Virus record (IMG/VR): IMGVR_UViG_3300030061_004132
Coordinates: 21,940-85,939 of that record
Reading direction: 5' to 3' (one strand)
Length of the DNA stretch: 64,000 bases
From: a virus
The notes under the pieces: model-generated
What the model was told of the DNA's origin: nothing
Databases searched by the model: none
The model's input: only the letters and a program-made list of their open reading frames with translations
Program-made: the position numbers and the translations under genes
Shown here: positions 1 to 64,000 of the stretch, one piece after another
Layout of the letters: every line of letters starts with the position of its first letter
How positions within the stretch are numbered: position 1 is the first letter of the stretch

Positions 1-785
1 ACGTTTGGAAAATTTATTGGTAAATTAGCGTCTGTATTTGCATAACCAACACTATAATCAAGGTCCATTCCGGTAATATATATTGGGTTACAACCCATAT
101 GTATTGCTAACATAATAGCAAACATACCCACTGTTTGACCTGGGCCTGCGTGTTTGTTGTGCCCTGATATCTCCTGTAGGTGTTCTTGAAGGGTTTTATT
201 TATAAAATGATCACAACAATCACCGTGTGACCTCCAAGCGGGAGCTATGTGGCCATGCACTTGGGCAACCACGGGGTGTACTCCGTGTGTATTTGGTCGG
301 CTCCACATTTGTGGATTGTTACCATAATCTCTATAGTCTAAATTTTTGTGGTTATCATAATGATGTTTAAAATTTTTAAGTATCTGTGAGCACTTGTGTT
401 TCTTAAAATGTTTTGTATCGTAAGGCAAATAATCACATTTTAAATGTTTTTCTATAAAATCAAATTTCGTCAAGTCCGCTGTTGCGTTGTACAGCAGGGG
501 AACATTGTATTTATTAAATACGTTCTTTGGATACCCACGAGAGTTCCATATATGATTTTCTGTAATTGAATTTTTAATTGTAAATTCGCCGTTAGAAACA
601 ACCCAGTAATCAGGTTTTTCAGTAAAAAAACTGTACCACTCGTTCACAGAAAATCTTAATAACTTTTCTTCTCTTTGTAGTTTTTCTATACGGTCCTTAG
701 AAAAATTTAAACTAGGGCCATGACAAGCCACGACACATGGTTTGTCCTTATGAGAATTACGAATTGTATCAAGTTCTATTTTCAT
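1..785 (-). CDS. MptE-like / sialyltransferase-like protein, partial (C-terminus off the left edge)
   Basis: The frame is open from an ATG at 783-785 to the left edge, about 260 residues, so the C-terminus is missing. The N-terminal stretch CVVACHGPSLN is a Rossmann-type nucleotide-binding start, and GPGQTVGMFAI followed by YITGMDLDYSVGYA is typical of DUF115/MptE-like and GT42-like (CMP-sialic acid) proteins that modify surface glycans. The ATG overlaps the stop of the next gene upstream (ATGA), so the two are translationally coupled. It is the last visible gene of a glycan cassette. Whether it is a glycosyltransferase or a pterin-type pyrophosphokinase-like enzyme cannot be told from the fragment. 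Confidence 0.7.
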   Translation of the reverse strand, partial: MKIELDTIRNSHKDKPCVVACHGPSLNFSKDRIEKLQREEKLLRFSVNEWYSFFTEKPDYWVVSNGEFTIKNSITENHIWNSRGYPKNVFNKYNVPLLYNATADLTKFDFIEKHLKCDYLPYDTKHFKKHKCSQILKNFKHHYDNHKNLDYRDYGNNPQMWSRPNTHGVHPVVAQVHGHIAPAWRSHGDCCDHFINKTLQEHLQEISGHNKHAGPGQTVGMFAIMLAIHMGCNPIYITGMDLDYSVGYANTDANLPINFPN

Positions 786-1285
786 ACTTTTAAAATTAAA
801 TCCACATACTTAGCTGAAATTTTTTCGCCGGGAACAGAGAAGCTTCGAACTAAACCAGAGTAGCCCACGTATCCTAATATGGCTTTAGCAGCGTCCTGGA
901 CAGATATGAGTTCCATAACTCCGCTAGGTTTGACCGAGCCTTCAGAGAGGCCTTTTATGACTGATTTGTGTGATATAAAAGTGGGAAGTCTTACGACTAT
1001 GGACTTTAAAGAATTGGCCAGTAAATATGACTCTGCTGTGTGCTTATAATATGTATAATATGTTTCTTTTGTGGAACTAGTTGAAACAAATATAATTTTT
1101 TTATTTTTATGTTTCTCAACAAACTTCACAAATCTATCGTACTCTTTTTTCTGTGAGCTTTCCGCTTTATTTGATACATTCCAAGTATGATAAATATAAA
1201 CTTCGTCATCACAGGCAATAGAGTCTAAAATTAAAGCCAGAGAATTCCCTAGCTGACCCCTGCCCCCTACAAGCGTGACACTCAC
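782..1285 (-). CDS. Short SDR-type NAD-dependent sugar epimerase/dehydratase-like protein
   Basis: A 167-residue protein starting MSVTLVGGRGQLG, a dinucleotide-binding glycine motif. It then has a strand ending STSST and YTYYK, the YxxxK pair of short-chain dehydrogenases. The usual extended-SDR enzymes exceed 300 residues, so the substrate-binding part is mostly missing and this may be a reduced or atypical SDR. It overlaps both neighbours by 4 bases within a run of glycosyltransferases, which suggests a role in making or altering a nucleotide sugar. Catalytic activity is uncertain. Confidence 0.6.
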   Translation of the reverse strand: MSVTLVGGRGQLGNSLALILDSIACDDEVYIYHTWNVSNKAESSQKKEYDRFVKFVEKHKNKKIIFVSTSSTKETYYTYYKHTAESYLLANSLKSIVVRLPTFISHKSVIKGLSEGSVKPSGVMELISVQDAAKAILGYVGYSGLVRSFSVPGEKISAKYVDLILKV

Positions 1286-2034
1286 AACTCTTCCAGCGGG
1301 CTACATCTTTTCATCCCCCTAATTCTTTGTTCCGTTGCGAGTTGTGTTGCGTGATCTACCTTATCAACATTTAATGGGTTGTCGCGATTATATACATAAA
1401 GAACTTTATTTATAAAATGACTTTTATGTCCCGCAAGTTCAAATAAGGGGTAAGTCCAAGCTAGGTCCCACGCGTACATAAAATGATGTTCTCTGTCGCC
1501 GGACTCTACAAAACACTCGTCACTAAGGCTATCCCAAAGTCCATATTTAAAAGTCTGTAAATGCGAAGTTGTCCATGGTGCTTCTCTAATACAGTTATTA
1601 TCGATTACATAATCTGGAACTTTTTTAGAAAATTTGCCAACGATACCAGACGGGTATTCTACATAACTGCCGTAAGTCATCCAACAAGAGTGTTTGATAT
1701 ATTCTTCATTCAATATTTTAAGTGAATCTTTTGTGGCAAGCCAATCATCACCATGTAGCACAACGACAACATCCTCTTTACTGGGTGCAGTTGTTGAGAG
1801 TGCGCTGCGTATGTTCTCAAATGGGTATTTTTTTTCAGTGTTTTCTATTAAAAGAAATCTATCGTCGCCGTCAATTGTTTTTTTTATAATCTCCACCGAT
1901 TCATCAGTAGATAAATCGTCAATAAGAATACACTGGAAATTTTTATAGCTCTGATGTTTAACACTCAATAACGTTTTTCTGATCCATTTATCGACATTAT
2001 AGAAAGGTATGACCACTTTAAAATGATTAGACAC
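1282..2034 (-). CDS. Family 2 (GT-A) glycosyltransferase
   Basis: A 250-residue protein with the classic GT2 opening VVIPFYNVDKWIRKTLLSV, then LIDDLSTDES and VVVLHGDDWL. The last carries the DxD-like metal and nucleotide-sugar site at about residue 95. It would transfer a sugar from a nucleotide-sugar donor in the cytoplasm. The length fits a single GT-A domain with no membrane segment. It overlaps the downstream SDR gene and the upstream GT-B gene, so it belongs to one operon. The acceptor (DNA, capsid protein or host envelope) cannot be inferred. Confidence 0.85.
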   Translation of the reverse strand: MSNHFKVVIPFYNVDKWIRKTLLSVKHQSYKNFQCILIDDLSTDESVEIIKKTIDGDDRFLLIENTEKKYPFENIRSALSTTAPSKEDVVVVLHGDDWLATKDSLKILNEEYIKHSCWMTYGSYVEYPSGIVGKFSKKVPDYVIDNNCIREAPWTTSHLQTFKYGLWDSLSDECFVESGDREHHFMYAWDLAWTYPLFELAGHKSHFINKVLYVYNRDNPLNVDKVDHATQLATEQRIRGMKRCSPLEEL

Positions 2035-2860
2035 CTAGTGCCTCCAACACCATAATTGGTATTTCGTCTCTTTTGTTTTCCATCAAATCTATCAAAGCCT
2101 CGCCCTTGTTGACAAACCAAGATTCGCCTGCGGCTCCTACTAAACTATTTGTTACTACTTTCATATTCATCATCCTTGCCTCCACAACTATCCTTGAGAG
2201 AGTCTCGGGCGTTTTAGGAAAGAAAACTAGTGTTTCATTAGCACCAAGCTTTTCTAAAAATTGGTCATGTTCACAGGGCATTATTAATTCGTATTCTATT
2301 TTTTTTTCCGTACAATACTGCTTAGAGTGTTCTGTACCTTTGTGCAATATATTAGAATACATAATGGAACTGCGACCAGATTTAGTGTTTTTAGACAAAA
2401 GACGTAATGTATCTAAAGTTTCTTTCGCCCACAAGTTGCCGCCAACACTAATAATATTGTTCATTTTTAAATTTTTCTTAACTATATTGGCATGAAAATC
2501 CGATTGGCAAAAAACAGCTTTTGCTGTTTTATAAAACTCATAATTAATAATCGCTTTGTTCGGAGCCTTAAAATCTTTATAAGCAGCAGGGTTTCTATTG
2601 CGTAAATATTTGTGATCATGTTCATAAATAATATATTTTTTTCTTTGAATCGCACTTTTGTTTTGTTCAGATAAATTTATAAAGTTAGAAACTATAATAG
2701 CATCACTGCTTAAAATATTGTATTCGCTAACCAAGTGGCTGTTCACACATAAAACTTCATGTCCTTTACTACGCAGTAAATCAATTAGAACTGAGTTGTT
2801 CAGTTCTCCGCCACCGTTAACTTGGTCTGCAAAGAAATCTGCTATGAAATGAATTTTCAC
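2027..2860 (-). CDS. GT-B (GT4-like) glycosyltransferase
   Basis: A 277-residue protein whose N-terminus MKIHFIADFFADQVNGGGE looks like the first Rossmann domain of GT4 enzymes. The second half has FPKTPETLSRIVVEARMM, resembling the donor-binding ExxxxE segment. It is shorter than usual GT4 proteins (about 370), so the acceptor domain is reduced. It overlaps flanking glycosyltransferases by 4-8 bases. The role in glycan assembly is inferred from fold and context. Confidence 0.7.
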   Translation of the reverse strand: MKIHFIADFFADQVNGGGELNNSVLIDLLRSKGHEVLCVNSHLVSEYNILSSDAIIVSNFINLSEQNKSAIQRKKYIIYEHDHKYLRNRNPAAYKDFKAPNKAIINYEFYKTAKAVFCQSDFHANIVKKNLKMNNIISVGGNLWAKETLDTLRLLSKNTKSGRSSIMYSNILHKGTEHSKQYCTEKKIEYELIMPCEHDQFLEKLGANETLVFFPKTPETLSRIVVEARMMNMKVVTNSLVGAAGESWFVNKGEALIDLMENKRDEIPIMVLEALGV

Positions 2861-4122
2861 TCAAATACCTGCTCAGAGTTTTCTAGCTCGGAGAGCCAAC
2901 TTTCCATTTCAATAAAATCAGGGCCACACATTGAGTTTGCAAATAATTCATATTGCTTCTCCGGAGCGAATTCGACACAAACGTGTTTATAGAGTTTTTT
3001 AGCCATAGACTTATATTTTTTATAGTTATTTCTAACCTCACGCAGTCTCATTTTATAACTACCCCCGTCAGGATAGCACCACTGAGATCCTTCGACCAGA
3101 ACATTCTCCCAAATCACCTCTTTTTGGATTGGGGCTATATTATATTTAACCTTAGAAAACATGGCCTTTTTCTTCCTGCCCTTGTCTGGGGCGTATAGGA
3201 AATCCACTTGCCCACCCCAGTCTGTTGTTATAATCGGAAGTTCGTTGTAGGCAGCCTCAAAAATTGGAAGCCCAAAACCTTCGCCGTGTGTTAAAGAGAT
3301 TAGTGCCTTTATTTTGGGGTGTCTATAAAGGCCAGTCATTTCTTCGTTGGTCATATCACCATGTAATAAATAAATCTTGCACTTTCTATCCCCATCTTTA
3401 TACTCGTTTAGAATATTTGCAAGCCTACCTGTTGTGTAATTTTTATCCATGAGACAATTTTTCATAGAAAAAGTCTTTATTACAAGACCAACTTCTTGAT
3501 CATAGTTTTCCTCAATGAACCACCTAATGGTATTCTCTAGATTTTTTCTCGGACCCCATTGAGCAACTACAAGATAATTAAAGTCGTACTCAAAATCAAT
3601 ATCAAGATCGGCGGGCTCATATGTCCGCGTTGGGTAGTTTACAACATCTATCGGTGTTTCCAACTTAAGTTCCACAGGCATGTTTGTGTTAGGGTTTGTA
3701 CCTGTGTATGACGAATTTTCAAATCCCCACTTTGTATGGTTTGATATTGCTATAATTCGGTCCATCATATTGCACTTTTCTAGCCATAAAGGCGAAACCC
3801 TTGTAGTTTCCACTCCTGCTGTATAGCCAATATTTATCGGAGCCATTTGTTCCCATTCTTGTGGAATAGTTATCTGTAAGGAAATATCAAATTGACCGCC
3901 TTGTGATGCATAGATCCCTGTCGCCTTAATCCTCTCGTCTATCCACCTTCTTTCCTCAGTGTCATCACTAATCCAATTGCTACGACCCCACCCAACAGGG
4001 ATTATATACACATCAAACCTGGAGTCTTCGAAGTGACGAAGAGAACGTAGAGCAAATCTAGCTTGGACTCCATAACCGGTTTGTGAAAGGACCGGACCCC
4101 TGACTAATACCTTTTTTTTCAT
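2857..4122 (-). CDS. GT-B glycosyltransferase
   Basis: I start the protein at the ATG at 4120-4122 (MKKKVLVRGPVL), which overlaps the upstream stop as ATGA and has GGAG six bases before it. A longer form starting at 4143 lacks this context. About 421 residues: an N-terminal domain with TGYGVQARFAL, and a C-terminal donor domain with VAQWGPRKNLENT and HGEGFGLPIFEAAYNELP, where the E-x7-E donor site is visible. Retaining GT4-type fold. The sugar and acceptor are unknown. Confidence 0.85.
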   Translation of the reverse strand: MKKKVLVRGPVLSQTGYGVQARFALRSLRHFEDSRFDVYIIPVGWGRSNWISDDTEERRWIDERIKATGIYASQGGQFDISLQITIPQEWEQMAPINIGYTAGVETTRVSPLWLEKCNMMDRIIAISNHTKWGFENSSYTGTNPNTNMPVELKLETPIDVVNYPTRTYEPADLDIDFEYDFNYLVVAQWGPRKNLENTIRWFIEENYDQEVGLVIKTFSMKNCLMDKNYTTGRLANILNEYKDGDRKCKIYLLHGDMTNEEMTGLYRHPKIKALISLTHGEGFGLPIFEAAYNELPIITTDWGGQVDFLYAPDKGRKKKAMFSKVKYNIAPIQKEVIWENVLVEGSQWCYPDGGSYKMRLREVRNNYKKYKSMAKKLYKHVCVEFAPEKQYELFANSMCGPDFIEMESWLSELENSEQVFE

Positions 4123-5366
4123 TTCATCTCCAAACAGTCCCAAGCACTGTAATGTTTTCGGTTTGCCCAGGAACCATATTTTTCATGTACATTCAACATT
4201 AGATCCGTCCACCTCTTTTCGAAATCATCAAAACTATAATTTGCTTTTATGTGTTCTTTGCCCAGTTTAGAAAGCTTATTTCTCTCTTTCTTGCTCATTT
4301 TGTACATTTTATGAAGAGCGTCCAAGAAATCTTTTTTACCAACTCGATCCTCGTTTATATACGGAACCTGTTGTGAGCCTATAACCACCTTCGAAGCTGG
4401 CTCTATCCCAATTCCAAACCACTTTTCGCCGTCAGTGACCTGCTCTTGTAAGCCACCAGTCATATTAACAATGATTGGGGTACCACAACTAAGAGACTCT
4501 AGTGTGGCCAAACCAAAGCCCTCAGCGTCAGAAATATTAATAGTACATTCAGCCGCATTATAAAGTCTACCCAAGTGTTCGGGCGCTAATTTTTGCGACG
4601 AGATCAATATGCTTTTCGAATTTAACACATTAATTAATTGTGGTAAATCTTGCCCATGCTGGTCTCTAGGGTCTGTGTGCATAATGAGTTTTACTTTGTC
4701 TTCACCAACCTCTTTGGCAAATTCATCAAACCACCAAAGTACCGTTCCAGATAATTTTCTTCTTGCGTTGCGGTTGTTCCAGAAAAATATAAATTCATCC
4801 CCCATATTATGTTCTTTTTTAAATTCATCAATCTCTTTTTTAGGGATTTGATGAAAGAAATCTTCATTAACGGCATGAGGGATGTGATGAAGATCTACCT
4901 CCGGGGCCACTTCTTTGACAATATTATTTGTGACCTTTGATATGGATACAATCACATCGTTGGATAGATAAAATTGCCTGTTAAAGTGCGGTGCTGGGTA
5001 ATTATCCCATACATGGTAGTATACCATTGGGACATTTTTTCTAATCTCATTATCCATTTCCCATAACCAAGGGAAAAATCTAGGATCCGTCATAAACCAT
5101 AAAATGTCTGGTTTTTCGTTCCAGATAACAGAGCGAACGATTTCTTGATTTCCATAACCATCAACTGGGAAGATAACAAAATCTTGCCCATACGGGTCAA
5201 CATGAACAGGTTGATAATTATCGTGTTTAACCGCGCCTCCTAAACACCGAAAGGAAAATTTTCCTGTTTTTAGTAGCGCCTCTATCATATATTTAGTTTG
5301 TGTCCCCACACCGGAAGGCGATAGGGGGTGGTCCGCAATGACTAAGACCTTTATTTTTTTATCCAT
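4119..5366 (-). CDS. GT4-type glycosyltransferase
   Basis: A 415-residue GT-B enzyme starting MDKKIKVLVIADHPLSPSGV, which gives the N-terminal Rossmann glycine loop. The C-terminal domain has FWNNRNARRKLSGT and the donor site DAEGFGLATLESLSCGTP. It is the first glycosyltransferase of the five-gene run and is coupled to the next by ATGA. Together the run could glycosylate phage DNA, virion proteins or host surface. The sequence does not decide between these. Confidence 0.88.
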   Translation of the reverse strand: MDKKIKVLVIADHPLSPSGVGTQTKYMIEALLKTGKFSFRCLGGAVKHDNYQPVHVDPYGQDFVIFPVDGYGNQEIVRSVIWNEKPDILWFMTDPRFFPWLWEMDNEIRKNVPMVYYHVWDNYPAPHFNRQFYLSNDVIVSISKVTNNIVKEVAPEVDLHHIPHAVNEDFFHQIPKKEIDEFKKEHNMGDEFIFFWNNRNARRKLSGTVLWWFDEFAKEVGEDKVKLIMHTDPRDQHGQDLPQLINVLNSKSILISSQKLAPEHLGRLYNAAECTINISDAEGFGLATLESLSCGTPIIVNMTGGLQEQVTDGEKWFGIGIEPASKVVIGSQQVPYINEDRVGKKDFLDALHKMYKMSKKERNKLSKLGKEHIKANYSFDDFEKRWTDLMLNVHEKYGSWANRKHYSAWDCLEMK

Positions 5367-5373
5367 TGTTTCC

Positions 5374-6156
5374 TCATGTACAATGCTCTGTATTTTTGAA
5401 CGGACAATACAGGCAAGACAGTCTATTTTTTATAGACACTCCATTTTGTATATTATACAACGCTTGATCTAAAAAGTCAAGTGAATTTTTTGTTTTTCTT
5501 TCTCCGCTAGTTACCCTGAACAACTCGATCCTATCTTTTTTAGCTGTTCTCTTTATCAAACCAAAGTGTGTTGATACACACCTAGTGTCTATACCGAGGT
5601 GTTTGGCATAAAAATATTTATAATATACCAACTGCCTAGTGAGGAGCGTATTATTTTTCTTACGAGCATTCCACCCCCAAGTGCAAGTTTTCCAATCTAT
5701 GACGTGGTAATGGCCTTTTCCATCTTTAAGGATAAGATCAATATATCCTTTAAAGTTGTAGTCCTCAATTTCTGTTTCTAGGATTGGGTGCATTAATGCA
5801 AATTCCGTGTCAACCAACGACCAACCATCTTTGTCTTTGAAATAAGCATCTAGCGCAGGAATCACCGATTCAAAAACTCCATTTACTTGTTGCCTCATTT
5901 CTTCCGCTAAGGAACTATCCAAATCAATCGAGTTATCTTTTAATTCTTCATTAAATCTTAAGTGAAAATACGCATACGGATCCGCTGTGACCTGCTCGTT
6001 ATTCTGTAGAATATTCTCTGCCGTATCGTGAACAGCAGTGCCAAATGCAGAATACTCATTACCAGTTCTGGAGTCTAGCTTATCAAGGTAAATAAGCTTA
6101 TGCCTCCACGGGCATTCGGCCCAGTTTTTTAATTCTGAAAAAGAAATATGTGGCAA
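5374..6156 (-). CDS. RecB/Cas4-like PD-(D/E)XK nuclease with Fe-S cysteines
   Basis: A 260-residue protein of the PDDEXK_1 type. The N-terminal SELKNWAECP supplies C15. H43 (GTAVHDTAE), the aspartate in GYIDLIL and the VIDWKT motif form the metal site. The end has C248, C251 and C259. One N-terminal plus three C-terminal cysteines is the 4Fe-4S arrangement of AddB, Cas4 and related exonucleases. There is no helicase domain and no cas gene nearby, so I read it as a phage recombination or DNA-processing nuclease. Confidence 0.85.
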   Translation of the reverse strand: MPHISFSELKNWAECPWRHKLIYLDKLDSRTGNEYSAFGTAVHDTAENILQNNEQVTADPYAYFHLRFNEELKDNSIDLDSSLAEEMRQQVNGVFESVIPALDAYFKDKDGWSLVDTEFALMHPILETEIEDYNFKGYIDLILKDGKGHYHVIDWKTCTWGWNARKKNNTLLTRQLVYYKYFYAKHLGIDTRCVSTHFGLIKRTAKKDRIELFRVTSGERKTKNSLDFLDQALYNIQNGVSIKNRLSCLYCPFKNTEHCT

Positions 6157-6167
6157 AAACCCCCCAA

Positions 6168-6464
6168 TTATTTTTTGTTGGTTTTGGCACTTTTCCGTGG
6201 TGCCTTCTGTGGTGTAACTCGTTTTTGCTGCGTTGGCAAATTAAAAATCCACCGACCGCGTATTCTGTTTGCCTTTCTGTCAGAAACAATATCAGGACGC
6301 TCTACACACTCACCTACTTTAACATCTCTCTTCTTTAATTCATTCAAAATATCACTAGTATCACAAATGGTTACCTTTTCGCCCTTGTGACGGACAGCCA
6401 GTTCTACGTCTAAAATTATTTTTTCTTCATCGTGCTCTATATCAAATCTTTTATAATTAATCAT
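6168..6464 (-). CDS. Small protein of unknown function
   Basis: A 98-residue protein, beta-rich at first (IILDVELAVRHKGEKVTICD) and ending in a lysine-rich tail (RVTPQKAPRKSAKTNKK). Its ATG overlaps the end of the upstream metalloprotease gene by 8 bases. I do not recognise a family. The basic tail could bind nucleic acid. Confidence 0.65.
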   Translation of the reverse strand: MINYKRFDIEHDEEKIILDVELAVRHKGEKVTICDTSDILNELKKRDVKVGECVERPDIVSDRKANRIRGRWIFNLPTQQKRVTPQKAPRKSAKTNKK

Positions 6465-7143
6465 TTTGCGCTATTTCCTCTATTTTAGTGAATACAATAG
6501 GGCAGAATTTTTTAAGTATCGCTTTCTGTTCTAAGAAATAGTTCTCAAAACCTTCTGCCCAATATTCTCTAATTGATGTAATCCCATAGGGTGTCATAAA
6601 TAAACCCATGGACAAATTAACTAGTCTCGGGTATCCAATATCTTCGTATAAGAAATTATCAAATTCCTTAGAGTACTCTGGATTTGCAAATAAATGCCTG
6701 TCACATTGAATCCCATGACTAGTGAGTATATTGTATAAGGCTTCGCGCTTGGACAAGAATTCCCTTTCTAAGTTGCCGTCAGCATATATTTCATAGCCAT
6801 ACTTTCCCTCCAACGTATGAGCTATTTCATGAATTATATCGTCCACTGCGTCTTCGACATCGTCTTGATCACTCGTAATGTATATTACACCGTCTTTGGT
6901 CAGAGCATTTATTTGTCTTTCTTCAAATTCCGGTATATGTCCGATTGAGACATAGTCAAACTCAGACATTAAATAATAGGGGATTAGGGAACTAACAGTG
7001 TCCAATATGGTGTAAATATCAACATTTTGAGCTTTCTCATCTGCAACATAAACCTCTATTCCGGAGACTTTTATAAAACTCCCCTTAGAAATATTTTTTG
7101 AACCAAGAGATTCATTTAAATAATTTATAAGTTGGTCACTCAT
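6457..7143 (-). CDS. Putative zinc metalloprotease
   Basis: A 228-residue protein with H105-E-I-A-H109 in DIIHEIAHTLEGKYG, a zincin zinc site, and a later REYWAEGFENYF where a glutamate could be the third ligand. There is no signal peptide, so it should act in the cytoplasm or virion. The first residues, MSDQLINYLNESLG, contain YLNE, faintly like the leader family described elsewhere in this window, but lack its tryptophan. It overlaps both neighbours. The substrate is unknown. Confidence 0.7.
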   Translation of the reverse strand: MSDQLINYLNESLGSKNISKGSFIKVSGIEVYVADEKAQNVDIYTILDTVSSLIPYYLMSEFDYVSIGHIPEFEERQINALTKDGVIYITSDQDDVEDAVDDIIHEIAHTLEGKYGYEIYADGNLEREFLSKREALYNILTSHGIQCDRHLFANPEYSKEFDNFLYEDIGYPRLVNLSMGLFMTPYGITSIREYWAEGFENYFLEQKAILKKFCPIVFTKIEEIAQND

Positions 7144-7408
7144 CTTCCTGATTCTTCATTTTCTGGAAGGCCTTTTCGCCTTCCTCTACATCTACAAGAG
7201 CCTGATGATATCCTCGAACCCAATTTTCCTCGGCCACTGCCATAACGAGTTCCGGGAAGTCTTTAGCGACCGCCTCAATTACCATTTCAACGGTAACATT
7301 ATTATCTTTTGGCTCAAGCATATCCCCAGCATGATTTATAAGAAAGTTTTTTAAATCATTATCTTTCTCTACACTCTGCTCCAATACAGGGCTTTTTCCT
7401 AAATCCAT
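7136..7408 (-). CDS. Small acidic protein of unknown function
   Basis: A 90-residue helical acidic protein (VEMVIEAVAKDFPELVMAVA, then GYHQALVDVEEGEKAF). It overlaps the zincin gene by 8 bases and lies 8 bases after phoH on the transcript. No family recognised. Confidence 0.6.
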   Translation of the reverse strand: MDLGKSPVLEQSVEKDNDLKNFLINHAGDMLEPKDNNVTVEMVIEAVAKDFPELVMAVAEENWVRGYHQALVDVEEGEKAFQKMKNQEDE

Positions 7409-7416
7409 ATTTCACC

Positions 7417-8772
7417 TCATAAAATTTTAGCTGCGAGACTCGCAACTTGTGATCTTTCACCCTTCTTAAGGGTGACATGGCCTGAAAGGCCATGGTTTTT
7501 CATTTTCTCAACAGCGTGTGTTAAGCCAGAAGACATCTCATTAACATAAATATTATCTATCTGCTCAATATCTCCGGTGAGCACAATTTTTGTCCCTTCA
7601 CCAACACGAGTAAGAATTGTTTTTACTTCGTGGGGAGTAAGATTTTGAGCCTCATCTACAACAATATATGCATTTGCTATTGATCTTCCTCTTATATACG
7701 TCAATGCTTCAATCTCAATTAACCCGCGTTCCATATAATCATCTAGTGTAACTTGATCATCGCCGGTTAGAAATTTTAGGTTATCTTGCACCGGAGCTAG
7801 CCAAGGTGCCATTTTCTCTTGCATGGTGCCCGGCAAGAATCCTATATCCCTGCCCATTGGCATCACGGGTCTAGACACAACAAGACGTTTATAAGGGCTG
7901 CCAAACCCTTTATTGTTTTTAATTTTTTCCTTAATATTCCTGTTTAGTAACACCTGCTCCAGGCCAGCAGCTATAGCAATTAAAGTTTTGCCCGAGCCTG
8001 CTTTTCCAATAAGAGACACAACCTGAACATCCGGGTCCATAAGGAGATCCAACGCAAACATCTGCTCCTTATTCCTTGCCTTAACACCCCATACACCATC
8101 TTTTTGTTCGTTTACTTTGGTTAAGCTAGAATTATAACCTTCAAATCTTGACAGTGCTGTTTTCTTATCGTTGGAACTGGACACGAGCATAACAAATTGG
8201 TTCGGGCAGAGGCCTGGGTGGTCCTCCTTATCTAGGGTGACTGGCCCGTCATTATAAAATAGGTCTATCGTCTGATCATCGACCAGACAGGTAGCCAACC
8301 CAGAATATAAATCAGATTCCTTTTTAATCGCCTGGTTCTCGGTGTAGTCTTCACTTGAAACACCTATAGAATCACATATGACCCTCATATTAATATCGCG
8401 GCTGACTAAGATCGTTTTCCTATTACTGGAGGCTAGCTCCTCGCTCAGGGCTGTAGATATTATCATATGATCCGCTACACTCGGGTCTAGATCCCCAGGT
8501 AATTTGTTCGCAGAGTGCTTTGCTATACTTAAAACACCCTTACCTTTGGCAATACGAACACCATTTTGTAAAGCCCCTTTTGAACGAAGATCATCTAGCT
8601 CCCGAATAATTTTTCTGGCATTTGCGCCGGCGCTATCCTGTCTCTTCTTATGTTTGTCTATTTCTTCTAGAACTTTAAGTGGCAATATTATATCATTGTT
8701 GCCGTAATTAAAGATGCAATTTGCATCCGTTAAACATACGCTTGTGTCTAGAATGTAGTTTTTCTTGGCCAT
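7417..8772 (-). CDS. PIN-PhoH fusion protein (YlaK-type ATPase/RNase)
   Basis: A 451-residue protein with an N-terminal PIN nuclease domain (acidic residues D9, E38, D101, D126) and a C-terminal PhoH P-loop domain with GKAGSGKT at 256-263 and DEAQ at 373-376. PIN-PhoH proteins are ATP-dependent RNases/helicases widespread in phages. The ATG lies about 20 bases after the U-tract of an attenuator-like terminator, which itself follows a strong promoter with an operator-like inverted repeat. Expression may therefore be regulated by read-through. Confidence 0.92.
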   Translation of the reverse strand: MAKKNYILDTSVCLTDANCIFNYGNNDIILPLKVLEEIDKHKKRQDSAGANARKIIRELDDLRSKGALQNGVRIAKGKGVLSIAKHSANKLPGDLDPSVADHMIISTALSEELASSNRKTILVSRDINMRVICDSIGVSSEDYTENQAIKKESDLYSGLATCLVDDQTIDLFYNDGPVTLDKEDHPGLCPNQFVMLVSSSNDKKTALSRFEGYNSSLTKVNEQKDGVWGVKARNKEQMFALDLLMDPDVQVVSLIGKAGSGKTLIAIAAGLEQVLLNRNIKEKIKNNKGFGSPYKRLVVSRPVMPMGRDIGFLPGTMQEKMAPWLAPVQDNLKFLTGDDQVTLDDYMERGLIEIEALTYIRGRSIANAYIVVDEAQNLTPHEVKTILTRVGEGTKIVLTGDIEQIDNIYVNEMSSGLTHAVEKMKNHGLSGHVTLKKGERSQVASLAAKIL

Positions 8773-8787
8773 TAAAACTTATTCCTT

Positions 8788-8827
8788 AAAAAAAGTGAGG
8801 CACCTGTGTTTAAAGACCTTGTGCCTC
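8788..8827 (-). terminator. Rho-independent terminator / attenuator upstream of phoH
   Basis: On the minus strand GAGGCAC (8821-8827) pairs with GTGCCTC (8797-8803) around a 17-base loop and is followed by ACTTTTTTT. It sits between a promoter at 8881-8909 and the phoH ATG, so it either ends a short RNA of about 85 bases or attenuates phoH. Confidence 0.8.
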
Positions 8828-8871
8828 CCTGCGGTCGGGGGGGTTCTTTATAAAAAGTTATTTCTTTGCCA

Positions 8872-8915
8872 AGAGTCTTATATATACCACGCTTGTGTAT
8901 ATTTGTCAAGACTCT
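8872..8915. repeat. Operator-like inverted repeat around a promoter
   Basis: Perfect 8-base arms, agagtctt at 8872-8879 and aagactct at 8908-8915, with a second weaker symmetric block (atatac/gtatat) inside. The pair frames the -10 and overlaps the -35, the usual position for a repressor site. Confidence 0.55.
8881..8909 (-). promoter_or_regulatory. Strong sigma70-type promoter upstream of phoH
   Basis: TTGACA at 8904-8909, 17-base spacer, TATATA at 8881-8886, reading leftward. The predicted start near 8874 gives a leader that runs directly into the terminator at 8788-8827. Confidence 0.8.
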
Positions 8916-8928
8916 ACCGACAAAAATA

Positions 8929-9117
8929 TTATTTTTTTCCATCAATCCTCTCTTCATAGCAATCCAATAGATCAAGAACTTCGGCTACATCAAGCAACTC
9001 GGTTTCTGTGATTAATGCAAAAAGAGTTAAGACAAATGCGGATGTGGCTGCACCGAACGCCACTCCAGATAAAAATACAGATTGTTTTCTAATAAAAATG
9101 ATTAATTTTTTAATCAT
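8929..9117 (-). CDS. Small membrane protein
   Basis: A 62-residue protein: basic N-terminus MIKKLIIFIRKQ, one hydrophobic segment at about residues 14-36 (FLSGVAFGAATSAFVLTLFA), then an acidic C-terminus. The ribosome binding site is weak. Function unknown. The N-in single-span topology is inferred from charge. Confidence 0.6.
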   Translation of the reverse strand: MIKKLIIFIRKQSVFLSGVAFGAATSAFVLTLFALITETELLDVAEVLDLLDCYEERIDGKK

Positions 9118-9149
9118 ATCACACTCACTAATATTAATTAGTTCTCCTA

Positions 9150-9497
9150 TTAAGAATCGTTATATTCTTTCAACAAAAGGTGTGTGTAGTGTTTTTGGTC
9201 GCGGGCAGTTTTTATTCGATGGCAGTTGGCACACCTGACCTCACATTTGGCCGCTTCTTCTAGAATACTATCCCAGCTATATTCCTTTCTGAGCAAGGAA
9301 CTGACATTATATTTTTTATTATTTAAATGGTCAAAATCAAGCACTCTCGGGTCTGATTCTCCACAATCAACACACGGGTGACTTTTATAAAATTCCATCA
9401 TCTTTCTTTTTATTTGTTCACGCCTAGCTTTCCTCGCTGGCTCGTTATAACTGCTGGTTGACAAAGAATCCCCCTGGTTCTGGTCACCGTAACACAT
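9150..9497 (-). CDS. HNH-type zinc protein (homing endonuclease-like)
   Basis: A protein of about 115 residues starting from the ATG at 9495-9497 (MCYGDQNQ). A TTG at 9518 would add 7 residues. It has the zinc and HNH elements of phage HNH proteins: CVDCGES, then FDHLNNKKY, then CEVRCANCHRIKT. It lies between the reductase gene and a small membrane gene, and no interrupted gene or intron is evident, so it looks free-standing. It probably nicks or cuts DNA. Confidence 0.75.
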   Translation of the reverse strand: MCYGDQNQGDSLSTSSYNEPARKARREQIKRKMMEFYKSHPCVDCGESDPRVLDFDHLNNKKYNVSSLLRKEYSWDSILEEAAKCEVRCANCHRIKTARDQKHYTHLLLKEYNDS

Positions 9498-9518
9498 TGA
9501 GCAGAAAAAAACAACCAA

Positions 9519-10304
9519 CTAACCAACAAACGCTCTTTCATAAGCATATTCTTTGAGTTGTCTTCCAGAACTGTGACTCATATTGTATTCGGCTAATATA
9601 TCACCAATATCCTTAACCACGGGCAATGAACCACATATCATCACCCGGTCGGAATCAGGGTTTAAGAGTGGTATGTTTAAATCATTAAATAATTTTTTAT
9701 TTTTAATCAATTCTGTTATTCGACCGTATTTTACTTTCTCGGATAAATCCTTTTCTTGTGTTGTAGTTTGATAGCACACCAGTTTAGTTAACGCATGTTC
9801 GCCACATAAAGGATCTCGATGTATTAACTTCATTAGATCTGTTCCATAGGCTAAGTCCTCCAATTGTCGACATGTGTGTGTCAATACTATTTGGTCAAAC
9901 CCTTCGTATGTGTCTGGGTCTCTCAAAATGCTAGCAAAAGGAGCTATTCCGGTGCCTGTAGAAAACAAGAACAAACGTTTTCCAGGAAGAATATCCCAAG
10001 GTGTGAGATTGCCCACTGCTTTAGCGCCCAACAATATATTATCATTTACTTTTATATGCTGTAATTTTGACGTTAGGGGGCCGTCTGGTATTTTAATGGA
10101 GTAGAACTCCAACTCTTCGTCAAAAGGGCCGCTAGCTATGGAGTAGGCCCTCATAAGAGGTTCATTATTTACCTCAAGCCCAAGCATGATAAACTGACCT
10201 GGTTTGAATCGAAGTGTCTCGGGGCGTGTGATCTTAAATGAAAAAAGACTATCTGTGTAGTGTCTCACACCAGTTACTTTTTCTACACTCGATGGCTTTG
10301 CCAT
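9519..10304 (-). CDS. fpr: Ferredoxin/flavodoxin-NADP+ reductase
   Basis: A 261-residue protein with the FAD-binding RAYS at residues 52-55 in EPLMRAYSIASGP, the NADP site STGTGIAPF at about 115-123, VMICGS near 228, and an end YAYERAFVG like bacterial subclass-I FPR enzymes. It moves electrons between NADPH and ferredoxin or flavodoxin. In a phage this is an auxiliary metabolic gene. No phage ferredoxin or ribonucleotide reductase partner is visible in the window. The stop lies 1 base before the possible TTG start of the HNH gene. Confidence 0.88.
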   Translation of the reverse strand: MAKPSSVEKVTGVRHYTDSLFSFKITRPETLRFKPGQFIMLGLEVNNEPLMRAYSIASGPFDEELEFYSIKIPDGPLTSKLQHIKVNDNILLGAKAVGNLTPWDILPGKRLFLFSTGTGIAPFASILRDPDTYEGFDQIVLTHTCRQLEDLAYGTDLMKLIHRDPLCGEHALTKLVCYQTTTQEKDLSEKVKYGRITELIKNKKLFNDLNIPLLNPDSDRVMICGSLPVVKDIGDILAEYNMSHSSGRQLKEYAYERAFVG

Positions 10305-10326
10305 ATAAACTCCGTTTATTAAAAAA

Positions 10327-10677
10327 TGGAGACGGCGGGAGTTGAACCCGCGTCCGGAACAATTTTCAATTCAAGTCATTCACAGGCTTGTCTGATTAAC
10401 CCAACCAGAGGGGCTGCTACAAAAAACCCGCTTCCTATGTAGCCTCAGAAGTCCACCCACTGTAAGTGGGGTAACCATTGTGATTTTTTTATTTTCGCAG
10501 GAATCAACCTGTTATCTTAGGTTGGGTATCAAGGTCCTAAGAAACCCCGCGATTATGCCGCTAAGGCAAGTTCGAAGTGATTATTGTTATTGGCAATTAT
10601 CAAATGGTTTGATTTTAAAGTCTCACGACTGCCTGCACTATCCTCTTCTATTCCCCCGTCGAATCCTGAACGTCCCC
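10327..10677 (-). ncRNA. ssrA: Transfer-messenger RNA (tmRNA)
   Basis: On the minus strand the 5' end GGGGACGTTCAGGATTCGAC and 3' end GGTTCAACTCCCGCC...GTCTCCA are the conserved tRNA-like ends. GGGGAC pairs with GTCTCC, leaving a discriminator A. CCA is not encoded. The tag frame at 10553-10594 starts at a GCC resume codon and reads ANNNNHFELALAA then TAA. The -LALAA end fits proteolysis by ClpXP-type proteases. Length 351 bases. The mRNA-like part contains many paired segments consistent with pseudoknots. It starts five bases after the Flp pilin stop. Confidence 0.95.
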
Positions 10678-10681
10678 GTAA

Positions 10682-10837
10682 CTAAGCCATGCTCAATGTT
10701 GTAACAACCACACCAAAAGCATCAGCAATTTTAAAATATACACCACCCCACGCAGTCATAATAAGACCAAACATAACACTGGAAATCATGCCGTACTCGA
10801 TGGCTGTAGCACCTTCTTCATTATTGATAAAATTCAT
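10682..10837 (-). CDS. Flp/Fap-type pilin component
   Basis: A 51-residue protein. The start is the ATG at 10835-10837, chosen because GGGAGGG lies seven bases upstream. NNEEG-ATAIEYG is the Flp prepilin cleavage site (cut after G, then Glu at +5 and Tyr at +6), followed by one hydrophobic segment (MISSVMFGLIMTAW). Flp pilins build tight-adherence (Tad) pili in bacteria. No tad assembly genes are near, so the phage copy might be incorporated into, or interfere with, a host Tad machine. It is cotranscribed with the tmRNA. Confidence 0.85.
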   Translation of the reverse strand: MNFINNEEGATAIEYGMISSVMFGLIMTAWGGVYFKIADAFGVVVTTLSMA

Positions 10838-10865
10838 ATCTAAACCCTCCCTTAGGTTAGTCATC

Positions 10866-10894
10866 TAAGTAGCCTGTGGTATATTCAAAAGCAA
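10866..10894 (-). promoter_or_regulatory. Promoter of flp-like gene and tmRNA
   Basis: TTGCTT at 10889-10894, 17-base spacer, TACTTA at 10866-10871 on the minus strand, about 30 bases before the pilin ATG. Confidence 0.45.
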
Positions 10895-10895
10895 T

Positions 10896-11102
10896 TTATT
10901 TATTGAAGTATTTTCTTATGTTTTTAAACCAAAATAAATCAAATATAAAATATAAAATAGTTGATATAATATTAAGAATAATAACCAATTCTATTGATTT
11001 TAGATATTGACCAATATACCAATATGTTATAAAAAAACTAATTGGAATAGCTATAGTAAATCTCCAAATTAGTGATTTTATTAAAGCTTCTTTTCTTGTC
11101 AT
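10896..11102 (-). CDS. DUF2061-like small membrane protein
   Basis: A 68-residue protein, MTRKEALIKSLIWRF then two hydrophobic spans (about residues 15-32 and 38-55) and a basic end FWFKNIRKYFNK. The pattern Lys-Ser-Leu-x-Trp-Arg plus two spans resembles DUF2061. GGGGGGAGG precedes the ATG, and a near-consensus promoter lies just upstream. Function unknown. Confidence 0.65.
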   Translation of the reverse strand: MTRKEALIKSLIWRFTIAIPISFFITYWYIGQYLKSIELVIILNIISTILYFIFDLFWFKNIRKYFNK

Positions 11103-11117
11103 CCTCCCCCCTTCAAG

Positions 11118-11146
11118 AAAATAGCTCTATATGTCAAGTCTGTCAA
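11118..11146 (-). promoter_or_regulatory. Promoter of the DUF2061-like gene
   Basis: TTGACA at 11141-11146, 17-base spacer, TATTTT at 11118-11123. The -35 contains the TGA stop of the upstream gene. Confidence 0.7.
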
Positions 11147-11493
11147 GGCTGTTTTTTTGTAAAAAATGATTCAATGTCATATTTTTTCATCAATTTTCCG
11201 AAATCAACAGGCTTAAGTCCCAAAAATCTCATAGCTTCACCCTTTGTTTTAGTGGCAGACACAGCGTATTTTAGCACTGACTCTTTTATGATATGGTTTA
11301 AGCTGTGCCAAATGGGCAAACCATACAACCTGTTACCAACAGATCGTGATGATATCTCTAATTTTAAAGCTATTATCTCTTCCAACGATAGGTTACTCAG
11401 CATCATTTCTAATCTATCGTCAGATTTGTTCTCTTTTCTGAGGGTTTTAGAAACATTATAATGTTTGGTGGTTGACCTTCTGTTATTATTCAC
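11143..11493 (-). CDS. Fis-type helix-turn-helix protein
   Basis: A 116-residue protein. Residues about 66-112 (ESVLKYAVSATKTKGEAMRF, then LGLKPVDFGKLMKKYDI) match the Fis/HTH_8 pattern of a helix, AAxxLG turn and recognition helix. It may be a DNA-binding regulator or architectural protein. The ATG overlaps the stop of the 519-residue virion protein gene by 4 bases, so it may be made late with structural genes. Confidence 0.65.
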   Translation of the reverse strand: MNNNRRSTTKHYNVSKTLRKENKSDDRLEMMLSNLSLEEIIALKLEISSRSVGNRLYGLPIWHSLNHIIKESVLKYAVSATKTKGEAMRFLGLKPVDFGKLMKKYDIESFFTKKQP

Positions 11494-13049
11494 TTCTTGC
11501 TCTTTCCTCTGTTGCTAGTATAAGGCTCGGCTAGATCTCCCCGCCTTCTTAGATTCAGAGGTCCAGGAACACCCAGAGAAAGCTGGGGGACTGCTGTGCC
11601 CAAGTGATCATGCTGCCTCCCAGTAGTTGCTGGGGAGTAGTTTTTAATCACATAATCATCTCCCACAAGGTCGTCAGACAATTTCTGTGGAAACAGATCC
11701 TTGGATCCTCCAACGTCACTAACCATAATCATACTAACAGAAGATCCATCATCCACTTTAGCACCATAATTATTAACAATAAAGTTTATAGCGTCTCCAG
11801 CTTTTAACCTTAGAATTAAACATATGCAATTTGACTGCGTATCTTGAGCGGAATCCTTCCAGTGTTGATGTGTAAAATGTGTAGAACCATTTATGGTAAT
11901 TTTTAAATCACTCAATGAATTAGCAGCACCGGTCCCAGCCGCCGTACTGCCCAAAACAAGAGTCACCAGGTAATCTCCAGCGCTGTCAACCGTTAATGAA
12001 CCGTCAGCAGCGGTATGGGTTACACCTGTAGCTGTGACTCGATCTGTCAAATTAAGACTGCTATAGTTATCCTCATCAAAGATAGCTTTATCCCCAGAAT
12101 CTGTCGCCAATACAGTACTATCGGTCTGCACAGATCCACAGAAAAAAGCCCTTGGGTCTACACCGTTATTTGATATATCAATAAAAGAAAAAGACGTTCC
12201 TGCCTCAAGCTCAAACTCCCGAGCAGTGGAGGAGGATTGGTCGCGCTGAACAGTGGCGTACTCATCATCTTCGACTTCGGCTATCAATGAATATGTGCTG
12301 CATACCGGAGTTCTCGCCACAGTGGAACCAGCGGTTAAGTCATCGATAGATGAGCCATCAATTGTTAATTTATGCTGGAGATCAAATATCGTGGCCTCAT
12401 CTCCTTCATGAATCATTGTTGAAAAATATAAAAACTTCCTTGTAGCGGAAGGACTGAACCGCCCGTTTGTATTGTCATAAACAACGCCATTTACTTTTGA
12501 GGCAACCACGCCACCTTCGTTGCTTCCGCCAGATGTGTGAAATAAAGCATAATTATCAAGAGTGTCTTGAACATCAGCTTTTGTAGTATAAATTGCGCTA
12601 GAATAATGGCCTTTTGTCTTTAAAGCGGTAAAATAACACCCTAACGCCGTAAAACTAGTAGCGTCGGAGCCCTCATGTGTACATGTGATAATATCGCCAG
12701 CCTCTATTGTTGCTATGATATGTATGATACACTGCTCAGGTTCAAAGTCGTCTAGCAATAAGAGTGGCTCGTGTTCAACGATATTTGTGCCATTTTGTTT
12801 TATACGCAATGCGGCGGTTTTATCATCAGCACCTACACCACAGTTTGCAGCAAAAACAAGAAAGTAGTCGCCCTCACCGTGGAAGGTTATTTCTCCAGTG
12901 CTACTATCATAGGATATATCAGGACTCCCAACTTGATCAAAATCATAAGAACTATGATTATCCTGATCAAAAATATTTTTTTCACCGGTTCCAGCCGTGG
13001 AGGCCGATTTTGTGAAAACAGAAAAATATGAGTGATAGTCTAAAGCCAT
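11490..13049 (-). CDS. Virion fibre/decoration protein with three C1q/TNF-like repeats
   Basis: A 519-residue protein with three similar beta-sandwich units (about 1-150, 150-305, 310-450). Each opens with an IFDxDNxSS-type strand and contains a GDYxxxxxA strand pair, as in C1q/TNF-like domains of phage fibres. The last 50 residues are different and end basic (NLRRRGDLAEPY...). No signal peptide. It likely forms trimers on the particle surface. There is no direct evidence for its place in the virion. Confidence 0.7.
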   Translation of the reverse strand: MALDYHSYFSVFTKSASTAGTGEKNIFDQDNHSSYDFDQVGSPDISYDSSTGEITFHGEGDYFLVFAANCGVGADDKTAALRIKQNGTNIVEHEPLLLLDDFEPEQCIIHIIATIEAGDIITCTHEGSDATSFTALGCYFTALKTKGHYSSAIYTTKADVQDTLDNYALFHTSGGSNEGGVVASKVNGVVYDNTNGRFSPSATRKFLYFSTMIHEGDEATIFDLQHKLTIDGSSIDDLTAGSTVARTPVCSTYSLIAEVEDDEYATVQRDQSSSTAREFELEAGTSFSFIDISNNGVDPRAFFCGSVQTDSTVLATDSGDKAIFDEDNYSSLNLTDRVTATGVTHTAADGSLTVDSAGDYLVTLVLGSTAAGTGAANSLSDLKITINGSTHFTHQHWKDSAQDTQSNCICLILRLKAGDAINFIVNNYGAKVDDGSSVSMIMVSDVGGSKDLFPQKLSDDLVGDDYVIKNYSPATTGRQHDHLGTAVPQLSLGVPGPLNLRRRGDLAEPYTSNRGKSKK

Positions 13050-13058
13050 TGCCGCCTC

Positions 13059-13862
13059 CTATATTTCTGGGAGTTCCTCGACTCCCGGCACATTGTCCAA
13101 CTCCGCTTTTTCGCCAGGTGTGGAATATTCGGCAGGAGTCTCTGGTTCTTCCTCGGGGGCCGGTGATAGCTCTTCTTCAAAACGATCAAAATATAACTTA
13201 AAGTTTAGTAAAAGAAAATCTTTAAATACTTGTCTCTCTGATTGATTATCCATGGCTGCAACTTTACTGTCTGCATCAAGTTTAGAGTATTCATTTTCAA
13301 TTTGATTTTTAATTTGTTGAAAAGTTGTATAAGCAGCATTACGACCGGTTTTATCTAATTCACTATCATCCAATCCAAGAGCAAATTCTTCCTCTGGTGG
13401 TAGCTCATCGTCTTCAGCAGGTTCGTCATCGTCGTATATATCAATAAATCCTGGGGTGTCCTCGTCCCCAATATTTAAATCGATATCTTCACTTAAACCT
13501 TTTTTATCCGAAAGGACAGAATCAGGATCTGCGTCGAGGGTTCTTATTAAATTTTCTATTGCATTTAATATATGCTTTCTAAAAGACACTCTTTGGTCTT
13601 GTGATGTCGTTAATTCTTTATAATCCTCTTCCACACTAGGAACAATTTTTTTTAATAGGTCTTTAAGAAAATTTACAGCCGTTATATCATAAGGTGCGGT
13701 TGGGCTACCGCCAATCGCTATAGCTTCATTGATGCGTCCCCTGATATATCTTCGCAGGATGTTTTCGTTAATTTTTCGCTCACGAATAGATTTTAAGATG
13801 CTGTGCTGGACAGCTTTTCTAAATCTTATTTCTTCTAATAATTCAAACCTATTTATCGGCAT
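13059..13862 (-). CDS. Acidic virion-core-like protein
   Basis: Start taken at the ATG 13860-13862 (MPINRFELLEEIRFRK), preceded by AGAGGA. An upstream in-frame start at 13940 lies inside the previous gene. The N-terminal 50 residues are strongly basic and helical and close with RGRINEAIAIGG, which contains an (L/I)xE-like INE. The middle is very acidic (YDDDEPAEDDELPPEEE), as in phage scaffolds or core proteins. Function inferred from composition and from its location among virion genes. Confidence 0.6.
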   Translation of the reverse strand: MPINRFELLEEIRFRKAVQHSILKSIRERKINENILRRYIRGRINEAIAIGGSPTAPYDITAVNFLKDLLKKIVPSVEEDYKELTTSQDQRVSFRKHILNAIENLIRTLDADPDSVLSDKKGLSEDIDLNIGDEDTPGFIDIYDDDEPAEDDELPPEEEFALGLDDSELDKTGRNAAYTTFQQIKNQIENEYSKLDADSKVAAMDNQSERQVFKDFLLLNFKLYFDRFEEELSPAPEEEPETPAEYSTPGEKAELDNVPGVEELPEI

Positions 13863-14172
13863 TTTTATTTTTCCTCTTTTTAGCTGGTCGTGCCGGTGAT
13901 ATTGCCACGGCCCCACCTGCCATGGTGGACATCTCTTCAAGAACGTTTAGCTTTTCTTCTAAAACAGTCACTCTTTCTTGGAGCTTTCTATGTTTTTTCC
14001 TAATTTCTCTCAAGTGTGACTTAGCAACCTCGACCATGTTTTTGTCTCTCTGAGACCCAGGCCGGAGTTTACTCAGAGCCTCTCCCAAGGATTGAATATA
14101 CGCCATTGTGGAGGGTGTTTTTTTCTCCTCCCCCAAAAGAAACTGCCTAGTCATTTTGTTTAAATCAATCAT
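13849..14172 (-). CDS. Coiled-coil virion protein
   Basis: A 107-residue protein with a heptad-rich coiled coil at about residues 50-80 (LREIRKKHRKLQERVTVLEE) and then EEMSTMAGGAVA, a segment that recurs in marine phage head proteins. The C-terminus is basic (PAKKRKNKNADK). It overlaps the following gene by 14 bases. Likely internal or core protein, inferred. Confidence 0.6.
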   Translation of the reverse strand: MIDLNKMTRQFLLGEEKKTPSTMAYIQSLGEALSKLRPGSQRDKNMVEVAKSHLREIRKKHRKLQERVTVLEEKLNVLEEMSTMAGGAVAISPARPAKKRKNKNADK

Positions 14173-14178
14173 ATTTAT

Positions 14179-14922
14179 TTACCCGTTGTTAACAATTGTT
14201 TCTATATAAGCTTTAAGTTCGGACATGGTTTTGTCTTTTTCCTCTTCGCTTCCTAAATTCACAACCGTCCCGCCATCATCAGCAGGCTGTGCTGCTTCTG
14301 GGGCGTACTCCGACGCTGCTTGTTCTAAACTCTCAACATCATCACCCTTGGTGGGCTCCTTGCCAGACGTGAACAGACCTAACGCTCCCATCATATAGGG
14401 GACTGCCTCTGTAAAACGAGAATCCTTACTAGCTAATTGTTTAACTGTGGAATCTATAAGTGGTTTTTTTGCTTGGAGAGTGGCTCTTAATTTATTAGCT
14501 TCTTTGCCACCTTTTGCTACATATCCCGTTAATCTAGCTACTTGAGCAGCATATTTACCCGCTTTTGGGATTAAATCACCAATAAATGGCGCAACGGCAC
14601 CCGCCAAGGAAGCGGCACTAAGAAGCGCAAACAAATAAGCAAAAGTTGCCTCGTAGCCATCCCCCTCCGCTCTGAGCCTTTCGGCCTCTTGAACATACCA
14701 AATAGCATTGGCAATATCTGCCGCCTCCCCTAATTCAGGGACAATCCCAACCACGTCAAGAGCAATATGGCCAAGCTCTGAGCCGACACCCTCTTCAATA
14801 TCCTCTTCAAAACAATGATCTTCGTCGATATCTCTGCTTGTCCCGCAATGAGCTTCAGAGAGGGCAAACTTCTCCATGAGAAGCCTATTAATTTCCTTGT
14901 TTTTCCATTCATGAATTTTCAT
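14179..14922 (-). CDS. Predicted ejected virion protein with pre-toxin-like membrane segment
   Basis: A 247-residue protein starting MKIHEWKNKEINRLLMEKF, a leader variant that recurs at the C-terminus of the next gene. Residues about 50-130 carry LDVVGIVPELGEAADIANA and long hydrophobic helices (FAYLFALLSAASLAGAVAPF), resembling the pre-toxin TG-type region seen ahead of toxin domains in polymorphic toxins and in some phage proteins. It may insert in membranes during DNA entry. The acidic tail ends in MSELKAYIETIVNNG. Confidence 0.55.
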   Translation of the reverse strand: MKIHEWKNKEINRLLMEKFALSEAHCGTSRDIDEDHCFEEDIEEGVGSELGHIALDVVGIVPELGEAADIANAIWYVQEAERLRAEGDGYEATFAYLFALLSAASLAGAVAPFIGDLIPKAGKYAAQVARLTGYVAKGGKEANKLRATLQAKKPLIDSTVKQLASKDSRFTEAVPYMMGALGLFTSGKEPTKGDDVESLEQAASEYAPEAAQPADDGGTVVNLGSEEEKDKTMSELKAYIETIVNNG

Positions 14923-14949
14923 TGCAATATTTCCTCGTATAGCGTGTAT

Positions 14950-14959
14950 TATTAAATAG
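14950..14959 (-). promoter_or_regulatory. Late-promoter-like motif CTATTTAATA
   Basis: Minus-strand CTATTTAATA 28 bases before the ATG at 14922. The same decamer or a close variant precedes several other virion and lipoprotein genes in this window. Confidence 0.35.
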
Positions 14960-14962
14960 AAT

Positions 14963-16381
14963 TTAGTTTTCTTTATTGCCTATATTAAATTTTTCCATCA
15001 AAAGACGTTTAACCTCTTGATTCTTCCATTCTTTTATGGAAGATGTGGTCTTTCTGATAATATATCTTATGCGATTGCCATTTATAAGACCGGGATTATT
15101 TCTACCCTTGGCACTTATTTTATTTTTTGCAAATGTATCTGATAAATTGCCCCCACAAACTTCATTATTACCAATGTATATGTCACAATGGTATTTTCCG
15201 TAATTAGATGGAATATAACAAACAATATCGTTTGGCTCATAACTATAATTTAGCTCTTCTGGGGTGAATAACTGGTACCCGTTGGCCCCACTTCTTCTAT
15301 TTTTTCTAGCACGAATCATATAATCTGTATGACTAGCACTCCTGGGGAAATCATTGTCGGATCGGAAACACCAAGATATGGCCACTGCGCTCCATGGTGT
15401 TCGAGAACTAAAACTATTTGCATTCTCTGGCGTTACTTGATTCCACCCACACCACCTCCACATAGCCGCTAAACGCTCAGCTAATTCTGGGTCATCCTCC
15501 TTCCTACCTCCCCAAATGGCCAACTCCGCCACCGCGTCCCGTGAAGGATTCCCCGTACTAGTGAGTATATTAGAGTCCAAAGACAGCTCAGAGCCTAGAT
15601 CCTCGACACTTTCGGGCCCACGGAACGCCATGTCACCAGATACTGGCTGCCATGTGCCATCAAATTTCTTATAGAAACGACTTTTGGAGTATATCCTGTT
15701 TTTTTCTGACTCGGACATTTTTTCCCATTGTTCTACAGGAGGTATACTTAGATTGAGACCTACGTCGATCATATCAGGCTTATTTCCAATTTTACTTTTA
15801 TTATTCTTATAGATTAGCGGCCACTTGTGGACATTTCCATAAAATTTACCGGATATACTTGATAAAGTGTCCCCAGATTCGACTTCATACTGTTGATTTT
15901 CTATTTCCTTGATAATAGACTCGGAGGTGACATACATTTGATAATTATCTTTATATCTTTTCTTATAATCATCCTCCCAATCCCGAAAACACATATTTCC
16001 TAATAAATAAGCCTCTTTCTCCATCTTTCTTAAGTGCGGATCCTTTTGAGCATACTGATCGCCGCCTAAACCACCGCTAAAATCAAATTGACCTTTGCAG
16101 TTCTGCATGTGATGTACTAATTCATGAGATAATGACCTCAAAACATCTTTAGGGTGTCGATTATCCACATAAACAACTATAATTTCTGTTTGTGGGTCGT
16201 AATGAGCCGTTTTTCCAAGTAATTTATACGCATTTTCCTTATCCGAAGAAAAATGTATGGTCGGAGGCCTATTAAAACCTATTCTTTTCTTTGCGAATGG
16301 TAAAAAATCATTAATAAGAGGCTTTAACTTAACAAAATTTTGATCCGACTTGTTGATTATATTAAATCTCACTTGTGACAC
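14963..16381 (-). CDS. Three-module virion lysin: zincin, LysM and DUF2272-like peptidase
   Basis: A 472-residue protein. Module 1 has a zinc site H86-E-L-V-H90 (LSHELVHHM) and a downstream MEKEAY glutamate. Module 2 is a LysM cell-wall-binding domain at about 164-214 (YEVESGDTLSSISGKFYG). Module 3 (about 278-425) has TPWSAVAISWCFR and SASHTDYM, the cysteine/histidine pattern of DUF2272-type cell-wall peptidases. The C-terminal end, IKEWKNQEVKRLLMEKF, matches the N-terminal leader of the neighbouring gene. Start is GTG at 16379-16381, or the better-spaced GTG nine bases later. Confidence 0.8.
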   Translation of the reverse strand: MSQVRFNIINKSDQNFVKLKPLINDFLPFAKKRIGFNRPPTIHFSSDKENAYKLLGKTAHYDPQTEIIVVYVDNRHPKDVLRSLSHELVHHMQNCKGQFDFSGGLGGDQYAQKDPHLRKMEKEAYLLGNMCFRDWEDDYKKRYKDNYQMYVTSESIIKEIENQQYEVESGDTLSSISGKFYGNVHKWPLIYKNNKSKIGNKPDMIDVGLNLSIPPVEQWEKMSESEKNRIYSKSRFYKKFDGTWQPVSGDMAFRGPESVEDLGSELSLDSNILTSTGNPSRDAVAELAIWGGRKEDDPELAERLAAMWRWCGWNQVTPENANSFSSRTPWSAVAISWCFRSDNDFPRSASHTDYMIRARKNRRSGANGYQLFTPEELNYSYEPNDIVCYIPSNYGKYHCDIYIGNNEVCGGNLSDTFAKNKISAKGRNNPGLINGNRIRYIIRKTTSSIKEWKNQEVKRLLMEKFNIGNKEN

Positions 16382-16396
16382 CTACAAAGAATACAC

Positions 16397-16405
16397 TATA
16401 AATAG
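16397..16405 (-). promoter_or_regulatory. Late-promoter-like motif CTATTTATA
   Basis: Minus-strand CTATTTATA 16-25 bases before the lysin start codons, one of a set of related sites. Confidence 0.35.
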
Positions 16406-16415
16406 TCTGGTAATA

Positions 16416-16667
16416 TCAGAATACCTCTAGGTTTTTTACACTAGAAACAACAGAAAGTGAAGATAACAAAAATTCATAGTGCTGTTTGTCGGCCAAAGAA
16501 TTGACTTTTGCCACTAAAACGTCGCGATTACCCATCTTTTTTTTAAAAATTCTCACTATTAGACCAATATTTTCACCTTTACCCAACGCGCTCCATGAAA
16601 CTAAATCACCAACGCTAAACAAATGTTGATATTCGTGACCAAAAACGGTGTTATCAGTCTTCATCAT
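16416..16667 (-). CDS. Small SH3/KOW-like protein
   Basis: An 83-residue protein with FSVGDLVSWSALGKGENIGL then a turn and VLVAKVNSL, the strand pattern of small SH3-like barrels that recurs in several small genes of this phage. It overlaps the preceding gene by 14 bases. Function unknown. Confidence 0.6.
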   Translation of the reverse strand: MMKTDNTVFGHEYQHLFSVGDLVSWSALGKGENIGLIVRIFKKKMGNRDVLVAKVNSLADKQHYEFLLSSLSVVSSVKNLEVF

Positions 16668-16962
16668 CCCTTGCGTCTATTAGTTGTCTCTCAAGTTTAG
16701 CTTTTTCATATGAAACAGCCCTTATTAGGTCATCCATGAGATCGAATATTGTTCTCTTAAGGACAATGACATCAACAGCCCCAGAATTTAAGTCGCTTGC
16801 TATACCATCAGACAAACCCTGTACTAGATTTATAATTTTATCCATAGTATGAAGGTATGGCTGCATGGCTAACGTGTGTTTATCTCCATGGTAGGCCATT
16901 GTGTCATATATTTCTTTTATTTCTTGTTCAATAAGCTTATCAATTTTATCAATTGTCTTCAT
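16654..16962 (-). CDS. Helical protein of unknown function
   Basis: A 102-residue, almost entirely helical protein (MKTIDKIDKLIEQEIKEIYD, later VIVLKRTIFDLMDDLIRAVS). It lies between virion genes and overlaps its downstream neighbour. No family recognised. Confidence 0.6.
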   Translation of the reverse strand: MKTIDKIDKLIEQEIKEIYDTMAYHGDKHTLAMQPYLHTMDKIINLVQGLSDGIASDLNSGAVDVIVLKRTIFDLMDDLIRAVSYEKAKLERQLIDARDDED

Positions 16963-16966
16963 TTTA

Positions 16967-17536
16967 TTATATCTCCACTATTTTTTCTGCGATTGTGAGA
17001 ATTGTATCTTGCACATCAAATTGGTCTTTAAAATCAGGCGCTAAATTGACACCATCTAAAGAAATGTTTGCCTCTTTGGATAAATTTTCTAATTTTTTTA
17101 TGCTTCTCTTAGCGGCAACAGCCGGAGAAGCTGGATATTTACTAAAAAGTCTGGTTTCATTTAGTTCGCCCGCGCCGTAACGAAGGTCTTTAGTCAGACC
17201 GGACCCTGACTTTACAAAATTCTTCTTGAATCTTCTGACAGCTTCAGTTTCAACACCCTTTACGCTCGTCGTTTCTGGGTCTTCTATCGTGTCGAGTTCT
17301 TTTTCTATATCACCAACAGTGTCTTCGACATCTTCTATCTTCTCTTTTTCGCTTTTCGCAACCTTTTTGGGTTGTTTTTCTTGAGGATCTTTCTTTTTAA
17401 CCTTGTCTTTTGTTTTTTTGACCGGAATATCCATCTCCCCAGCGATCATCTTCTCCATATTAGCACTAGTAAACTTGCTATTACTAGAAGAGTAGACTTT
17501 ATTCTTATCAATACCTTGTTCTTCAGCCTTTTCCAA
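16967..17536 (-). CDS. Lysine-rich virion protein, possibly the -1 frameshift extension of the upstream gene
   Basis: The open frame carries about 189 residues: a charged Lys/Glu segment and a C-terminal helical domain (SPAVAAKRSIKKLENL). No start codon with a ribosome binding site is present. The nearest candidate at 17536 is TTG with no Shine-Dalgarno sequence. The frame stays open upstream to the A10 run that ends the preceding gene and joins it in the -1 frame (KKLTKQQLYQKVLEKAEEQG). It is therefore either a programmed frameshift product or a homopolymer sequencing error splitting one gene. Confidence 0.6.
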   Translation of the reverse strand: MEKAEEQGIDKNKVYSSSNSKFTSANMEKMIAGEMDIPVKKTKDKVKKKDPQEKQPKKVAKSEKEKIEDVEDTVGDIEKELDTIEDPETTSVKGVETEAVRRFKKNFVKSGSGLTKDLRYGAGELNETRLFSKYPASPAVAAKRSIKKLENLSKEANISLDGVNLAPDFKDQFDVQDTILTIAEKIVEI

Positions 17537-17562
17537 AACTTTTTGGTAAAGCTGCTGTTTAG

Positions 17563-18336
17563 TTAGTTTTTTTTTTGGTCGTCCTCATCTTCAGGAGACT
17601 CTTCGGGCGCACTTTCAGGCTCAGGCTCAGGCTCTGGAGGGGCCTCTGGCTCATTACCCACCGCAGCCGCAGCAGTTGCCGCAGCAGCGCCGCCTACCTC
17701 GGGGCTAAAAAACCTTCTAAGTTTGCTTCCTTTCGGAAAAAGTTCTGCTACAGCATTACAAATAGTTTCTCTAAGTTCATTCGCAAGAGCCTCCACAACA
17801 CGAGCACTTTTGACAGCTTCACTAAACTGGTCAATCATAATCACGCCCCATGAGGTATTTTTATCGGCCCCAAGCTGTGTAGGTAGAGTTTTTGCGGCTA
17901 AGAATACAGAGGCCTGTGCAATGGCTTCTGCAATTTCTTGACAAGCAGATTCCTCACCTCTCCAAATTTGTAAAAGTTCACGAAATTCTATTTCTGCTAC
18001 GAAAGCAGCAACAGCCGCCCTAACATCCGGATTTTTTATACCCAACATGCCGACAAGCTTACCAAAAAACCAACGTTTTAAACCATTTAAGACACCCTCG
18101 TATGTGCGCCCTGGGCCACCTGCTGTCATACCAAGAAGGCCTGCAATGGTTGAACTAAGAGATTCATTCATAAGTGACAAACGATCAGTAAAATCCTCTA
18201 TACTACTAGATTCTGATAACAAAGAAACCAAAATCCTATCTTCTTTGGTTATATTGCTTCTCATATTTTCAATTATAATCTGATTTCTAATTTCGCTTGA
18301 TATCAAACTACGCAAATTTTCTTCGGTGAGTATCAT
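17563..18336 (-). CDS. Virion protein with alternative leader and Ala-rich core
   Basis: A 257-residue protein. N-terminus MILTEENLRSLISSEIRNQI resembles two other proteins at 35.6-37.3 kb (MILTSIELEQIIKEE, MIVTKSDIEKILSEE). The middle is an amphipathic and hydrophobic alanine-rich region (VRAAVAAFVAEIEFRELL, AEAIAQASVFLAAKTL). The end is a Pro-Glu repeat and then DDQKKN encoded over ten consecutive A, a likely slippery site. The predicted role is an internal head protein, inferred from context. Confidence 0.6.
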   Translation of the reverse strand: MILTEENLRSLISSEIRNQIIIENMRSNITKEDRILVSLLSESSSIEDFTDRLSLMNESLSSTIAGLLGMTAGGPGRTYEGVLNGLKRWFFGKLVGMLGIKNPDVRAAVAAFVAEIEFRELLQIWRGEESACQEIAEAIAQASVFLAAKTLPTQLGADKNTSWGVIMIDQFSEAVKSARVVEALANELRETICNAVAELFPKGSKLRRFFSPEVGGAAAATAAAAVGNEPEAPPEPEPEPESAPEESPEDEDDQKKN

Positions 18337-18355
18337 AATATTCTTCCTTCTAATA

Positions 18356-18365
18356 TATTAAATAG
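18356..18365 (-). promoter_or_regulatory. Late-promoter-like motif CTATTTAATA
   Basis: Minus-strand CTATTTAATA 20 bases before the ATG at 18336, identical to the site at 14950-14959. Confidence 0.4.
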
Positions 18366-18372
18366 TAATTAA

Positions 18373-19080
18373 TTACTTGTATTCCATATAAAATGGAAAT
18401 TTATCAAGAATGCCAAAAACAGCTATTACATGCTTACACACCTTGTTAATTCTATTGGGGTCTCTGACCACTGGGTCGGATGCTGTGCCTGCGGGGGTCT
18501 GGTACTGATAATTCCCAGCCTTTGCGTTGTATTCGGGTCCACCCCACTTAAAAAATGGACAGGTACATGAGACTTGTATGTCCGCCCTGTTAATATCTCT
18601 TAGATTGCCTCTTTTTAAGCCTTTTAAAGTTGTTATATACGAGCTTTTAGAGTTTGGTGGACATTTTTTATCGCCCTGTGCTCTACATCCCGGCACATTA
18701 AATTTCCACAAGCCTTGATCAGGTCGAGCATACACTAGCCTTATCCTGGGGGATCTATCTGGGTTTTCTATTTCTTGATCATATGGGTCGTTATTAGACG
18801 GCGACGGTGCTCCTCGGCCCACAATCACAGGGTTTGTAACACTACGAACGTCAGAATAGGTAGCCTCATTTAATAAAACACCCCTTCGAAGAAGTATTCT
18901 ATTAGTTTGGGACTCAATATCGTAAAATTCATTTTCACATAAAGTGGTCAAAGAATTTTTTAAATTTTCAAATAAAAATCTTGGCATATCATGACCGTTA
19001 CATACCCCACACGAATCAGAGTGATGTTCGTGTGGGGTATGTATAAAGTTTTTCCATGAATTTAATTCTTTGTTTTGCAT
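18373..19080 (-). CDS. SWIM zinc-finger protein
   Basis: About 235 residues from ATG 19078-19080. A GTG five codons earlier is possible. The C-terminal VSCTCPFF...CKHVIAVFGIL is a SWIM domain (CxCx-n-CxH), a zinc fold that binds DNA or protein. An N-terminal NSWKNFI resembles the leader family, and GVLLNEATYSDV contains an LxE-type site. A perfect 16-base-pair inverted repeat lies in the first part of the coding sequence (18999-19043). Confidence 0.7.
   Translation of the reverse strand: MQNKELNSWKNFIHTPHEHHSDSCGVCNGHDMPRFLFENLKNSLTTLCENEFYDIESQTNRILLRRGVLLNEATYSDVRSVTNPVIVGRGAPSPSNNDPYDQEIENPDRSPRIRLVYARPDQGLWKFNVPGCRAQGDKKCPPNSKSSYITTLKGLKRGNLRDINRADIQVSCTCPFFKWGGPEYNAKAGNYQYQTPAGTASDPVVRDPNRINKVCKHVIAVFGILDKFPFYMEYK
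18999..19043. repeat. Perfect 16-bp inverted repeat inside the SWIM gene
   Basis: Arms TACATACCCCACACGA (18999-19014) and its exact complement (19028-19043) with a 13-base loop. It encodes the His-rich HTPHEHH...CGVC stretch near the protein start, so the mRNA could fold a very stable hairpin close to the ribosome entry site. Confidence 0.85.
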
Positions 19081-19087
19081 TTTCTTA

Positions 19088-19492
19088 TTATACACCTGTT
19101 TTAAAAATTTGAAAAGTATATTTCATAGTTTCTGAGTTTTGAAGCAATTCTTCCCTATACCGGCCAGTCTTCTGTAGATCATCTATGTCGTGGCCCCTAC
19201 TCCTTGCATTAGAAAGAGCCTTCTTCATTGCCACTGATTTATCTATGGAGGTCCCCACACCGATTAACTCACCAGGTTCTTGTTCTGGGGCTGGCTCTTC
19301 GGATGGTTTCTTTTTCTTATGAAACAACTCTTGCATATCATCACTTGATGCGAGTGCTCGCTCTAAATCTAGCTTATGCTTCTTCCCCTCCGGGGTGTCG
19401 TCCCAGGTGCTCATAACAGCCTGAACTCGCTGTTGGAAGTCGTCTATCTCCTCAGCATCTCTTACTTCTTTAATTAATTTAATTTTAATCAT
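19088..19492 (-). CDS. Protein of unknown function
   Basis: A 134-residue protein beginning MIKIKLIKEVRDAEE with an acidic middle (SEEPAPEQEPGE) and a C-terminal segment (VAMKKALSNARSRGHDIDDL) that looks like a small alpha-beta unit. Its ATG overlaps the stop of the DNRLRE-like gene. Likely virion-associated by position only. Confidence 0.55.
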   Translation of the reverse strand: MIKIKLIKEVRDAEEIDDFQQRVQAVMSTWDDTPEGKKHKLDLERALASSDDMQELFHKKKKPSEEPAPEQEPGELIGVGTSIDKSVAMKKALSNARSRGHDIDDLQKTGRYREELLQNSETMKYTFQIFKTGV

Positions 19493-20205
19493 TATTTATC
19501 TCCCGAAAATCCTGATAACCCTGTACTATTTAGGTGGAGTTCACCAAAACCGCCCCCTCCAGCCTTTCTTTTCATTCTTTGTCCTTCCACTAAAGAATAT
19601 GAAATCTTTAAAGATGGACTACCAAGAAGTGACCCTGGGGCTATAATTGCAATCTCGTTACTTCTTGATGACGGCGTTGTACCATCAACATCTAATTTTG
19701 ATAACAAAAATATATTAAAATGACCCTTTTCCCTTATTACCTCATGCAAATGCTCTCTTAACCTGCCCTGAATTTTAATTTTGTTTACTCTACTAGCCCT
19801 TAGTGCTACAGCCCCAGGATTTCCTATCTGACCCCAGTCATTGAATTCACGACGATCACCCGTGCCGGTGGTTGTAATCGCTTTTGTATCAGCAAAAAGC
19901 ATAATTTCATCGCCTCCCCGATCAGCGGCTATAATCGAACTAGGAAATAGAGACAATTCTGCATCTTCTAAGCGGAACCCCTGCTGAGGAATATCAAGAC
20001 TGGTAAGATCAAAATTAAGATAGGCCCTAGCGCATGAAAAAGACCCATCACGATTAACATTGGCCTTTATAATAAGCCCACTCCTTGACGAGTCGCAGGT
20101 AGTACTACTAACTACAGTTCTCCAAGCATCTCGCCGCCCCCCGTCTAAGGTGTAAGTAAAGTTGCCGGTACCACCTTCCGACCGCCCTGAATGTAATCTA
20201 CCCAT
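19492..20205 (-). CDS. DNRLRE-like fibre/decoration protein A
   Basis: A 237-residue beta-rich protein. ARAYLNFDLTSLDIPQQGF followed by LEDAELSLFP is the core strand pattern of DNRLRE carbohydrate-binding-like domains. The C-terminus, MKRKAGGGGFGELHLNSTGL plus SGFSGDK, closely matches the end of the next gene's product although the rest differs. The shared tail suggests a common anchoring or sorting function. Confidence 0.65.
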   Translation of the reverse strand: MGRLHSGRSEGGTGNFTYTLDGGRRDAWRTVVSSTTCDSSRSGLIIKANVNRDGSFSCARAYLNFDLTSLDIPQQGFRLEDAELSLFPSSIIAADRGGDEIMLFADTKAITTTGTGDRREFNDWGQIGNPGAVALRASRVNKIKIQGRLREHLHEVIREKGHFNIFLLSKLDVDGTTPSSRSNEIAIIAPGSLLGSPSLKISYSLVEGQRMKRKAGGGGFGELHLNSTGLSGFSGDK

Positions 20206-20226
20206 TTATTTTTTCCTTTCATAATT

Positions 20227-21003
20227 TTACCTCTCACCCGCAAATCCTGACATAGAGGTTGAAGGAACATTGGTTTCACCAAATCCACCGCCCCCTGCTT
20301 TTCTTTTGACTCTTATACCGGGCTTTCGCTCAAACCCAATAATAAATAACTCGGGGTTTTGGGCTGAAGAATGCGCTGTTGCAGCCAGTCTTACTCGGTT
20401 AAGCCCAGTAGGGTCGTCCTGATTGGCATGATCATAATCTAATTTTGGCAATAGTGCGATACCAATGTGGCCTGTAGCCCCTGTATCACCACCGGCTGCT
20501 CTACGTAAACGATTTTGCAGAACTGTTCTTAAATTTCCGTCTATAACAACGTCCGCGACGGAGCCATTATCACCCAATACGGTTTCGGTTACGCTGGCAA
20601 TGTTAAGATTTACTGCGTCATAATCCCCGACAACAAGAGAATCATCAGCTTGGCGATCTACATTTGCTAAGAAAGGCTTTAAGGTTCTTCCTATGTCCCC
20701 GTCGTCGCCAGCGTTACTTGCTACTGTCCTTATGCGTACAAAAGCGTGTCTAACAACAAAATTAGTTGAAACTTTTGGATCCATATCAAGATCAAAAAAT
20801 AAAAACCCTCGGCCATTAATCCACCCCGAGTGGGTTTTGCGGGTGATCAGCGATATCGTCTCGGTGTCTGGCCCGTCCGAAGTATTGCTGCCATCAATGC
20901 TCGCATCACCAACTATATCCACCCAATCGCCCGATGTAGCAGATTTACTAATTTGGCCATCATTTTCCACATCGGCTGAACATCGTTTAAAATTTCTTGG
21001 CAT
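20227..21003 (-). CDS. DNRLRE-like fibre/decoration protein B
   Basis: A 258-residue protein with NGRGFLFFDLDMDP then VRHAFVRIRTVA, the same DNRLRE-type core, and the shared C-terminal tail VKRKAGGGGFGETNVPSTSM plus SGFAGER. It is the first gene of the minus-strand virion block. Its ATG faces the plus-strand block across a 90-base AT-rich gap. Confidence 0.65.
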   Translation of the reverse strand: MPRNFKRCSADVENDGQISKSATSGDWVDIVGDASIDGSNTSDGPDTETISLITRKTHSGWINGRGFLFFDLDMDPKVSTNFVVRHAFVRIRTVASNAGDDGDIGRTLKPFLANVDRQADDSLVVGDYDAVNLNIASVTETVLGDNGSVADVVIDGNLRTVLQNRLRRAAGGDTGATGHIGIALLPKLDYDHANQDDPTGLNRVRLAATAHSSAQNPELFIIGFERKPGIRVKRKAGGGGFGETNVPSTSMSGFAGER

Positions 21004-21093
21004 AGAGTAAATACCTCATAATGTATAATAATTAGTTCTTTGTCTTGTAAAACAAACTAATTAAATTGGATATTTGTTTGTGGAGTGTGGTAT
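21004..21093. promoter_or_regulatory. Divergent intergenic region with promoters on both strands
   Basis: Plus strand: TTGTCT at 21040-21045, 16-base spacer, TAAATT at 21062-21067. Minus strand: TTTACA with TATACA about 18 bases on. Both are moderate matches, but this gap is the only place from which the two long blocks can be transcribed apart. Confidence 0.5.
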
Positions 21094-21969
21094 ATGAGTT
21101 TGTTATTAAAAGAATGGAAGACCTTTACTGAAAATAATAAAAACGCAGACTCTACCGCGATGTGGAATGCAAAAAGAATAGAACAGTTAGCTAAAGCTGG
21201 GAATTGGCGCGACTGGAGTGAAGTATATCTAAAATTCTCACTAGAATGGGATTACAACAATGTGGACCAGACAGAAGAGCTAGAAGAAGTAATAAGCAAG
21301 ATAGAACCAATGTCCAACAACAAGGTGGTAAGACTTCTCGGCGTAGGGACACAGGGAGTGGTATTTGAACTCGATAACGGGCATGCATTAAAACTTTTTC
21401 GTAGAGGGTACTTAAGTTATGGCAACGTAGAGGGGGAAATGAATTTTTATTCCTCATCAAAGGAAAAACTTTTCACAAAAAAAGGCAAGCTTCACACACT
21501 CCCAGTGTACGATTACGGCAAAACAGACGATGGTTTATATTGGGTTGAAATGGCCAAATTGGTTCCACTGGACCATTATGCGGAAATGACTGGTAGAGAA
21601 GATCCAACTGGGCTCATGACACTGATAGTTGAATATCTGATTGAATTTGAGGATATGGAAACTGATGGGGATGGCTACCTGCACGACGATGAAGAAGATC
21701 GTCAGGATTATGAAAATAAACGCAAGATACACATGCAATCAATAAAAAAACAAGCCGAAAAAGCACAACTTACTTTAAGAGAACTGGGGTCACTAATCGA
21801 TACAATTAAATCAGTGTATGATGAATATGGCGAGTCATATGTGTTAGATTTACACTCAGGAAATATGGGTGTGTTAGAAACATCAACCTTTAGGCACGGT
21901 GCGGCTCACGATAAGAAAAGAATAATGGACCCAACAAGAACACCTCGTTTTGTTCTTTTTGACCCATAG
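21094..21969 (+). CDS. Leader-bearing protein-kinase-like virion protein
   Basis: Start at ATG 21094 (GGAG eight bases upstream), giving 291 residues. N-terminus MSLLLKEWKTFTEN is a variant of the leader family. It has a kinase-like fold: glycine loop G83-V-G85-T-Q-G88, an ATP-lysine K100 in HALKLFRRG, a catalytic-loop-like YVLDLHSGNMG with Asp and Asn, and FVLFDP in the DFG position. Together these suggest an active or recently active phosphotransferase. The first gene of the plus block, possibly injected to phosphorylate a host target. Confidence 0.7.
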   Translation: MSLLLKEWKTFTENNKNADSTAMWNAKRIEQLAKAGNWRDWSEVYLKFSLEWDYNNVDQTEELEEVISKIEPMSNNKVVRLLGVGTQGVVFELDNGHALKLFRRGYLSYGNVEGEMNFYSSSKEKLFTKKGKLHTLPVYDYGKTDDGLYWVEMAKLVPLDHYAEMTGREDPTGLMTLIVEYLIEFEDMETDGDGYLHDDEEDRQDYENKRKIHMQSIKKQAEKAQLTLRELGSLIDTIKSVYDEYGESYVLDLHSGNMGVLETSTFRHGAAHDKKRIMDPTRTPRFVLFDP

Positions 21970-21981
21970 GATACAACAAAA

Positions 21982-22656
21982 ATGAAATTAATAATGGAAA
22001 ACTGGAGAGGATTTATAAAAGAGAAGCTCGCGCTAAAGCCAGGCCCAAGGGGCTGGGACTTGTATGCGAACCTTGTCACAGAGGCCTATATGAAAGCTCC
22101 TGTTTTTGAAGATCGCGCTGCGCCGGCGTGGGAAGCCCTAATACCTTTTATAGATAAAATGTATAAGCAGATACAAACTCGTATCGATATTGAACCTGTA
22201 GATTATCACCCTTATGATGTGGGTTTAGATGTTGATGTCACAGGTGCTGACAGGATGAGACAGTCCGTTGAGGATACGGGCAAACTTCTAGTGTCAAAGT
22301 CAGACGCCGAGCACCCCATATTTGATGAAGAGACTAATGTTAAATTTAGAGCCGTACACGATTATATGACTCACATACAGCCAAAAATACCGGCGGGTTT
22401 CACATCTGCCAAAAAACAAGGGTCAATTCATCAGGAACTTCGTGCTTATAATATACATGCCAAGACTGTCCCTAAAGCTGCAATACCTGCATTGTTTACC
22501 GAAGTGGTTGGGCAAGTATGCACTTTCTATGTAACCGGAAAATTTCAAGAGCAGAAAGTGTGCATCTTAGACGGTTTTGATTATATTAATGTTGGTGTTG
22601 TTGACGGATATAATATAGTTAACAAGGAGCTTATTAAAAATGAAACTCCTGCTTGA
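21982..22656 (+). CDS. Leader-bearing virion protein with FRAVHDY domain
   Basis: A 224-residue protein with leader MKLIMENWRGFIKEK. Residues about 120-200 contain FRAVHDYMTHIQ, QGSIHQELRAYNIHAK and LFTEVVGQV, an arrangement of His, Glu and Gln that I have seen in large polyvalent phage proteins of unknown function. The conserved polar residues suggest an enzyme. The 3' end overlaps the next gene by 17 bases. Confidence 0.65.
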   Translation: MKLIMENWRGFIKEKLALKPGPRGWDLYANLVTEAYMKAPVFEDRAAPAWEALIPFIDKMYKQIQTRIDIEPVDYHPYDVGLDVDVTGADRMRQSVEDTGKLLVSKSDAEHPIFDEETNVKFRAVHDYMTHIQPKIPAGFTSAKKQGSIHQELRAYNIHAKTVPKAAIPALFTEVVGQVCTFYVTGKFQEQKVCILDGFDYINVGVVDGYNIVNKELIKNETPA

Positions 22657-23074
22657 AACATGGCGTAAATATTTAAATGAGGAGAAGGTTGATCCTCAAA
22701 TGAAAAAATATCTTGACGATCACCCCTATATGGAACCTGACGGCCTCCAAGAAGAACCAAAAAAAGGAACAGGGAAGAAACCAAAGGGATCCGGAAGGCG
22801 TCTTTACACGGACGAAGACCCAAGTGATACGGTATCGGTTAAATTTTCTACTGTTCAGGATATTAAAGACACCCTATCTAAATCTTCATTCAAGGCAAAA
22901 TCTCACAAACGCCAGTCGCAAATAATTAATCTTATCCACCAAAGAGCACGCGCAGCCTATCAGAATGCCAAAGATCCAAAAGTAAAAGCTAGGCTTAAAA
23001 AATCTTTTGAGTACGCTAAAAAAAGAAAAGAGGCCTCCAAAGCCAAAACCAAACGGATGAATAAAAACAAATGA
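22640..23074 (+). CDS. Leader-bearing basic virion protein
   Basis: A 144-residue protein with leader MKLLLETWRKYLNEEK. After the presumed LNE cut site comes a Gly/Lys-rich linker and a highly basic helical C-terminus (RQSQIINLIHQRARAAYQNA then a Lys-rich tail). The mature protein would be strongly cationic, as expected for a protein packed against DNA. The stop overlaps the next ATG. Confidence 0.7.
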   Translation: MKLLLETWRKYLNEEKVDPQMKKYLDDHPYMEPDGLQEEPKKGTGKKPKGSGRRLYTDEDPSDTVSVKFSTVQDIKDTLSKSSFKAKSHKRQSQIINLIHQRARAAYQNAKDPKVKARLKKSFEYAKKRKEASKAKTKRMNKNK

Positions 23075-23580
23075 AACTTCTACTTGAAAACTGGAAAAAG
23101 TATTTACATGAAGCTTCTGTTGGGTCTGACCTGGCAAAGTCAATCGAATACACAGCTTTTTTTCTAGATCCTCAGCACGAGGGAACAAAAAAATTAAAAG
23201 ATATGATCCCTGGGGGTTGGAAGGAATACGCTGATCACATGACAATGATACCCCCGACAGATATGAAGCAAAGGGTATCCCCTAGTCAACTTGGCAAAGG
23301 CTGCATCAAAGTGGTTGGGATTGCAAAAGATGATAGGGTTATGGCTGGTCTAATTGAATTTACGGATGAATTTATGCTTTACTCAAAAAATAAGATATCA
23401 CATATTACAATTGCAACAAGCAAAAAACCATTGCTCGGAACAAAAGACATAGGTTCCTCTCACTACTCTCCGGCCCTCTCAAATGAATTTACAATGGATG
23501 ATTTTGAGGATATAGAGCCTATAGAAGTGTGCGGTGAGGTAAAAGAAAAAATGCGCCAAAGCCCAGAGGACAAAGAATAA
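23071..23580 (+). CDS. Leader-bearing 2H phosphoesterase-like protein
   Basis: A 169-residue protein, leader MKLLLENWKKYLHEAS. The two HxT motifs that define 2H phosphoesterases are present: H56-M-T58 in YADHMTM and H111-I-T113 in ISHITIA, with the expected spacing of about 55 residues. Relatives open 2',3'-cyclic phosphates or cleave cyclic oligonucleotides. Phage T4 Acb1, an anti-CBASS enzyme, is in this superfamily. Delivery in the head would place it in the host before any phage gene is expressed. The substrate is unproven. Confidence 0.75.
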   Translation: MKLLLENWKKYLHEASVGSDLAKSIEYTAFFLDPQHEGTKKLKDMIPGGWKEYADHMTMIPPTDMKQRVSPSQLGKGCIKVVGIAKDDRVMAGLIEFTDEFMLYSKNKISHITIATSKKPLLGTKDIGSSHYSPALSNEFTMDDFEDIEPIEVCGEVKEKMRQSPEDKE

Positions 23581-24422
23581 TGAACAAATTATTTAAAAAC
23601 TGGCGTGGGTATATTTTTGAGCAACAAGGTTCGTGGCTTGAAGATCTTAAGAAAGACCCCGGCGCGGTCTTAGATGAGACAAAATTTAAAGAGGTGGGTA
23701 CCGGCGCATTCCGAACAGCATACAAACCAATTGGAGTCGATGGTTATATTATTAAAGTCATTCAAAACCCTAGAGATACATTTATGAATACTAAAGATGT
23801 AGAACTATCAAAAAAGTACCCCGATATAATCCCAAAAACATACGCCCATGGTCCATGCTATGAAAAAGATGGACAACAAAAGTGTGGTTACGAATGGATT
23901 ATAATGGAAGAGGTTAAACCAATTGAGCTACAAGATAAAAATCTTTTTATAGAAATGATGAAGGTCAACTTTCCCGAAATAATAAATTTTTTAGTCACAG
24001 ATGAAAAAGGAAAAAAAGTTTTGGAGAGATATATGGCTACTAGGGCTTTCTATATCATGGCTATTTGGGAATTAATTGTAGAAAGTATAAATCACGGCAG
24101 CCTCAAATACGGAGAATATTCTAGTGAGCAGAGGGCTAAAATCGAAGATGAACCCGAGTCTGTGCCACCAGGAACTCTAGACATACCCGATATGCCTATG
24201 ATGGGAGAGCCAGGGAGTGAAGATGTTTCCTTTGTAAATTGGAAAGATATTCAAGAAATATACAAGAAAATCTTTGATATTGGGATGAACAATAACGTTT
24301 ACAGGCAACTATTTAAACTAGTTACTGTAGACGAGGCCGATATGTTTGACATAGGGCCAGGAAATATTGCTATCGACGATAAATCAAACTTTAAAGTATT
24401 AGACACATCAATATTTAATTAA
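23580..24422 (+). CDS. Leader-bearing protein-kinase-like virion protein 2
   Basis: A 280-residue protein, leader MNKLFKNWRGYIFEQQ. It has a glycine loop EVGTGAFRTAY at 38-48, ATP-lysine K59 in YIIKV, a hinge-like WIIMEEVKP, and MFDIGPGNIAI then FKVLDTSIF at the end, equivalent to the catalytic D-x4-N and DFG positions. It is not closely similar to the kinase at 21094. The acidic insert near residues 185-215 (DEPESVPPGTLDIPD) is unusual. Confidence 0.68.
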   Translation: MNKLFKNWRGYIFEQQGSWLEDLKKDPGAVLDETKFKEVGTGAFRTAYKPIGVDGYIIKVIQNPRDTFMNTKDVELSKKYPDIIPKTYAHGPCYEKDGQQKCGYEWIIMEEVKPIELQDKNLFIEMMKVNFPEIINFLVTDEKGKKVLERYMATRAFYIMAIWELIVESINHGSLKYGEYSSEQRAKIEDEPESVPPGTLDIPDMPMMGEPGSEDVSFVNWKDIQEIYKKIFDIGMNNNVYRQLFKLVTVDEADMFDIGPGNIAIDDKSNFKVLDTSIFN

Positions 24423-24432
24423 GGAAAATAAA

Positions 24433-25545
24433 ATGAGCTTAACATTTAATCTAAATTCTCTTGAAGAGAAAAAGAAAAAAAAGAAGAAAAAAAAGAAGAG
24501 TGGCGGTAAGAAAGATGCCTGCTATCACAAGGTCAAGTCACGATACAAAGTTTGGCCATCGGCATACGCGTCAGGCGCTTTAGTCAAGTGTAGAAAAGTC
24601 GGTGCAAAGAACTGGGGTAGCAAAACTACCAAGGAAGAACTGGAGCTTTATGAAGGCAAAGAGAGCCTCGAAGCAAAAATTCGTGATGTCCTTATCAAAG
24701 AGGGTGGTGCTGCTGGTATGAAAGCCCTCAAGGAACAAACCAAACACACAGAAAAAGAAATCAAAGATGCAATCGAAGGTATGAAGGATGTAGTGCAACA
24801 CGAACATGGTGATTACTATTTGGTAGAAGATAAAACTATCGATGAAGAGAACTTACACAAGTGGTTTAAAGATGGCGGTTGGAAGCAAGCCGGTGGAAAA
24901 CACGATGGGAAACCTTGTGCCCGGCAACCCGGCCAAAAGACAACACCGAAATGCGTTTCCAGGTCAAAGTTTAAAAGCATGTCCAAGAAGCAGCGTGACA
25001 ACGCAGCACGTAGGAAAAGAAAAAAAGATCCAAACCAACCGAAGAAAACTGGCGCTGCCAAACCAACTAATGTAAAGACAGACCCACAAAAAGAAAACCT
25101 TATCAAAAGGCTGGCAGATGAATTAATCAATGAAATGATTGAACAAGAACTGTCCGAGGTCTTCTCAGAAAAAAATATGGTTGAAGAATACCAAATGACT
25201 GAAGCTACCTACGAGGACGGCAGCCCAGTGGAAGAAGACTTTGGATTTTACGAAAATTTAGAGTCTTTGGAGGAAGCGGAATACCAAGGTCGCAAAGTAA
25301 AATTAAATAAGATAATGCGTGGTGATGTTAAAAAGTTTAAAGTTTTTGTTAAGGATCCTAAAACAAAAAATGTCAAAAAGGTTAATTTTGGCCACGGTGG
25401 TACAAGTGCAAAGAAGAAGGGTGAAAAAACTATGAAGATTCGTAAAAGTAATCCAAAGGCTCGTAAATCTTTCCGTGCTCGCCATAACTGCGACAACCCA
25501 GGTCCTAAGACGAAAGCTCGGTATTGGTCTTGCAGGAAATGGTAA
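24433..25545 (+). CDS. Modular Cys-rich basic virion protein
   Basis: A 370-residue protein without the canonical leader. After a poly-lysine run (about residues 13-22) comes a CYHKVKSRYKVWPSAYASG module (DUF5872-like). A central WFKDGGWKQAGGKHDGKPC module follows, and the end is FRARHNCDNPGPKTKARYW, a module common in T4-like marine phage head proteins. All are small, basic and cysteine-containing, consistent with DNA or zinc binding inside the capsid. Confidence 0.7.
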   Translation: MSLTFNLNSLEEKKKKKKKKKKSGGKKDACYHKVKSRYKVWPSAYASGALVKCRKVGAKNWGSKTTKEELELYEGKESLEAKIRDVLIKEGGAAGMKALKEQTKHTEKEIKDAIEGMKDVVQHEHGDYYLVEDKTIDEENLHKWFKDGGWKQAGGKHDGKPCARQPGQKTTPKCVSRSKFKSMSKKQRDNAARRKRKKDPNQPKKTGAAKPTNVKTDPQKENLIKRLADELINEMIEQELSEVFSEKNMVEEYQMTEATYEDGSPVEEDFGFYENLESLEEAEYQGRKVKLNKIMRGDVKKFKVFVKDPKTKNVKKVNFGHGGTSAKKKGEKTMKIRKSNPKARKSFRARHNCDNPGPKTKARYWSCRKW

Positions 25546-26184
25546 ATGAAGCTTCTACTTGAAAAATGGCGAGGATATATAAACGAAATATCATTTGACG
25601 CTGTTAGTGCGTTTGAATTTGACGATCGCCAATGGGAACACAAAGCATACGTATATAGATTTTCTGATCATGAAGATCAAACCTATGAAGTAAAGTTCAA
25701 TCCAATGGATAGAGGTAGCATCATTAGTTGGGATATTGATTATAAGGTAGAAGGTGGCGAATACTATGAATTAACGGGCAAAAATATAGTTGTGAAAGTA
25801 ATGGCCACAGTAGCCCAGATTGTAATGGACTTTATTAAAAGACCCGATCGCCCAGTTGAACAACAAAAAAGAATTTTTTACTTTTCTGGGGCAATCGGAC
25901 CTGGTGAGACCGACGCGTTCGCGGGTATATCTGCTGGGAAAAGAACTAGGCTTTACACACACATGCTTATGAAGATGCTCCCGGCAGGGTGGGATATGTC
26001 AGTAGATTCTAAAACACCAAATGCTATTTGGTTTTTTAACGAAAAAGAACTCGGCAATTTATCAGAAGATGAAGAAAGATTTATTAGTAGTATGGGCGGG
26101 GACATAAAAGATATAAAGAACAAGATAAAAATGCCAGGTGTTCAGGGTATGCCAGGAGGTGAAGAAAATGAAGCTTCTATTTGA
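25546..26184 (+). CDS. Leader-bearing virion protein, unknown domain
   Basis: A 212-residue protein, leader MKLLLEKWRGYINEIS. The body has a beta-rich first part (YVYRFSDHEDQTYEVKFNP) and an alpha-beta second part (AGISAGKRTRLYTHMLMKML) reminiscent of N-acetyltransferase-like or toxin-like folds, but I do not recognise it. The coding end overlaps the next gene by 17 bases. Confidence 0.65.
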   Translation: MKLLLEKWRGYINEISFDAVSAFEFDDRQWEHKAYVYRFSDHEDQTYEVKFNPMDRGSIISWDIDYKVEGGEYYELTGKNIVVKVMATVAQIVMDFIKRPDRPVEQQKRIFYFSGAIGPGETDAFAGISAGKRTRLYTHMLMKMLPAGWDMSVDSKTPNAIWFFNEKELGNLSEDEERFISSMGGDIKDIKNKIKMPGVQGMPGGEENEASI

Positions 26185-28072
26185 AAATTGGCGTAGATAT
26201 ATATTAAATGAAATAACCCTAGATCAAGCTAGAGAGAGACTCGAAACCAAAGTAATTAAAAAAATAATTAAATCTTCAATATATGACCTCAAACAAGAAT
26301 ACGGCGATCCCTTCAATCTCGCTGATGACGAACTTGAAGACATGGTGGTTTTTGAAAAACTCTTGGAAAGTGAAGCATATGTAAAGGTATTTGCAAAAAT
26401 ATACGGTTATGTTTTAGATAAAATTATAATGTCATTAGACCTAGATGATAGGGAAAAAGGAACGGCACTTAATTGGCTTATCTCTGTCAGTAGGACCGAC
26501 AAAAAGATCCCGGACGCCGTCTACAGTGAAAATCCGCAAGAATTTTCGTATAATTTTGCACAAGCAATAACCTCTGAAATAATGCAATCAATTATTGATA
26601 TTGCAGATTCGGCTGACGCTCGTGAAATTAAAGGACGGGCAGGACGGGCCAGCAAAATTTATGACATAAATTACTTGGCTGGTATTGTAGATGATTCCTA
26701 CGACCCCCGGTATCCCCCCTCTACAACGACACAATACTCAGTGGATTCCGAGGAATTCCAGATTAGAAATGATCTATTTAGAAAGTCAGCCCCATTCAAA
26801 GCCGTCGCCGCTGAAGTATACAGCGTCAGCCGTGATCATCTATACGAATATATTCGATATATAAAAGGCCCAATGGAAAAGTTCTTTCATTATCAACAGT
26901 TCATGCCGGAGAAAGATATAAACAAAATAAAAACATTTGAAGAGTTTGTAAAAAACACGGAAGATGCAAGTGACGCCATAGAAAGGTATCAAAATAAAAA
27001 ATCTTATGAAGACGTTGACCAAGGCACTGAAATTTTTAGAGATGATGACGATTTCTTTATTGCTGCCATTCATAATAAAGGGGCTGCTTGTCATTGGGGC
27101 AAGGAAACTGACTGGTGTACAGCCGCACCGGGCTTAGATTATTTTAGGCAGTACTATAGTATAGCAAGCCCAATAATTGTTTTAATTGATAAAAAAGCAA
27201 AGTTCATGTCTTCTGCGGGAAGGCCAGGCGGCCCGCATCGTAAATATCAATTTCATTATGCTACGGAACAATTTATGGATGCGAGAGACATGCTGGTTAA
27301 ACAGCCGCAACAAAGTTATATACACCGCGAGATTATGAAAACGGACATACCACACAAGTATGCCAATATTAAAAGTGATTTCCTAGAGATGGTAAGCCAG
27401 TCCCGCGATTACTACTGGGCCTCGTATACCGATCTCGGGTGGCCAGCCCTCGATAAAGTACTTGTTGGAAAAATACCAAGTGGCCTTATGGTACTGTCGC
27501 GTCTTGAGGCAAGAGATCAGGCATATCAATACAACTATAAAGTGTACGAAAATTATATAACAAACAAGATCAAACAAAGAGACTTGGGAGCCATAACAAC
27601 AATCATTATAGCTCGATATATTTTCGACGCTTTTGGCCTCTCCCTCTCCCCGGCGAGCAATAGGGGGCCTATGCTCATGGCCCATCAATTTATATTAGAC
27701 AACATAGAAGATGTGTTGGAAGCCATACCGGAAGACAAAGATTTCTTTAAAGCGTTCCCGAGGGAGGCTCAAAAGTCAGGCGTGCTCATGATGTCGTCGA
27801 AACTTTCAGCAGCGGCGGATTCTGTGGAATCGTTTCTTAGGAACAGGGAATACTATGAAAAACTACCAAATAATTTAAAGGAAAAGTATGTTAGATTAAT
27901 AAATATAGCTGACGAAGCATCGCGAGAAACAACAAATGTATCCTGGGCTCGGTCAGCGCTCAGAACAATTGGCGTTCCGCAGGATCGCCAAAATGGCGGC
28001 GAAGAAGAGAAAGAAGATAAAACAGAAATAACAGAAAGATGGAAAAAGCTTTCAGGAGTGAGGGGAAAATAA
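26168..28072 (+). CDS. Large leader-bearing protein with WCTA domain
   Basis: Start ATG 26168 follows GGAGGTGA and gives the leader MKLLFENWRRYILNEI. Total 634 residues. Around residues 310-380 it has CHWGKETDWCTA, a stretch SPIIVLIDKKAKF and YQFHYATEQFMDARD. This is a domain found in many phage and giant-virus proteins, with conserved Trp, Cys and His but unknown activity. The remaining sequence is helical. It is the largest presumed injected protein of the set. Confidence 0.7.
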   Translation: MKLLFENWRRYILNEITLDQARERLETKVIKKIIKSSIYDLKQEYGDPFNLADDELEDMVVFEKLLESEAYVKVFAKIYGYVLDKIIMSLDLDDREKGTALNWLISVSRTDKKIPDAVYSENPQEFSYNFAQAITSEIMQSIIDIADSADAREIKGRAGRASKIYDINYLAGIVDDSYDPRYPPSTTTQYSVDSEEFQIRNDLFRKSAPFKAVAAEVYSVSRDHLYEYIRYIKGPMEKFFHYQQFMPEKDINKIKTFEEFVKNTEDASDAIERYQNKKSYEDVDQGTEIFRDDDDFFIAAIHNKGAACHWGKETDWCTAAPGLDYFRQYYSIASPIIVLIDKKAKFMSSAGRPGGPHRKYQFHYATEQFMDARDMLVKQPQQSYIHREIMKTDIPHKYANIKSDFLEMVSQSRDYYWASYTDLGWPALDKVLVGKIPSGLMVLSRLEARDQAYQYNYKVYENYITNKIKQRDLGAITTIIIARYIFDAFGLSLSPASNRGPMLMAHQFILDNIEDVLEAIPEDKDFFKAFPREAQKSGVLMMSSKLSAAADSVESFLRNREYYEKLPNNLKEKYVRLINIADEASRETTNVSWARSALRTIGVPQDRQNGGEEEKEDKTEITERWKKLSGVRGK

Positions 28073-28073
28073 A

Positions 28074-28391
28074 ATGAAACTATTAATTGAAAATTGGCAA
28101 AATTATCTCAATGAAGCCCACGGCTTAAACCAGAAAGATCTCGACTACGTTAAAAACTTTATTGATAAAACTGATGATAAAGAATTAAAACGAATTTTAA
28201 ATTTTATTGTTAAGTCCAATGTCCTAGTAGATAAGACCCAAGACGTAACCAAAATAAATAATAAAAAAAAAGTAGAGGATCTTGAGGAAAAGTGTCAAAA
28301 AGGATATAAAACACATGAGACTAGAAAAACAAAAAAAATGTTCGGCAAAACGTATCGCAATTGTGTTAAGGCAGAGGGTATAGATGAATGA
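28074..28391 (+). CDS. Leader-bearing small Cys-containing protein
   Basis: A 105-residue protein, leader MKLLIENWQNYLNEAH. The end has EKCQKGYKTHETRKTKKMFG then KTYRNCVKAEG, the CxxGY...NCV pattern seen in small basic phage head proteins. Coupled to both neighbours (stop/start spacing 2 and -4 bases). Confidence 0.7.
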   Translation: MKLLIENWQNYLNEAHGLNQKDLDYVKNFIDKTDDKELKRILNFIVKSNVLVDKTQDVTKINNKKKVEDLEEKCQKGYKTHETRKTKKMFGKTYRNCVKAEGIDE

Positions 28392-28825
28392 AACTACTAT
28401 TTGAAAATTGGAAAAAATTTATAAATGAAGCAAAAGAATTGGTTTGCCCAAAAGCGACACAAGACCTTGAGCTTAATACAAAAAATCGTAATGCTGCCAT
28501 AAAGGCAGAACATATACAGTATGGCCCCTTAAACCTTTCCGATCAAGATTATTGGGTTAAAGCAGCAGAACATTGGAACACAAAACCGGAAGTTGCAAAA
28601 AAATCTAGGTGTGGGAACTGCATTGCTTTTGATATCTCACCCAGGATGCTAGACTGCCTACCAGGGCCTGTTTCGGAGCCAATCGAAGATGCGGAGGGCA
28701 AACTTGGTTATTGTTGGATGCATCATTTTAAGTGCCATTCCGCCAGATCGTGTTATACTTGGGCTGGAGGAGGTCCCATAACAAAGGACTCAATATCAGC
28801 AGAGTGGCAAAACAAAAATCAGTAG
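28388..28825 (+). CDS. Leader-bearing Cys-rich marine phage protein
   Basis: A 145-residue protein, leader MKLLFENWKKFINEAK. The body CPKATQDLELNTKNRNAAIK, then RCGNCIAFDISPRMLDC and LGYCWMHHFKCHSARSC, has at least seven cysteines and three histidines in a pattern recurrent in cyanophage and other marine phage virion proteins. It suggests a zinc or iron-sulfur site. The function of this family is unknown. Confidence 0.75.
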   Translation: MKLLFENWKKFINEAKELVCPKATQDLELNTKNRNAAIKAEHIQYGPLNLSDQDYWVKAAEHWNTKPEVAKKSRCGNCIAFDISPRMLDCLPGPVSEPIEDAEGKLGYCWMHHFKCHSARSCYTWAGGGPITKDSISAEWQNKNQ

Positions 28826-28834
28826 GAGGGGCAA

Positions 28835-29512
28835 ATGAAACTTTTAGTCGAAAACTGGCGTCAATATTTGAACGAAAACGAACAGCAGTTCCAGATATAT
28901 TGCGATATGGACGGAGTTTTGGTAGACTTTATGAAGGCAGCCGTTGAAACAATTAACAATGATGTCGCTGACATGTCTATCCCAAGTCATAAGGAAACAG
29001 GCGGTATAACCACCCTCGGACGCGTGCGCCGAGCCCTTGAACAGGAGGGCAGAAGTTTTATTACAAGAGAGGATATTGAAACCAAAAAAAATCAGACAAA
29101 AGTGCAAAAAACGGCTAACTCGTACATGTATAGAAGGGTTGAGGACGACTTTGATTGGTGGGCTAAACTAGAATGGATGCCCGATGGAAAAGAGTTGTGG
29201 GATCATATTAAAGTTCTTAATCCATATATTCTCACTTCTCCGATGAAACAAGAGGGCTCGCGAGAGGGCAAGAGAGCATGGGTTGCAAAAAATTTAAAAT
29301 TGCCCAACGGTGGACAACCGGAGAAAGTAATTTTAAATTCAAAAAAATATTTGTACGCAAATGTTGGATCAACCAAAAACATTCTTATTGATGATATGAC
29401 AAAAAATACAATTCCGTGGAATGAGGTAAGCAAGGACACAGGCAGTGTGGCGATACTTCATACCTCAACCGCAGATACAATAAGACAGTTAGACAAGATC
29501 CTTAGAAAGTAA
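28835..29512 (+). CDS. Leader-bearing HAD hydrolase (5'(3')-nucleotidase-like)
   Basis: A 225-residue protein, leader MKLLVENWRQYLNENE, ribosome site AGGAGG. HAD motif I is D24-M-D26-G-V-L-V-D, motif II is YILTSP, and motif IV is ILIDDMTKN. The architecture resembles NT5C-type deoxynucleotidases. In a virion it could dephosphorylate nucleotides or signalling molecules on entry. It is the last plus-strand gene before a convergent pair. Confidence 0.78.
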   Translation: MKLLVENWRQYLNENEQQFQIYCDMDGVLVDFMKAAVETINNDVADMSIPSHKETGGITTLGRVRRALEQEGRSFITREDIETKKNQTKVQKTANSYMYRRVEDDFDWWAKLEWMPDGKELWDHIKVLNPYILTSPMKQEGSREGKRAWVAKNLKLPNGGQPEKVILNSKKYLYANVGSTKNILIDDMTKNTIPWNEVSKDTGSVAILHTSTADTIRQLDKILRK

Positions 29513-29513
29513 A

Positions 29514-29996
29514 TTAAGCGTTCTTTTTCGCTTGTTTCGTCGCCGTAGCGTACATCACGCTTTCGGCGTCTTTGCCATATCTGTTCTTAAAATCTTTTTT
29601 ATTTTTTTTCATGCCTTTGACGATTTTCTCTTTCTCTTTTTTCTCTGGTTTGGTCAACTCTCTTTCAGACAATTGTTGGCCTCTCATATGATTCATAACA
29701 GTCGATAAATAATCATGAGCTTTTGTAATTTTTGATTCTACCCACTCCTCTAAATCGCTTTCCTCGGCAATCATATCTTGGATCATCAGACCAAGTTCAG
29801 AGATCCGACCCAACTGACTGCGAGCCATGGACCCCTCGCCGTGTTGTCCCTCGTCAAGAGCCTGTTCTATCTCTTCGCCAAACATTTCACTGGCTTCTTC
29901 ATTGGTTAGAACAACTTCTAAATCCTCTTTAATAAGGTAACTACGCCAACTATTAAACAGTGTTTGATTCTTTGTATACGAACTAAATTTGCTCAT
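29514..29996 (-). CDS. Virion protein with internal leader-like segment
   Basis: Start ATG 29994-29996 overlaps the upstream stop (TAATG). 160 residues. After MSKFSSYTKNQ comes TLFNSWRSYLIKED, a leader variant displaced by 11 residues. The middle EGSMARSQLGRISELGLMI then LEEWVESKITKAHDYLSTV is a helical module common in marine phage head proteins, and the end NRYGKDAESVMYATATKQAK is another. Likely a packaged internal protein. Confidence 0.7.
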   Translation of the reverse strand: MSKFSSYTKNQTLFNSWRSYLIKEDLEVVLTNEEASEMFGEEIEQALDEGQHGEGSMARSQLGRISELGLMIQDMIAEESDLEEWVESKITKAHDYLSTVMNHMRGQQLSERELTKPEKKEKEKIVKGMKKNKKDFKNRYGKDAESVMYATATKQAKKNA

Positions 29997-30298
29997 TAGA
30001 TAATATCTCTCGGGCATTCTTTAGGCAAATAAGACTTTGGCCTTTCTTTATAAACTTCAAGGGATGGTTGTTTCCATTTTAAGTTAGGACAAACTCTCTC
30101 ATGATATTTTTTATCTTTTAAATAAAACTCTAAACCCAAAACTCCATTTTTCAAACCCTTAACACCTTCTTCACATTTTTTAACTTCCCCACCCGAGTCA
30201 TTATCCGGTTCGTTAACGGTTTCTTCAGACCTGGCCTCGATAGGCTCGGGGACCTCAGGGGTGGACGATAATATCATGGAAAGAAACAAAGTATTCAT
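29996..30298 (-). CDS. Protein of unknown function with hydrophobic N-terminus
   Basis: A 100-residue protein, MNTLFLSMILSSTPEVPEPI..., with a short hydrophobic start that may be a signal sequence. Cysteines at about residues 42, 70 and 95. It lies between a holin-like gene and a virion gene with 1-base overlaps. It could be a periplasmic lysis partner, but no spanin signature is visible. Confidence 0.5.
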   Translation of the reverse strand: MNTLFLSMILSSTPEVPEPIEARSEETVNEPDNDSGGEVKKCEEGVKGLKNGVLGLEFYLKDKKYHERVCPNLKWKQPSLEVYKERPKSYLPKECPRDII

Positions 30299-30567
30299 TA
30301 CTCGGCCACCAACTTTTCGATGCGAGTTAAAGTAGCTTTCATATATTCTATGTCTTTTTCAATAGAGATAATCGATCTAGAATTGTCCTCTGCTTCTTCA
30401 AATTTCTGCTCTAGGGTCACGATAGTATCCTCAGCATCAATAAGATCGTCACTGATCTGAGCTAGGGAAACATTTGTATTCCAGACCCAGCCAAAAAGGG
30501 GCAATACAACTGTGCCTAAGACGACAGTGAACACTTTCCAGAGTTTGTCAATACTAGTATTAGACAT
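30298..30567 (-). CDS. Holin-like membrane protein (TM plus coiled coil)
   Basis: Start taken at ATG 30565-30567 (MSNTSIDKLWKVF), 89 residues. One transmembrane helix (FTVVLGTVVLPLFGWVW, about 13-29), then NTNVSLAQISDDL and a coiled coil. This XhlA/holin-like layout recurs in two other genes of this region (34082, 35171). The lysis role is inferred. Confidence 0.55.
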   Translation of the reverse strand: MSNTSIDKLWKVFTVVLGTVVLPLFGWVWNTNVSLAQISDDLIDAEDTIVTLEQKFEEAEDNSRSIISIEKDIEYMKATLTRIEKLVAE

Positions 30568-30664
30568 TCTGTTTATAATTAGTACGTAAAAATTATAAGA
30601 AACTATTTTTTTCACCCCTCGAAGTTAAAGGTTGTAACTAGTTAATTATAGGGGGGGCGATGAA

Positions 30665-31957
30665 ATGATAGTATTTTTTACTTTCTTATTAAGTTGTGTG
30701 AGTGAGTATGATATAGGGAAAGAGCGAGATATACCAAGCGTTGTATTAGACAGCGTGCAACAGGACACGGGTCATCCACCCTTGGTTGTAGAGCCACCTA
30801 GCAACAACGTTGAACCGGATCCATTTGCTGAAATACATATTGAACCATACGATTATGATTTTGGTGAAGTTCATGTCAACTGCAAATATGAATATGATGT
30901 TACTGTTTCAAGTGTCGGAACTGCCCCGCTTATAATAGATAACATAACATATAACGCCACGCCAGAACTTTCACTGGTAACAGGGTATTCCTTACCTATA
31001 ATAATTCCGCCCGGTGATAGCATCGTTCTGACTTTTGAGTTTAATGAGGTGGACACCATCCAAGACTCGGGGCATATGTACATTTATTCTAATGCCCTTG
31101 GTAAAACAACACAAAAAGTAACCAATAGTGGCATTGGGGCGGTTAGTGGCACATACACAGATGTGTTTAAACAGGTGGAGATAAGTAAAGCAGATATTTT
31201 ATTTGTTATTGATAACTCTTGTTCGATGGGTGAAGAACAAGAAGACCTGGCTGCTGAGGCAGAGGATTTTATCAATACCCTCATAACAAAGGGGACAGAT
31301 TTTCAAATTGGGATTGTTACAACAGACAACTGGGTAGATGTTGTTGGTTTGATTACTCCGCTAAGCGCAGATCCAGTGGGCGAGTTCGCCGCAGGCGTTA
31401 TGGTGGGAACAGGAGGAAACGCATTTGAGAAGGGACAAGAGTATGCTATGCAGGCATTGGATTTGGGCTCACTAAGCAGCAGTCGATACGGCCGAGAAGA
31501 TGCAGCACTGTCTGTAGTTGTTGTTTCCGACGAGGACGATCAAAGTCCACTTACCGAGATCGAATATAACGATTATTTTTTCTCTATAAAAGACCCCGAC
31601 TTATTTTTCTTTCACACAATTACCGGCACTGATATTTCATGTGTTTCTTCGGATGTTGGTTTAAGGTATATAACACAAAGTACCATGACGGGCGGCAGTG
31701 TTTTAGACATCTGCGGATCATGGGGAAACAATTTAACTACAATAGCAAATTCAAATTATATTATTGAAGATATCTACCCTCTTACAAAAACGGCTGTTAG
31801 GGGGACAGTTGAAGTTTTCCTCGATGGTACCCCCCTAAAGTCAGGATGGTATTATGACACTGGCTCTAACTCTGTTATCCTGGAAGACAAAAGTCTTGTT
31901 GTAGGAAACGAGTTATTTCAAATTATGTATGACTACTTAGACGACTGCCCCTACTGA
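30665..31957 (+). CDS. VWA-domain lipoprotein with choice-of-anchor domain
   Basis: A 430-residue protein. MIVFFTFLLSC gives a lipobox with C11. Residues about 56-157 form a choice-of-anchor/ASPM-like beta domain (YDFGEVHVNCKYEYDVTV). The VWA domain starts at 175 with the MIDAS VIDNSCSMG (D183, S185, S187) and continues to about 375. The C-terminal segment is beta-rich. Such lipoproteins are common in Myxococcota-like bacteria, so this may be host-derived. It could display an adhesive domain on the host surface or on the particle. Confidence 0.75.
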   Translation: MIVFFTFLLSCVSEYDIGKERDIPSVVLDSVQQDTGHPPLVVEPPSNNVEPDPFAEIHIEPYDYDFGEVHVNCKYEYDVTVSSVGTAPLIIDNITYNATPELSLVTGYSLPIIIPPGDSIVLTFEFNEVDTIQDSGHMYIYSNALGKTTQKVTNSGIGAVSGTYTDVFKQVEISKADILFVIDNSCSMGEEQEDLAAEAEDFINTLITKGTDFQIGIVTTDNWVDVVGLITPLSADPVGEFAAGVMVGTGGNAFEKGQEYAMQALDLGSLSSSRYGREDAALSVVVVSDEDDQSPLTEIEYNDYFFSIKDPDLFFFHTITGTDISCVSSDVGLRYITQSTMTGGSVLDICGSWGNNLTTIANSNYIIEDIYPLTKTAVRGTVEVFLDGTPLKSGWYYDTGSNSVILEDKSLVVGNELFQIMYDYLDDCPY

Positions 31958-31999
31958 TATAAAACTTCCGAATAACAGTTTTGTTACTAGTTATAGTAC

Positions 32000-32027
32000 T
32001 TGCTTTTTAATGTAAATGTGTTATATT
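32000..32027 (+). promoter_or_regulatory. Plus-strand promoter
   Basis: TTGCTT at 32000-32005, 16-base spacer, TATATT at 32022-32027, about 27 bases before the ATG at 32054. Confidence 0.6.
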
Positions 32028-32053
32028 AAAAAGTTACCTGTGGGTATCACTAT

Positions 32054-32788
32054 ATGAAAAACATACTTGAAAATTGGGGTTCTTTCCTAACGGAGATGGC
32101 GTCGTATGCTAGAGTCAAGAAAAAAATAGACGATGAAAATATGGAGTTTGTGGCCATCTCGGCGTTCAGGGCATACCGCAGTAATAAAGAAAATCTTAAC
32201 CACGACAAACAAATGAAAATCTATTTATCAAATATGGGCTTTTCATATACAAAGACGTTAGGTGGTTACTCGGAGCCGATGGTGAACCCTGAAACCGGGG
32301 AACCCGTTGTAAGAACCGACCCGGAAACCGGAGAGGAAGAAGAATTAAAAACTGATGTGGTGGAGAAATCAATTATCATCACAAAAGAGCCAAGGCCAGA
32401 TGTAGCTTCTCCCGAAGGTGCCCCTTCTCTATTTGAAGTAGGGATGATACTGAGCCAGGCTCACGATCAAGATTCTTTTATTCATGGCGGCCCCAACACA
32501 ATCACCAACCCTAAAACAGGTGAGAGTGAACAGACTATGTTTATCGCCGGCTACAGTCGTGAAGGTGATAGGATTAGGGAACCGTGGGCCGGACCCTGGT
32601 CTTCCTTTGAGGAGGCAACAAAGGACGATGTGTATTGGACAAAGGTTGCTGGTGTCAAAGGAAAGTTTGTGGAAGAGAATTATAAAGTAAAGTTAGCCGA
32701 GGCCAAGAAAATAAAAGTAGAGAGTGGATTCGATGCCCTCAAGAGAAAATATTATATCGATAGATATAAAGCAATACTAGGGAACTAA
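32054..32788 (+). CDS. Leader-bearing virion protein, DUF3293-like
   Basis: A 244-residue protein, leader MKNILENWGSFLTEMA. Body: EFVAISAFRAYRSNKENLNH, LGGYSEP, and SLFEVGMILSQAHDQDSFIH, which loosely match DUF3293 (a strand, an Asn-containing helix, then E and H positions). Inserts repeat PETGEP/PETGEE. Own promoter upstream. Function unknown. Confidence 0.65.
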   Translation: MKNILENWGSFLTEMASYARVKKKIDDENMEFVAISAFRAYRSNKENLNHDKQMKIYLSNMGFSYTKTLGGYSEPMVNPETGEPVVRTDPETGEEEELKTDVVEKSIIITKEPRPDVASPEGAPSLFEVGMILSQAHDQDSFIHGGPNTITNPKTGESEQTMFIAGYSREGDRIREPWAGPWSSFEEATKDDVYWTKVAGVKGKFVEENYKVKLAEAKKIKVESGFDALKRKYYIDRYKAILGN

Positions 32789-32792
32789 AACA

Positions 32793-33422
32793 ATGAAGTT
32801 GATATTAGAGAATTGGAGAGAGTTTGTAAATAAGGAGCCCGAACGTTTAGACGAAGGCGTTATGGGTGGACTCGTAATACAGAAAATGATGGCCAAGGTT
32901 GATGATCTTATTCAATCTAACAACTTAAACGAAGTAGATAATATCATACCGTTACTCAAAAATCTAAGCCGTGAAACACAGCACCAAATTATAAAAGCAC
33001 TTGACGGGGTTTTGTATGGAGAGGTGCCGTCAGTCGAATTCGCCAACTGCGGTGCAGGAGAGGGAACCCCGTACTACGACCCTGCTCCAACATACGAACC
33101 ACAACAGTCGCTTAGAGAGCGACCCCTGCGCTCCCCGACTCGGGTTGCCACTGATGTAACTTCAGTAAGGAATCTTGGGCGGGGTTCATCCACAGGAGCA
33201 GATACTGGGCCCACTTGGAAAGACTGCTATAACAAGGGTTTGGTTTTAAAAACCGGCCCAGACGGTAAAGGTTATTGCGGCGAAGAAGGAGAGGACCAAT
33301 TGGGAGAAAACATTAGGGCAATGGTGGAAAAACTTAAGCGCTTAGGGCGCAGAGCAAAGGAAAAAATTATAAAGGGTCTCGATGGGTTTGTAGAATCAGA
33401 ACTTGAGGGCTGCTCGGGCTGA
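32793..33422 (+). CDS. Leader-bearing virion protein with duplicated segment
   Basis: A 209-residue protein, leader MKLILENWREFVNKEP. A motif near residue 60 (LLKNLSRETQHQIIKALDGV) returns near residue 180 (KLKRLGRRAKEKIIKGLDGF), so the protein has an internal duplication joined by a Pro/Arg-rich linker (YEPQQSLRERPLRSPTR). Function unknown. Confidence 0.65.
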   Translation: MKLILENWREFVNKEPERLDEGVMGGLVIQKMMAKVDDLIQSNNLNEVDNIIPLLKNLSRETQHQIIKALDGVLYGEVPSVEFANCGAGEGTPYYDPAPTYEPQQSLRERPLRSPTRVATDVTSVRNLGRGSSTGADTGPTWKDCYNKGLVLKTGPDGKGYCGEEGEDQLGENIRAMVEKLKRLGRRAKEKIIKGLDGFVESELEGCSG

Positions 33423-33455
33423 CCCCCGTGCTCATTAAATAAAGGAATTAGAACA

Positions 33456-34055
33456 ATGAGGATACGCATCAGAGAAAGTAAGAAAATAGAAGAAGAGTTT
33501 GATTTAGGTTCTACGGCAACCTCTATCAGCAACATGTCTTCCGCCATACAGGCAATAAAAAATGGGGAATCATTCTCCTTTCCGGTTAACACCGAAACGC
33601 TCTCGAAATTTGAAGCTCTGACACCCCAGTCAGAATTTGGTGAGTCTGGCGATTTGACATCTGTGGATCCAAAATTAATTCTTGCTATCGGTGGAACGAT
33701 CGCAGTCCTTATCTTGGTAGCATTCGCACTTAACTATGCTGTCAAATTAAAAGCAAAAGTCCCCGGAGGTGAGGGAGAAATTGTTTTTGAGCCGAGAAAC
33801 GGCAATGAAGAGCCACTAGACGAGGGCGTGTTTGACTTTGTTTCTGATAAGGTTGACGACACCAAGGCCAAGATGAGAGCGCAGGCGAAGGCATCGCTAA
33901 CGGAGTTCTTTAGAAATAGTGCGGACAGTTTGGCTGCTCAAATAATTCCTGGCGACAATATGCTAACCAGGCCGTTTGAAAGAATGCTCGCGAACGCCAT
34001 GAGAGAAAGGTCAGATGAGATGGCGGACTGTGTGCTAGACATCTCAGGCTTCTAA
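33456..34055 (+). CDS. Membrane-spanning virion protein
   Basis: A 199-residue protein starting MRIRIRESKKIEEEF, one transmembrane helix at about 72-93 (LILAIGGTIAVLILVAFALN), then DEGVFDFVSDKVDD and a helical C-terminus. It resembles ejected proteins that cross the membrane during DNA entry. A terminator follows the stop. Confidence 0.55.
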   Translation: MRIRIRESKKIEEEFDLGSTATSISNMSSAIQAIKNGESFSFPVNTETLSKFEALTPQSEFGESGDLTSVDPKLILAIGGTIAVLILVAFALNYAVKLKAKVPGGEGEIVFEPRNGNEEPLDEGVFDFVSDKVDDTKAKMRAQAKASLTEFFRNSADSLAAQIIPGDNMLTRPFERMLANAMRERSDEMADCVLDISGF

Positions 34056-34056
34056 A

Positions 34057-34080
34057 GCGCGAAGCGCCAAAATTTTTTTT
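34057..34080 (+). terminator. Terminator between convergent blocks
   Basis: GCGC-GAA-GCGC hairpin (34057-34067) followed by CAAAATTTTTTTT ends the plus-strand block. A minus-strand gene begins its stop at 34082. Confidence 0.65.
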
Positions 34081-34081
34081 C

Positions 34082-34387
34082 TTACCGTTGGGCGTCGAGC
34101 TTAAGTTTGAGAACATTATTTTCTCGCTTCACATATTCAAGCTCGACCTTCATAGCGGAGATGTCTGTTTTGAGTAAGATGAGGGCAGCGGTTAAATTTT
34201 CCCTTTCCTTCTCTAGTTTATCCACACGCTTTATAAGGTCGTCCCTATAAGCAGTGCGGCTTAAGTTTTCTTCCTTACGACGTTCAGCACGTTGTTTCAG
34301 GACAGCCTCATAGAACTTCCAGCCTCCAGCAGACAGAAGCCCGCCTACGACACAAGTAACAATTGCAGTGATCGTTGCGTTATCCAT
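34082..34387 (-). CDS. TM plus coiled-coil protein (holin or spanin-like)
   Basis: A 101-residue protein. MDNATITAIVTCVVGGLLSA is a membrane helix near the N-terminus, followed by a long coiled coil (RVDKLEKERENLTAALILLK). This is the layout of many phage holin-like or i-spanin-like peptides. The ATG overlaps the upstream stop by 8 bases. Confidence 0.55.
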   Translation of the reverse strand: MDNATITAIVTCVVGGLLSAGGWKFYEAVLKQRAERRKEENLSRTAYRDDLIKRVDKLEKERENLTAALILLKTDISAMKVELEYVKRENNVLKLKLDAQR

Positions 34388-34802
34388 TAACTTTTTTATG
34401 TACCGCCTCTTTTTTCATTTTAACATATATCCAAGACCAGAGAACAAAGTATACAAATGTGACTGTCAGGTTTTTAACGATGACCATCTCAAAGACTAGC
34501 TCAGGGTCAGATAGGAGATCCACACAGTAGCGCATGGTAGAAAACACATGCAACATTAAGTATGTTGCAACAAAGCGAACACACCACTCTATTTTGTTCA
34601 GTGTAAGCAGCGTCCCTAGACTAACAAATAGATATACCATATATAAATAGTAAGTCTCAGGCTGCCCTAGTTCAGTCCAGAAAGAAAGCTTGGTCCAAAG
34701 CACTTGGTTATTACAAAGATCGCTCACACTCCAAAAGAATAACAAGGGGTGGTAATCGTAATAAATGAGTATATCTTTGTACTTTGCTAATAATTTGCTC
34801 AC
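34380..34802 (-). CDS. Polytopic membrane protein
   Basis: A 140-residue protein with three or four hydrophobic spans (about 45-65, 68-88, 110-130). It appears to start with GTG at 34800-34802 and has no clear ribosome site. No family recognised. Confidence 0.55.
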   Translation of the reverse strand: MSKLLAKYKDILIYYDYHPLLFFWSVSDLCNNQVLWTKLSFWTELGQPETYYLYMVYLFVSLGTLLTLNKIEWCVRFVATYLMLHVFSTMRYCVDLLSDPELVFEMVIVKNLTVTFVYFVLWSWIYVKMKKEAVHKKVNG

Positions 34803-34834
34803 AGGTGGGTAAGTAGTTAGCTAAAAGCGCAGCT

Positions 34835-35167
34835 TCAAAAATATTTTTCCGCTAATCCTTCCGAAAGTAGAAGTTGGTTTATATTTTTTTCGTCGATGTA
34901 AATCGTACCTATGCAACGACCATATTTACCCACACCATGGGATACCAACACAAATTCGCCTTCTGTTGCCCCTAGAAGGCTTTCAAGGCGTTGCTTGGTT
35001 GCAAGACCCCTAGACTTCTCTTCCAAGTCCTTGGTGCGTGTCTCAGGGGCATCTATGCCCTCCAATCGAATACGCTTCTTAACCCACACATCAAACCCCA
35101 AGTCAACCAAGGCATCAACGGTATCACCATCGACTACTCTGTCTAGCTTTGCTTTATACTCATACAT
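34835..35167 (-). CDS. Staphylococcal-nuclease-like thermonuclease
   Basis: A 110-residue protein, VVDGDTVDALVDLGFDVWV, RIRLEGIDAPET and GKYGRCIGTIYID. The arginine, aspartate and glutamate of the SNase active site (R35, D40, E43 and R87 in the S. aureus numbering) all have equivalents. There is no signal peptide, unlike secreted SNases. It likely degrades host DNA or RNA. Confidence 0.88.
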   Translation of the reverse strand: MYEYKAKLDRVVDGDTVDALVDLGFDVWVKKRIRLEGIDAPETRTKDLEEKSRGLATKQRLESLLGATEGEFVLVSHGVGKYGRCIGTIYIDEKNINQLLLSEGLAEKYF

Positions 35168-35170
35168 ACT

Positions 35171-35449
35171 TTATTTATCACCCTTCATACGAAGCAGACG
35201 GTCCTCTGCATACTTCTCTCTAACCATGGCAAGACCGCCCTCAATCTTTTCGATTGCTTTTTGAAGCATATGCCTTTGCTCACGCATAGCTTCAACAATA
35301 TTTTCCTGATGGTATTGAATACGTTCTTGAGCAATCCGCTCATCTTCCTTTTGATCTCTACGCTGCTGCCAATTCATAAAAAGAAGGGACGCAGTCCATA
35401 AACCAAGCGGCCCGTACTGCGCTAGGCCCTCTATAAGTGTCGTTTCCAT
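35171..35449 (-). CDS. BhlA-like holin candidate
   Basis: A 92-residue protein. METTLIEGLAQYGPLGLWTA then LLFMNWQQRRDQ places one membrane helix at about 12-28, followed by a charged coiled coil, as in BhlA/UviB-type holins. Confidence 0.55.
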   Translation of the reverse strand: METTLIEGLAQYGPLGLWTASLLFMNWQQRRDQKEDERIAQERIQYHQENIVEAMREQRHMLQKAIEKIEGGLAMVREKYAEDRLLRMKGDK

Positions 35450-35466
35450 ACATAAGACCTCCTATA

Positions 35467-35477
35467 TAACTAAATAG
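35467..35477 (-). promoter_or_regulatory. Late-promoter-like motif CTATTTAGTTA
   Basis: Minus-strand CTATTTAGTTA 18 bases before the ATG at 35449, a variant of the CTATTTAATA motif. Confidence 0.3.
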
Positions 35478-35480
35478 TTT

Positions 35481-35624
35481 TTACCCTGCTGTATCGCCAA
35501 GAAAACCGGAGTCCGGAGATTGATCGACGGGAATCGTCGAAGCCGAATTCTCCAAGTCTACGGTTAGTGCCGGCGAATTGATACAGGCAGATAAAACAAG
35601 TAGTAGAACTAAGGAGTATTGCAT
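35481..35624 (-). CDS. Small lipoprotein (47 residues)
   Basis: ATG at 35622-35624, stop TAA at 35481-35483. MQYSLVLLLVLSAC is a lipoprotein signal with the lipobox LSAC, and the mature part is 34 residues, acidic (SPALTVDLENSASTIPVDQS). It sits between a holin-like gene and a virion gene, where small outer-membrane spanins are often found. Confidence 0.75.
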   Translation of the reverse strand: MQYSLVLLLVLSACINSPALTVDLENSASTIPVDQSPDSGFLGDTAG

Positions 35625-35629
35625 TAAAC

Positions 35630-36127
35630 TTATTTCAAGCCCGCGCTTCTGCGATATTCGTCAGCCGTGGCATCAAGCTGTGGATTTACTCGCACTATAT
35701 ACTGAACTTCCACTTTATCTTCGTCCCATACGTATCGTACTTTTCGAAGTTGGTCACTGGCTGTTCCGGTGGGCCACCCCGCGTCCATCAATTCCCTTCT
35801 TAGTTCGGTATGGATAAAGGGCATTGGTGGTGTATTGTGAGGCCAATCCTCAAGTCCAAGAACTATGGTCTTCCTGGCTTCCCCCACCTTCGTGGCAGGG
35901 TCGTAGCTAGCCCCGTCCGGGGGAAGTGGTGGGTCATTCGGTGGAACGGTCTCTGCGGGTTTTCTTTTTAGTTTACCCACAGCCTGCTTTATACCTTGCC
36001 CAACTTTCTGTGAAGTTCTTTTTATGTCTTGGCCAATCTTTTTGAATGGGCCATGCTCAGTCTCAGATAGTACAGCTTCTATCTCCTCTTTGATAATCTG
36101 CTCTAACTCAATTGATGTAAGTATCAT
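35630..36127 (-). CDS. Virion protein with alternative leader
   Basis: A 165-residue protein with N-terminus MILTSIELEQIIKEEIEAVL, matching the second leader type of this phage. A basic stretch (QDIKRTSQKVGQGIKQAVGK) and a Pro-rich linker precede an alpha-beta C-terminal part (IVLGLEDWPHNTPPMPFI). The stop and the next start overlap by 4 bases. Function unknown. Confidence 0.6.
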   Translation of the reverse strand: MILTSIELEQIIKEEIEAVLSETEHGPFKKIGQDIKRTSQKVGQGIKQAVGKLKRKPAETVPPNDPPLPPDGASYDPATKVGEARKTIVLGLEDWPHNTPPMPFIHTELRRELMDAGWPTGTASDQLRKVRYVWDEDKVEVQYIVRVNPQLDATADEYRRSAGLK

Positions 36128-37338
36128 AATTTTTGTCCTTGTAAAAGTGGGTATAGATCACGTTCGATGAGTGCTATTTGTTCTCGTTCCAAAAGTCTCT
36201 TCAAGGGGAGCTTCTGAAACTGCACCAATAAGTAGTGGCCAAGTTCAGCCACGCCGTAAGTTTGGCCACTAAACCTTATGGTGGTGACACCACGCTCCAA
36301 AGCCCTCAGGAGTATAATAGCGCCTTTTGCTGGCACGTCCACACCTGGGAGTACAGACGCCGCGTTTAGAACTGCCTCCAACGGTTTACGCCGCTCTGTA
36401 GAGATGGCAGCATTGACCAGATCAAACGGCTCACCAATTCCAGGCGCAAACCCAAGCACACCAAGACTAAATTGCAGGGCATCCAAAGCACCTTCAGACC
36501 ACGGGGTATGCCGTTTGGAAGAACGTTGACCCAATCTTCCCAAATCATCAACTTCATTTACGGGTGCTTTCATTGGCACATTCTTATTCAAGCCTGGATA
36601 TCTCTTCCCGCTCGCGATTTTTTCTAGTTCTGGTGGAAGTCCGCCATAAGCAACACGCATCAGCGAGAAAGCAAACGAGTTGCTGTTCATGGCTGGACCA
36701 TATGCTGTGGTTGGACCATACGGTACGTTGTTCTGGTAGCTACCGAACACTGCCCGCAACCTTTCATGGAATTGTTGTCCTGTCATGCCCCCTGGTGGCT
36801 TTATTAAAACTCTTACGTCTGCGGTGCTGGGGTTATCCTTGCGCCAATTGACAATTTTCTCTAAGTTTTTCCAAGTTGTATCCTCAAGTGCTTGCTTCAC
36901 TTGTGCATAAGCTTCCTTGGTGCCAATTCTTTTTGCGTTCTCTGTTGCTTTTTCCCAAACCTCGTCTGCTTCTTCATCTCTCCCAAAGTCTAATAAGCCA
37001 AAGCTCATGCCTCTGGGTGAGGCCATGCCTGCCCTAGCAAGATCTTTCCAATCTATGCGAAGTATTTTGTCTATTGCAACAGCCCCTGCTGTCTTGCCGC
37101 TGAGGTTTGTGACACCATCCGGCCCAAGAAGCATAACCCAAGCGTGATGCACTGGTGACCAATCCGGTCCCAATGCTCTAGACGCAAAGTAGACCTTGTA
37201 GTTCTCATCGTACTCTGCAAAGTCTGATCTTTGACCTCTGGTTGTGCTTTGCTCGTTTAGTATTTTTCTTTTTTCTTCAAATACTTTGTCAAGCTCTTCA
37301 CTAAGAATTTTTTCAATATCACTTTTCGTAACGATCAT
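36124..37338 (-). CDS. Predicted ejected effector: permuted papain-like region plus pre-toxin-like segment
   Basis: A 404-residue protein, leader MIVTKSDIEKILSEELDKVF. Residues about 50-80 (SPVHHAWVMLLGPDG) and 215-260 (MNSNSFAFSLMRVAYGGLPP, ASGKRYPG) resemble the His and NSNTF blocks of permuted papain-like families such as DUF3750. Residues about 285-345 carry LGVLGFAPGIGEPFDLVNAA and ASVLPGVDVPAKGA, a pre-toxin TG-like segment also seen in the protein at 14179. Both assignments are by eye. Confidence 0.5.
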   Translation of the reverse strand: MIVTKSDIEKILSEELDKVFEEKRKILNEQSTTRGQRSDFAEYDENYKVYFASRALGPDWSPVHHAWVMLLGPDGVTNLSGKTAGAVAIDKILRIDWKDLARAGMASPRGMSFGLLDFGRDEEADEVWEKATENAKRIGTKEAYAQVKQALEDTTWKNLEKIVNWRKDNPSTADVRVLIKPPGGMTGQQFHERLRAVFGSYQNNVPYGPTTAYGPAMNSNSFAFSLMRVAYGGLPPELEKIASGKRYPGLNKNVPMKAPVNEVDDLGRLGQRSSKRHTPWSEGALDALQFSLGVLGFAPGIGEPFDLVNAAISTERRKPLEAVLNAASVLPGVDVPAKGAIILLRALERGVTTIRFSGQTYGVAELGHYLLVQFQKLPLKRLLEREQIALIERDLYPLLQGQKL

Positions 37339-37374
37339 GCTTTAATTAGTTTTTATATTTGCAAATCTCAAAAT

Positions 37375-37455
37375 TTACTTTGGTGGTTTTTTGCCTTTCC
37401 ATTTGTCAAGCATGTTTAATATTTTATTGCCTATCTTTTGTAACACCTTACGCAT
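37375..37455 (-). CDS. Tiny basic protein (26 residues)
   Basis: ATG 37453-37455, stop TAA 37375-37377, ribosome site AAAGGAG seven bases before the ATG. Sequence MRKVLQKIGNKILNMLDKWK plus GKKPPK, a cationic amphipathic helix. The strong ribosome site is the main evidence. It could be membrane-active or nucleic-acid-binding. Confidence 0.6.
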   Translation of the reverse strand: MRKVLQKIGNKILNMLDKWKGKKPPK

Positions 37456-37483
37456 ATTCTCACTCCTTTAATCTAGAAAATTT

Positions 37484-37616
37484 TTACCGCCGTTTTTTCT
37501 TGCCGAGACCAGTGAAACCTCCATTTTGTTTAATATCGCCCAGGGGGAGATAGAACTCACTTGGGGTAGTGGGGGGTAGTATACTCTCGTGGGGTTAGTA
37601 AGAGCAACATACGCAT
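37484..37616 (-). pseudogene. Possible frameshifted small gene ending GGFTGLGKKKRR
   Basis: ATG 37614-37616 has GGAG upstream and reads MRMLLLLTPRE before stopping at 37557. The +1 frame from the same spot is open (SILPPTTPSEFYLPLGDIKQ then NGGFTGLGKKKRR) to TAA at 37484-37486. Joining needs one skipped base near codon 11. The tail resembles the GF(S/A/T)G ends of the two DNRLRE-like proteins. It may be a decayed gene, a +1 frameshift or a sequencing error. Confidence 0.35.
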
Positions 37617-37971
37617 TTCTAAATCTCCAAATTTTTTATGCGTACCGCTCGTGTACCAGGGGCTGGGCGCGGGTAGCGGGCTAGGGTAGCACTCACATTC
37701 CGGGGGGAGGGGGTAGTAGCTCCTCCCACTAACATTATAACACACTTGCCCTAGTAAGGCAAGCACAAACTTGTCAAGCTAAAATAAAACGTATGTCAAC
37801 TCCCCCTAGTAGCTATTGACAAAGGGGGAGTAAGGGGATAGTGAGCTGATCTGCTCCTACCCTCCTCTCGCACCCCATCTCTACCCCATAGAAAACAATA
37901 AACTTTTTCTTGTTGCGGAGTGAAGGGGACCACTAGGGTCCACCCTCCCCCACTTCCTCCCACTTCTCCCC
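37617..37971. other. Gene-poor G-rich spacer with G-quadruplex-like runs
   Basis: No convincing gene. Plus-strand runs GGGG-CT-GGG-CGC-GGG-TAGC-GGG-CTA-GGG at 37659-37686 and GGGGGGAGGGGG at 37702-37713 could form quadruplexes. There are inverted repeats actccccc/gggggagt (37799-37806, 37824-37831) and ggacc/ggtcc near 37930. The spacer separates the virion block from the small-gene array and could hold an origin or a transcription barrier. Confidence 0.5.
37734..37762 (-). promoter_or_regulatory. Near-consensus promoter in the G-rich spacer
   Basis: TTGCCT at 37757-37762, 17-base spacer, TATAAT at 37734-37739. The -35 region lies in an inverted repeat cttgcc/ggcaag. It would drive the small ORFs left of 37616. 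Confidence 0.6.
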
Positions 37972-38166
37972 CTAGAGGAAAAGATTCTTGTTGTGGCTTA
38001 CGAGCCATGTACCGTTACGCCCCTTCATGGCACGAAAGATACTCTCTCCCGTGCGTGGGATGGTGACCAGTACGGTCGTGCGCTCACGCTCTACTGGGAG
38101 TCCAGCCGAGCGAAGTGCTTTGACCATAGCGTTGAGGTTCGTGCTGTCCGCGATGAATGAAACCAT
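37972..38166 (-). CDS. Small protein of unknown function
   Basis: Start at ATG 38164-38166, 26 bases downstream of its promoter -10 and preceded by AGGGAGAG. 64 residues: MVSFIADSTNLNAMVKALRS then ERERTTVLVTIPRTGESIF, an alpha-beta mini-domain. It is the last gene of the small-gene array. Confidence 0.65.
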   Translation of the reverse strand: MVSFIADSTNLNAMVKALRSAGLPVERERTTVLVTIPRTGESIFRAMKGRNGTWLVSHNKNLFL

Positions 38167-38191
38167 GTTGTCTCTCCCTTGTTGCATATAT

Positions 38192-38219
38192 CTATTAACC
38201 GTTTGAGTAGAAGATGCAA
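38192..38219 (-). promoter_or_regulatory. Array promoter for gene ending 38166
   Basis: TTGCAT 38214-38219, 16-base spacer, TAATAG 38192-38197, with an A-rich stretch upstream of the -35. Confidence 0.6.
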
Positions 38220-38228
38220 GTTTTATTT

Positions 38229-39065
38229 TTATGACCTCGGTTGTACTTCTACTGCATCTGCACTTAGCCACTCAACATCTTTCCAACCTCCACGAGTAGG
38301 CTCCTCCCCAAACCCGATACCGATGCGTCCTTCCTTCGCCCAGAATATTTTTCCTACCTCTCCGGTGCGCTCTCCTTCGAGGACACAAACAAGTTCTCCC
38401 TTCTGCGGTAGCGCCTTGGTGCGCTCGACTCGCTCGTCGCACAGGGCGTTCATGTAGTCAACCCACGTCATGCCCTCTGGCTTGTTGGCTACTGCCTCAA
38501 CGTTACGCAGGTACGTCCAGTGCTTGTTGCCCTCGTCGTCACGGATGCCGATGCGGGTTCCGTACTGTCCCTCGCGCTCCCAGAAAAGAATACCTTCTGT
38601 ACCCACAGCAACCTTACGTCCCCGTGCGACCACGACGCGGGAGTTCGTGTGAACCGTCTTGCACCAGCGCTCTGCGTCCTCCTCAGCGCGTTGTGCTGCC
38701 CTCTCTGCGTTCTCCTGCTCAATGACCGCAAGTTCGGCCAGAGCGCCCTCCTCGCCACCCTCACGGAAGGCAAGCACCGTGCGGCTACCACCCTTGGTGA
38801 ACCACTCGACCTCAACCAGCACTTCCTCGCTGGCGTCCACGACAACCTTCTTGGAGCGGTTCGGGTCTTCGGAGTGACCTACCTCAATCTCGCAGATGGT
38901 CGCGCTCTCACGGTCCCAGACGTTGGTGTACCACTGTGTCCCCCAGACGGAGAAGAACACGCGGATGGCGCGAGAAGCCTGTGGGCGTCCGTTGCCCATG
39001 CCAAGCACCGCGTCCTGAAAGTCTGCAACCGTCTCGCCCGCTTCGTTCGTATAGATGATAGCCAT
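38229..39065 (-). CDS. Protein with two SH3/KOW-like domains
   Basis: A 278-residue protein. The middle is a charged Ala/Glu coiled coil (LAVIEQENAERAAQRAEEDA). Two C-terminal units are similar: RKVAVGTEGILFWEREGQYG and GERTGEVGKIFWAKEGRIGI, each followed by a Trp-containing strand, as in SH3/KOW folds. The codons are distinctly GC-rich compared with the virion block. Function unknown; early expression is inferred from its promoter. Confidence 0.7.
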   Translation of the reverse strand: MAIIYTNEAGETVADFQDAVLGMGNGRPQASRAIRVFFSVWGTQWYTNVWDRESATICEIEVGHSEDPNRSKKVVVDASEEVLVEVEWFTKGGSRTVLAFREGGEEGALAELAVIEQENAERAAQRAEEDAERWCKTVHTNSRVVVARGRKVAVGTEGILFWEREGQYGTRIGIRDDEGNKHWTYLRNVEAVANKPEGMTWVDYMNALCDERVERTKALPQKGELVCVLEGERTGEVGKIFWAKEGRIGIGFGEEPTRGGWKDVEWLSADAVEVQPRS

Positions 39066-39087
39066 GTTCCCTCCTGTTGTGTACTAC

Positions 39088-39115
39088 ACTTAACCGATTG
39101 AGAAGAGGACGCAAG
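39088..39115 (-). promoter_or_regulatory. Array promoter for gene ending 39065
   Basis: TTGCGT 39110-39115, 16-base spacer, TAAGTG 39088-39093, AT-rich upstream. Confidence 0.6.
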
Positions 39116-39140
39116 TTTATTTTTTGCGTCCTCGCTTTCT

Positions 39141-39383
39141 TTACGCTGTGCGCCGCCAGACACGGATGCGGGAGTCAGTGCTGCCTGTGTCCGACTCGCG
39201 GGAGAGTCGGTCCAACTCCGAGTCCAGTTCACGCATGAGCGCGGCGTGTGCCCTGCGACGGTCCTCGCGGAAGACTGCACGGAGTGCCCTGTCTTCGATG
39301 TTGGATGCGCGGGAGATGCTGCGCCCCTTCGCGTTTGCGCTGCGGTTGGTGCGGGGGTTTGCGGTGATTCGACGACGTGCCAT
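39141..39383 (-). CDS. Small highly basic protein
   Basis: An 80-residue protein rich in Arg (MARRRITANPRTNRSANAKG), helical in the second half (RRRAHAALMRELDSELDRLS). The net positive charge suggests nucleic-acid binding. Own promoter. Confidence 0.65.
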   Translation of the reverse strand: MARRRITANPRTNRSANAKGRSISRASNIEDRALRAVFREDRRRAHAALMRELDSELDRLSRESDTGSTDSRIRVWRRTA

Positions 39384-39413
39384 GTTGACCTCTGCTGTTG
39401 TTGTTGTGCTTAC

Positions 39414-39441
39414 AATATAATCGATTGGGTTAGGCTGTCAA
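39414..39441 (-). promoter_or_regulatory. Array promoter overlapping an upstream stop codon
   Basis: TTGACA 39436-39441, 16-base spacer, TATATT 39414-39419. The -35 contains the TGA of the gene ending at 39438. Confidence 0.75.
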
Positions 39442-39602
39442 GTATTTTTTGTTTCTAGTTCTACAATCCCGTGTGTCTCACAGATGACCTGTGCCTTGGC
39501 GTAGCCCGCCTTGGTAGCGATAGCCCATGCCAACCCGTAGGGCATACCCTCGCGAGTCGTCGGTTGTCCCTGTGGGCTATTCCAAGTCTTAATCGTGTAC
39601 AT
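39438..39602 (-). CDS. Small protein (54 residues)
   Basis: ATG 39600-39602 follows GGGGG. A second ATG directly before it would add one Met. Reads MYTIKTWNSPQGQPTTREGM, PYGLAWAIATKAGYAKAQVI and CETHGIVELETKNT. Compact alpha-beta composition, own promoter. No family recognised. Confidence 0.65.
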   Translation of the reverse strand: MYTIKTWNSPQGQPTTREGMPYGLAWAIATKAGYAKAQVICETHGIVELETKNT

Positions 39603-39626
39603 CATTCCCCCGCTGTTGTGTGATAA

Positions 39627-39655
39627 CTAATAACAAGCCCTCAGTCGCCTGTCAA
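39627..39655 (-). promoter_or_regulatory. Array promoter for gene 39438-39602
   Basis: TTGACA 39650-39655, 17-base spacer, TATTAG 39627-39632. It lies within the 3' end of the upstream zinc-ribbon gene. Confidence 0.65.
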
Positions 39656-39862
39656 CCCATCCTCGGTAAGAGTGATGCGACCGTGCTGGCTAACCGTGTG
39701 CCCACAGTCCTCACACTTGCTAGCTGCAACGAGCACCGCATCACCCGATGGCCCGCAGCAGTCATACTTCCGAGCAGGAGCGCCGCGTCTCCCACCGCTG
39801 GTGTTGACATTTTGAAGCGCCACGCCTTTCCCCATGTACCCACCGCACTCTCGACACTCCAT
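39641..39862 (-). CDS. Zinc-ribbon protein
   Basis: Start ATG 39860-39862, placed by promoter spacing and AAGGAG. 73 residues with MECRECGGYMG (C3, C6), DCCGPSG and KCEDCGH, a two-site zinc ribbon. Probably binds nucleic acid or another protein. Confidence 0.7.
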   Translation of the reverse strand: MECRECGGYMGKGVALQNVNTSGGRRGAPARKYDCCGPSGDAVLVAASKCEDCGHTVSQHGRITLTEDGLTGD

Positions 39863-39884
39863 GTTCTTTTCTCCTTGTGTGTTC

Positions 39885-39912
39885 CTCTTAACTGGTCTGG
39901 GAACAGGTGCAA
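39885..39912 (-). promoter_or_regulatory. Array promoter for gene ending 39862
   Basis: TTGCAC 39907-39912, 16-base spacer, TAAGAG 39885-39890, A-tract upstream. Confidence 0.6.
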
Positions 39913-39917
39913 GTTTT

Positions 39918-40253
39918 TTATTCGTTGTTGATAAGTCTTCGTTCCAGATAACCAGTCTCGTTGGTTTCGTAATCCTCGGAGACACGGCAGGTGATACCAA
40001 CTCTCTTTTGCTCGTACTGCCCCTGAGCAGACAAAGTTTTCTGCATCTCCTCTACCACTTTCTTGGCGCTGCGTAGGCTAGGCACCACTGGATTGCAGTT
40101 CATGTCATGCGCCAAGGGTGCCAACTTGTGCATCTCTCTCCATATCTTAATAGCGCTAATCTTGTGGCGGGTGCAGCGCCACATGGTGTCTGTGAACGGG
40201 TAGTAAGTAAGGTCTTCTGGGCGGGGTTTAATATCGATGACTGTGATGTCCAT
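39918..40253 (-). CDS. Protein of unknown function
   Basis: Start ATG 40251-40253 after AGGAGGT. 111 residues: MDITVIDIKPRPEDLTYYPF, a helical middle (AIKIWREMHKLAPL, KKVVEEMQKTLSA) and EKRVGI-like strands. No family recognised. Confidence 0.6.
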   Translation of the reverse strand: MDITVIDIKPRPEDLTYYPFTDTMWRCTRHKISAIKIWREMHKLAPLAHDMNCNPVVPSLRSAKKVVEEMQKTLSAQGQYEQKRVGITCRVSEDYETNETGYLERRLINNE

Positions 40254-40271
40254 GCTACCTCCTACAAACAT

Positions 40272-40299
40272 CTATTAACCGTTCCACGTCAGTGTGCAA
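40272..40299 (-). promoter_or_regulatory. Array promoter for gene ending 40253
   Basis: TTGCAC 40294-40299, 16-base spacer, TAATAG 40272-40277. Confidence 0.6.
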
Positions 40300-40308
40300 G
40301 TTTTTTAT

Positions 40309-40815
40309 TTACTCCCTCCGCAAAGTAATCTTACCACCACAGCCCTTATGAGTAAAGGTAACTCCTCGCTGCTTATAGCCTCGCGGCATGCGTGCGCGAT
40401 GCCCAAGGTTCCCGCAGACCTGACAATGCACCGCGATGGTCCTTTTCTGGCGGACTGCCGACACATCATAGCTGTGGCACCGATGGTTTTTCTTCACGCC
40501 TGTGATGCGCGTCATTATTTCTTGAAACCTTCGCGTGTGTCCACGCTCATTGTACTTATGCACAAGATACGCATGAGTCATCTCATGAACCAAAGTGTTC
40601 TCAATCTTGTCGATTGGGTAGCCCAAGCTACTGAACAACTTATCAGAGAGGGAGATTTCCGTAGGCTCAAGCTCTTCACCGTTCCGAGAATATCTGCAAT
40701 ACCCAGAAGTTGTGGTGAGCCTGCGGTTCCACCTTAGCTTAATCGCTGGGACTTCGCAGTTGAAGTGTTCGATGTTGAGTTTCACAAACATGCGGTGTAG
40801 GTTTGGTTGTTCCAT
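40309..40815 (-). CDS. SprT-like zinc metalloprotease
   Basis: Start ATG 40813-40815 from promoter spacing and AGGAGAG. 168 residues. Zinc site H77-E-M-T-H81 in NTLVHEMTHAYLVH, third ligand probably H93 in RGHTRRF, then a C-terminal zinc ribbon (VHCQVCGNLGHRAR, FTHKGCGGKI). This is the SprT/Spartan architecture. Eukaryotic Spartan cleaves DNA-protein crosslinks. The phage role could be clearing DNA-bound host proteins. Confidence 0.85.
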   Translation of the reverse strand: MEQPNLHRMFVKLNIEHFNCEVPAIKLRWNRRLTTTSGYCRYSRNGEELEPTEISLSDKLFSSLGYPIDKIENTLVHEMTHAYLVHKYNERGHTRRFQEIMTRITGVKKNHRCHSYDVSAVRQKRTIAVHCQVCGNLGHRARMPRGYKQRGVTFTHKGCGGKITLRRE

Positions 40816-40839
40816 GCTGCTCTCCTGTGTTGTGAATAC

Positions 40840-40867
40840 CACTTAACTGATTGGGTCGAAGGAGCAA
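40840..40867 (-). promoter_or_regulatory. Array promoter for the SprT-like gene
   Basis: TTGCTC 40862-40867, 16-base spacer, TAAGTG 40840-40845, A-tract upstream. Confidence 0.6.
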
Positions 40868-40874
40868 GTTTTTT

Positions 40875-41306
40875 TTAGGTGAAAGCGTGAGCGGGGATAA
40901 CTACCTCCTCCCCAGAACCAGTATCGGCAGTATCCAGTTCATACCCCGCTGCCATCAACTCTGCGGTGTGCATTTCGTTGGTAGGGGCGTCGTCAATCGA
41001 TTCGACCCCATTACACTCACCAGAGATTCGGGGGGTGCCATTAATCGGTGGGTAAACGATGCGATTGGTGTCATGAACCTCGACCTCGCTCCCCCTCACC
41101 ACTCGCTTGTGTACTGCGATGATGTATCTGGTGCAGTCATTAAAGATGTGGTGTTCGTCTGGGTTGGTGACCCCAATGACCTCTCCCTCGACGTAGTACC
41201 ACCTATCGCGCTTTCCATCGGGAAAGTCATGCGAGCGCACCACCGTCCCAATAAGTGCCTTCGCGTTTTTAAGATTGACATAGTGTCGTTCGCCTGCTGT
41301 TGCCAT
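40875..41306 (-). CDS. Protein of unknown function
   Basis: A 143-residue beta-rich protein (NAKALIGTVVRSHDFPDGKR, WYYVEGEVIGVTNPDEHH, TRYIIAVHKRVVRG), like a small barrel with a disordered acidic tail. Own promoter. SH3-like fold possible but unproven. Confidence 0.6.
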   Translation of the reverse strand: MATAGERHYVNLKNAKALIGTVVRSHDFPDGKRDRWYYVEGEVIGVTNPDEHHIFNDCTRYIIAVHKRVVRGSEVEVHDTNRIVYPPINGTPRISGECNGVESIDDAPTNEMHTAELMAAGYELDTADTGSGEEVVIPAHAFT

Positions 41307-41329
41307 GTTATCCCCCTGTTGTCTGCTTA

Positions 41330-41359
41330 TCTTTTATCAAAGAATCTTGTAACTGTCAA
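41330..41359 (-). promoter_or_regulatory. Array promoter for gene ending 41306
   Basis: TTGACA 41354-41359 with TAAAAG 41330-41335 (18-base spacer) or ATAAAA one base closer. Confidence 0.5.
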
Positions 41360-41459
41360 GAACAAATATTTAAAACCTTCTGTAGTCTCTCGCAACGCTT
41401 GTTCGCTCCAAGGTAGCACAGCGATAGCAAGTAGCGAAAGAGCGGAAACGGCAACCAAC

Positions 41460-41600
41460 TCAAACACGGACCCTTCCTCGGCATGCTTTCTTGCTCGCCT
41501 GCTTCCTGCGGTCAGGATGACGACCCGCCTTTGCAGACCGTGCCATCATAGCCAACACCAGTGGGTTTCGGCGCTTGGGTGCTTTGTTTTTCTTTGCCAT
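41460..41600 (-). CDS. Small basic protein (46 residues)
   Basis: Start ATG 41598-41600, preceded by GAGGGAGAG and its promoter. MAKKNKAPKRRNPLVLAMMA then a Lys/Arg-rich end. Strongly cationic. It may bind DNA, RNA or an acidic host protein. Confidence 0.6.
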   Translation of the reverse strand: MAKKNKAPKRRNPLVLAMMARSAKAGRHPDRRKQASKKACRGRVRV

Positions 41601-41623
41601 GTTCTCTCCCTCGTTGTATTTAC

Positions 41624-41652
41624 AATCTAACAAGCAATCGGACTCTTGGCAA
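41624..41652 (-). promoter_or_regulatory. Array promoter for gene ending 41600
   Basis: TTGCCA 41647-41652, 17-base spacer, TAGATT 41624-41629. Confidence 0.55.
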
Positions 41653-41935
41653 GTTTTTCTTCCCACTCCTCAAGTCGAGCCATAGCCGTAGGCGATTCAT
41701 ACTCAACAGCCATCTCCATCCTAAGCTGCTCCCAACGCCGTGCCCACTGAACCGCGTCTTGAGGAGTGGCGTCCTTTGCGAAGGCGGTCTGGAACGTCTC
41801 AATGAGTTCTTGCTCGCCCCACGCCTCGTCAATCGAGGTGCAGCTTCCACGACCCACCATCGCATCGCTACGAATGGCGTCAATCATGCTTTGCTCTTTT
41901 GCCGTGGGAATCATCTTCCAGTGTTCTACTGCCAT
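41627..41935 (-). CDS. Helical protein of unknown function
   Basis: A 102-residue, mostly helical and acidic protein (MAVEHWKMIPTAKEQSMIDA, QWARRWEQLRMEMAVEYESP). Its 3' end overlaps the promoter of the next gene. No family recognised. Confidence 0.6.
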   Translation of the reverse strand: MAVEHWKMIPTAKEQSMIDAIRSDAMVGRGSCTSIDEAWGEQELIETFQTAFAKDATPQDAVQWARRWEQLRMEMAVEYESPTAMARLEEWEEKLAKSPIAC

Positions 41936-41959
41936 GCTGTTCTCCTGTGTTGTGTAAAC

Positions 41960-41988
41960 ATCTTAATGGGTTCTGGTTTAAGAGTCAA
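41960..41988 (-). promoter_or_regulatory. Array promoter for gene ending 41935
   Basis: TTGACT 41983-41988, 17-base spacer, TAAGAT 41960-41965, then the conserved leader GTTTACACAACACAGGAGA. Confidence 0.7.
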
Positions 41989-41997
41989 GGATTTTTT

Positions 41998-42435
41998 TTA
42001 GTAACGCCCTCGCATATTATTATGGTAGATTGTTTGGTAGCACTCATGCTCAGTGACCTCGCGGCCCAACTCCCTAAAGAGGGTCTTCAGTTTTGTGTTC
42101 AGTCCACGCGCCTTCATCATGGCGGCGGTGCGACTAATCTCCCCGTCACAGTGGAGGTTCTCTGGCGAGAGTGCGGCATAAATGCTATCAATCTCTTTAA
42201 TAATCTCCAGTTCTGTGCGATATGGTCGCTCATATGTATTCGACAGCGAAGGGCTGTCGTGCCACACAAGACTCTTTGGCACTCGCCATGACCCACCGCT
42301 GTCGTACTGACCACGGGTGCCGCGAGTTTCCATCGCGGTAATCTTGTAGCTCTTCTGGTTCACCTTGGTGATGCGACCACGGGTCTTCTCACCATTGGGG
42401 CGACCAAACAATACTGTGTCTCCAACTCTAAACAT
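41998..42435 (-). CDS. SH3/KOW-like N-terminal domain protein
   Basis: A 145-residue protein. MFRVGDTVLFGRPNGEKTRG and RITKVNQKSYKITAM form an SH3/KOW-like barrel with a WRVPKSLV strand. The C-terminal half is helical (LSPENLHCDGEISRTAAMMK). This two-part arrangement occurs in other phage and large-virus proteins of unknown function. Confidence 0.65.
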   Translation of the reverse strand: MFRVGDTVLFGRPNGEKTRGRITKVNQKSYKITAMETRGTRGQYDSGGSWRVPKSLVWHDSPSLSNTYERPYRTELEIIKEIDSIYAALSPENLHCDGEISRTAAMMKARGLNTKLKTLFRELGREVTEHECYQTIYHNNMRGRY

Positions 42436-42461
42436 GTTCTCTCCTCTGTTGTTGTGTATAC

Positions 42462-42490
42462 TACTTAACTGGTTGTTGATTGGTTGTCAA
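42462..42490 (-). promoter_or_regulatory. Array promoter for gene ending 42435
   Basis: TTGACA 42485-42490, 17-base spacer, TAAGTA 42462-42467, then GTATACACAACAACAG. Confidence 0.75.
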
Positions 42491-42731
42491 GGGCTGGAGA
42501 GAGCACGTCGCCGATGCGCCGGTCGAAGGTGCGGCTGGGGTCGTCAATGTTTTCTACAACCCTCAACTCCCACTCCCAAGCCTCACTAATGAGGTTGGCC
42601 CACCTAACAGTGCATAGAATATCTTCTGTGTCCGTGGGGTTCACCATCCGCACACCAATAATCACGCCAAAGTCTTCCTCTAGTTCTTGTGTAGTTTCGT
42701 TAAAGTATCTTACTGTGTTGCCTACTTGCAT
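42465..42731 (-). CDS. SH3-like small protein
   Basis: Start ATG 42729-42731 after GGGGGA. 88 residues: MQVGNTVRYFNETTQELEED then GVIIGVRMVNPTDTEDILCT and a Trp-rich strand WANLISEAWEWEL, the pattern of a small SH3-like barrel. Confidence 0.6.
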   Translation of the reverse strand: MQVGNTVRYFNETTQELEEDFGVIIGVRMVNPTDTEDILCTVRWANLISEAWEWELRVVENIDDPSRTFDRRIGDVLSPALDNQSTTS

Positions 42732-42756
42732 GTCGTCCCCCGTTGTTCCGTACTGT

Positions 42757-42912
42757 CTACTTAACCGACTGTAGCTTCTTGTCAATGTTTGATGCGAGAA
42801 AACGTGCGGTGGCACGGTTGTGGCACTTCACCTTATCTCCATTGGGGCTAACTACCCAGAAGGAGTTACCCGAAAGAAAAATCTTTGCTCCACTCTTAAC
42901 CTTGCTGCTCAT
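42757..42912 (-). CDS. Small protein (51 residues)
   Basis: Start ATG 42910-42912 after GGGAGGGAG. MSSKVKSGAKIFLSGNSFWV, then VSPNGDKVKCHNRATARFLA. A beta hairpin and helix. Expressed from a promoter inside the upstream 38-residue gene and probably also by read-through. Confidence 0.6.
   Translation of the reverse strand: MSSKVKSGAKIFLSGNSFWVVSPNGDKVKCHNRATARFLASNIDKKLQSVK
42758..42785 (-). promoter_or_regulatory. Array promoter for gene ending 42731
   Basis: TTGACA 42780-42785, 16-base spacer, TAAGTA 42758-42763. Confidence 0.7.
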
Positions 42913-42922
42913 GCTCCCTCCC

Positions 42923-43039
42923 TTAACTAACATCATAGACAACATATTTACCCCACTCAAGAAGGACGATTAGGTCGTCGTTACCAGAGACGAAGGTCAT
43001 CGCTTCTGCTTCCCATAAAAAACTCTTTACTTCTTTCAT
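42923..43039 (-). CDS. Micro-protein (38 residues)
   Basis: ATG 43037-43039 sits behind the standard array promoter and AGGAGAGA. Stop TAA 42923-42925. MKEVKSFLWEAEAMTFVSGN then DDLIVLLEWGKYVVYDVS, beta-rich and resembling a minimal KTSC-like fold. The position exactly after promoter and ribosome site supports it as real. Confidence 0.7.
   Translation of the reverse strand: MKEVKSFLWEAEAMTFVSGNDDLIVLLEWGKYVVYDVS
42932..42960 (-). promoter_or_regulatory. Internal promoter for gene ending 42912
   Basis: TTGAGT 42955-42960, 17-base spacer, TATGAT 42932-42937, inside the 38-residue gene. Confidence 0.4.
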
Positions 43040-43063
43040 GTTCTCTCCTGTTGTTGTACTAGT

Positions 43064-43092
43064 AGTTTAATGGGTCGGCTGGGATGCGTCAA
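43064..43092 (-). promoter_or_regulatory. Array promoter for gene 42923-43039
   Basis: TTGACG 43087-43092, 17-base spacer, TAAACT 43064-43069. Confidence 0.7.
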
Positions 43093-43306
43093 GCATTTTC
43101 GCATTTTCATATACTCGGATGTACTCCCAACAGGAGCCTACCTGCCTACTGCCTTCGCCGCCCACACAGTGCCTCCATGCTGACTTGGCTCCCTTTTGTT
43201 TGCTGTACCTGCGAGCCGAGATGTCGCTGTGAAGGAATACGTCCTGCACGCCATGTTCAAAACAGATTTTGTAGGTACGCCCAACGCTTGTGTAGTTAAG
43301 TGGCAT
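43067..43306 (-). CDS. Small protein of unknown function
   Basis: A 79-residue protein: MPLNYTSVGRTYKICFEHGV, QDVFLHSDISARRYSKQKGA, with Cys and His residues spread through it. It is coupled to the upstream membrane micro-protein (TGATG overlap) and has GGAG seven bases before the ATG. Confidence 0.6.
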   Translation of the reverse strand: MPLNYTSVGRTYKICFEHGVQDVFLHSDISARRYSKQKGAKSAWRHCVGGEGSRQVGSCWEYIRVYENAKMLDASQPTH

Positions 43307-43407
43307 CAGATAACTCCGTGGACTGTGAGGTTAGCCCAGACGAGCACGGTGCCGTAGACCCAGAGCAGCATCATAGCTGGGTGGGTGATAAAGTCTGCTA
43401 AGTCCAT
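43306..43407 (-). CDS. Membrane micro-protein (33 residues)
   Basis: ATG 43405-43407 follows the array promoter. Stop TGA 43306-43308 overlaps the next ATG. MDLADFITHPAMMLLWVYGT then VLVWANLTVHGVI is a single membrane helix. Similar tiny membrane peptides occur at 53602, 54387 and 55183. Confidence 0.7.
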   Translation of the reverse strand: MDLADFITHPAMMLLWVYGTVLVWANLTVHGVI

Positions 43408-43438
43408 TTTGTTTCTCTCTCTGCTTGGGTTGTGAAGT

Positions 43439-43846
43439 CTATTTAACCGATTTCAGAACCTTGTCAACCTCTTTCCAGTTAACAAGTCCAGATACATCTC
43501 GGTCATAAGCGTCCATAGTGCCGGGATCAGCAACCATATCCTTGGCCTGCTCGTCACTAATACTATCGATACCGTGACTCCAAAGGTACGCACCAGCCCA
43601 GCGCCAACCGTCCTCATAGGTCCAGCCACCAGTAAACTTTCCATGATAGCTTCGGGCAAGTTCCCAGATTCTTTTGTGGTTTTGGGAGGTGTCCGCAACG
43701 CTAGCGAGCAACTTCCGATTACTTTCTCCACGCCGGTAGACAGCAAAACTGTCGCTCATGCAAGCGGACCAATCATGATAGCGACACAGCCGCGCATACT
43801 CAGACAGGTTACACTTCGCTTTTGTTACATCAACCAAACCAATCAT
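43439..43846 (-). CDS. Protein of unknown function
   Basis: Start ATG 43844-43846 from promoter and GGGAGAG. 135 residues: MIGLVDVTKAKCNLSEYARL, CRYHDWSACMSDSFAVYRRG, a Trp-rich centre (GGWTYEDGWRWAGAYLWSHG) and an acidic end. The opening MIGxV is shared with the gene at 44854. No family recognised. Confidence 0.6.
   Translation of the reverse strand: MIGLVDVTKAKCNLSEYARLCRYHDWSACMSDSFAVYRRGESNRKLLASVADTSQNHKRIWELARSYHGKFTGGWTYEDGWRWAGAYLWSHGIDSISDEQAKDMVADPGTMDAYDRDVSGLVNWKEVDKVLKSVK
43440..43467 (-). promoter_or_regulatory. Array promoter for the 33-residue membrane peptide
   Basis: TTGACA 43462-43467, 16-base spacer, TAAATA 43440-43445. Confidence 0.7.
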
Positions 43847-43871
43847 TGTTCTCTCCCGTTGTTGTGTATAT

Positions 43872-43900
43872 ATCTTAATGTATTGAGCGACCCCTGTCAA
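43872..43900 (-). promoter_or_regulatory. Array promoter overlapping an upstream stop codon
   Basis: TTGACA 43895-43900, 17-base spacer, TAAGAT 43872-43877. The TGA stop of the gene at 43897 is inside the -35. Confidence 0.75.
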
Positions 43901-44184
43901 GCATTAATGATTGTTTGAATCACATCCTGCCCCAAAGTATTTGTGCCACCGTGAGCATCGATAACCTTTTGCACCACTTCGATGGGCACCCAACCATAAA
44001 CGGTGTCGGTTGGTTTATCTGGCTCCTCAGCGTATTCCATAAGCAGTTCTTCTCTCTGGGAAGGGAACCCCACCTCCACAGCGGTCCACGGTCCCACGTC
44101 GCTGCGAGGCGAACAGTAGCAAAACCCATTTGCTTGCACGCTCATAGTAAAACCATCATTACATCGAATCTGTGGGAAGTTCAT
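43897..44184 (-). CDS. Conserved phage protein of unknown function
   Basis: Start ATG 44182-44184 (ATGA overlap with the upstream stop, GGGAGG six bases away). 95 residues: DGFTMSVQANGFCYCSPRSD, AVEVGFPSQREELLMEYAEE, TVYGWVPIEVVQKVIDAHGG. I have seen this arrangement in other phage proteins, without known function. Confidence 0.65.
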   Translation of the reverse strand: MNFPQIRCNDGFTMSVQANGFCYCSPRSDVGPWTAVEVGFPSQREELLMEYAEEPDKPTDTVYGWVPIEVVQKVIDAHGGTNTLGQDVIQTIINA

Positions 44185-44414
44185 GTCCACCCTCCCGCGA
44201 TGGCAACGGACGCTACCTCTTCATAGGAAGGAACACCGTCACCGTCATCATGCCACGGGCTACCTTCATTAAGGCACACACCATGCTCGTCATAAAAGTC
44301 ATAAAACCTATCGTCGTCGTTCTCTGGCTCCTTGCCTTGCCAGCATAGCTCTACGTCGATAGTGCGGCCACCCATCTTATATTGTGCGACCACTTCGGTG
44401 TGTAGTTTTGACAT
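44181..44414 (-). CDS. Small acidic protein
   Basis: A 77-residue protein: MSKLHTEVVAQYKMGGRTID, VELCWQGKEPENDDDRFYDF, then a Gly/Asp-rich region. Own promoter and coupled to the next gene. Confidence 0.6.
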   Translation of the reverse strand: MSKLHTEVVAQYKMGGRTIDVELCWQGKEPENDDDRFYDFYDEHGVCLNEGSPWHDDGDGVPSYEEVASVAIAGGWT

Positions 44415-44436
44415 TGTGTTCTCTCCTGTCTTGTGT

Positions 44437-44652
44437 TTATATCTTAACGGGTTGTGTCTTGGTTGTCAAGGCATAAAAGTCTTGCCACGTCATGAAGCCT
44501 ACACCATCTACCGCCATCCCACGAGGGCTGATAAATATATTCTCTTTCCTTTCGTCGTCTCTGCCTGAAACATTAAACCTCACAGACGACCACTTCTCCG
44601 TGCCCTGATCCGTCTCTTCATCAGTACCATCGGTCATAAAAATACGAAGCAT
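44437..44652 (-). CDS. Small protein of unknown function
   Basis: A 71-residue protein: MLRIFMTDGTDEETDQGTEK, WSSVRFNVSGRDDERKENIF, ISPRGMAVDGVGFMTWQDFY. Beta-rich. The stop codon lies near the next promoter. No family recognised. Confidence 0.6.
   Translation of the reverse strand: MLRIFMTDGTDEETDQGTEKWSSVRFNVSGRDDERKENIFISPRGMAVDGVGFMTWQDFYALTTKTQPVKI
44441..44469 (-). promoter_or_regulatory. Array promoter for gene ending 44414
   Basis: TTGACA 44464-44469, 17-base spacer, TAAGAT 44441-44446. Confidence 0.75.
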
Positions 44653-44677
44653 TGTTCTCTTCTCCTGTTGTGTTTAC

Positions 44678-44706
44678 TACTTAACAAGTTGTTGTTTGGT
44701 TGTCAA
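44678..44706 (-). promoter_or_regulatory. Array promoter for gene ending 44652
   Basis: TTGACA 44701-44706, 17-base spacer, TAAGTA 44678-44683. A GTGGGGGG/CCCCCCAC stem-loop lies just upstream at about 44712-44738. The remaining bases to 44853 hold nothing I recognise. Confidence 0.75.
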
Positions 44707-44853
44707 CCAGAATGTGGGGGGTTCCCAACTTCCCCCCACCGAGCACAGCCTGACCTGAGAATCACTCTCACGCTTACGCAACCACGAGATAGCTTACTGC
44801 TCGTAAGACTTACCCACTATCTCTCTGGCCTGTGCCCCCCACGGCCCTCCTTC

Positions 44854-45183
44854 TTATCCCTCAAGAGCGGAGTTTAAGGATGCTAGCATCTTTTCAACAT
44901 TACGAAGTGCCCGCCCGTCCCGACCACCAACATTCCAAGTTTTAATCTGGCCTGGGCCTACGTCGTAGTAACCATAGTTCGGTCCAGACTTCCAGTTGTA
45001 GATGGTAGCGACCGAGCCATCATCAAACTTAATATCCCATTCCCAGTCTACTTTGTAGCCATCACTCTCATGAGGTTTGCCAAGCAGTTTAAGCAAATCC
45101 TGATAGTCCGCTTGGACATATCCCCGACGTGAAGTCATATTAACATTAACTTCTTCTTCATTGTGTGTGACGAAACCAATCAT
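44854..45183 (-). CDS. Protein of unknown function
   Basis: Start ATG 45181-45183 from promoter and AGGAGAG. 109 residues: MIGFVTHNEEEVNVNMTSRR, a central VDWEWDIKFDDGSVATIYNW strand-turn-strand and a GRDGRALRNVEKMLASLNSA helix. It may be an SMI1/immunity-like alpha-beta fold, but I cannot assign it. Confidence 0.6.
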   Translation of the reverse strand: MIGFVTHNEEEVNVNMTSRRGYVQADYQDLLKLLGKPHESDGYKVDWEWDIKFDDGSVATIYNWKSGPNYGYYDVGPGQIKTWNVGGRDGRALRNVEKMLASLNSALEG

Positions 45184-45208
45184 TGTTCTCTCCTGTTGTT
45201 GTGTATAC

Positions 45209-45237
45209 ATCTTAATGTGTTTTGTTCCGGTTGTCAA
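45209..45237 (-). promoter_or_regulatory. Array promoter for gene ending 45183
   Basis: TTGACA 45232-45237, 17-base spacer, TAAGAT 45209-45214. Confidence 0.75.
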
Positions 45238-45241
45238 GTGT

Positions 45242-45342
45242 TGCGGTTTCGGGATTTGAACCCTCTCCTGATAGTGCTAGGGCACACACCCTTTTCCTAT
45301 CGGTTCCCTACCAGACTGCTGTGTGGCAGCGGGAAACCCGCA
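45242..45342 (-). ncRNA. tRNA-like structured RNA with its own promoter
   Basis: Minus-strand RNA of 101 bases. Its ends pair (TGCG-G-GTTTC with GAAACCGCA, one bulged G). It has a T-arm-like GGGTTCAAATCCC and a D-arm-like AGCAGTCTGGTAGGGAAC. A long hairpin GATAG...CTATC replaces the anticodon arm, containing AGGG(TGTGTG)CCCT. An extra GCGGG-TTT-CCCGC hairpin sits at the 5' end. It is not a canonical tRNA. A consensus array promoter ends 19 bases upstream of it and no protein fits the transcript. Confidence 0.5.
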
Positions 45343-45360
45343 TAAAGTTGTTATATTCGT

Positions 45361-45389
45361 ATCTTAACTGGTAACCTTTCTATTGTCAA
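45361..45389 (-). promoter_or_regulatory. Array promoter for the tRNA-like RNA
   Basis: TTGACA 45384-45389, 17-base spacer, TAAGAT 45361-45366. The stop TAA of the upstream zinc-ribbon gene is the first three bases of the -10. Confidence 0.7.
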
Positions 45390-45540
45390 GGCTGCCTGTT
45401 GAATCCACGGCACCGTAGAACGTAAAGACCGCTGTCTCGCAGTCCTCACAGTGGTTAGGCCACTGTGCCCTGTTCTCTTCGTTCAGCTTGCAGCCACAGA
45501 CCACACACTTGAACGGGTTTGACACTGGGCGGTGGGACAT
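45364..45540 (-). CDS. Small zinc-ribbon protein (58 residues)
   Basis: ATG 45538-45540, four bases after the upstream stop. MSHRPVSNPFKCVVCGCKLN (C12, C15, C17) and NHCEDCETAVFTFYG (C31, C34) form a zinc ribbon. It is in an operon with the 90-residue gene before it. Confidence 0.75.
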   Translation of the reverse strand: MSHRPVSNPFKCVVCGCKLNEENRAQWPNHCEDCETAVFTFYGAVDSTGSLDNRKVTS

Positions 45541-45543
45541 GCG

Positions 45544-45816
45544 TCACCGCTTTTTAGGCTTAGTGACGAGTCCGTTAACCATCTTGTAGGCTTGCACGCG
45601 GCGAGAAAACTCCTCTCCGTTGCCAGCTTCGTCGTGATAGGCATGAATAATGCCACCGGACGACACGCCAATCCATCGGCTACGACGGTTAGTCCATGCA
45701 AACTTAACCCACTGCCCGACCCTAAGTCTGGTCCGACCAGACGTAAACCTGTCAATGTTGTTATCATCAATATAGATGGTGGAAGTGAAACTCCCCAAGT
45801 TCTTACTCGCTTTCAT
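45544..45816 (-). CDS. Small beta-rich protein
   Basis: A 90-residue protein: MKASKNLGSFTSTIYIDDNN, RLRVGQWVKFAWTNRRSRWI (an SH3-like VGQWVK strand) and a basic end VTKPKKR. AGGAGG precedes the ATG. Own promoter. Confidence 0.65.
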   Translation of the reverse strand: MKASKNLGSFTSTIYIDDNNIDRFTSGRTRLRVGQWVKFAWTNRRSRWIGVSSGGIIHAYHDEAGNGEEFSRRVQAYKMVNGLVTKPKKR

Positions 45817-45836
45817 ATTTCCTCCTTGTGTGAAAC

Positions 45837-45865
45837 TATTTATCCTGTTGGCTGTTGACTGTCAA
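45837..45865 (-). promoter_or_regulatory. Array promoter for gene ending 45816
   Basis: TTGACA 45860-45865, 17-base spacer, TAAATA 45837-45842. Confidence 0.7.
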
Positions 45866-46079
45866 CACTTTCTTCAAATAAATCCTTTAGCTGGTCCTTG
45901 TACATCTCTACATCATAAGACCAGCCCTCGTCTGCTGCGAGTTTGCCAACAACGTCTGCATCCCATGCGTCCCTTAGCTTGGCCTCCGCAAACAGAACCA
46001 AGTCTTTCATGTCCCAATACGAAACAATAAGTTCCGCCAAAGTCTCTCGGTTCTCAATGTTGTTCTCAAGGTCAATCAT
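45840..46079 (-). CDS. Small acidic helical protein
   Basis: A 79-residue protein, MIDLENNIENRETLAELIVS, helical and acidic. The ATG overlaps the previous stop (TAATG), so it is translated with the gene at 46079. No family recognised. Confidence 0.6.
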   Translation of the reverse strand: MIDLENNIENRETLAELIVSYWDMKDLVLFAEAKLRDAWDADVVGKLAADEGWSYDVEMYKDQLKDLFEESVDSQQPTG

Positions 46080-46492
46080 TATGCCCCCTTTTCATTCGGA
46101 GTAGGAAGGACTGGGGTTGCGGGAGGGACATGCAGGAACGCCTGCTCCTCGTCCCACTCAAGCGACACGGTATAGTTCTTGATGATGTCCCAAGGGTTCT
46201 CGTACCAACCCCCCACGTTACCCTCTGTGGACTCTGGGTAGTCGTGACAAGCCTCCACAATAAGATAATCCTCATCGTCGAAGACACTGACTAGTTCGCT
46301 ATAGAGATTTATCAAACCGTTGTCGCTGGTGTTATACCATTTAATATGCTCTTCATAGAAAAGAACATGGCCATCCTGTGACACGCTTGCTGGCTGTACG
46401 AACCACTCATCAAGAGTCTTCCTAGACTTTGCGCTAAGATTATCAAACACTTCTTTTTTTAATGCTACTGCGACATCACTACGGATACCCAT
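46079..46492 (-). CDS. Conserved phage protein (MGIRSDVAxAL family)
   Basis: A 137-residue protein: MGIRSDVAVALKKEVFDNLS, HVLFYEEHIKWYNTSDNGLI, YLIVEACHDYPESTEGNVGG and ENPWDIIKNYTVSLEWD. This family occurs in phages and plasmids without known function. Its own promoter suggests early expression. Confidence 0.7.
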   Translation of the reverse strand: MGIRSDVAVALKKEVFDNLSAKSRKTLDEWFVQPASVSQDGHVLFYEEHIKWYNTSDNGLINLYSELVSVFDDEDYLIVEACHDYPESTEGNVGGWYENPWDIIKNYTVSLEWDEEQAFLHVPPATPVLPTPNEKGA

Positions 46493-46518
46493 TGTTAGCT
46501 CCCTGTTGTTGTATTTAC

Positions 46519-46547
46519 AGTTTAATGAATAAAGTTTGCGCCGTCAA
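46519..46547 (-). promoter_or_regulatory. Array promoter for the 46079-46492 operon
   Basis: TTGACG 46542-46547, 17-base spacer, TAAACT 46519-46524. Confidence 0.7.
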
Positions 46548-46550
46548 GTA

Positions 46551-46757
46551 TTAATCGTCATAGACTACTGCGTAGCCGTTTGACTCGATATAGTCAATAG
46601 CGTCTGCTTCCAAAGCATCGATGGTGTCAGGATTTGTGTCATCATCTACATCTTCTAGCCAGTCCACCCAGCCAAGGCTCTCGGCGAAGCTAAGTGTCTC
46701 ACCGAAGCACTCGTAAGTGTAGATTGTTTTTAACTGCCCTTGTATGATCTCTGTCAT
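46551..46757 (-). CDS. Small acidic protein
   Basis: A 68-residue, very acidic protein: MTEIIQGQLKTIYTYECFGE, TLSFAESLGWVDWLEDVDDD. Size and charge resemble DNA-mimic anti-restriction proteins, but nothing specific is seen. Confidence 0.6.
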   Translation of the reverse strand: MTEIIQGQLKTIYTYECFGETLSFAESLGWVDWLEDVDDDTNPDTIDALEADAIDYIESNGYAVVYDD

Positions 46758-46779
46758 GTTTTCCCCCTGTTGTGTTTAT

Positions 46780-46808
46780 ATCTTAATCTGTCGTTTCAGT
46801 TAAGTCAA
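46780..46808 (-). promoter_or_regulatory. Array promoter for gene ending 46757
   Basis: TTGACT 46803-46808, 17-base spacer, TAAGAT 46780-46785. Confidence 0.7.
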
Positions 46809-46814
46809 GAAGTT

Positions 46815-47180
46815 TTATGCTTCGATGGGTTCTGGGGGGATGATGACAATCGTGTTTTTGGGATCCTTCATGACCTCAGAAAACTTCTGGGGGTTGAGGA
46901 CTCTCATGTCTTCGTCAACTACGACTTGAAGAGCCGCAGCGGGTCCATAGTTTTGGCGGCGCTCTTCTGCGGCTGCGTCCACAATAAGACCAGTAAGTTG
47001 CTTTGCTAAGTCACCAATCGCGTCAGTCAACTCTGCGGTAGCCTCTTTGCTAGAGTCTTTGTCTACTCCGCTCAAGACAAGGTGACCCGTCTCCAAACCA
47101 GACTTAACATAAACTAAAGCGTCGGCCAAGTCCAAAACAGTCTCGACGTCCATGCTCACTTTTGCTTCACTATCTTTCAT
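46815..47180 (-). CDS. Helical protein of unknown function
   Basis: A 121-residue protein: MDVETVLDLADALVYVKSGL, a second long helix (TAELTDAIGDLAKQLTGLIV) and a beta C-terminus ending TIVIIPPEPIEA. Own promoter. No family recognised. Confidence 0.6.
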   Translation of the reverse strand: MKDSEAKVSMDVETVLDLADALVYVKSGLETGHLVLSGVDKDSSKEATAELTDAIGDLAKQLTGLIVDAAAEERRQNYGPAAALQVVVDEDMRVLNPQKFSEVMKDPKNTIVIIPPEPIEA

Positions 47181-47201
47181 TGTGTGCTCCCCTTTGGAAA
47201 C

Positions 47202-47230
47202 TACTTATTGTTTAATACTGAACCTGTCAA
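47202..47230 (-). promoter_or_regulatory. Array promoter for gene ending 47180
   Basis: TTGACA 47225-47230, 17-base spacer, TAAGTA 47202-47207. Confidence 0.75.
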
Positions 47231-47327
47231 GAAAAAATATAAAGGGTAGGAGCTTTAGCATATGTAGTCTCCATACTTGTGACCATCTGCGGTAGATGTA
47301 TACACACCGGGGTTTAAGTCCGTTCAC
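47205..47327 (-). CDS. Possible micro-protein with GTG start (40 residues)
   Basis: GTG 47325-47327 has GGGAGG five bases upstream. Stop TAA 47205-47207 falls in the next promoter's -10. NGLKPRCVYIYRRWSQVWRL then HMLKLLPFIFFLDRF: basic with a short hydrophobic segment. Supported only by the ribosome site and frame. Confidence 0.35.
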   Translation of the reverse strand: MNGLKPRCVYIYRRWSQVWRLHMLKLLPFIFFLDRFSIKQ

Positions 47328-47488
47328 AAGTTTCCTCCCTGTTCTTACTATCTCTAGCACGGAACAGCACGCTGTACTATCGGCAAATGTTCTGCGTTTA
47401 ATCAGAGAGCTAGCTACTCTCTCATCAAGTGCGCCTTACACTTCAACAGCTTGGTACTGCATCCATGCAAGCCCTTTCGGGACGATTG

Positions 47489-47626
47489 TCAAGTTGCCCC
47501 AACAACCAGAGAGGCTTCCACCCCCGATAGTTTGACTCTGCGGAACGACCCGCTTACCAAGAAACCGTTCTTAGTAGTTTGGTGTTTACCGTTGCCGCGA
47601 TGAATCAACAAGTCCGCGACTTTCAT
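47489..47626 (-). CDS. Small basic protein (45 residues)
   Basis: ATG 47624-47626 with TGGAG upstream. MKVADLLIHRGNGKHQTTKN then GFLVSGSFRRVKLSGVEASL. The TGA stop is inside a TTGACA, as for other array genes. It lies about 250 bases into the transcript from the promoter at 47885-47913. The 160 bases between it and 47328 hold only a short AGAGAG/CTCTCT hairpin. Confidence 0.5.
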   Translation of the reverse strand: MKVADLLIHRGNGKHQTTKNGFLVSGSFRRVKLSGVEASLVVGAT

Positions 47627-47878
47627 TGGCAGCACTCCAGCGGTGGTACGCTGACTCTTGCCTTCAAGCACTGAGCAATGTTCGGGACTACCACGTCCTT
47701 TAACCTGCTCCCCTTCAAGTGTAGGCCCCAGCACTTGCTTGAACAAGCTACTATCCTACAAGGGTTTTCTCTATTGTCCGATATGGACACCCAAAGAGCG
47801 GTAAACAACTCACGGGGGTTTATCGACCGGAGAACTCGGTCACGTTAGTAATGTTAAAGATCAATAAAACTTTCTGTT
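47627..47878 (-). ncRNA. Structured untranslated RNA or long leader
   Basis: About 250 bases from the promoter start with no plausible frame, but with a series of hairpins on the minus strand: GACCG-AGTTCTC-CGGTC, TGTCC-ATATC-GGACA, GCTTG-TT-CAAGC and AAGTG...CACTT. It ends at the ribosome site of the 45-residue gene. It could be a riboswitch-like leader or an RNA in its own right. Confidence 0.4.
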
Positions 47879-47884
47879 TCCATC

Positions 47885-47913
47885 AATGTAATGTGTTGTG
47901 TATTAACTGTCAA
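47885..47913 (-). promoter_or_regulatory. Array promoter for the structured leader RNA
   Basis: TTGACA 47908-47913, 17-base spacer, TACATT 47885-47890. Confidence 0.65.
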
Positions 47914-47924
47914 TAATATTTTTT

Positions 47925-48119
47925 AAAAAAGATGAGGGGTGTCAAGACCACCATAGCAACCTGCTTGACTTCAGGCCACAACACAACAGAGAACAACTGC
48001 TATGGTGGAGGATACCTTTCGTAGTACCCTTAGAAAATGTAGTAGCCTACTTGACGATTATTGTTTGAATCCCAACATCGGTACGCGGTCTACGTTACAC
48101 TCCCTAATCCCTCACTTGT
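47925..48119 (-). ncRNA. Candidate small RNA of about 195 bases
   Basis: It is driven by a strong promoter and has no open frame longer than 7 codons after an ATG. A perfect 11-base stem CCACCATAGCA/TGCTATGGTGG (48008-47998 with 47958-47948) lies near the 3' end, and a GGGTAC...GGTATCC hairpin precedes it. A U6 run at 47930-47925 follows, 17 bases after the stem, so termination is plausible but not classic. Confidence 0.45.
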
Positions 48120-48125
48120 ATTTAC

Positions 48126-48153
48126 AATATAACCTGTCTATAAACCCTGTCAA
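48126..48153 (-). promoter_or_regulatory. Promoter of the candidate small RNA
   Basis: TTGACA 48148-48153, 16-base spacer, TATATT 48126-48131. The upstream gene's TGA stop is within the -35. Confidence 0.75.
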
Positions 48154-48377
48154 GTAGAATCTGGAAAAGAAAGAACATTATCTTTGTCGTCCATCTCGGA
48201 CCCATCTTCCTCTTCGACTTCTTCGACTTCTTGTGCGTGAGCGTCTAGTTCTTTATACCTCTCCAGAATGGAGCGCACGCCCCGCGCTGCCAGAACAGAC
48301 TCTTTGGCACAAGACTCTAGGTACTCTGCCATACTCTCGAAAAACTCTAAGGGCAACTCAATCGTTTCTTGATTCAT
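48150..48377 (-). CDS. Small acidic protein after ArdC
   Basis: A 75-residue protein: MNQETIELPLEFFESMAEYL, helical, then a very acidic tail (EEVEEEDGSEMDDKDN). The ATG overlaps the ArdC stop as ATGA, so it is made together with ArdC. Confidence 0.6.
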   Translation of the reverse strand: MNQETIELPLEFFESMAEYLESCAKESVLAARGVRSILERYKELDAHAQEVEEVEEEDGSEMDDKDNVLSFPDST

Positions 48378-49243
48378 GCGGCCTTCTCCTTTTTAATATC
48401 GTGCTCCATAATAAGATTTGAAGCCAACTGTGCAGCCTTAGCCGCACGGTACACAGCCCTCTTATCATTACGAAGCAAATCTAGCCATGAAGAAATGTAA
48501 CTTTCTTGGTTTTGCATCACCTCTGGGCGTTCGATGCCCAGTTTGGCGCACAAGAACGCCGAACCCATAGAGGCAATCATCTCCTCAAGAGCGAAGGCCT
48601 CTTCGTCTTTGCCAAAGTTATCGCGGTTGAGCCTGCTTTTGTGGCCGGTACTGTGAACCATCTCTTGCAGAAGAGTAGCCCAGTAGTGGTCCGCTGTGTG
48701 AAACTGCTCTGGGTCCGGTAACCCAATGAGATCAGTGTGAGCTTTGTACCACGCGCTGTCCTGTCCGTGCAGAACTTTAGCACCATAGCCGCCCAAAATA
48801 GCCGAGCATCGTTCATAACCGACACTTGGGTCTTGAGGACAAGACTCAACCACTGGGGGGTTCTCGCACTGCTCCGCATTGTAGACACGGTAGTACCGCA
48901 AGAAAGGAATCTTCTGGACGGTGCCATCCCCGTTATCCTTGTCAAACATATTCCAGAATACGATTGGGGTCCAGTTCTTGGCCTCATCGGACTTAATAGT
49001 GATTTTAGCCTTCTTAGCTTGATTCCAAGTGATCCAACGAGAGTCGTCGTAACCAGACGCCCAGAGAAGCGGAACATTAATACCTGTGTAGGTCTGCCCC
49101 TCCTCCGGGTCCATCGAGGTCATGTTAAAAGGAAGTCCTGCCATCGCACCATTCTTCCAAGGCTTACTCCACGGGGGAGTGCCAGCCTCAAGAGCAGTAA
49201 TGATGCGGTCAGTAACCATTTGATATACATCGACTTTAGCCAT
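48374..49243 (-). CDS. ArdC-like antirestriction protein with altered zinc motif
   Basis: A 289-residue protein. The N-terminal DUF1738 ssDNA-binding domain has VDVYQMVTDRIITALEAGTP, PWSKPW and YTGINVPLLW. The C-terminal metallopeptidase-like domain has TLLQEMVHSTGHKSRLNRD. In ArdC proteins this is normally HExxHxTGH. Here position 193 is Gln while E194, H197 and H201 are kept, so catalysis may be lost. ArdC protects incoming DNA from restriction. An early promoter fits that. Confidence 0.85.
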   Translation of the reverse strand: MAKVDVYQMVTDRIITALEAGTPPWSKPWKNGAMAGLPFNMTSMDPEEGQTYTGINVPLLWASGYDDSRWITWNQAKKAKITIKSDEAKNWTPIVFWNMFDKDNGDGTVQKIPFLRYYRVYNAEQCENPPVVESCPQDPSVGYERCSAILGGYGAKVLHGQDSAWYKAHTDLIGLPDPEQFHTADHYWATLLQEMVHSTGHKSRLNRDNFGKDEEAFALEEMIASMGSAFLCAKLGIERPEVMQNQESYISSWLDLLRNDKRAVYRAAKAAQLASNLIMEHDIKKEKAA

Positions 49244-49267
49244 TTGCCTCTCCTTACTTACAATAAC

Positions 49268-49296
49268 ATATTAACAAAGTGTCGCTTAGCTGTCAA
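49268..49296 (-). promoter_or_regulatory. Array promoter of the ArdC-like operon
   Basis: TTGACA 49291-49296, 17-base spacer, TAATAT 49268-49273, inside the end of the upstream 43-residue gene. Confidence 0.75.
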
Positions 49297-49417
49297 GCGA
49301 CTCTGTGGGTTCCCAATACCAGTGGTCTTTATGTTCAGAGTAGCTATCGGACTCGATATACTCTAACCACTGTTCTTCTAGTTCAAGTTCTTCGTTGTCT
49401 TCCGGGTCGTTGTTCAT
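49286..49417 (-). CDS. Acidic micro-protein (43 residues)
   Basis: ATG 49415-49417 after AGGAG, stop TAA 49286-49288. MNNDPEDNEELELEEQWLEY, IESDSYSEHKDHWYWEPTES. About one third acidic residues. It may be a DNA-mimic or a partner-binding peptide. Own promoter. Confidence 0.65.
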   Translation of the reverse strand: MNNDPEDNEELELEEQWLEYIESDSYSEHKDHWYWEPTESLDS

Positions 49418-49444
49418 GACCAATCTCCTCTTGCTTTCAAAATA

Positions 49445-49473
49445 AACTTAACCGACACACTTTGGTGCGTCAA
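49445..49473 (-). promoter_or_regulatory. Array promoter for gene 49286-49417
   Basis: TTGACG 49468-49473, 17-base spacer, TAAGTT 49445-49450. Confidence 0.65.
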
Positions 49474-49476
49474 GGA

Positions 49477-50652
49477 TTAATCTTTACCAATCGCTAGAAT
49501 CTTCTCATTCGTCTGGAAGTACGGGTTCTTTGCGTAGTAGGGTGTAGTGATCCAGAGTCGCTGGCACTTAGAGGCGACCGGCTTTGCTGCACACATGTCC
49601 GTAAGAACAATATGCCCATCGAAGTTACGCTGGTTGACCCACTTGGTAGGGGGGTTGAAGTCGGTCCCGCCGTACCTGACGCGAGTCCAGTCTTTAGTCT
49701 CTCCCTTACGCCAGACATATACAGAGTCCTCACATACCTCGCTGTCGAAAGGAACGACTGTGAAGGTCGCTAGCTTCGCAAACTTGTTCAGCAGGGAAAA
49801 GAATGTTTTAAGCATCTCGTCATTCACGGAACCAGACTGGTCGATGGAGATGGCGATGTTTGCCACCCTCTTCACCCTCTTTGCGGGCCACTGATAGGGT
49901 GCTCGCTTGTTTACTCTACGAACCGTGCTCTGCTTGTTGCTAGCCTGCGATGTCTTGATGAAGTAACGCAGAACCTTCGCAGGGTCAATCGTTTTGCTGA
50001 TAGACTTCCTGAGTTTATTCCTGACTTCGCTTGGCACGGAGCCATAAGATTTATTCTCTTTCTCACACTCTTGGACTGCTTCGGCGATTACCTCTCGCAA
50101 TCGTTCCTCGACCACATCCTTCATTCCTTCGGGCACCTCGCCCCACCCGTCATGGCTGTCGAGAGTGTCAGGGAGACTGTTGCCTCCCTCGCCTTCGCCG
50201 TCGTCAGACTCCTCTTGCTCCTGCTGCTCCTGCTTCAGCTTTTCGAAATACCACTCGGCAGCCATGCCAGAGGGCCAACCTTCAAAGTGGCCCACGCCTG
50301 GAATACAGCCCTCTTGCGGTAGCTTATCTGCGATGTGACCATTGATGGCTAAGTCCGCAGCTACGTTCCACAGCTTTGTCATACCCTCTTCGGGGAGTCG
50401 CGTAGTGACGTGCTTAAAGAGGAGGTGGTAAAACTCGTGCATGAGCACACCAGTGCGCTCAACATCTGTTAGTCCTTCCATCCAAGTCGGGTTGTAAAGC
50501 ATCTGTAGCTTACCCGTCTCTTTGTCGGCCCAGACCCCAGCAGTGGGGACCGCCGTGCTTGGCTTCTTGCTGACCCTGCGGGATATTGCCGCGAAGAACG
50601 GCTCGTCCAGCAGAAGTCTATGTGTGTGCCTGTTAAGATCAAACTTGGACAT
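49477..50652 (-). CDS. VWA-like metallopeptidase-type protein (DUF2201-like), MoxR partner
   Basis: A 391-residue protein. The N-terminal zincin-like region has H72-E-F-Y-H76 (LMHEFYHLLFKH). The middle is an acidic/Gln-rich linker (KQEQQEQEESDDGEGEGG). The C-terminal VWA domain has the MIDAS IAISIDQSGSVNDE and later GGTDFNPP and VLTDM. This matches DUF2201 proteins, which pair with MoxR AAA+ ATPases. The MoxR gene is immediately upstream with its own promoter. Confidence 0.82.
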   Translation of the reverse strand: MSKFDLNRHTHRLLLDEPFFAAISRRVSKKPSTAVPTAGVWADKETGKLQMLYNPTWMEGLTDVERTGVLMHEFYHLLFKHVTTRLPEEGMTKLWNVAADLAINGHIADKLPQEGCIPGVGHFEGWPSGMAAEWYFEKLKQEQQEQEESDDGEGEGGNSLPDTLDSHDGWGEVPEGMKDVVEERLREVIAEAVQECEKENKSYGSVPSEVRNKLRKSISKTIDPAKVLRYFIKTSQASNKQSTVRRVNKRAPYQWPAKRVKRVANIAISIDQSGSVNDEMLKTFFSLLNKFAKLATFTVVPFDSEVCEDSVYVWRKGETKDWTRVRYGGTDFNPPTKWVNQRNFDGHIVLTDMCAAKPVASKCQRLWITTPYYAKNPYFQTNEKILAIGKD

Positions 50653-50674
50653 GCTTGCCTCCTGTTGTGTTTAT

Positions 50675-50703
50675 ACTATAGCTCATGCGGTTGAAGGTGT
50701 CAA
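50675..50703 (-). promoter_or_regulatory. Array promoter of the VWA gene
   Basis: TTGACA 50698-50703, 17-base spacer, TATAGT 50675-50680, then ATAAACACAACAGGAGG. Confidence 0.75.
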
Positions 50704-50710
50704 CCAACTA

Positions 50711-51811
50711 TTAGTTAATCGACACGCCGCTGAGTAGCTCGACCATAACGTTCTTAACACTAGACCCACTAGAGGTCGTAGCGTTGTGGAAGTTATGACT
50801 ATTCTGCTTGGCAACAGAACCATCACCCTCCGTTGTCTTTCCAAGGGTGTACCACAAGCGCATTGCGACCTCAGAAGGCAACTTGGCGAAGTAGTTGGCG
50901 AGATTTCCAACTTGCTCGTCGGTGAGAACTGACTTCACATAAGAACTGTTTTCGATACCGTCAACCATAGCGGTGTGCTGATTAATGTCCCAGTCATCGG
51001 TCAGGTGGTACATACCCCCATCCACAATATCCTCGACCGTTACAATCTTTTCGTAGGTTGAGACAAAATCAGTGAACGCCAAGGCACCCTCAAGGCCAAC
51101 AAAGCCACATGCAAGGTCACGAATCACGTTCAAGTTTGACTTCGGAGAGTTCATAAGTCCACTCCGTGTGATTACTTGGTTGAGACGGTCCCAAGAACGA
51201 CGACTTGGGTAGACCTTATTGGGTTCAAAGTCATCCGTATGCTCAAGGTGGCCACGGTTGTTGTTAATAAAGTCCCAGATAATCGGTGCCACCTCAGCCT
51301 TTGCCCACAACAGCCAGTCCTCAATCGAAGGCTCAAGGTCGTAAACAATCCAACGATCAAGAGCCGCTGGGTCCATCTCGCCAACCTGATAGTGTGCGGC
51401 GTGCTCACCACCATTCACGGCAGAAAAGATGATGGTGCCGGGATGAAGATGCCACCCGTTCAACTTGCGGGAGTCCCCAAGTTCAAAGATAGACTGGCGG
51501 ACTTCGTGGGTGCCACGGTCCACCTCATCAAGAAACAAGAGACGAGGGTTGTCGCAGCAGTCCTTGAACCAGTCGGGTGGGTTCCAAGTAGTAGTTTCCT
51601 CCTCCATCTTTGGTAGGCCGAGAATATCACCCTCGGTCATCTGGCTAATGCGCCGCTCAACTACCTGCAAGCCGAACTTCTCGGCGTACTGGTAGACGAC
51701 TTGGCTTTTGCCAACACCGTGGCGTCCCCGAATCATCACGGAATAGTTTTCCGCGTCAGTGTTGATGACGCTGTTGATGACAGTATCAAAGGTTTGAAAA
51801 TCAATAGACAT
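50711..51811 (-). CDS. MoxR-type AAA+ ATPase
   Basis: A 366-residue protein. Walker A GRHGVGKS at 29-36, Walker B LLFLDEVDRG at 91-100, a sensor-1-like IIFSAVNGGEHAAHY and an arginine in DPAALDRWIVYDLEP. The MoxR/McrB-like P-loop pattern together with the adjacent VWA protein suggests a remodelling pair that inserts metal or matures a partner. The target in phage biology is unknown. Confidence 0.82.
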   Translation of the reverse strand: MSIDFQTFDTVINSVINTDAENYSVMIRGRHGVGKSQVVYQYAEKFGLQVVERRISQMTEGDILGLPKMEEETTTWNPPDWFKDCCDNPRLLFLDEVDRGTHEVRQSIFELGDSRKLNGWHLHPGTIIFSAVNGGEHAAHYQVGEMDPAALDRWIVYDLEPSIEDWLLWAKAEVAPIIWDFINNNRGHLEHTDDFEPNKVYPSRRSWDRLNQVITRSGLMNSPKSNLNVIRDLACGFVGLEGALAFTDFVSTYEKIVTVEDIVDGGMYHLTDDWDINQHTAMVDGIENSSYVKSVLTDEQVGNLANYFAKLPSEVAMRLWYTLGKTTEGDGSVAKQNSHNFHNATTSSGSSVKNVMVELLSGVSIN

Positions 51812-51851
51812 ATTTACCTCTCAAGTGATTGTGGTTTTGGTTTGTGCTCTA

Positions 51852-51880
51852 AGTTTATCTTAGGGCAACGTCGTTGTCAA
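51852..51880 (-). promoter_or_regulatory. Array promoter of the MoxR-like gene
   Basis: TTGACA 51875-51880, 17-base spacer, TAAACT 51852-51857. Confidence 0.7.
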
Positions 51881-52693
51881 CTAATATTTTTTATTAAGTG
51901 TTATGAGGTGATGTCCGGATCGGGCCACACCTGCGAAGAGTATGGTTTCATGGTCATCCACAAAGCCTGTACCATCGCGCCTGATCTCACGAATCCACTC
52001 CTGTAGGTCATAAGAATCATCGTCGGAGTTAGCCTTGAGGAAGTCTTTCACCAACTGGGTCGAGCCACTCAGCCACTTTTTTGGCATAAGCTGGGCGATT
52101 GCAGCTTCGGGTGCCGTGCTAAAGACTTTGATTGTCGGTCGCCACCTACTGTCATTAACAAAAAGTTCCTCTGCAATAAACTCTGGCATGGCAATATCAT
52201 ACTTCTTACCTCTGGCGTCTGTGCAGGTAAACCAAGGTACGTTCCTGTGCAGCCGAAAGCGGTTCAGCAAGCTGATGTTTTCCCAATGCACAGCCGTGAC
52301 AACGCCATGCATAAGCGCAGAGTATTTGTTCCACTCCAGCACAGCACCAACACCAAGACCGTGCTTCTTCAGCACCTCTAACATGCGTGGCCTGTACTGC
52401 GTATCCATATCGAGCAGTAATTCCTTATCACTCACCGCGTGAGGACAGTTACGCCGATTATGTCCTGTCTCAAGAGAGTTGCGCCGAATGCGACAATAGG
52501 AGCAGTGTCGGGGACCACTGCTTTTCCTCTTAAACTTAGCGTCCTCTTCCAGCAGATCTCGACACCGCCATGAACGCTCCTCGTGTGGTATTTCCATAGC
52601 CTTAGCTACATGTTCTTTCCGCTCTGGGCAGGTAACTCGGTTGTGACCTCGCGCACCGCAGTAACTACAAGTAACAGTTCCGTTCCAAGACAT
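51881..52693 (-). CDS. Double zinc-knuckle protein
   Basis: A 270-residue protein. Zinc knuckle 1 is CSYCGARGHNRVTC (residues 9-22). The second, CSYCRIRRNSLETGHNRRNC (about 64-83), has a longer loop. The remainder is alpha-beta (WNKYSALMHGVVTAVHWENI) with no family I recognise. CCHC knuckles bind single-stranded RNA or DNA. The early promoter suggests a regulatory or takeover role. Confidence 0.7.
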   Translation of the reverse strand: MSWNGTVTCSYCGARGHNRVTCPERKEHVAKAMEIPHEERSWRCRDLLEEDAKFKRKSSGPRHCSYCRIRRNSLETGHNRRNCPHAVSDKELLLDMDTQYRPRMLEVLKKHGLGVGAVLEWNKYSALMHGVVTAVHWENISLLNRFRLHRNVPWFTCTDARGKKYDIAMPEFIAEELFVNDSRWRPTIKVFSTAPEAAIAQLMPKKWLSGSTQLVKDFLKANSDDDSYDLQEWIREIRRDGTGFVDDHETILFAGVARSGHHLITLNKKY

Positions 52694-52738
52694 TTTTACC
52701 TCATGTTGTGTTTGGGTTTTCTTGTCGCTTACATTTTA

Positions 52739-52767
52739 TTCTTAACCGGGTGCATCTAAATCGTCAA
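52739..52767 (-). promoter_or_regulatory. Array promoter of the zinc-knuckle gene
   Basis: TTGACG 52762-52767, 17-base spacer, TAAGAA 52739-52744, in the end of the TadE-like gene. Confidence 0.65.
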
Positions 52768-53185
52768 GTGCTGGAAGCTCAATTGGCCAAGAAACACTGT
52801 AGGTCAGCGTTTCTGGCAGCATAGGGACGATGCCGGTTATTATATTAGATGATGTTGTCACCGTGCAGTCCATCCAAGGGACTGTCTCGGTTGTTAGTGA
52901 AGAAGCGTATGCAGCTACGGTACAGGAGGAAGTTGAGCAGTCAAGCATCCCATTCAACCCCATAGCATCTTTAATCTTTTGCTCTGCTATCTCGTAAGGG
53001 TTTGTATAGATGTCAACCATACTCATCGAACCCGCCTTACATCCAGCGGATACTGCATCTTGGAGACTATGTTTCTGAAGTAACAGCCACATAAAGTCGA
53101 TTCCACCAAATATTAGTGCTACGAAGACGGGTAGTATTAAAGCAAATTCTACAGCAACACCACCTCTTCTATTATTCATACTCAT
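52742..53185 (-). CDS. TadE/TadG-like pseudopilin
   Basis: A 147-residue protein. NNRRGGVAVEFALILPVFVA is the TadE-type prepilin start: basic, then G followed by hydrophobic residues with Glu at the +5-type position. One membrane helix (about residues 10-32) is followed by a periplasmic domain with Cys pairs (LDCSTSSC). TadE proteins are minor pseudopilins of Tad pili. The -10 box touches the first ATG, so translation may start at the second ATG (53177-53179) on a leaderless mRNA. Confidence 0.82.
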   Translation of the reverse strand: MSMNNRRGGVAVEFALILPVFVALIFGGIDFMWLLLQKHSLQDAVSAGCKAGSMSMVDIYTNPYEIAEQKIKDAMGLNGMLDCSTSSCTVAAYASSLTTETVPWMDCTVTTSSNIITGIVPMLPETLTYSVSWPIELPALDDLDAPG

Positions 53186-53214
53186 ACTATAACTACTCTG
53201 CTAACTTGCGTCAA
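53186..53214 (-). promoter_or_regulatory. Promoter abutting the TadE-like start codon
   Basis: TTGACG 53209-53214, 17-base spacer, TATAGT 53186-53191. The predicted start of transcription falls at the second ATG of the gene. Confidence 0.65.
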
Positions 53215-53241
53215 CAACCTTTTGTCATATAAATATAAGAG

Positions 53242-53325
53242 TGCCCAAGGCGGGACTCGAACCCGCAAGCCCAATGGGGCGACAGATTTTAAGTCTGTTG
53301 TGTATACCTATTCCACCACTTGGGC
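53242..53325 (-). tRNA. tRNA-Leu (UAA)
   Basis: 84 bases with a long variable arm. Acceptor GCCCAAG pairs with CTTGGGC, discriminator A. T-arm GCGGGTTCGAGTCCCGC, anticodon loop CTTAAAA reading UAA. CCA not encoded. Confidence 0.92.
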
Positions 53326-53332
53326 AAAGTGG

Positions 53333-53406
53333 TACGCCCTAGAGGATTCGAACCTCTGACCCTCGGCTTAGAAGGCCGATGCTCTATCCAACTGAGCTAA
53401 GGGCGC
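53333..53406 (-). tRNA. tRNA-Arg (UCU)
   Basis: 74 bases. Acceptor GCGCCCT with AGGGCGT (one G-U pair), T-arm AGAGGTTCGAATCCTCT, anticodon loop CTTCTAA reading UCU for AGA codons. CCA not encoded. Confidence 0.92.
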
Positions 53407-53413
53407 AAAATCC

Positions 53414-53605
53414 CTAAGCTCTTAACTTGTCGAGGTGTTGCCTCTGTTCCTCGTACTTTCCAAGATTAGCCTCGACGTAATCTTTTACCTTCAATAGTTT
53501 ATCAAGATAATGATATTTTGTCCAGCCATCATTTCGTGGACTTTCAACTTCTATAATCCATCGCTGTAGCTGTCCGATAACTTCCGTCTCAGAAAATCTG
53601 TTCAT
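53414..53605 (-). CDS. Small helical protein
   Basis: A 63-residue protein: MNRFSETEVIGQLQRWIIEV, KYHYLDKLLKVKDYVEANLG. Coupled by ATGA to the 24-residue membrane peptide upstream. No family recognised. Confidence 0.6.
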   Translation of the reverse strand: MNRFSETEVIGQLQRWIIEVESPRNDGWTKYHYLDKLLKVKDYVEANLGKYEEQRQHLDKLRA

Positions 53606-53676
53606 CCTACTACTCCCGTAAAAAGAATAACGTAGAAGCCCAAAAGAGCCATCATAGAATATTCAGCGTAATCCAT
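53602..53676 (-). CDS. Membrane micro-protein (24 residues)
   Basis: ATG 53674-53676 after GGAGGGA, stop TGA 53602-53604 overlapping the next ATG. MDYAEYSMMALLGFYVILFT plus GVVG is one membrane helix. The promoter lies directly upstream, so the peptide is very likely made. Confidence 0.7.
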   Translation of the reverse strand: MDYAEYSMMALLGFYVILFTGVVG

Positions 53677-53694
53677 ACTCCCTCCATACATAAA

Positions 53695-53723
53695 ATATTA
53701 ACGTCTTGGTTACAGGCTGTCAA
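53695..53723 (-). promoter_or_regulatory. Array promoter for gene 53602-53676
   Basis: TTGACA 53718-53723, 17-base spacer, TAATAT 53695-53700. Confidence 0.75.
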
Positions 53724-53726
53724 ATC

Positions 53727-53879
53727 TTATTTGCCCTGACCCCGATACTTTTTTCGGTAACCCTTCGGAACAGTGCCGTTTGAGTTGAGGGCTTTAAATT
53801 TTGTCCTCTTCCCATTTCCAATGCTTGTTTTCTTACCAAGACCGTGTTTAGTGGCCCTCTTATTATTGCCTTTAGCCAT
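53727..53879 (-). CDS. Small highly basic protein (50 residues)
   Basis: ATG 53877-53879 after AAGGAGT, stop 53727-53729. MAKGNNKRATKHGLGKKTSI, GNGKRTKFKALNSNGTVPKG, YRKKYRGQGK. Over one third Lys/Arg and Gly-rich, suggesting RNA or DNA binding. A second frame across the same bases is a shadow. It follows the membrane gene at 53883 by three bases. Confidence 0.7.
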   Translation of the reverse strand: MAKGNNKRATKHGLGKKTSIGNGKRTKFKALNSNGTVPKGYRKKYRGQGK

Positions 53880-53882
53880 TTT

Positions 53883-54074
53883 TTACTCCTTATAATAGTT
53901 AGAAAATCCCATAAAGGTTGGTGCCCAAAGCCCAACAAAAAGTGCTAACCGCTCAATATGAGCCGCGTCTACACCACCTGTGTTCCAGATAACAACTGAG
54001 CCTGCAATCGACACAATTGTTGCCACTAGAAACCCATTCGAGATTTTATTATTCTTTTCTAAATACTTCATCAT
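53883..54074 (-). CDS. Small membrane protein
   Basis: A 63-residue protein with two hydrophobic segments (FLVATIVSIAGSVVIW at about 15-30, LALFVGLWAPTFMGF at about 43-57). AGGAGGA precedes the ATG pair MM. Own promoter. Confidence 0.65.
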   Translation of the reverse strand: MMKYLEKNNKISNGFLVATIVSIAGSVVIWNTGGVDAAHIERLALFVGLWAPTFMGFSNYYKE

Positions 54075-54087
54075 TCCTCCTGTTATT

Positions 54088-54115
54088 GTAATAACCTATT
54101 TACATTTCTTGTCAA
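54088..54115 (-). promoter_or_regulatory. Array promoter for gene ending 54074
   Basis: TTGACA 54110-54115, 16-base spacer, TATTAC 54088-54093. Confidence 0.65.
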
Positions 54116-54122
54116 CTAAAAA

Positions 54123-54195
54123 TGAGTCTTCAGGGACTCGAACCCTGAACCTACGGATTAAAAGTCCGGTGCTCTACCAATTGAGCTAAAGACTC
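54123..54195 (-). tRNA. tRNA-Lys (UUU)
   Basis: 73 bases. Acceptor GAGTCTT with AAGACTC, discriminator A. T-arm CAGGGTTCGAGTCCCTG, anticodon loop CTTTTAA reading UUU. CCA not encoded. Confidence 0.93.
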
Positions 54196-54201
54196 GTAAA
54201 G

Positions 54202-54278
54202 TGGTGGGCCTACTGGGACTTGAACCCAGGACCGCAGCTTTATAAGAACTGTGCTCTAACCACCTGAGCTATAGGCCC
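54202..54278 (-). tRNA. tRNA-Ile (UAU)
   Basis: 77 bases including an encoded CCA. Acceptor GGGCCTA with TAGGCCC, D-arm TAGCTCAGGTGGTTAGAGC like tRNA-Ile, anticodon stem CAGTT/AGCTG with loop CTTATAA reading UAU. It would decode AUA without needing the TilS-modified CAU tRNA. Confidence 0.88.
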
Positions 54279-54362
54279 ATAAGGGTGCCGGTGGTTATCT
54301 CTGAACACATGAGACAGTGACCGGAGTATGTCTCGCTTAGGTTCTATGTGCGGTCGTTCAAT

Positions 54363-54390
54363 AACATAATAGTTAAAATTTATTTGTCAA
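54363..54390 (-). promoter_or_regulatory. Promoter of the tRNA-Ile/tRNA-Lys pair
   Basis: TTGACA 54385-54390, 16-base spacer, TATGTT 54363-54368. The transcript starts about 80 bases before tRNA-Ile. The -35 holds the TGA stop of the upstream peptide. Confidence 0.7.
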
Positions 54391-54476
54391 TCAGAATAGT
54401 TACATTCGTATTTTCCGTAAACGTAACCTACCCAGAACGCTATAAAGTGCGTTCCCAACATAAGACATAAACTCAA
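54387..54476 (-). CDS. Membrane micro-protein with TTG start (29 residues)
   Basis: TTG 54474-54476 is six bases after GGAGG. An internal ATG would give 24 residues. (M)SLCLMLGTHFIAFWVGYVYG then KYECNYSD: one membrane helix and a short Cys-containing tail. The stop lies in the tRNA promoter's TTGACA. Confidence 0.55.
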   Translation of the reverse strand: MSLCLMLGTHFIAFWVGYVYGKYECNYSD

Positions 54477-54490
54477 ATGACACCTCCTAT

Positions 54491-54697
54491 TTACATAATA
54501 TAATTACCATAACCGTTTTCACTAGCACACTCTCGCGAACAATATCCGTGATACAAAATGTGCTCAGGATCTTTTTTGGCTCCAGACCATTTGGGTAACG
54601 ACTTACCGCAAGTCGTACAAATCGTAAACTTCCCATACAGAAGACGATTGTCTTCGTCCATCTGTCCGTGCCAAGGCTTCCAAGCGCCATCGCTCAT
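54491..54697 (-). CDS. Small zinc-finger protein
   Basis: Start ATG 54695-54697 after GGGGGAG. 68 residues with YGKFTICTTCGKSLPKWSGA and YHGYCSRECASENG, two Cys pairs in an FCS/TRASH-like treble-clef arrangement. Nucleic-acid or protein binding is likely. Confidence 0.65.
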   Translation of the reverse strand: MSDGAWKPWHGQMDEDNRLLYGKFTICTTCGKSLPKWSGAKKDPEHILYHGYCSRECASENGYGNYIM

Positions 54698-54721
54698 TAT
54701 CTCCCCCACCAATATAAATTG

Positions 54722-54795
54722 CGCCCCTTACTGGATTTGAACCAATGACACGCGGATTAACAGTCCGCTGCTCTAACCAACTGAGCTAAAGGGGC
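54722..54795 (-). tRNA. tRNA-Asn (GUU)
   Basis: 74 bases. Acceptor GCCCCTT with AAGGGGC, discriminator G, anticodon loop CTGTTAA reading GUU. CCA not encoded. The small ORF upstream ends at its first base. Confidence 0.92.
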
Positions 54796-54998
54796 TAAAC
54801 CTTGTAGTCCACTTCGGTGGACCCTCTCTTCTCTATTGGTTTATCCGACTGCGAGGAGCCTGTCAAATAATTTTTATGAAGCGGAGCATAAAGCGGAATA
54901 CGTTTGTCTTCGCTCCTCTTCTCTCGGGATGGACGGTAATAAACGCTCATACTATTAGTAATTAGAGTATAATTGCCTTTATCCCTTAAATACCGCAT
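54795..54998 (-). CDS. Possible small basic protein
   Basis: 67 residues from ATG 54996-54998, or 51 from a later ATG. No ribosome site for either. SVYYRPSREKRSEDKRIPLY then a charged tail. It overlaps the upstream gene and ends at tRNA-Asn, so it could be an open frame by chance. Confidence 0.35.
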   Translation of the reverse strand: MRYLRDKGNYTLITNSMSVYYRPSREKRSEDKRIPLYAPLHKNYLTGSSQSDKPIEKRGSTEVDYKV

Positions 54999-55180
54999 GG
55001 ATCAACCAATGCGACTAGTTTAATGTGTCTCAAAGAATCAATAATTTCCGCTTGGGTCGGATGTGCATGTCTCCAAGTTGCCACCGCATCATGCGCGTCG
55101 TATGCAACACAGTGAGCTAAAAACTCATACTCGCGTTCTCCGTCTGCCTCTTTAAAAGCATAAACCGCATATTCGGTCAT
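54986..55180 (-). CDS. Small protein of unknown function
   Basis: A 64-residue protein: MTEYAVYAFKEADGEREYEF, LAHCVAYDAHDAVATWRHAH, ending VALVDPCGI. An alpha-beta mini-domain. GGGAGG lies eight bases before the ATG, and it follows the 20-residue membrane peptide in one operon. Confidence 0.65.
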   Translation of the reverse strand: MTEYAVYAFKEADGEREYEFLAHCVAYDAHDAVATWRHAHPTQAEIIDSLRHIKLVALVDPCGI

Positions 55181-55182
55181 CG

Positions 55183-55245
55183 CTAGTCCTCCCGATACAG
55201 AGCGTACAAAAGAATGATAGTTCCGATTAACAAAATAAAAGTCAT
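55183..55245 (-). CDS. Membrane micro-protein (20 residues)
   Basis: ATG 55243-55245 after AGGAGAGA, stop TAG 55183-55185. MTFILLIGTIILLYALYRED is one hydrophobic helix with a charged end. It is the smallest coding call in the window; a strong ribosome site supports it. Confidence 0.6.
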   Translation of the reverse strand: MTFILLIGTIILLYALYRED

Positions 55246-55254
55246 CTCTCTCTC

Positions 55255-55905
55255 CTAATAAGGTTTACCTTTCTTTAACCACTTCTCTTGCACAAGGCAA
55301 GGCTTTGTTCTTCCCACTGGTAATACAAGATACCATTTTGAACCCTTATTGGGCGAAGAAATTGGTTTTGCGTTTACTCCTATGACGTAGCCGCCACTAA
55401 CCAGCGCGTTTCTGGTTCCCGGCATAAACTCTTTGCCCCGTTGCGTCATGGCGATGAGATCACCAACAGAAAACTTTGGTTCCGCGTGATGTTCATGCAG
55501 AACTTTCTTGGCAATCGCTGACTCACAAAGCCTGTCGTACAGTTCTTTACTGGGCACCCAATCCTCTTCTCTCAGTGCTACTTCCGCAATCGGCACCATA
55601 TTTTGTCGCTCATATGGTGAGAGACTGCTCTCATGAAGCGCCTCAATGTAGTAGCCAGACATGATGCGAACTTTCTCTTTCATCTCCGGAGTGTAAGACT
55701 CCTTCCATTTATTGTACCGTTCCTCTACGCTCAGTTTCTCTGTTTTTATCGCACGAAAGGCCTTCTTTTGGCCAGGACTTAGCTGTCCGCCTTCCTCAAG
55801 AACTTTCTTTAAGGCGGCGACATATTGCATGGCAGCAGAGGTAGCTGTTTTATTAGGGTTCTGGAGGTAGTCTTCCAGTTCTTCTAGGTCGTAGGCACCA
55901 CTCAT
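55255..55905 (-). CDS. Protein of unknown function with C-terminal SH3-like part
   Basis: A 216-residue protein: helical N-terminal half (AMQYVAALKKVLEEGGQLSP, FRAIKTEKLSVEERYNKWKE) and a C-terminal barrel-like half (FSVGDLIAMTQRGKEFMPGT, WYLVLPVGRTKPCLVQEKWL). The stop of the next gene abuts its start. Function unknown. Confidence 0.62.
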   Translation of the reverse strand: MSGAYDLEELEDYLQNPNKTATSAAMQYVAALKKVLEEGGQLSPGQKKAFRAIKTEKLSVEERYNKWKESYTPEMKEKVRIMSGYYIEALHESSLSPYERQNMVPIAEVALREEDWVPSKELYDRLCESAIAKKVLHEHHAEPKFSVGDLIAMTQRGKEFMPGTRNALVSGGYVIGVNAKPISSPNKGSKWYLVLPVGRTKPCLVQEKWLKKGKPY

Positions 55906-56112
55906 TTAATAACCCTCCCACAGTAATAGATCCTTTTCGTTGAATGTAACCTCATAGGGGGAAGCTCGCCACGATTCAGTAAAAGAATCTAAGCGCATGA
56001 CCCATTTAAGAGTGCAAAATTCTGCTCCTCCCACCCGCTTCTTAGCAAGAATGAGGCCAACATTATTATCATTCCCGAACTTAGACGTTACTAAATCGCC
56101 TACTTCAAGCAT
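55906..56112 (-). CDS. SH3/KOW-like small protein
   Basis: A 68-residue protein: MLEVGDLVTSKFGNDNNVGL, ILAKKRVGGAEFCTLKWVMR, similar in layout to the small protein at 16416 (VGDLV then GLI). It is arranged in tandem with two other barrel-like proteins. Confidence 0.62.
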   Translation of the reverse strand: MLEVGDLVTSKFGNDNNVGLILAKKRVGGAEFCTLKWVMRLDSFTESWRASPYEVTFNEKDLLLWEGY

Positions 56113-56116
56113 TGTT

Positions 56117-56389
56117 TTACCCCATAACAGAAAAGATTTCTACATTATTTAATTCTTTAACCATAATGGGCACCTTCTTTCCTGCCTTTTGAAAGAAAAT
56201 CTCAGCGGTTTCAGCCCACCGACCCGGCTGCATATCTCTAACAATATCAACCACTAGGCCGATGTCGCCTTTTTTTATTTGTGCATGCACGCTCCAACGC
56301 CGGTCAGGACGCACAGTGGCCACCTGTCCACTGGAGTGATGAAATACATCCACGTTAACGAAAATAGCTGTGCCAACTTCAATAGCCAT
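56117..56389 (-). CDS. Beta-barrel-like small protein
   Basis: Start ATG 56387-56389 because GGAGG lies six bases upstream and the promoter lies just before. 90 residues: MAIEVGTAIFVNVDVFHHSS, GDIGLVVDIVRDMQPGRWAE, IMVKELNNVEIFSVMG. SH3-like strand spacing. Function unknown. Confidence 0.62.
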   Translation of the reverse strand: MAIEVGTAIFVNVDVFHHSSGQVATVRPDRRWSVHAQIKKGDIGLVVDIVRDMQPGRWAETAEIFFQKAGKKVPIMVKELNNVEIFSVMG

Positions 56390-56405
56390 CAGTGCCTCCA
56401 CTGAC

Positions 56406-56434
56406 ATATTAACAAAACGATCAGCGTGCGTCAA
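56406..56434 (-). promoter_or_regulatory. Array promoter for gene ending 56389
   Basis: TTGACG 56429-56434, 17-base spacer, TAATAT 56406-56411, inside the end of the nucleotidyltransferase gene. It is the rightmost member of the small-gene array. Confidence 0.7.
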
Positions 56435-57335
56435 ACAAGTTTTCGTCTAAGGACATAATTTTATCCCTGGACTGGTTCATTAAACTAAACAATCTTTCGA
56501 GTTCTCCGTTTCTCCTGAGAACTTTAAAAGTAAGGTTCTCGTTGGAGAACACCCCAGATCTATCCAAACCAGATTTTCTCATCTTTTTAATTTTATTCTT
56601 TAATCTCTTGGCTGACTCAAGGGCATCCTCATAATCGCCGTCATCATATTTGGTTTGAATATTATCTATCTCTTGCATTTTGTCAAGAGACTTTTTGGTG
56701 ACACCCTCATAATCTATCTCCCCCTCCTCTCTCACAGGTTCGATGATCCATTTTTCGTTATGCAGGGAGTAAACGCCAGTGGATACATGCGGTTCACCCA
56801 CGTCCTCCAAGTATATTTCAACCTCATAGCCTTTTATAAGTATTTGTCGCTTGTTATTCCACGCGGAGCGGAGAGAGTTTAAAAACTTTCTGCCCATCTC
56901 CTCGCCCACTAACAAGTCTTTGTATTCTATGACTATGTGAAGATCAAAATCAGAATAAGAGGACCAGTTGTAGTTAGCTAAAGAGCCAGTTAAAACAACA
57001 TCTTTTGCCTCAATGTCAATATCCGTTTCTTTTAAAAAGTCATTCGCTATTTGCAATAAACGTTTTCGAATTTTGTCACTCATTTGAGAGCTATTAACCC
57101 ATATATCTGGATTAAGTGTGTCTTGTAGTTCTAGGCTAGAGATGTTTAAATTGTCGATCTCCTCCCTAATGCCCTCAAAGCGTAGTCTGTCTCTGCCAGC
57201 ACCTTTGGGTTTAACCGTATAAGGGGAGCCAATCTTGGGATTTTTATGGCCCCCCCTACCGGAAAGATCGTTTTTTCTACGCAGTTTTTTGTACCTTTTT
57301 TGAGCAGCACTCTTAAAGGGAGTCGGTTCTCTCAT
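56421..57335 (-). CDS. Nucleotidyltransferase-like protein
   Basis: A 304-residue protein. The N-terminal 55 residues are very basic (AQKRYKKLRRKNDLSGRGGH). Residues about 112-140 have VVLTGSLANYNWSSYSDFDL then HIVIEY, the GS...DxD signature of the NT/MNT fold, with a third acidic position in VEIYLED. The C-terminus is helical. Substrate (tRNA, protein or small molecule) unknown. The ATG overlaps the lipoprotein stop. Confidence 0.75.
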   Translation of the reverse strand: MREPTPFKSAAQKRYKKLRRKNDLSGRGGHKNPKIGSPYTVKPKGAGRDRLRFEGIREEIDNLNISSLELQDTLNPDIWVNSSQMSDKIRKRLLQIANDFLKETDIDIEAKDVVLTGSLANYNWSSYSDFDLHIVIEYKDLLVGEEMGRKFLNSLRSAWNNKRQILIKGYEVEIYLEDVGEPHVSTGVYSLHNEKWIIEPVREEGEIDYEGVTKKSLDKMQEIDNIQTKYDDGDYEDALESAKRLKNKIKKMRKSGLDRSGVFSNENLTFKVLRRNGELERLFSLMNQSRDKIMSLDENLFDAR

Positions 57336-58435
57336 TCGCTGTCCTCAATAATAATTTCATAAGTGTATATGGCACCGCCCGTCGCCGTGATCATTTTAGT
57401 GGCATCACGAGAAATGGAGAAATCAAACATCCCATCCCAAGCGATTCCATCGCCCCAAACTGTCCCCTGTGCGCCGTCAAAAGCTACAAAAGAGCCGGGC
57501 ATACTTAAATCTTCGTACACTAAAGCGAACACTGCGCCAGTGTCACCAACGGATGCTAAGTCATAAATGGCACCGTCTGCCATCGTGCTCCACAAAAGTT
57601 GACCCGCATTATTGACCGCGCCAATAGCGGTGTCGCCCTCCCATGCGATCACGGCAACGTTGCGTTTGGCATCGTGCGCGACCATATCACCTGCACCAAG
57701 CGCGACACGGCGATAACCATCGATGGCCACAGCATAAACGTCACCGTTTGCAAGATAGATAACGTCGCTGACTTCATTCACAGAAATCATAGGCTCATTA
57801 GTACACAAATCGCTGGGTACTTCCACGGAGACCACACCACCTGTATGGTCACGACGGGAAACCTGACAAACCTCGGCAGCCTCAACAGTCACAAAACCAT
57901 CGGCTGTGACCTTAGCTGCAACCAGACCGGGCACGATATAATGCTGGTCGCCGTATGTTGGGGACCAAAAGCCAATATCATCGTCGCAAAGGAACATAAC
58001 GCGGCCTTGCTCGTCATAGTCCACGGGAACATCTGGGCACGACTGGTTTGAAAAGTCTGCGCCTGCCAAGTAGCCGCCGGGGTTATACTCACAAGAGTTT
58101 CCGCCAGACATGCCTAACATGCCCGTGCTTCCATCATGCGAAAGGGCGAGTCCGTTAATACTGTACCAGCCTAAAGCTGTTTGAACCGTTGATAAAGTAG
58201 GGACCGGGTCGGGTTCCTCAATTTCCACTTCGGGTCGTTCGGGTCTTTCAAAATTAACATCACCGGGTAAAAATACATTTGGCTCCTCAGCCTCTGCAAG
58301 TTCCGGTTCATTCTCTAAAATTACCGTCTCTTGGTACACCTCTGTTGAATCACCCAAGAAAGTGAGTTCATTAAACTGTTGAGTTTCTGGTGTTGTCGCA
58401 CATCCAGCAAGCAATAAAGATAAAAATAACCGCAT
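57332..58435 (-). CDS. Lipoprotein with repeated WD/propeller-like strands
   Basis: A 367-residue protein. MRLFLSLLLAGC gives a lipobox with C12, followed by an acidic linker (EPELAEAEEPNVFLPGDVNF). The body has repeated short blades (GWYSINGLALSHDGSTGMLG, VIYLANGDVYAVAIDGYRRV, NVAVIAWEGDTAIGAVNNAG), like a beta propeller. Probably anchored in the outer membrane of the infected cell, with a possible superinfection or surface role. Confidence 0.65.
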   Translation of the reverse strand: MRLFLSLLLAGCATTPETQQFNELTFLGDSTEVYQETVILENEPELAEAEEPNVFLPGDVNFERPERPEVEIEEPDPVPTLSTVQTALGWYSINGLALSHDGSTGMLGMSGGNSCEYNPGGYLAGADFSNQSCPDVPVDYDEQGRVMFLCDDDIGFWSPTYGDQHYIVPGLVAAKVTADGFVTVEAAEVCQVSRRDHTGGVVSVEVPSDLCTNEPMISVNEVSDVIYLANGDVYAVAIDGYRRVALGAGDMVAHDAKRNVAVIAWEGDTAIGAVNNAGQLLWSTMADGAIYDLASVGDTGAVFALVYEDLSMPGSFVAFDGAQGTVWGDGIAWDGMFDFSISRDATKMITATGGAIYTYEIIIEDSE

Positions 58436-58452
58436 TTATCTGTCCTCCATGT

Positions 58453-58462
58453 TATTAAATAG
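58453..58462 (-). promoter_or_regulatory. Late-promoter-like motif CTATTTAATA
   Basis: Minus-strand CTATTTAATA 18 bases before the lipoprotein ATG, identical to the sites at 14950 and 18356. Confidence 0.4.
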
Positions 58463-58463
58463 T

Positions 58464-58805
58464 CTAAAATTCTTCTTGTCGTCCATCAGACCAAGTAATA
58501 ATTGTTTTGTTATCTGGATGAGGGTTTATATGCACCTTTTTAAAATCAGTAAGACTTTCAAAAATTGAAATCGAACCTCTTGGGACAGGCGTCAACCAGT
58601 GTAGTACAACCTGGCCTGTCGCATACTGGACCCCTTCGATCACCACACCTGTGCCAGAAACTCCGCTTTCGTCTGCTTGTCGGCAAATAGTGAAAGTTTC
58701 AATCCCTCGCGGTGCGAATTTTGTTGGTGGCTTTGGTTTTAATACCTCAGCATTTGTGGGAATTTTTTCAGGTAAATCATCACCAATTTCAATTTCGTCT
58801 TCCAT
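58464..58805 (-). CDS. Protein of unknown function
   Basis: A 113-residue protein with acidic N-terminus (MEDEIEIGDDLPEKIPTNAE) and a beta-rich body (VSGTGVVIEGVQYATGQVVL). AGGAG precedes the ATG. No family recognised. Confidence 0.6.
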   Translation of the reverse strand: MEDEIEIGDDLPEKIPTNAEVLKPKPPTKFAPRGIETFTICRQADESGVSGTGVVIEGVQYATGQVVLHWLTPVPRGSISIFESLTDFKKVHINPHPDNKTIITWSDGRQEEF

Positions 58806-58822
58806 TTGTAACTCCTAGTGGC

Positions 58823-59041
58823 CTATGCCTCGCCCACGGGCTTTATGTTTTTCAACCAATCATCTTGAAATTCCGACTCCATGAGTTCCACAAGAATATC
58901 ACCTACAGAAACCTTGGACGCCTTCCCGTCTTCCAAGTAACACCAGAGTGTTTCATTTTCTTCTTTTAGCGCTAACACTTCTTCTGTTAACACTCTAATG
59001 GTTTTTTTTAGATCATCAATTTTTTGTTTGCTATCGTCCAT
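58823..59041 (-). CDS. Coiled-coil protein
   Basis: A 72-residue protein: MDDSKQKIDDLKKTIRVLTE, EEVLALKEENETLW is a coiled coil, then VSVGDILVELMESEFQDDWL. Own promoter and GGAGG. Function unknown. Confidence 0.62.
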   Translation of the reverse strand: MDDSKQKIDDLKKTIRVLTEEVLALKEENETLWCYLEDGKASKVSVGDILVELMESEFQDDWLKNIKPVGEA

Positions 59042-59056
59042 TCCATCGCCTCCAAC

Positions 59057-59085
59057 AGTATAACACTATAACTAATTAGCGTCAA
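59057..59085 (-). promoter_or_regulatory. Sigma70-type promoter overlapping a stop codon
   Basis: TTGACG 59080-59085, 17-base spacer, TATACT 59057-59062. The TGA of the protease gene is inside the -35. Confidence 0.7.
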
Positions 59086-59756
59086 CTACCCAATAAAGCA
59101 TTATCTAAAACATTATAATCTAGCTTGGCTACCGGTACGACCATGACAACGTCTTCTATGATTGTTGGGTTGCCCATATAGTCAGCGCCGACATCTATCG
59201 CAGAAACGACACCAATTATTTTGCCTCTCTTATTAAAAACAGCAGACCCCGACGCGCCGCTCCAAGCGTATGAATTTATTATTAAATCACCACCTCTTGT
59301 ATAGCCAGCAACTTTCCCAGTAAGAGTCATCATTGTTTTATCGTTGGGAAAACCTGAATAATAACATTCCTCTCCCACGACAACTTTTTTATTGGATAAA
59401 GAATATTTTGTCGGCTTCCAATCAGTCAGAGTTGGTACAGACAAAACTGCCAAATCGGAATTAGTATCCAGATAAACAATATCTGCCATCAAAAGAACCT
59501 TGTCTTTGGACACAAATACACTGTCGGCACCCTCCACCACATGCGCGGCTGTAAGGATAACCGGCTTTCCTTTGTAAATAAAATAGAACCCACTACCCTT
59601 ATATCTTTGATCACCCACATAAGCTGATATTCTTATGGTTGAATCGCGGCTACCCTGTTCGCTGCCTCGAACATAAAATGGAGCCTCTATCTCACCCAAA
59701 TTATTATAATTTATACACCCAGAACACACTGCCAAAAGCATCATTAACGCTATCAT
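59082..59756 (-). CDS. Trypsin-like serine protease lipoprotein
   Basis: A 224-residue protein. MIALMMLLAVCSGC carries a lipobox with C14. Catalytic triad: H72 (LTAAHVVEG), D101 (TNSDLAVL), S171 (WSGASGSAVF). It is a single DegP/S1-type protease domain without PDZ. Membrane-anchored and probably periplasmic. It may process host envelope or phage proteins, or block other phages. Confidence 0.82.
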   Translation of the reverse strand: MIALMMLLAVCSGCINYNNLGEIEAPFYVRGSEQGSRDSTIRISAYVGDQRYKGSGFYFIYKGKPVILTAAHVVEGADSVFVSKDKVLLMADIVYLDTNSDLAVLSVPTLTDWKPTKYSLSNKKVVVGEECYYSGFPNDKTMMTLTGKVAGYTRGGDLIINSYAWSGASGSAVFNKRGKIIGVVSAIDVGADYMGNPTIIEDVVMVVPVAKLDYNVLDNALLGS

Positions 59757-59771
59757 AAAAGAACCCCCCCT

Positions 59772-59781
59772 TAATAAATAG
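59772..59781 (-). promoter_or_regulatory. Late-promoter-like motif CTATTTATTA inside a hairpin
   Basis: Minus-strand CTATTTATTA 16 bases before the protease ATG. It is flanked by GAACCCC/GGGGTTC arms (59781-59787, 59761-59767) followed by TTTT, so the same bases may also terminate the upstream transcript. Confidence 0.35.
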
Positions 59782-59801
59782 GGGTTCTAAGTCTTTTATC
59801 G

Positions 59802-61055
59802 TCAATACCAAATAATTTTATCAAATTGTTTAATGGCTGAGAAGAATTCATCTAACATGTTTTTAGCTTCCTCGTCGTAGTCACCATTTCTTGATAGAAT
59901 CATTTTATCGTTTCCAAACTTGCTCACACCCTTCAAATCTAAAAACTTTTTATTATAAGGGACATGCCCAACTGGAAAGAGACTGGTGTCCTTGCTACTG
60001 GCTCCGGGCATGAGGATAACATCCCAACCCATGCCATCCGCTGGGTTGACTAGCATGGGATATTCGCCGTAATCAAAGGGTAAAATGTACGGAGTATCTC
60101 CGCCAAACATTTTTGTAGAACCTTTGGGACCATCTATAGATATTGTTTGTTTTGGATCCATTAAAACCATATCAACCAAATCTTTTTTTGTCGGAACAAT
60201 AATCTTTTTATTAACTGCCTCGTCAATCTTAGACAGTATATAGGGGGCTGGCGGCGTTCTTGGTTTTTCCCGCTTGAAGTGCCTCTCTATATCTACCCCA
60301 GTTTTTTCCTGTGCTTTGTTCAGCATGTGTGTGTGGGTGCTTAGCCCTTGGAAATCTTTAACAAAAGCTAGAAACCTTTTATCTTTATTTGTTTCCAAAA
60401 ACTTTGATATTACCTCTGATAACCTTGCAATCGCCTGTTCATATGCCTGGCCATCAAACGGCACTATTAATTTAGTGTCAAAACCATACTTCGCCCAATC
60501 CCTCGTAAACAAGCCAGACCTCTGCGCGTCATCCCTAAACAAACCTGGGTTGTCGTACTGTGGGAAATCGCCCCACTTGTCCTGTGGAACTATGCCTAAC
60601 GGCTCACTTATTGTAACAAAATACACAGGGTCTATTTCCCCGGCCTTTACCATATTTATAATTTGGTTGTATGACTTGTATATACCTCTTGTTGCACAAG
60701 CCCAAGGTTTTGTTTTAGCACATGGCACAAAAATAACTGTGCCATACTCCTCAGGCACTTGGAACGATGCAATGGAGTCGTGCCATTTTTTAATCTTAGG
60801 GTGACTAAATAACTTTAGTGTTTCTCCCGGCGTATACGCTGTTAGTTCCGGTTCGAGTTGCGGGTTACTGTCTTGACTCCTCTGCACTAGGATGTCCCTA
60901 AGTTGTCCCCACTCCTGTTCGGTGGCGTAGCTGTACCTTGATTGCTTTCCTGTCCGCAAAACCTTGGGTGTGCCGAGCTGATTTTTCTCCGCGTCGGACA
61001 ACTTACTTATATCTTCATTTATAAAACTGCGCCAGTTTTCAAACAAAAGTTTCAT
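59802..61055 (-). CDS. Leader-bearing two-domain virion protein
   Basis: Start ATG 61053-61055 overlaps the upstream stop (TAATG) and gives the leader MKLLFENWRSFINEDI, 417 residues. Domain 1 (about 95-255) has VIFVPCAKTKPWACATRGIY and FVTISEPLGIVPQDKWGDFP, resembling the DUF5591/ArcS-like fold of tRNA-modifying proteins. Domain 2 (about 300-417) has GGDTPYILPFDYGEYPML, GWDVILMPGAS and FGNDKMIL, resembling a phage module sometimes labelled pyrophosphatase-like. Both are tentative. Confidence 0.65.
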   Translation of the reverse strand: MKLLFENWRSFINEDISKLSDAEKNQLGTPKVLRTGKQSRYSYATEQEWGQLRDILVQRSQDSNPQLEPELTAYTPGETLKLFSHPKIKKWHDSIASFQVPEEYGTVIFVPCAKTKPWACATRGIYKSYNQIINMVKAGEIDPVYFVTISEPLGIVPQDKWGDFPQYDNPGLFRDDAQRSGLFTRDWAKYGFDTKLIVPFDGQAYEQAIARLSEVISKFLETNKDKRFLAFVKDFQGLSTHTHMLNKAQEKTGVDIERHFKREKPRTPPAPYILSKIDEAVNKKIIVPTKKDLVDMVLMDPKQTISIDGPKGSTKMFGGDTPYILPFDYGEYPMLVNPADGMGWDVILMPGASSKDTSLFPVGHVPYNKKFLDLKGVSKFGNDKMILSRNGDYDEEAKNMLDEFFSAIKQFDKIIWY

Positions 61056-61246
61056 TACAACTCTTCCCAAACTTCCATTATTGCTCGCTTCTTAGAATAA
61101 CCTTTTTTAACAAGCTCGACAACCTGCCGAGCAGCGTTGTTACCTCAAGTGGGGCGTAGACCCTCTTTATAAAAAATATCATAGACCTCTTCATAAAGAT
61201 CACTCTCGTTTAAAAAAGTCTGCCAGCTTTGCATTAAGTCTTTCAT
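61055..61246 (-). pseudogene. Leader-bearing gene interrupted by an in-frame UGA
   Basis: ATG 61244-61246 reads MKDLMQSWQTFLNESDLYEE and VYDIFYKEGLRPT, then TGA at 61145-61147 (codon 34). The same frame continues GNNAARQVVELVKKGYSKKR and AIMEVWEEL to TAA at 61055-61057, which overlaps the next ATG as TAATG. The preserved frame and coupling suggest a recent nonsense mutation or UGA read-through rather than an old relic. Confidence 0.6.
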
Positions 61247-61254
61247 ATTAATAA

Positions 61255-62091
61255 TTAGGCTTGGTTTCGTAAAGCGGCCATTCTTTTATGTCTCCGAACG
61301 CCCTTTTCTTTTCTTGACTTACGCCTTCGTCGTCTGTGTTTCTTTATCGCTTCTCCCGAAAAAAACTTGGTAATATCCCTCTCCTTATCTTTTTCGAATA
61401 GACCTAACATTCCAATAAGAACCCCCATTAGCATATATACATCAGCGATAGCAGAGTGCCACTGGTCGTTCTTAACGCCGAATGCTAGGGCTAGGTGGCC
61501 CAGTCTTATTGATAAGTCCCTCTTGCCCGCTAAAACATCAGCCAAATTTATATAGTATTCTTCACCAGACTCTGCGCCTGCTTTAATGAGAGGCTTTAAG
61601 AACAATTTGGCTACAGTATATGTATCTAAAACATCGCGTTTGCTCATTTTCATGCCGTACTTTGCCGCTCTAACAGAGACATATTTCATATCAAAAGAAG
61701 CGTTGTGCGCGATAAGTAAAGAGTTTTCATATTTGCCTATAAAGTCAAGAAAACCTTTTATAAGTTCATCCTCATTTATGTACTGGAATGATCCGGGGGA
61801 CTCGCCATAGCGGGTCATGCTCATAATATCCGAATATGACATGCCTCTCCCTTGAAACGGGTAGCACATTCTAAGTCTGGTCATTGACAGCAGTCTTGAC
61901 TTTTCTCTGTATGAGTCAACTACTATCGGGTGCTTCGGGTTACTCATGTCAACAACTATCGCACCGATCTCTGTTAGCTGATGTTTATGGGAATTGAACC
62001 CTAGAGTTTCCGTATCAAAAAAGATCCAAAACTTTTGTTTTTTTTCTTCGATACTCCGTAAAAATAGTTCTGTTGTAGCTTTAAAAAGCAA
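61255..62091 (-). CDS. DEDDh 3'-5' exonuclease with arginine-rich tail
   Basis: A 278-residue protein. ExoI D26-T-E28 in IFFDTETLGF, ExoII AHNASFDMKY, ExoIII HSAIADVYML with H and D, the DnaQ/RNase T fold. The last 40 residues are extremely basic (KKHRRRRRKSRKEKGVRRHK), unusual for the family and suggesting DNA or RNA tethering. There is no polymerase domain. It may proofread, trim RNA or degrade host nucleic acid. Confidence 0.85.
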   Translation of the reverse strand: MLFKATTELFLRSIEEKKQKFWIFFDTETLGFNSHKHQLTEIGAIVVDMSNPKHPIVVDSYREKSRLLSMTRLRMCYPFQGRGMSYSDIMSMTRYGESPGSFQYINEDELIKGFLDFIGKYENSLLIAHNASFDMKYVSVRAAKYGMKMSKRDVLDTYTVAKLFLKPLIKAGAESGEEYYINLADVLAGKRDLSIRLGHLALAFGVKNDQWHSAIADVYMLMGVLIGMLGLFEKDKERDITKFFSGEAIKKHRRRRRKSRKEKGVRRHKRMAALRNQA

Positions 62092-62100
62092 ATTTCCCCC

Positions 62101-62469
62101 TTAAATCTCTTTTAACGATCTCCACCTTACATATCTCACGGACGCGTTGGGCACGCCGACAGCCCTCAAATTACTATTTATATGCGGTACAAGAACTGTC
62201 TTAATATATTGTATCGCGGCCTTGCCAAGAGACATAAATTTGACTGATGTGTCAATGACATAATATTGTTCATAATTAACAGCGTTCTCGTTTTGAGATA
62301 TAACAGTAACCCCTGGGATCGTCCTGATCTTATTTAACACGTCGTTAATGTCCACGCCACCCATTTTATTTAGTCGCAGTACCATGTCAACTTTAAACAC
62401 CCTGTTCTCAGGTGATTTCCTGTCTTGCTCGTTTATATATGTTTTAAAGCCCTCTAACAAATTTTTCAT
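62101..62469 (-). CDS. Leader-bearing small protein
   Basis: A 122-residue protein, leader MKNLLEGFKTYINEQD (Phe instead of Trp). The body KVDMVLRLNKMGGVDINDVL, IRTIPGVTVISQNENAV has a ferredoxin-like beta-alpha-beta look. GAGGG lies before the ATG. Function unknown. Confidence 0.65.
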   Translation of the reverse strand: MKNLLEGFKTYINEQDRKSPENRVFKVDMVLRLNKMGGVDINDVLNKIRTIPGVTVISQNENAVNYEQYYVIDTSVKFMSLGKAAIQYIKTVLVPHINSNLRAVGVPNASVRYVRWRSLKEI

Positions 62470-62500
62470 GGCACTTCCCTCTTAAGTAATTAGAAGCAGT

Positions 62501-62938
62501 TTACTCTAGTTCCCGAATATATTTATCCCAATCGTGTGTTCTATCTTGGGCATCCCTTCCATATTCGTCAAGCATACGCACTACTCGATCAGATCCCCTG
62601 TTGCCAATCTCAATCATTTGAGACTCCTCTAGTGCCGTTATTCTATAAGGAGAGCCACCTTGTATAATCATACAGTCACCAGGCATCAATATCCGTCTCT
62701 CAAAGGGATACTTTTCCGGATTGGTTAGTGTCTTGGACCTGCCGTGAATTACCTCTATCTTACCTTCCAATAGAAAAAACACCTCATCTTTAATCTGGTG
62801 GTATTTTAGGCTGGTGCTGTGGCCCTTCCTGACATTTAACAGCTTCCCGTGCAGAGTATTTAGCGCGGACCAAACCACCTCGGATCCCCAGGGTTGTGGC
62901 ACACCCTTACTGTTTGTGGGCCAAGACATTTTATTCAT
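62501..62938 (-). CDS. Cupin (mannose-6-phosphate isomerase type II-like)
   Basis: A 145-residue protein. PQPWGSEVVWSA is the K/PPWGxE start of sugar-isomerase cupins, followed by HQIKDEVFFLLEGKIEVIHG and FERRILMPGDCMIIQGGSPY, the two cupin motifs. The first His/Glu pair is kept. It could act on the nucleotide-sugar pathway feeding the glycosyltransferases at the left, or be a small-molecule sensor. Confidence 0.75.
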   Translation of the reverse strand: MNKMSWPTNSKGVPQPWGSEVVWSALNTLHGKLLNVRKGHSTSLKYHQIKDEVFFLLEGKIEVIHGRSKTLTNPEKYPFERRILMPGDCMIIQGGSPYRITALEESQMIEIGNRGSDRVVRMLDEYGRDAQDRTHDWDKYIRELE

Positions 62939-62939
62939 G

Positions 62940-63290
62940 TTATCTCCAAAAAATCTGTATACATATTATCATGAATGATAATATTATGCAAGCAATAGTT
63001 TTATAAGTAAGTATCGTCTCGCCCAGCAAGAGCCAGGTTATGATCGGAAAAACAAGGTACGAAGTGCCAAACCCTAGAAATCTGACGGCCCAGAGTTCGC
63101 CATTAAAAAACTTTAGGCCATGAATTGTGGCATACCAAAAAGATAAAGTTGTTGGTATACCGAACACCAAGGAAGCCAGAACGGGCTTATTAGCCCACCA
63201 GGACCACACGGCATGAGAGTTGGTGGCAAACCATGCGCTAATGTGCCCAAGGATCATTAGCGCACTTGCAATCACAAAATTTCTATCCAC
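62940..63290 (-). CDS. Four-span membrane protein
   Basis: A 116-residue protein with GTG start and a G-rich ribosome site. Four hydrophobic helices (about 5-22, 36-54, 70-88, 96-114). WLLLGETILTYKTIACIILS resembles half of an EamA/SMR-type transporter. Function unknown. Confidence 0.6.
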   Translation of the reverse strand: MDRNFVIASALMILGHISAWFATNSHAVWSWWANKPVLASLVFGIPTTLSFWYATIHGLKFFNGELWAVRFLGFGTSYLVFPIITWLLLGETILTYKTIACIILSFMIICIQIFWR

Positions 63291-63690
63291 CGTTGACCCC
63301 CCACTTTATATAATCATATATTTGTTTTTTTGAATACCTGTCCCATTTCTTTATGTTTATTTCAATACCAATTTGCCTTGCTAGCCTAAGGCCGTATTCC
63401 CAAGCATGTATCTCTTCAGATATTACATTTACCCTTTTGGATATGGTCTTAAAAGATCCTTTGGGGTCGAACGCTTGACCAGTGATCCCCCTCTCAGTTC
63501 TGTATATATGGTGTCCAGCTTCATGAAGTAAGCAAAAAATCTGTATTTCCTTCGAATGTTTAGTGCTTATCCCTATGCATTGGGCATCACAATAATAGGC
63601 ATCGAACTCGTCTCTGCCAAAAACAACATTTACGCTATACCTTTCTAACAAGTGTGCTTCAAGGTGTGTTAAATCTTCTGAAAAACTCAT
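63283..63690 (-). CDS. M78-like zinc metallopeptidase
   Basis: A 135-residue protein. Zinc site H56-E-A-G-H60 in FCLLHEAGHHIY and a downstream EEIHAWEYGLRLA glutamate, the ImmA/IrrE (M78) pattern. ImmA-type proteases cleave regulators. No repressor gene is adjacent. It overlaps the next gene by 8 bases. Confidence 0.75.
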   Translation of the reverse strand: MSFSEDLTHLEAHLLERYSVNVVFGRDEFDAYYCDAQCIGISTKHSKEIQIFCLLHEAGHHIYRTERGITGQAFDPKGSFKTISKRVNVISEEIHAWEYGLRLARQIGIEINIKKWDRYSKKQIYDYIKWGVNGG

Positions 63691-64000
63691 ACATTAGTAT
63701 ATAGTTTTTGCCCCTTCCCCCAGAAACTTTTGTTTCTCTTTTTATTTGTTATTAGTGCAACACTTATGTATGTAACACCCATTTCATCCTTCAGAAACTT
63801 GTATGTATGAACGACTAGTTTATCTCCGTATCGAGGCTTCCTCGCCCTTTTTCTTGGGGGCCTATTTAAGTCTTGTAAGCAGCCCTTGACAATATCTTCC
63901 TCACTGTGGCCCATAGATAAATATTTGTCTATGTCACCAATAATATGTGCGGCGACGATCCATGATGTTTTGCCGAACCCCGGCACGCCGAAATTAGAAC
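63687..64000 (-). CDS. Protein of unknown function, partial (N-terminus off the right edge)
   Basis: The frame is open to the right edge, and an internal GTG at 63984-63986 also exists. SNFGVPGFGKTSWIVAAHII looks P-loop-like (GxxGFGKT) though the rest is basic (DLNRPPRKRARKPRYGDKL) and short. Without the missing part no function can be given. The stop overlaps the next ATG. Confidence 0.5.
   Translation of the reverse strand, partial: SNFGVPGFGKTSWIVAAHIIGDIDKYLSMGHSEEDIVKGCLQDLNRPPRKRARKPRYGDKLVVHTYKFLKDEMGVTYISVALITNKKRNKSFWGKGQKLYTNV

What the first reader, a model, noticed from the sequence alone, without database searches (positions are those of the whole stretch)
16967..18336. Two virion genes joined by a possible -1 frameshift on ten A
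The first gene ends in CAAAAAAAAAACTAA. In the -1 frame the A10 run leads directly into the second frame (KKLTKQQLYQKVLEKAEEQG), which has no start codon with a ribosome site. A-rich slippery sites are established -1 signals. A homopolymer sequencing error is the simple alternative.
Basis: partly seen in the sequence, partly recalled or inferred. Interest (0 to 1): 0.58.

Follow-up and report, generated by a model that had tools for sequence, protein, structure and literature searches.

The report
Phage protein extended by ten-A slippage
In an uncultured T4-like phage, two reading frames that look like two genes are most likely one gene read in two lengths because the cell's machinery slips on a run of ten A's; this is a new example of a known trick.

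Summary
On the minus strand, a 257-aa frame (17563-18336) ends in C-A10-C-TAA, and the -1 frame runs on for about 200 codons (to 16967). The two frames overlap by only 22 nt, and the A10 lies inside. It is the longest A/T run in about 181 kb of this phage.

Sequencing error is unlikely. A second assembly (IMG/VR 3300030202_003733) has the same A10, and 0 of 75 homopolymer runs of 7 or more differ over 91.9 kb. The second frame looks translated right up to the run: its 36 codons before the first ATG have the phage's own codon usage, AlphaFold gives a confident domain starting just after the run, the only start before that ATG is a TTG without a Shine-Dalgarno site, and both differences between the strains are synonymous.

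Best reading: one gene, two products, joined by slippage on A10. Ribosomal -1 shifting is slightly favoured over polymerase slippage (in-frame A_AAA_AAC, upstream GAGGA, hairpin 11 nt downstream), but DNA alone cannot separate them. No diverged relative carries the junction; one distant homologue of the first part has its own in-frame tail. The first protein carries a leader shared by unrelated proteins, so a packaged head protein is plausible. New member of a known kind.

The parts
17563..18336 (-). first frame (0 frame), 257 aa: leader, helical domain, acidic linker, ends DDQKKN*
   Evidence: SD AGAAGGAAG before its ATG (-5.7 kcal/mol); AlphaFold helical domain residues 31-200 with pLDDT about 60-82 by blocks, linker 211-257 mostly under 50
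18268..18336 (-). N-terminal leader MILTEENLRSLISSEIRNQIIIE, capsid-targeting-like module
   Evidence: same leader pattern at the N-terminus of unrelated proteins, 25 N-terminal vs 1 inner match
17566..17706 (-). acidic, proline-rich linker just before the slip site
   Evidence: sequence; pLDDT under 50 for nearly all of it
17585..17587 (-). upstream TGA stop of the -1 frame; limits where a -1 shift can happen
   Evidence: (22-nt shared window), sequence
17582..17586 (-). [quoted passage not shown]
   Evidence: spacing rule from PMC4066793 (passage)
17567..17576 (-). A10 run (slip site); in-frame A_AAA_AAA at 17569-17575 and A_AAA_AAC at 17566-17572
   Evidence: identical in G001
17563..17565 (-). 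TAA stop of frame 0, directly after AAC
17524..17554 (-). 31-nt RNA hairpin, -11.6 kcal/mol, starting 11 nt after A_AAA_AAC
   Evidence: z -1.8 to -2.6 in the three shorter stretches folded, -0.35 in a 106-nt stretch
16967..17566 (-). second frame after the run (-1 frame), about 200 codons, no good own start
   Evidence: codon usage as in phage genes; both strain differences synonymous
17429..17566 (-). predicted folded domain directly after the run (residues about 5-50 of P0001)
   Evidence: pLDDT 83-95 per 10-residue block for residues 1-50 from a single sequence

Best explanation
The two frames are one gene with two products. Normal reading gives a 257-aa protein (capsid-targeting-like leader, helical domain, acidic tail) that stops at TAA. 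A fraction of the time a slip on the A10 joins it to the -1 frame and gives a fusion of about 457 aa with an extra folded domain, a charged stretch and C-terminal helices. [quoted passage not shown] slippage by RNA polymerase adding an A is almost as likely (about 0.37 vs 0.33 of the total). Shown: the sequence layout, the identity of the run in two assemblies, the coding character of the second frame up to the run. Inferred: that a fusion is made, by which machine, at what ratio, and that it is packaged into the head.
For: A10 lies in the only 22 nt where a -1 slip can join the frames. Same A10 in a second assembly, 99.8% identical over 10.6 kb; 113 mismatches over 91,901 aligned columns and 0 of 75 homopolymer runs of 7 or more differ. 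The 36 codons between the run and the first ATG score 0.205 per codon in the phage's codon usage, above the 99th percentile (0.166) of 365 overlapping out-of-frame stop-free windows and above the median of true windows (0.172). AlphaFold gives pLDDT 83-95 for residues 1-50 of the second frame with helix 7-20, which the TTG at residue 15 would cut. TTG has no SD pairing. 2 of 2 strain differences in the second frame are synonymous (100% protein identity). Of 44 in-frame A_AAA_AAN heptamers in 36 window genes, only the two overlapping ones here have both an SD-like sequence at the published spacing and a downstream fold of -11 kcal/mol or better.
Against: No diverged homologue of the second frame was found, so conservation of the run cannot be tested. 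The one distant homologue of the first frame (L114) has a single in-frame tail and no such junction. Hairpin spacing (11 nt) is just outside the 4-10 nt rule of PMC4066793, its stability is only mildly unusual (4, 5 and 10 of 200 shuffles fold as well in the three shorter stretches; 59 of 200 in the 106-nt stretch), and two other heptamers (4117 and 5431) come close with SD and -10.5/-10.4 kcal/mol. A_AAA_AAC is a weak motif in E. coli (PMC4066793 passage). Three of 22 listed minus-strand starts also lack SD pairing (0.1, -1.1, 1.3), so absence of SD is not decisive. The 17434 ATG cannot be excluded as an extra start.
Confidence: 0.7

Rival explanations
1. The fusion is made by transcription, not translation: RNA polymerase adds one A (or drops two) on the A10, so part of the mRNA carries the frames in line. 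Same two products, different machine. (This is a variant inside the best explanation, not outside it.)
For: A runs of 9 or more slip in bacteria (PMC5009743, passages); dnaX genes with 10 A were assigned to polymerase slippage (PMC3711429); an A11 run in tssM gives 20-25% of the longer product by this route (PMC4256274).
Against: The site also has an in-frame slip heptamer, SD-like GAGGA at the right distance and a hairpin, none of which polymerase slippage needs.
Confidence: 0.33
2. The A10 is a real but recent or switching length change (slipped-strand mutation): some phages have the frames in line, this lineage has the long form off, or the tail is on its way out.
For: Homopolymers mutate often (established knowledge, recalled); the distant relative L114 has a single in-frame extension at the same place.
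Against: Both assemblies carry A10 although they differ by 113 substitutions over 91.9 kb; the second frame is intact, with good codon usage and only synonymous change.
Confidence: 0.15
3. The second frame is a separate gene with its own start (TTG 17536, or ATG 17449/17434), perhaps translated by coupling to the first.
For: ATG 17434 and 17449 have purine-rich upstream sequence; gene overlaps are common in this phage.
Against: TTG has no SD pairing; the spacing for the later ATGs is 3 and 0 nt; starting there discards the codon-biased segment and the confidently predicted domain.
Confidence: 0.08
4. Sequencing or assembly error in the homopolymer; the true gene is one frame.
For: A10 is the longest run in the phage, the commonest place for such errors.
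Against: Two assemblies agree at the run; 0 of 75 runs of 7 or more differ between them, and none of 9 indel events lies in a homopolymer run of 7 or more.
Confidence: 0.04

Closest known systems
-1 ribosomal frameshifting in phage head and tail genes (lambda G-T; phage A2 and T3 capsid extensions; Listeria phages)
   Same: one start, two products, C-terminal extension reached by a -1 shift near the end of the first frame (PMC5009743 passages)
   Different: here the protein is not the major capsid protein or tail chaperone but a leader-bearing, probably internal head protein; no family match was found for the extension; not shown experimentally; no conserved relatives
Polymerase slippage on poly-A (dnaX of Thermus type; tssM of Citrobacter rodentium)
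   Same: run of 9-11 A shortly before the stop of the short product
   Different: here the run also forms in-frame heptamers with an SD-like sequence and a hairpin; no mRNA data
IS-element A_AAA_AAC/A_AAA_AAG frameshift signals (PMC4066793)
   Different: hairpin 11 nt away instead of 4-10; not a transposase
T4 internal proteins with a capsid targeting sequence
   Same: short N-terminal leader shared by otherwise unrelated proteins
   Different: leader sequence differs from T4's (recalled); no proteomics; T4 internal proteins are not known to me to be frameshifted (recalled)

Membership tests
-1 programmed ribosomal frameshifting (X_XXY_YYZ type) | slip heptamer in frame 0 within the overlap of the two frames | tested here: met
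   A_AAA_AAA and A_AAA_AAC in frame 0 inside the 22-nt overlap
-1 programmed ribosomal frameshifting (X_XXY_YYZ type) | -1 frame is translated from the slip site onward | tested here: inconclusive
   codon usage, predicted fold and synonymous changes speak for it, but all are indirect
-1 programmed ribosomal frameshifting (X_XXY_YYZ type) | stimulators: SD-like sequence and/or downstream structure at working distance (helpful, not always present) | tested here: inconclusive
   GAGG/AGGA 7-11 nt before the second base: within the 6-17 rule; hairpin -11.6 kcal/mol but 11 nt away against a 4-10 rule
-1 programmed ribosomal frameshifting (X_XXY_YYZ type) | conservation of the site across diverged relatives | tested here: inconclusive
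   identical in G001, which is too close; no diverged homologue of the second frame found
-1 programmed ribosomal frameshifting (X_XXY_YYZ type) | fusion protein present, mRNA unchanged | not testable with these tools
   needs proteomics and cDNA
Programmed transcriptional slippage | A/T run of 9 or more in the reading frame, frames joined by insertion or deletion | tested here: met
   A10; one added A gives the -1 frame
Programmed transcriptional slippage | mRNAs of mixed run length | not testable with these tools
   needs cDNA sequencing
T4-type internal head protein (capsid-targeted) | transferable N-terminal leader | tested here: met
   leader pattern N-terminal in 25 matches vs 1 inner; shared by P0002 and the unrelated L114:292-888 protein
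T4-type internal head protein (capsid-targeted) | cleavage of the leader by the prohead protease; presence in virions | not testable with these tools
   an I-I-E triplet ends the leader, but the T4 cleavage rule is recalled, not tested

The most novel reading that the evidence does not exclude
A T4-supergroup phage sets a fixed ratio of short and long forms of a packaged head protein by slipping on A10, so that a minority of copies carries an extra nucleic-acid- or partner-binding domain into the capsid or the host. The phage's own tRNA-Lys(UUU) and tRNA-Asn(GUU), which decode AAA and AAC, would tune that ratio.
Probability: 0.12. Interest if true: 0.62.

Novelty: new member of a known kind. 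Interest (0 to 1): 0.42.

Why it matters
Gene callers would list the second frame as a separate, truncated gene or miss its first 40 codons, so the long form would be absent from annotation. If real, it adds a leader-bearing, probably packaged head protein to the phage proteins made in two lengths by recoding, and offers a compact site on which ribosomal and polymerase slippage can be told apart directly.

Tried and rejected
Homology: tblastn of both proteins and of the 50-residue module against 50,697 phage records gave nothing useful; blastn of 16000-19500 gave nothing. Pfam and PHROGs gave only weak, low-complexity matches to the two proteins. A weak P0001 match in L231 (19.7 bits) aligns charged helical sequence and was rejected; the weak matches in G008 and G019 were not followed further. 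Fourteen long genes standing just upstream of, or overlapping, the peptidase gene in other loci looked alike by eye, but hhalign supported only L114, which was one of the 15 compared. One search was run with a setting that forced end-to-end alignment and is superseded, where a further match, L196, covers only the low-complexity linker. Fold searches gave no match of use; VIA-align gave Z 2.4-2.5 for residues 6-66 against chains of four eukaryotic ribosomes, a weak lead only. Sequencing error was tested and set aside. A search for the other leader's letters in papers found nothing relevant. Paper searches for frameshifting in internal head proteins listed none that I recognised as such; I saw listings, and passages of PMC4066793, PMC5009743, PMC3711429, PMC4256274, PMC10885494, PMC9958956 and PMC10052503, not whole texts.

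Full report
What is there. On the minus strand a 257-codon frame (17563-18336) ends ...GAC GAC CAA AAA AAA AAC TAA; the -1 frame runs from its upstream TGA (17585-17587) to the stop at 16967, about 200 codons past the run. The two frames share 22 nt, and the A10 (17567-17576) fills almost half of it. In the window and the related record G001, only three distinct A/T runs reach 9 or more: two A9 and this A10 (duplicates from overlapping pieces removed by me). A run of 10 is not rare in itself (3.2 expected by a first-order Markov count in 184,000 bases), but of 77 overlapping-frame continuations listed in that call none other holds a run above 7. That list is mechanical: it includes spurious ORFs and a few duplicates.

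The genome. The window lies in a 93.7-kb viral record. G001 (IMG/VR 3300030202_003733, 183 kb) is a close strain: over 91,901 aligned columns there are 113 mismatches and 9 indel events, the indels all in two small clusters. Structural genes (terminase, portal, sheath-like; read by eye) and the terminase hits (best 44.5% identity, Flavobacterium phage immuto; also Synechococcus and enteric T4-like phages) place it in the broad T4-like group. The host is unknown.

Is the run an error? The same A10 is in G001. Of 75 homopolymer runs of 7 or more compared between the two assemblies, none differs. So an error at this one run in both is unlikely. The two genomes are too close for this to show long conservation.

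Is the second frame real, and from where? Four results say that it is coding right up to the run. (1) The 36 codons between the run and the first ATG score 0.205 per codon in the phage's codon usage; 365 overlapping stop-free out-of-frame windows have a 99th percentile of 0.166, true windows a median of 0.172 (neither frame was in the training set). (2) AlphaFold on the second frame alone gives pLDDT 83-95 for residues 1-50 and low confidence for most of the rest; helix 7-20 would be cut by a TTG start at residue 15 and lost with an ATG start at 41-49. (3) The TTG has no pairing to the anti-SD (+0.3 kcal/mol), the first ATG -1.7, against a median near -6 for 22 minus-strand starts, of which three also lack pairing; two further ATGs have purine-rich upstream sequence at unusable spacing. 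(4) Both nucleotide differences between the strains in this frame are synonymous.

How it is joined. The run contains two frame-0 heptamers, A_AAA_AAA and A_AAA_AAC, the second followed at once by TAA. [quoted passage not shown] (PMC4066793, passages; author name recalled). A 31-nt hairpin of -11.6 kcal/mol starts 11 nt after A_AAA_AAC, one nt outside their 4-10 rule; 4, 5 and 10 of 200 shuffles fold as well in the three shorter stretches, and 59 of 200 in the 106-nt stretch. Of 44 A_AAA_AAN heptamers in frame in 36 window genes, only the two overlapping ones here combine the SD rule with -11 kcal/mol or better; two others come near with -10.5 and -10.4. A_AAA_AAC is weak in E. coli but very likely used by IS elements. 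On the other side, A10 is within the length at which bacterial RNA polymerase slips (PMC5009743, PMC3711429, PMC4256274; passages). I put the ribosome at about 0.37 and the polymerase at 0.33.

What the proteins are. The first frame has a leader, MILTEENLRSLISSEIRNQIIIE, then a helical domain (blocks of pLDDT about 60-82 over residues 31-200, two-sequence alignment) and a disordered acidic linker. The leader pattern is found at the N-terminus (first 40 residues of the open frame) in 25 matches and inside proteins in 1, although inner positions are 3.6 times as many (matches include duplicate loci). A protein in L114 (292-888) shares MILTEE.L.S with the first frame but not its body, while the L114 homologue of the first frame has another leader. 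Such an exchangeable leader is what a capsid-targeting sequence would look like, so I infer an internal head protein; no proteomics supports it.

Relatives. The only homologue of the first frame besides G001 is L114:2743-3681 (E 4.5e-6 by phmmer; E 5e-10 by two-sequence BLASTP). It stands in the same gene order, followed by a small gene in the place of the 102-aa gene and by homologues of the 83-aa and peptidase genes, but is one 313-aa frame with its own charged tail and no detectable likeness to the second frame. I searched 31 of 78 terminase-based records and 50 of 80 PhoH-based records, and the other fetched loci in a local search. So C-terminal extension at this place is shared; the slip junction is known only from this phage and its near twin.

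Verdict. A credible case of recoding, resting on indirect coding evidence; a new member of a known kind, with the machine undecided.

Noticed in passing
window 10324-10677 (-): The phage carries a complete tmRNA gene (Rfam RF00023, 104 bits; tag ANNNNHFELALAA by ARAGORN).
   Followed up: partly
window 54123-54195 and 54721-54795 (-): Among five phage tRNAs are tRNA-Lys(UUU) and tRNA-Asn(GUU), the ones that read AAA and AAC of the slip site.
   Followed up: no
window 23071, 32793, 28074, 28388, 28835 and others (+): Many unrelated proteins begin with MKLLxENWRxYLxE; a second leader class, MKxTKxxLKxIIxEEL, begins others. Both are almost only N-terminal (24 vs 0 and 25 vs 1), which suggests two head-targeting signals in this phage group.
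   Followed up: partly
window 52742-53185 (-): A TadE-like pilus-assembly protein (Pfam TadE, E 4.7e-13) encoded in a phage.
   Followed up: no
G001 1-98 and 182,926-183,023: The first and last 98 bases or so of the 183-kb record map to the same window place (25961-26058), so the genome is probably circular or circularly permuted at about 183 kb.
   Followed up: partly
window 16970-17578, residues 6-66 of the second frame: Four eukaryotic ribosome chains (labels suggest eL19, recalled) match the predicted domain at Z 2.4-2.5 only.
   Followed up: no
window 19915-19931: A cluster of differences between the two strains inside an otherwise near-identical gene, as left by recombination or local mutation.
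   Followed up: no

What the first reader, a model, noticed from the sequence alone, without database searches (positions are those of the whole stretch)
23071..23580. Packaged 2H phosphoesterase: candidate anti-CBASS or anti-cyclic-nucleotide enzyme delivered with the DNA
The body after the leader has HMT (56-58) and HIT (111-113), the paired catalytic motifs of 2H phosphoesterases. T4 Acb1, which destroys CBASS cyclic oligonucleotides, belongs to this superfamily. A copy placed in the head would act before any phage transcription. Substrate is unproven. RNA 2',3'-cyclic phosphate repair is the alternative.
Basis: partly seen in the sequence, partly recalled or inferred. Interest (0 to 1): 0.78.

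Follow-up and report, generated by a model that had tools for sequence, protein, structure and literature searches.

The report
Likely head-packaged RNA-end-healing phage enzyme
A large T4-like bacterial virus carries a small enzyme, related to the end-healing part of fungal tRNA ligase, behind a tag that probably loads it into the virus head, so it more likely mends broken RNA ends on entry than destroys the bacterium's CBASS alarm molecules.

Summary
The ORF at 23071-23580 (+, 169 aa) is real and both HxT motifs are where stated. It is a 2H phosphoesterase: Pfam tRNA_lig_CPD (Trl1 cyclic phosphodiesterase) E=8.8e-7, above cut-off. Both His-x-Thr pairs are invariant in 28 aligned sequences. 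An alignment-based AlphaFold model (pLDDT 86.6) matches CNPase and a fungal RNA kinase entry.

It is not in the Acb1 family. None of the 28 matches Pfam Acb1, all match tRNA_lig_CPD, and T4 Acb1 does the reverse. Relatives are fused to, or sit beside, HAD 'Swiss Army Knife' RNA-repair phosphatases, P-loop kinases, CCA-adding enzymes and RNA ligases. RNA 2',3'-cyclic-phosphate end healing is therefore the best reading.

Packaging is plausible: the 14-residue leader recurs on about a dozen genes, ends in a [LI]-x-E site, and the genome encodes a gp21-type prohead protease. In two other phages the homologue also shares a leader with neighbours. No virion proteomics exists.

Main gap: no RNA ligase, RtcB, KptA or clear kinase was found in this phage's 183-kb genome; substrate and partners are unproven.

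The parts
23071..23580 (+). 2H phosphoesterase gene, Trl1-CPD type, 169 aa plus stop
   Evidence: ORF; PF08302 E=8.8e-7; 28-member family; AF2 model
23071..23112 (+). 14-residue leader MKLLLENWKKYLHE; putative capsid-targeting propeptide ending in L-x-E, predicted prohead-protease cut after E14 (before A15)
   Evidence: Leader HMM hits on about a dozen genes of the 183-kb genome; low-confidence helix outside the fold; gp21-type protease encoded elsewhere in the genome
23236..23244 (+). First catalytic motif H56-M-T58
   Evidence: Invariant H and T in 28 sequences
23401..23409 (+). Second catalytic motif H111-I-T113, within conserved NK[IV][PS]H[IV]T
   Evidence: Invariant N107, K108, H111, T113
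23479..23484 (+). Conserved S137-N138 pair
   Evidence: Invariant in 28 sequences
21982..22656 (+). Leader-bearing gene (MKLIMENWRGFIKE), phrog_3170, unknown
22640..23074 (+). Leader-bearing basic protein (MKLLLETWRKYLNE), overlaps the 2H gene start by ATGA
23580..24422 (+). Leader-bearing gene (MNKLFKNWRGYIFE), weak protein-kinase-like match
   Evidence: phrog_15752 E=0.041 only
25546..26184 (+). Leader-bearing gene (MKLLLEKWRGYINE), unknown
26168..28072 (+). Leader-bearing gene (MKLLFENWRRYILNE), unknown
28074..28391 (+). Leader-bearing gene (MKLLIENWQNYLNE), unknown
28388..28825 (+). Leader-bearing gene (MKLLFENWKKFINE), unknown
28835..29512 (+). Leader-bearing HAD/5'(3')-deoxyribonucleotidase-like phosphatase (MKLLVENWRQYLNE); candidate partner phosphatase
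   Evidence: PF06941 NT5C E=1e-5; phrog_2643 E=1.5e-17
32054..32788 (+). Leader-bearing gene (MKNILENWGSFLTE), S-adenosylmethionine-lyase-like match below cut-off
   Evidence: PF23780 E=1.3e-4, 22.4 bits against cut-off 28
32793..33422 (+). Leader-bearing gene (MKLILENWREFVNKE), unknown
59802..61055 (-). Leader-bearing gene (MKLLFENWRSFINE), DUF5591
62101..62469 (-). Leader-bearing gene (MKNLLEGFKTYINE), unknown

Best explanation
The gene encodes a metal-independent RNA end-healing enzyme: a 2H phosphoesterase of the Trl1/CNPase-like cyclic phosphodiesterase clade. It is made late with a 14-residue leader that carries it into the prohead; the gp21-type protease clips the leader after E14, and the mature enzyme enters the cell with the DNA. 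There its two His-x-Thr motifs open 2',3'-cyclic phosphate ends, left on tRNA or other RNA by host metal-independent RNases such as anticodon nucleases, to a linear phosphate (2'-phosphate if it follows Trl1/CNPase chemistry). This readies the end for later phosphatase, ligase or CCA-adding steps. Shown here: ORF, motifs, family, predicted fold, leader repetition, presence of the protease, RNA-repair company in relatives. Inferred: packaging and cleavage, the RNA substrate, which RNA, and the partners in this phage.
For: PF08302 tRNA_lig_CPD above cut-off and at E<=0.1 in all 28 aligned sequences. HxT pairs invariant. Model of pLDDT 86.6 whose best PDB matches are CNPase (2',3'-cyclic nucleotide 3'-phosphodiesterase), RICH and a fungal RNA kinase entry; best viral match a Marseillevirus RNA ligase at 7e-6. 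Relatives fused to HAD_SAK_1 (9e-37, 2.4e-41), AAA_33 kinase, PolyA_pol/CCA head and ART-PolyVal. CCA-adding gene directly upstream of the HAD-CPD gene in L030 and L031; P-loop kinase directly upstream in L045. T4-type RNA ligase within 5 kb in 5 of 22 records. Leader: about a dozen genes, 0 of 181 null ORFs as similar, gp21-type protease E=8e-27, shared-leader runs with the homologue in L043 and L036.
Against: In the 183-kb genome no RNA_lig_T4_1, RNA_ligase, KptA or RtcB was found, and only a sub-cut-off kinase match, so the rest of a repair pathway is missing or unrecognised. A 2'-phosphate end would be a dead end for host RtcB (established knowledge). Foldseek PDB E-values are modest (best 4.8e-3, TM about 0.5). 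The PF08302 match covers only positions 134-206 of 250. No virion proteomics. Most homologues in other phages lack an obvious leader, so packaging is not a family trait.
Confidence: 0.6

Rival explanations
1. Packaged anti-CBASS enzyme working like T4 Acb1: it cleaves cyclic di- and trinucleotides at the moment of entry, before the alarm spreads.
For: Same 2H superfamily and HxT tetrad (Acb1 H44, T46, H113, T115: PMC9117128). An Acb1 model (Erwinia phage RisingSun) is match 8 in BFVD, E=3.7e-3. Packaged 2H domains countering nucleotide signals have been proposed (PMC9503650). No RNA ligase found in this genome.
Against: No member of the family matches Pfam Acb1 PF23474 at E<=0.1, while T4 Acb1 matches it at 202.7 bits and does not match tRNA_lig_CPD. 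hhalign against T4 Acb1: probability 1.4%. No Acb1 among the 50 listed PDB matches. Relatives associate with RNA-repair enzymes.
Confidence: 0.08
2. Same enzyme and substrate class, but not packaged: the leader has another job (for example binding an infection-induced structure or a scaffold protein), and the enzyme acts later in infection.
For: Packaging is inferred only from leader repetition, the [LI]-x-E site and a gp21-type protease; many homologues are leaderless.
Against: Leader length, position and final [LI]-x-E match the T4 propeptides (10-19 residues: PMC9026906; cut C-terminal to Glu: PMC5694885). Separate leader-sharing runs in L036 and L043.
Confidence: 0.2
3. A 2H enzyme for another phosphodiester: ADP-ribose 1'',2''-cyclic phosphate, 2'-5' oligoadenylate, or an RNase like Usb1 that trims RNA.
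For: 2H enzymes do these reactions; polyvalent-protein 2H domains were proposed as RNases or 2'-5'A hydrolases (PMC5512222). One relative is fused to an ART-PolyVal domain. The ligase/kinase partners are missing here.
Against: The closest profile family is the Trl1 end-healing domain, and kinase, HAD and CCA-enzyme fusions point to RNA ends. KptA, the source of ADP-ribose cyclic phosphate, was not found.
Confidence: 0.12

Closest known systems
Cyclic phosphodiesterase (CPD) domain of fungal tRNA ligase Trl1 (Pfam PF08302); structural cousin CNPase
   Same: Profile match above cut-off; all 28 aligned sequences match; HxT pair; CNPase and a fungal RNA kinase entry among the best PDB folds. Relatives fused to a P-loop kinase recall the Trl1 order kinase-CPD.
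   Different: Single small phage protein with a leader; no fused ligase or kinase here, and no partner ligase found in the genome; only part of the profile (134-206 of 250) is matched.
HAD 'Swiss Army Knife' RNA-repair proteins (PF10307 HAD_SAK_1)
   Same: Direct fusions HAD-CPD (L030, L031) and CPD-HAD (L058, L061; below the HAD_SAK cut-off) in relatives.
   Different: No HAD_SAK in the window genome by an HMM from relatives; the co-located leader-bearing HAD is of NT5C type.
Acb1 (T4 gp57B), anti-CBASS 2H nuclease, PF23474
   Same: 2H superfamily, HxT/HxT tetrad; weak fold similarity.
   Different: Different Pfam family in both directions; not aligned significantly by hhalign.
T4 internal proteins and Alt with capsid targeting sequences
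   Same: Short N-terminal propeptide ending in hydrophobic-x-Glu, shared by several unrelated proteins, with a gp21-type protease in the genome.
   Different: Leader sequence differs (MKLLLENWKKYLHE) and more genes carry it; no virion proteomics.
2H domains fused to MuF or portal proteins in phages (PMC9503650; PMC5512222)
   Same: Predicted head-packaged 2H enzymes.
   Different: Here the enzyme stands alone behind a leader and belongs to the Trl1-CPD group, whereas the polyvalent 2H versions were reported never to associate with RNA ligases.

Membership tests
2H phosphoesterase superfamily | Two H-x-[ST] motifs, one per half of the fold, both conserved | tested here: met
   H56-T58 and H111-T113 invariant in 28 sequences
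2H phosphoesterase superfamily | 2H fold | tested here: met
   AF2 pLDDT 86.6, pTM 0.78; PDB top matches are 2H enzymes at probability up to 1.00 but E>=4.8e-3
tRNA_lig_CPD (Trl1 cyclic phosphodiesterase), PF08302 | Profile score above curated cut-off | tested here: met
   29.1 bits against 23, E=8.8e-7; 28 of 28 aligned sequences match at E<=0.1
tRNA_lig_CPD (Trl1 cyclic phosphodiesterase), PF08302 | Part of a ligase-kinase-CPD polypeptide or acting with a ligase | tested here: not met
   Stand-alone; no RNA ligase family found in the 183-kb genome. Met in some relatives
tRNA_lig_CPD (Trl1 cyclic phosphodiesterase), PF08302 | Hydrolysis of RNA 2',3'-cyclic phosphate to 2'-phosphate | not testable with these tools
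   Needs biochemistry
Acb1 (PF23474) | Match to the Acb1 profile | tested here: not met
   No match at E<=1 for the query or E<=0.1 for any of 28 aligned sequences; positive control T4 gp57B 202.7 bits
Acb1 (PF23474) | Profile similarity to T4 Acb1 | tested here: not met
   hhalign probability 1.4%
Acb1 (PF23474) | Degrades CBASS cyclic oligonucleotides | not testable with these tools
   Needs biochemistry
Capsid-targeted internal head protein (T4 CTS type) | Short N-terminal propeptide shared among otherwise unrelated proteins | tested here: met
   About a dozen genes share the leader; 0 of 181 null ORFs score as high
Capsid-targeted internal head protein (T4 CTS type) | Hydrophobic-x-Glu cut site and a gp21-type protease in the genome | tested here: met
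   L12-H-E14 in the leader; putative capsid protein has LLRE|A at 59; PF03420 E=8.2e-27 at G001:85172-85603
Capsid-targeted internal head protein (T4 CTS type) | Protein present in virions, cut after the propeptide | not testable with these tools
   Needs virion mass spectrometry

The most novel reading that the evidence does not exclude
Some large phages ship a pre-made RNA end-healing enzyme inside the head, by capsid-targeting leader, so that tRNAs cut by host suicide nucleases can be healed before the first phage gene is transcribed. The window gene is one case; the homologues in L036 and L043, each in its own leader-sharing run with a different leader, suggest the trick arose or spread more than once.
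Probability: 0.4. Interest if true: 0.75.

Novelty: new variant of a known kind. Interest (0 to 1): 0.55.

Why it matters
Phage RNA repair (as in T4 Pnkp/Rnl1) is known as a system made after infection starts, while host anticodon nucleases can fire early. A virion-delivered end-healing enzyme would act at time zero. The family found here (28 aligned members, plus crAss-like phages) also links a group of small unnamed phage proteins to RNA repair through fusions to kinases, HAD phosphatases and CCA-adding enzymes, and points to cultured phages (Bacteroides phages DAC19 and PhiCrAssBcn) in which enzyme activity can be tested.

Tried and rejected
Single-sequence AlphaFold gave pLDDT 33.5 and was discarded. 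Lak-phage tblastn hits H5-H19 lie in a long unrelated reading frame and are chance. Mdm2 and Mlh1 sequence matches in the PDB are chance. Genome-collection scans found no cellular relative; the two pattern hits L028 and L029 are in short frames. A generic phi-x-E leader test was too unspecific (background 43 of 246) and was replaced by the within-locus leader test. Ligase, KptA, RtcB and kinase partners were sought in the phage's own genome without success. PADLOC gave nothing for the query. No paper holding both 'capsid targeting sequence' and 'RNA repair' was found in the held library.

Full report
OBSERVATION. The ORF at 23071-23580 (+) encodes 169 aa with HMT at 56-58 and HIT at 111-113. 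It starts within the stop of the preceding leader-bearing gene (ATGA) and its stop overlaps the start of the next (TAATG), so it sits in an operon. The window lies in a 93.7-kb virus record. A second record of 183,023 bases carries the identical gene and overlaps the window on both sides of its break; it serves here as the near-complete genome (G001).

FAMILY. Pfam gives a single match, PF08302 tRNA_lig_CPD, the cyclic phosphodiesterase domain of fungal tRNA ligase Trl1: E=8.8e-7, 29.1 bits against a cut-off of 23, residues 46-119. PHROGs and NCBIfam give nothing. The first relatives were small 'hypothetical' proteins of crAss-like Bacteroides phages. A degenerate DNA pattern for the motif NK[IV][PS]H[IV]T found more, and a profile search then gave 50 loci in IMG/VR. 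In the 28-member alignment A5, H56, T58, A92, N107, K108, H111, T113, S137 and N138 are invariant. Scanned one by one, all 28 match tRNA_lig_CPD at E<=0.1, and none matches Acb1.

FOLD. The single-sequence model was useless. With A5 the model has pLDDT 86.6 and pTM 0.78; the body is mostly above 85, while the leader is a helix of low confidence outside the fold. The best PDB matches are mouse CNPase catalytic domains (E from 4.8e-3, probability up to 1.00), goldfish RICH and 6u05, a fungal RNA kinase entry. I take the last to belong to the Trl1 kinase and CPD structures of Banerjee et al. 2019, cited in PMC7824862; this link is from memory. E-values are modest and TM about 0.5, so the fold class is supported rather than the precise family. 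In BFVD the best match is a Marseillevirus RNA ligase (7.2e-6); an Acb1 is eighth (3.7e-3, TM 0.38).

ACB1 TEST. T4 gp57B scores 202.7 bits against Pfam Acb1 PF23474 and does not match PF08302. The query family does the reverse. hhalign of A5 against T4 Acb1 gives probability 1.4% (a single-sequence template, so this alone would be weak). The shared HxT tetrad (PMC9117128) is a superfamily feature. The protein is therefore not an Acb1 family member. Whether it could still cleave cyclic oligonucleotides is untested; I put that at 8%.

COMPANY OF RELATIVES. Fusions: HAD_SAK_1 to the CPD in L030 and L031 (9e-37, 2.4e-41) and in reverse order in L058 and L061 (below cut-off); AAA_33 kinase to the CPD in L034 and L073; CCA-adding (PolyA_pol) head to the CPD in L063; ART-PolyVal to the CPD in L043. 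Neighbours: a CCA-adding enzyme directly upstream of the HAD-CPD gene in L030 and L031, with a Nudix gene downstream in L030; an AAA_33 kinase (with a GIY-YIG insertion) directly upstream in L045; a CCA-adding/HD protein with a weak 2H match directly downstream in L043. T4-type RNA ligases lie within 5 kb of the homologue in five of 22 records (G005, G008, G010, G012, G016, distances computed from the contig ranges). In G008 kinase, CPD and ligase sit within about 3.5 kb: the three Trl1 activities as separate genes. In some crAss-like phages a gene annotated as TROVE-domain protein lies about 1 kb downstream (annotation as deposited; my Pfam scan of a short cut piece showed no TROVE). This pattern is what RNA-end repair predicts.

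THE GAP IN THIS PHAGE. G001 has no match to RNA_lig_T4_1, RNA_ligase, KptA or RtcB, and only a sub-cut-off AAA_33 match outside the window. Profiles of the relatives' ligases, kinases, CCA and HAD domains find nothing convincing. A possible substitute phosphatase is the leader-bearing NT5C-type HAD at 28835-29512; this is speculation. By established chemistry a 2'-phosphate end would not suit host RtcB, so a lone CPD is either part of an unrecognised pathway or has a further role.

PACKAGING. A profile of the leader hits about a dozen genes of G001 at their N-termini and nothing else convincing. Within the window region, five other genes score 48-51 against the query's leader; the best of 181 ORFs from other loci scores 14. 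Most leaders end in [LI]-x-E at residue 14. T4 propeptides are 10-19 residues, target the protein into the prohead core and are removed by gp21 (PMC9026906), which cuts after Glu (PMC5694885). G001 encodes a gp21-type protease (PF03420, E=8.2e-27), in a block with what look like T4-like portal, scaffold and capsid genes (by position and sequence only); the putative capsid protein has LLRE|A at residue 59. In two other phages the CPD homologue also shares its leader with its neighbours: L043 (MIKLK[SE]LL, four genes) and L036 (M[NK]FK[EQN]W, three genes), with no comparable null match for the best neighbours. Other homologues have suggestive but untested N-termini, and many have none. A gp21-type protease was found in 4 of 22 relatives' records, neither L036's nor L043's, but those are fragments. 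Packaging is therefore well motivated, not shown.

PRIOR WORK. Earlier comparative studies already propose that phage 2H enzymes process cyclic ends for RNA ligases (PMC7824862) and that some 2H domains fused to MuF or portal are packaged (PMC9503650). For polyvalent-protein 2H domains a related study argued against RNA repair because no ligase association was seen (PMC5512222). What is added here is a Trl1-CPD-type family with RNA-repair fusions and a T4-like leader on several members. No paper in the held library joins capsid targeting sequences with RNA repair; most subscription papers could not be searched.

VERDICT. Observation confirmed. Anti-CBASS reading not favoured. Best reading: head-packaged (inferred) RNA 2',3'-cyclic phosphate healing enzyme, confidence 0.6.

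Noticed in passing
window 10324-10677 (-): A complete tmRNA gene in a phage genome: Rfam RF00023 104.1 bits, E=2.9e-41; ARAGORN tag ANNNNHFELALAA.
   Followed up: partly
window 53241-54795 (-): Five phage tRNA genes (Leu TAA, Arg TCT, Lys TTT, Ile TAT, Asn GTT); tRNA-Lys(UUU) is the classical anticodon-nuclease target (own knowledge).
   Followed up: no
window 32054-32788 (+): Leader-bearing protein with a weak S-adenosylmethionine-lyase match (PF23780, E=1.3e-4, below cut-off): possible packaged anti-restriction enzyme.
   Followed up: no
window 21085-21969 (+): Match to the T7 0.7-like protein kinase family (phrog_15752, E=3.2e-6) with a weak leader-like N-terminus MSLLLKEWKTFTEN.
   Followed up: no
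L043 3886-10340 (+): Four consecutive genes share the leader MIKLK[SE]LL, including an ART-PolyVal/CPD fusion and a 987-aa CCA-adding/HD protein: a candidate head-packaged RNA-repair and ADP-ribosylation kit.
   Followed up: partly
L045 3775-7185 (+): Kinase (with GIY-YIG insertion), CPD and RNA ligase lie close together: the three Trl1 activities as separate phage genes.
   Followed up: partly
L082 1092-1911 (T4 73591-74410): In T4 the anti-CBASS gene 57B lies next to ipI, which encodes an internal head protein; probably coincidence.
   Followed up: no
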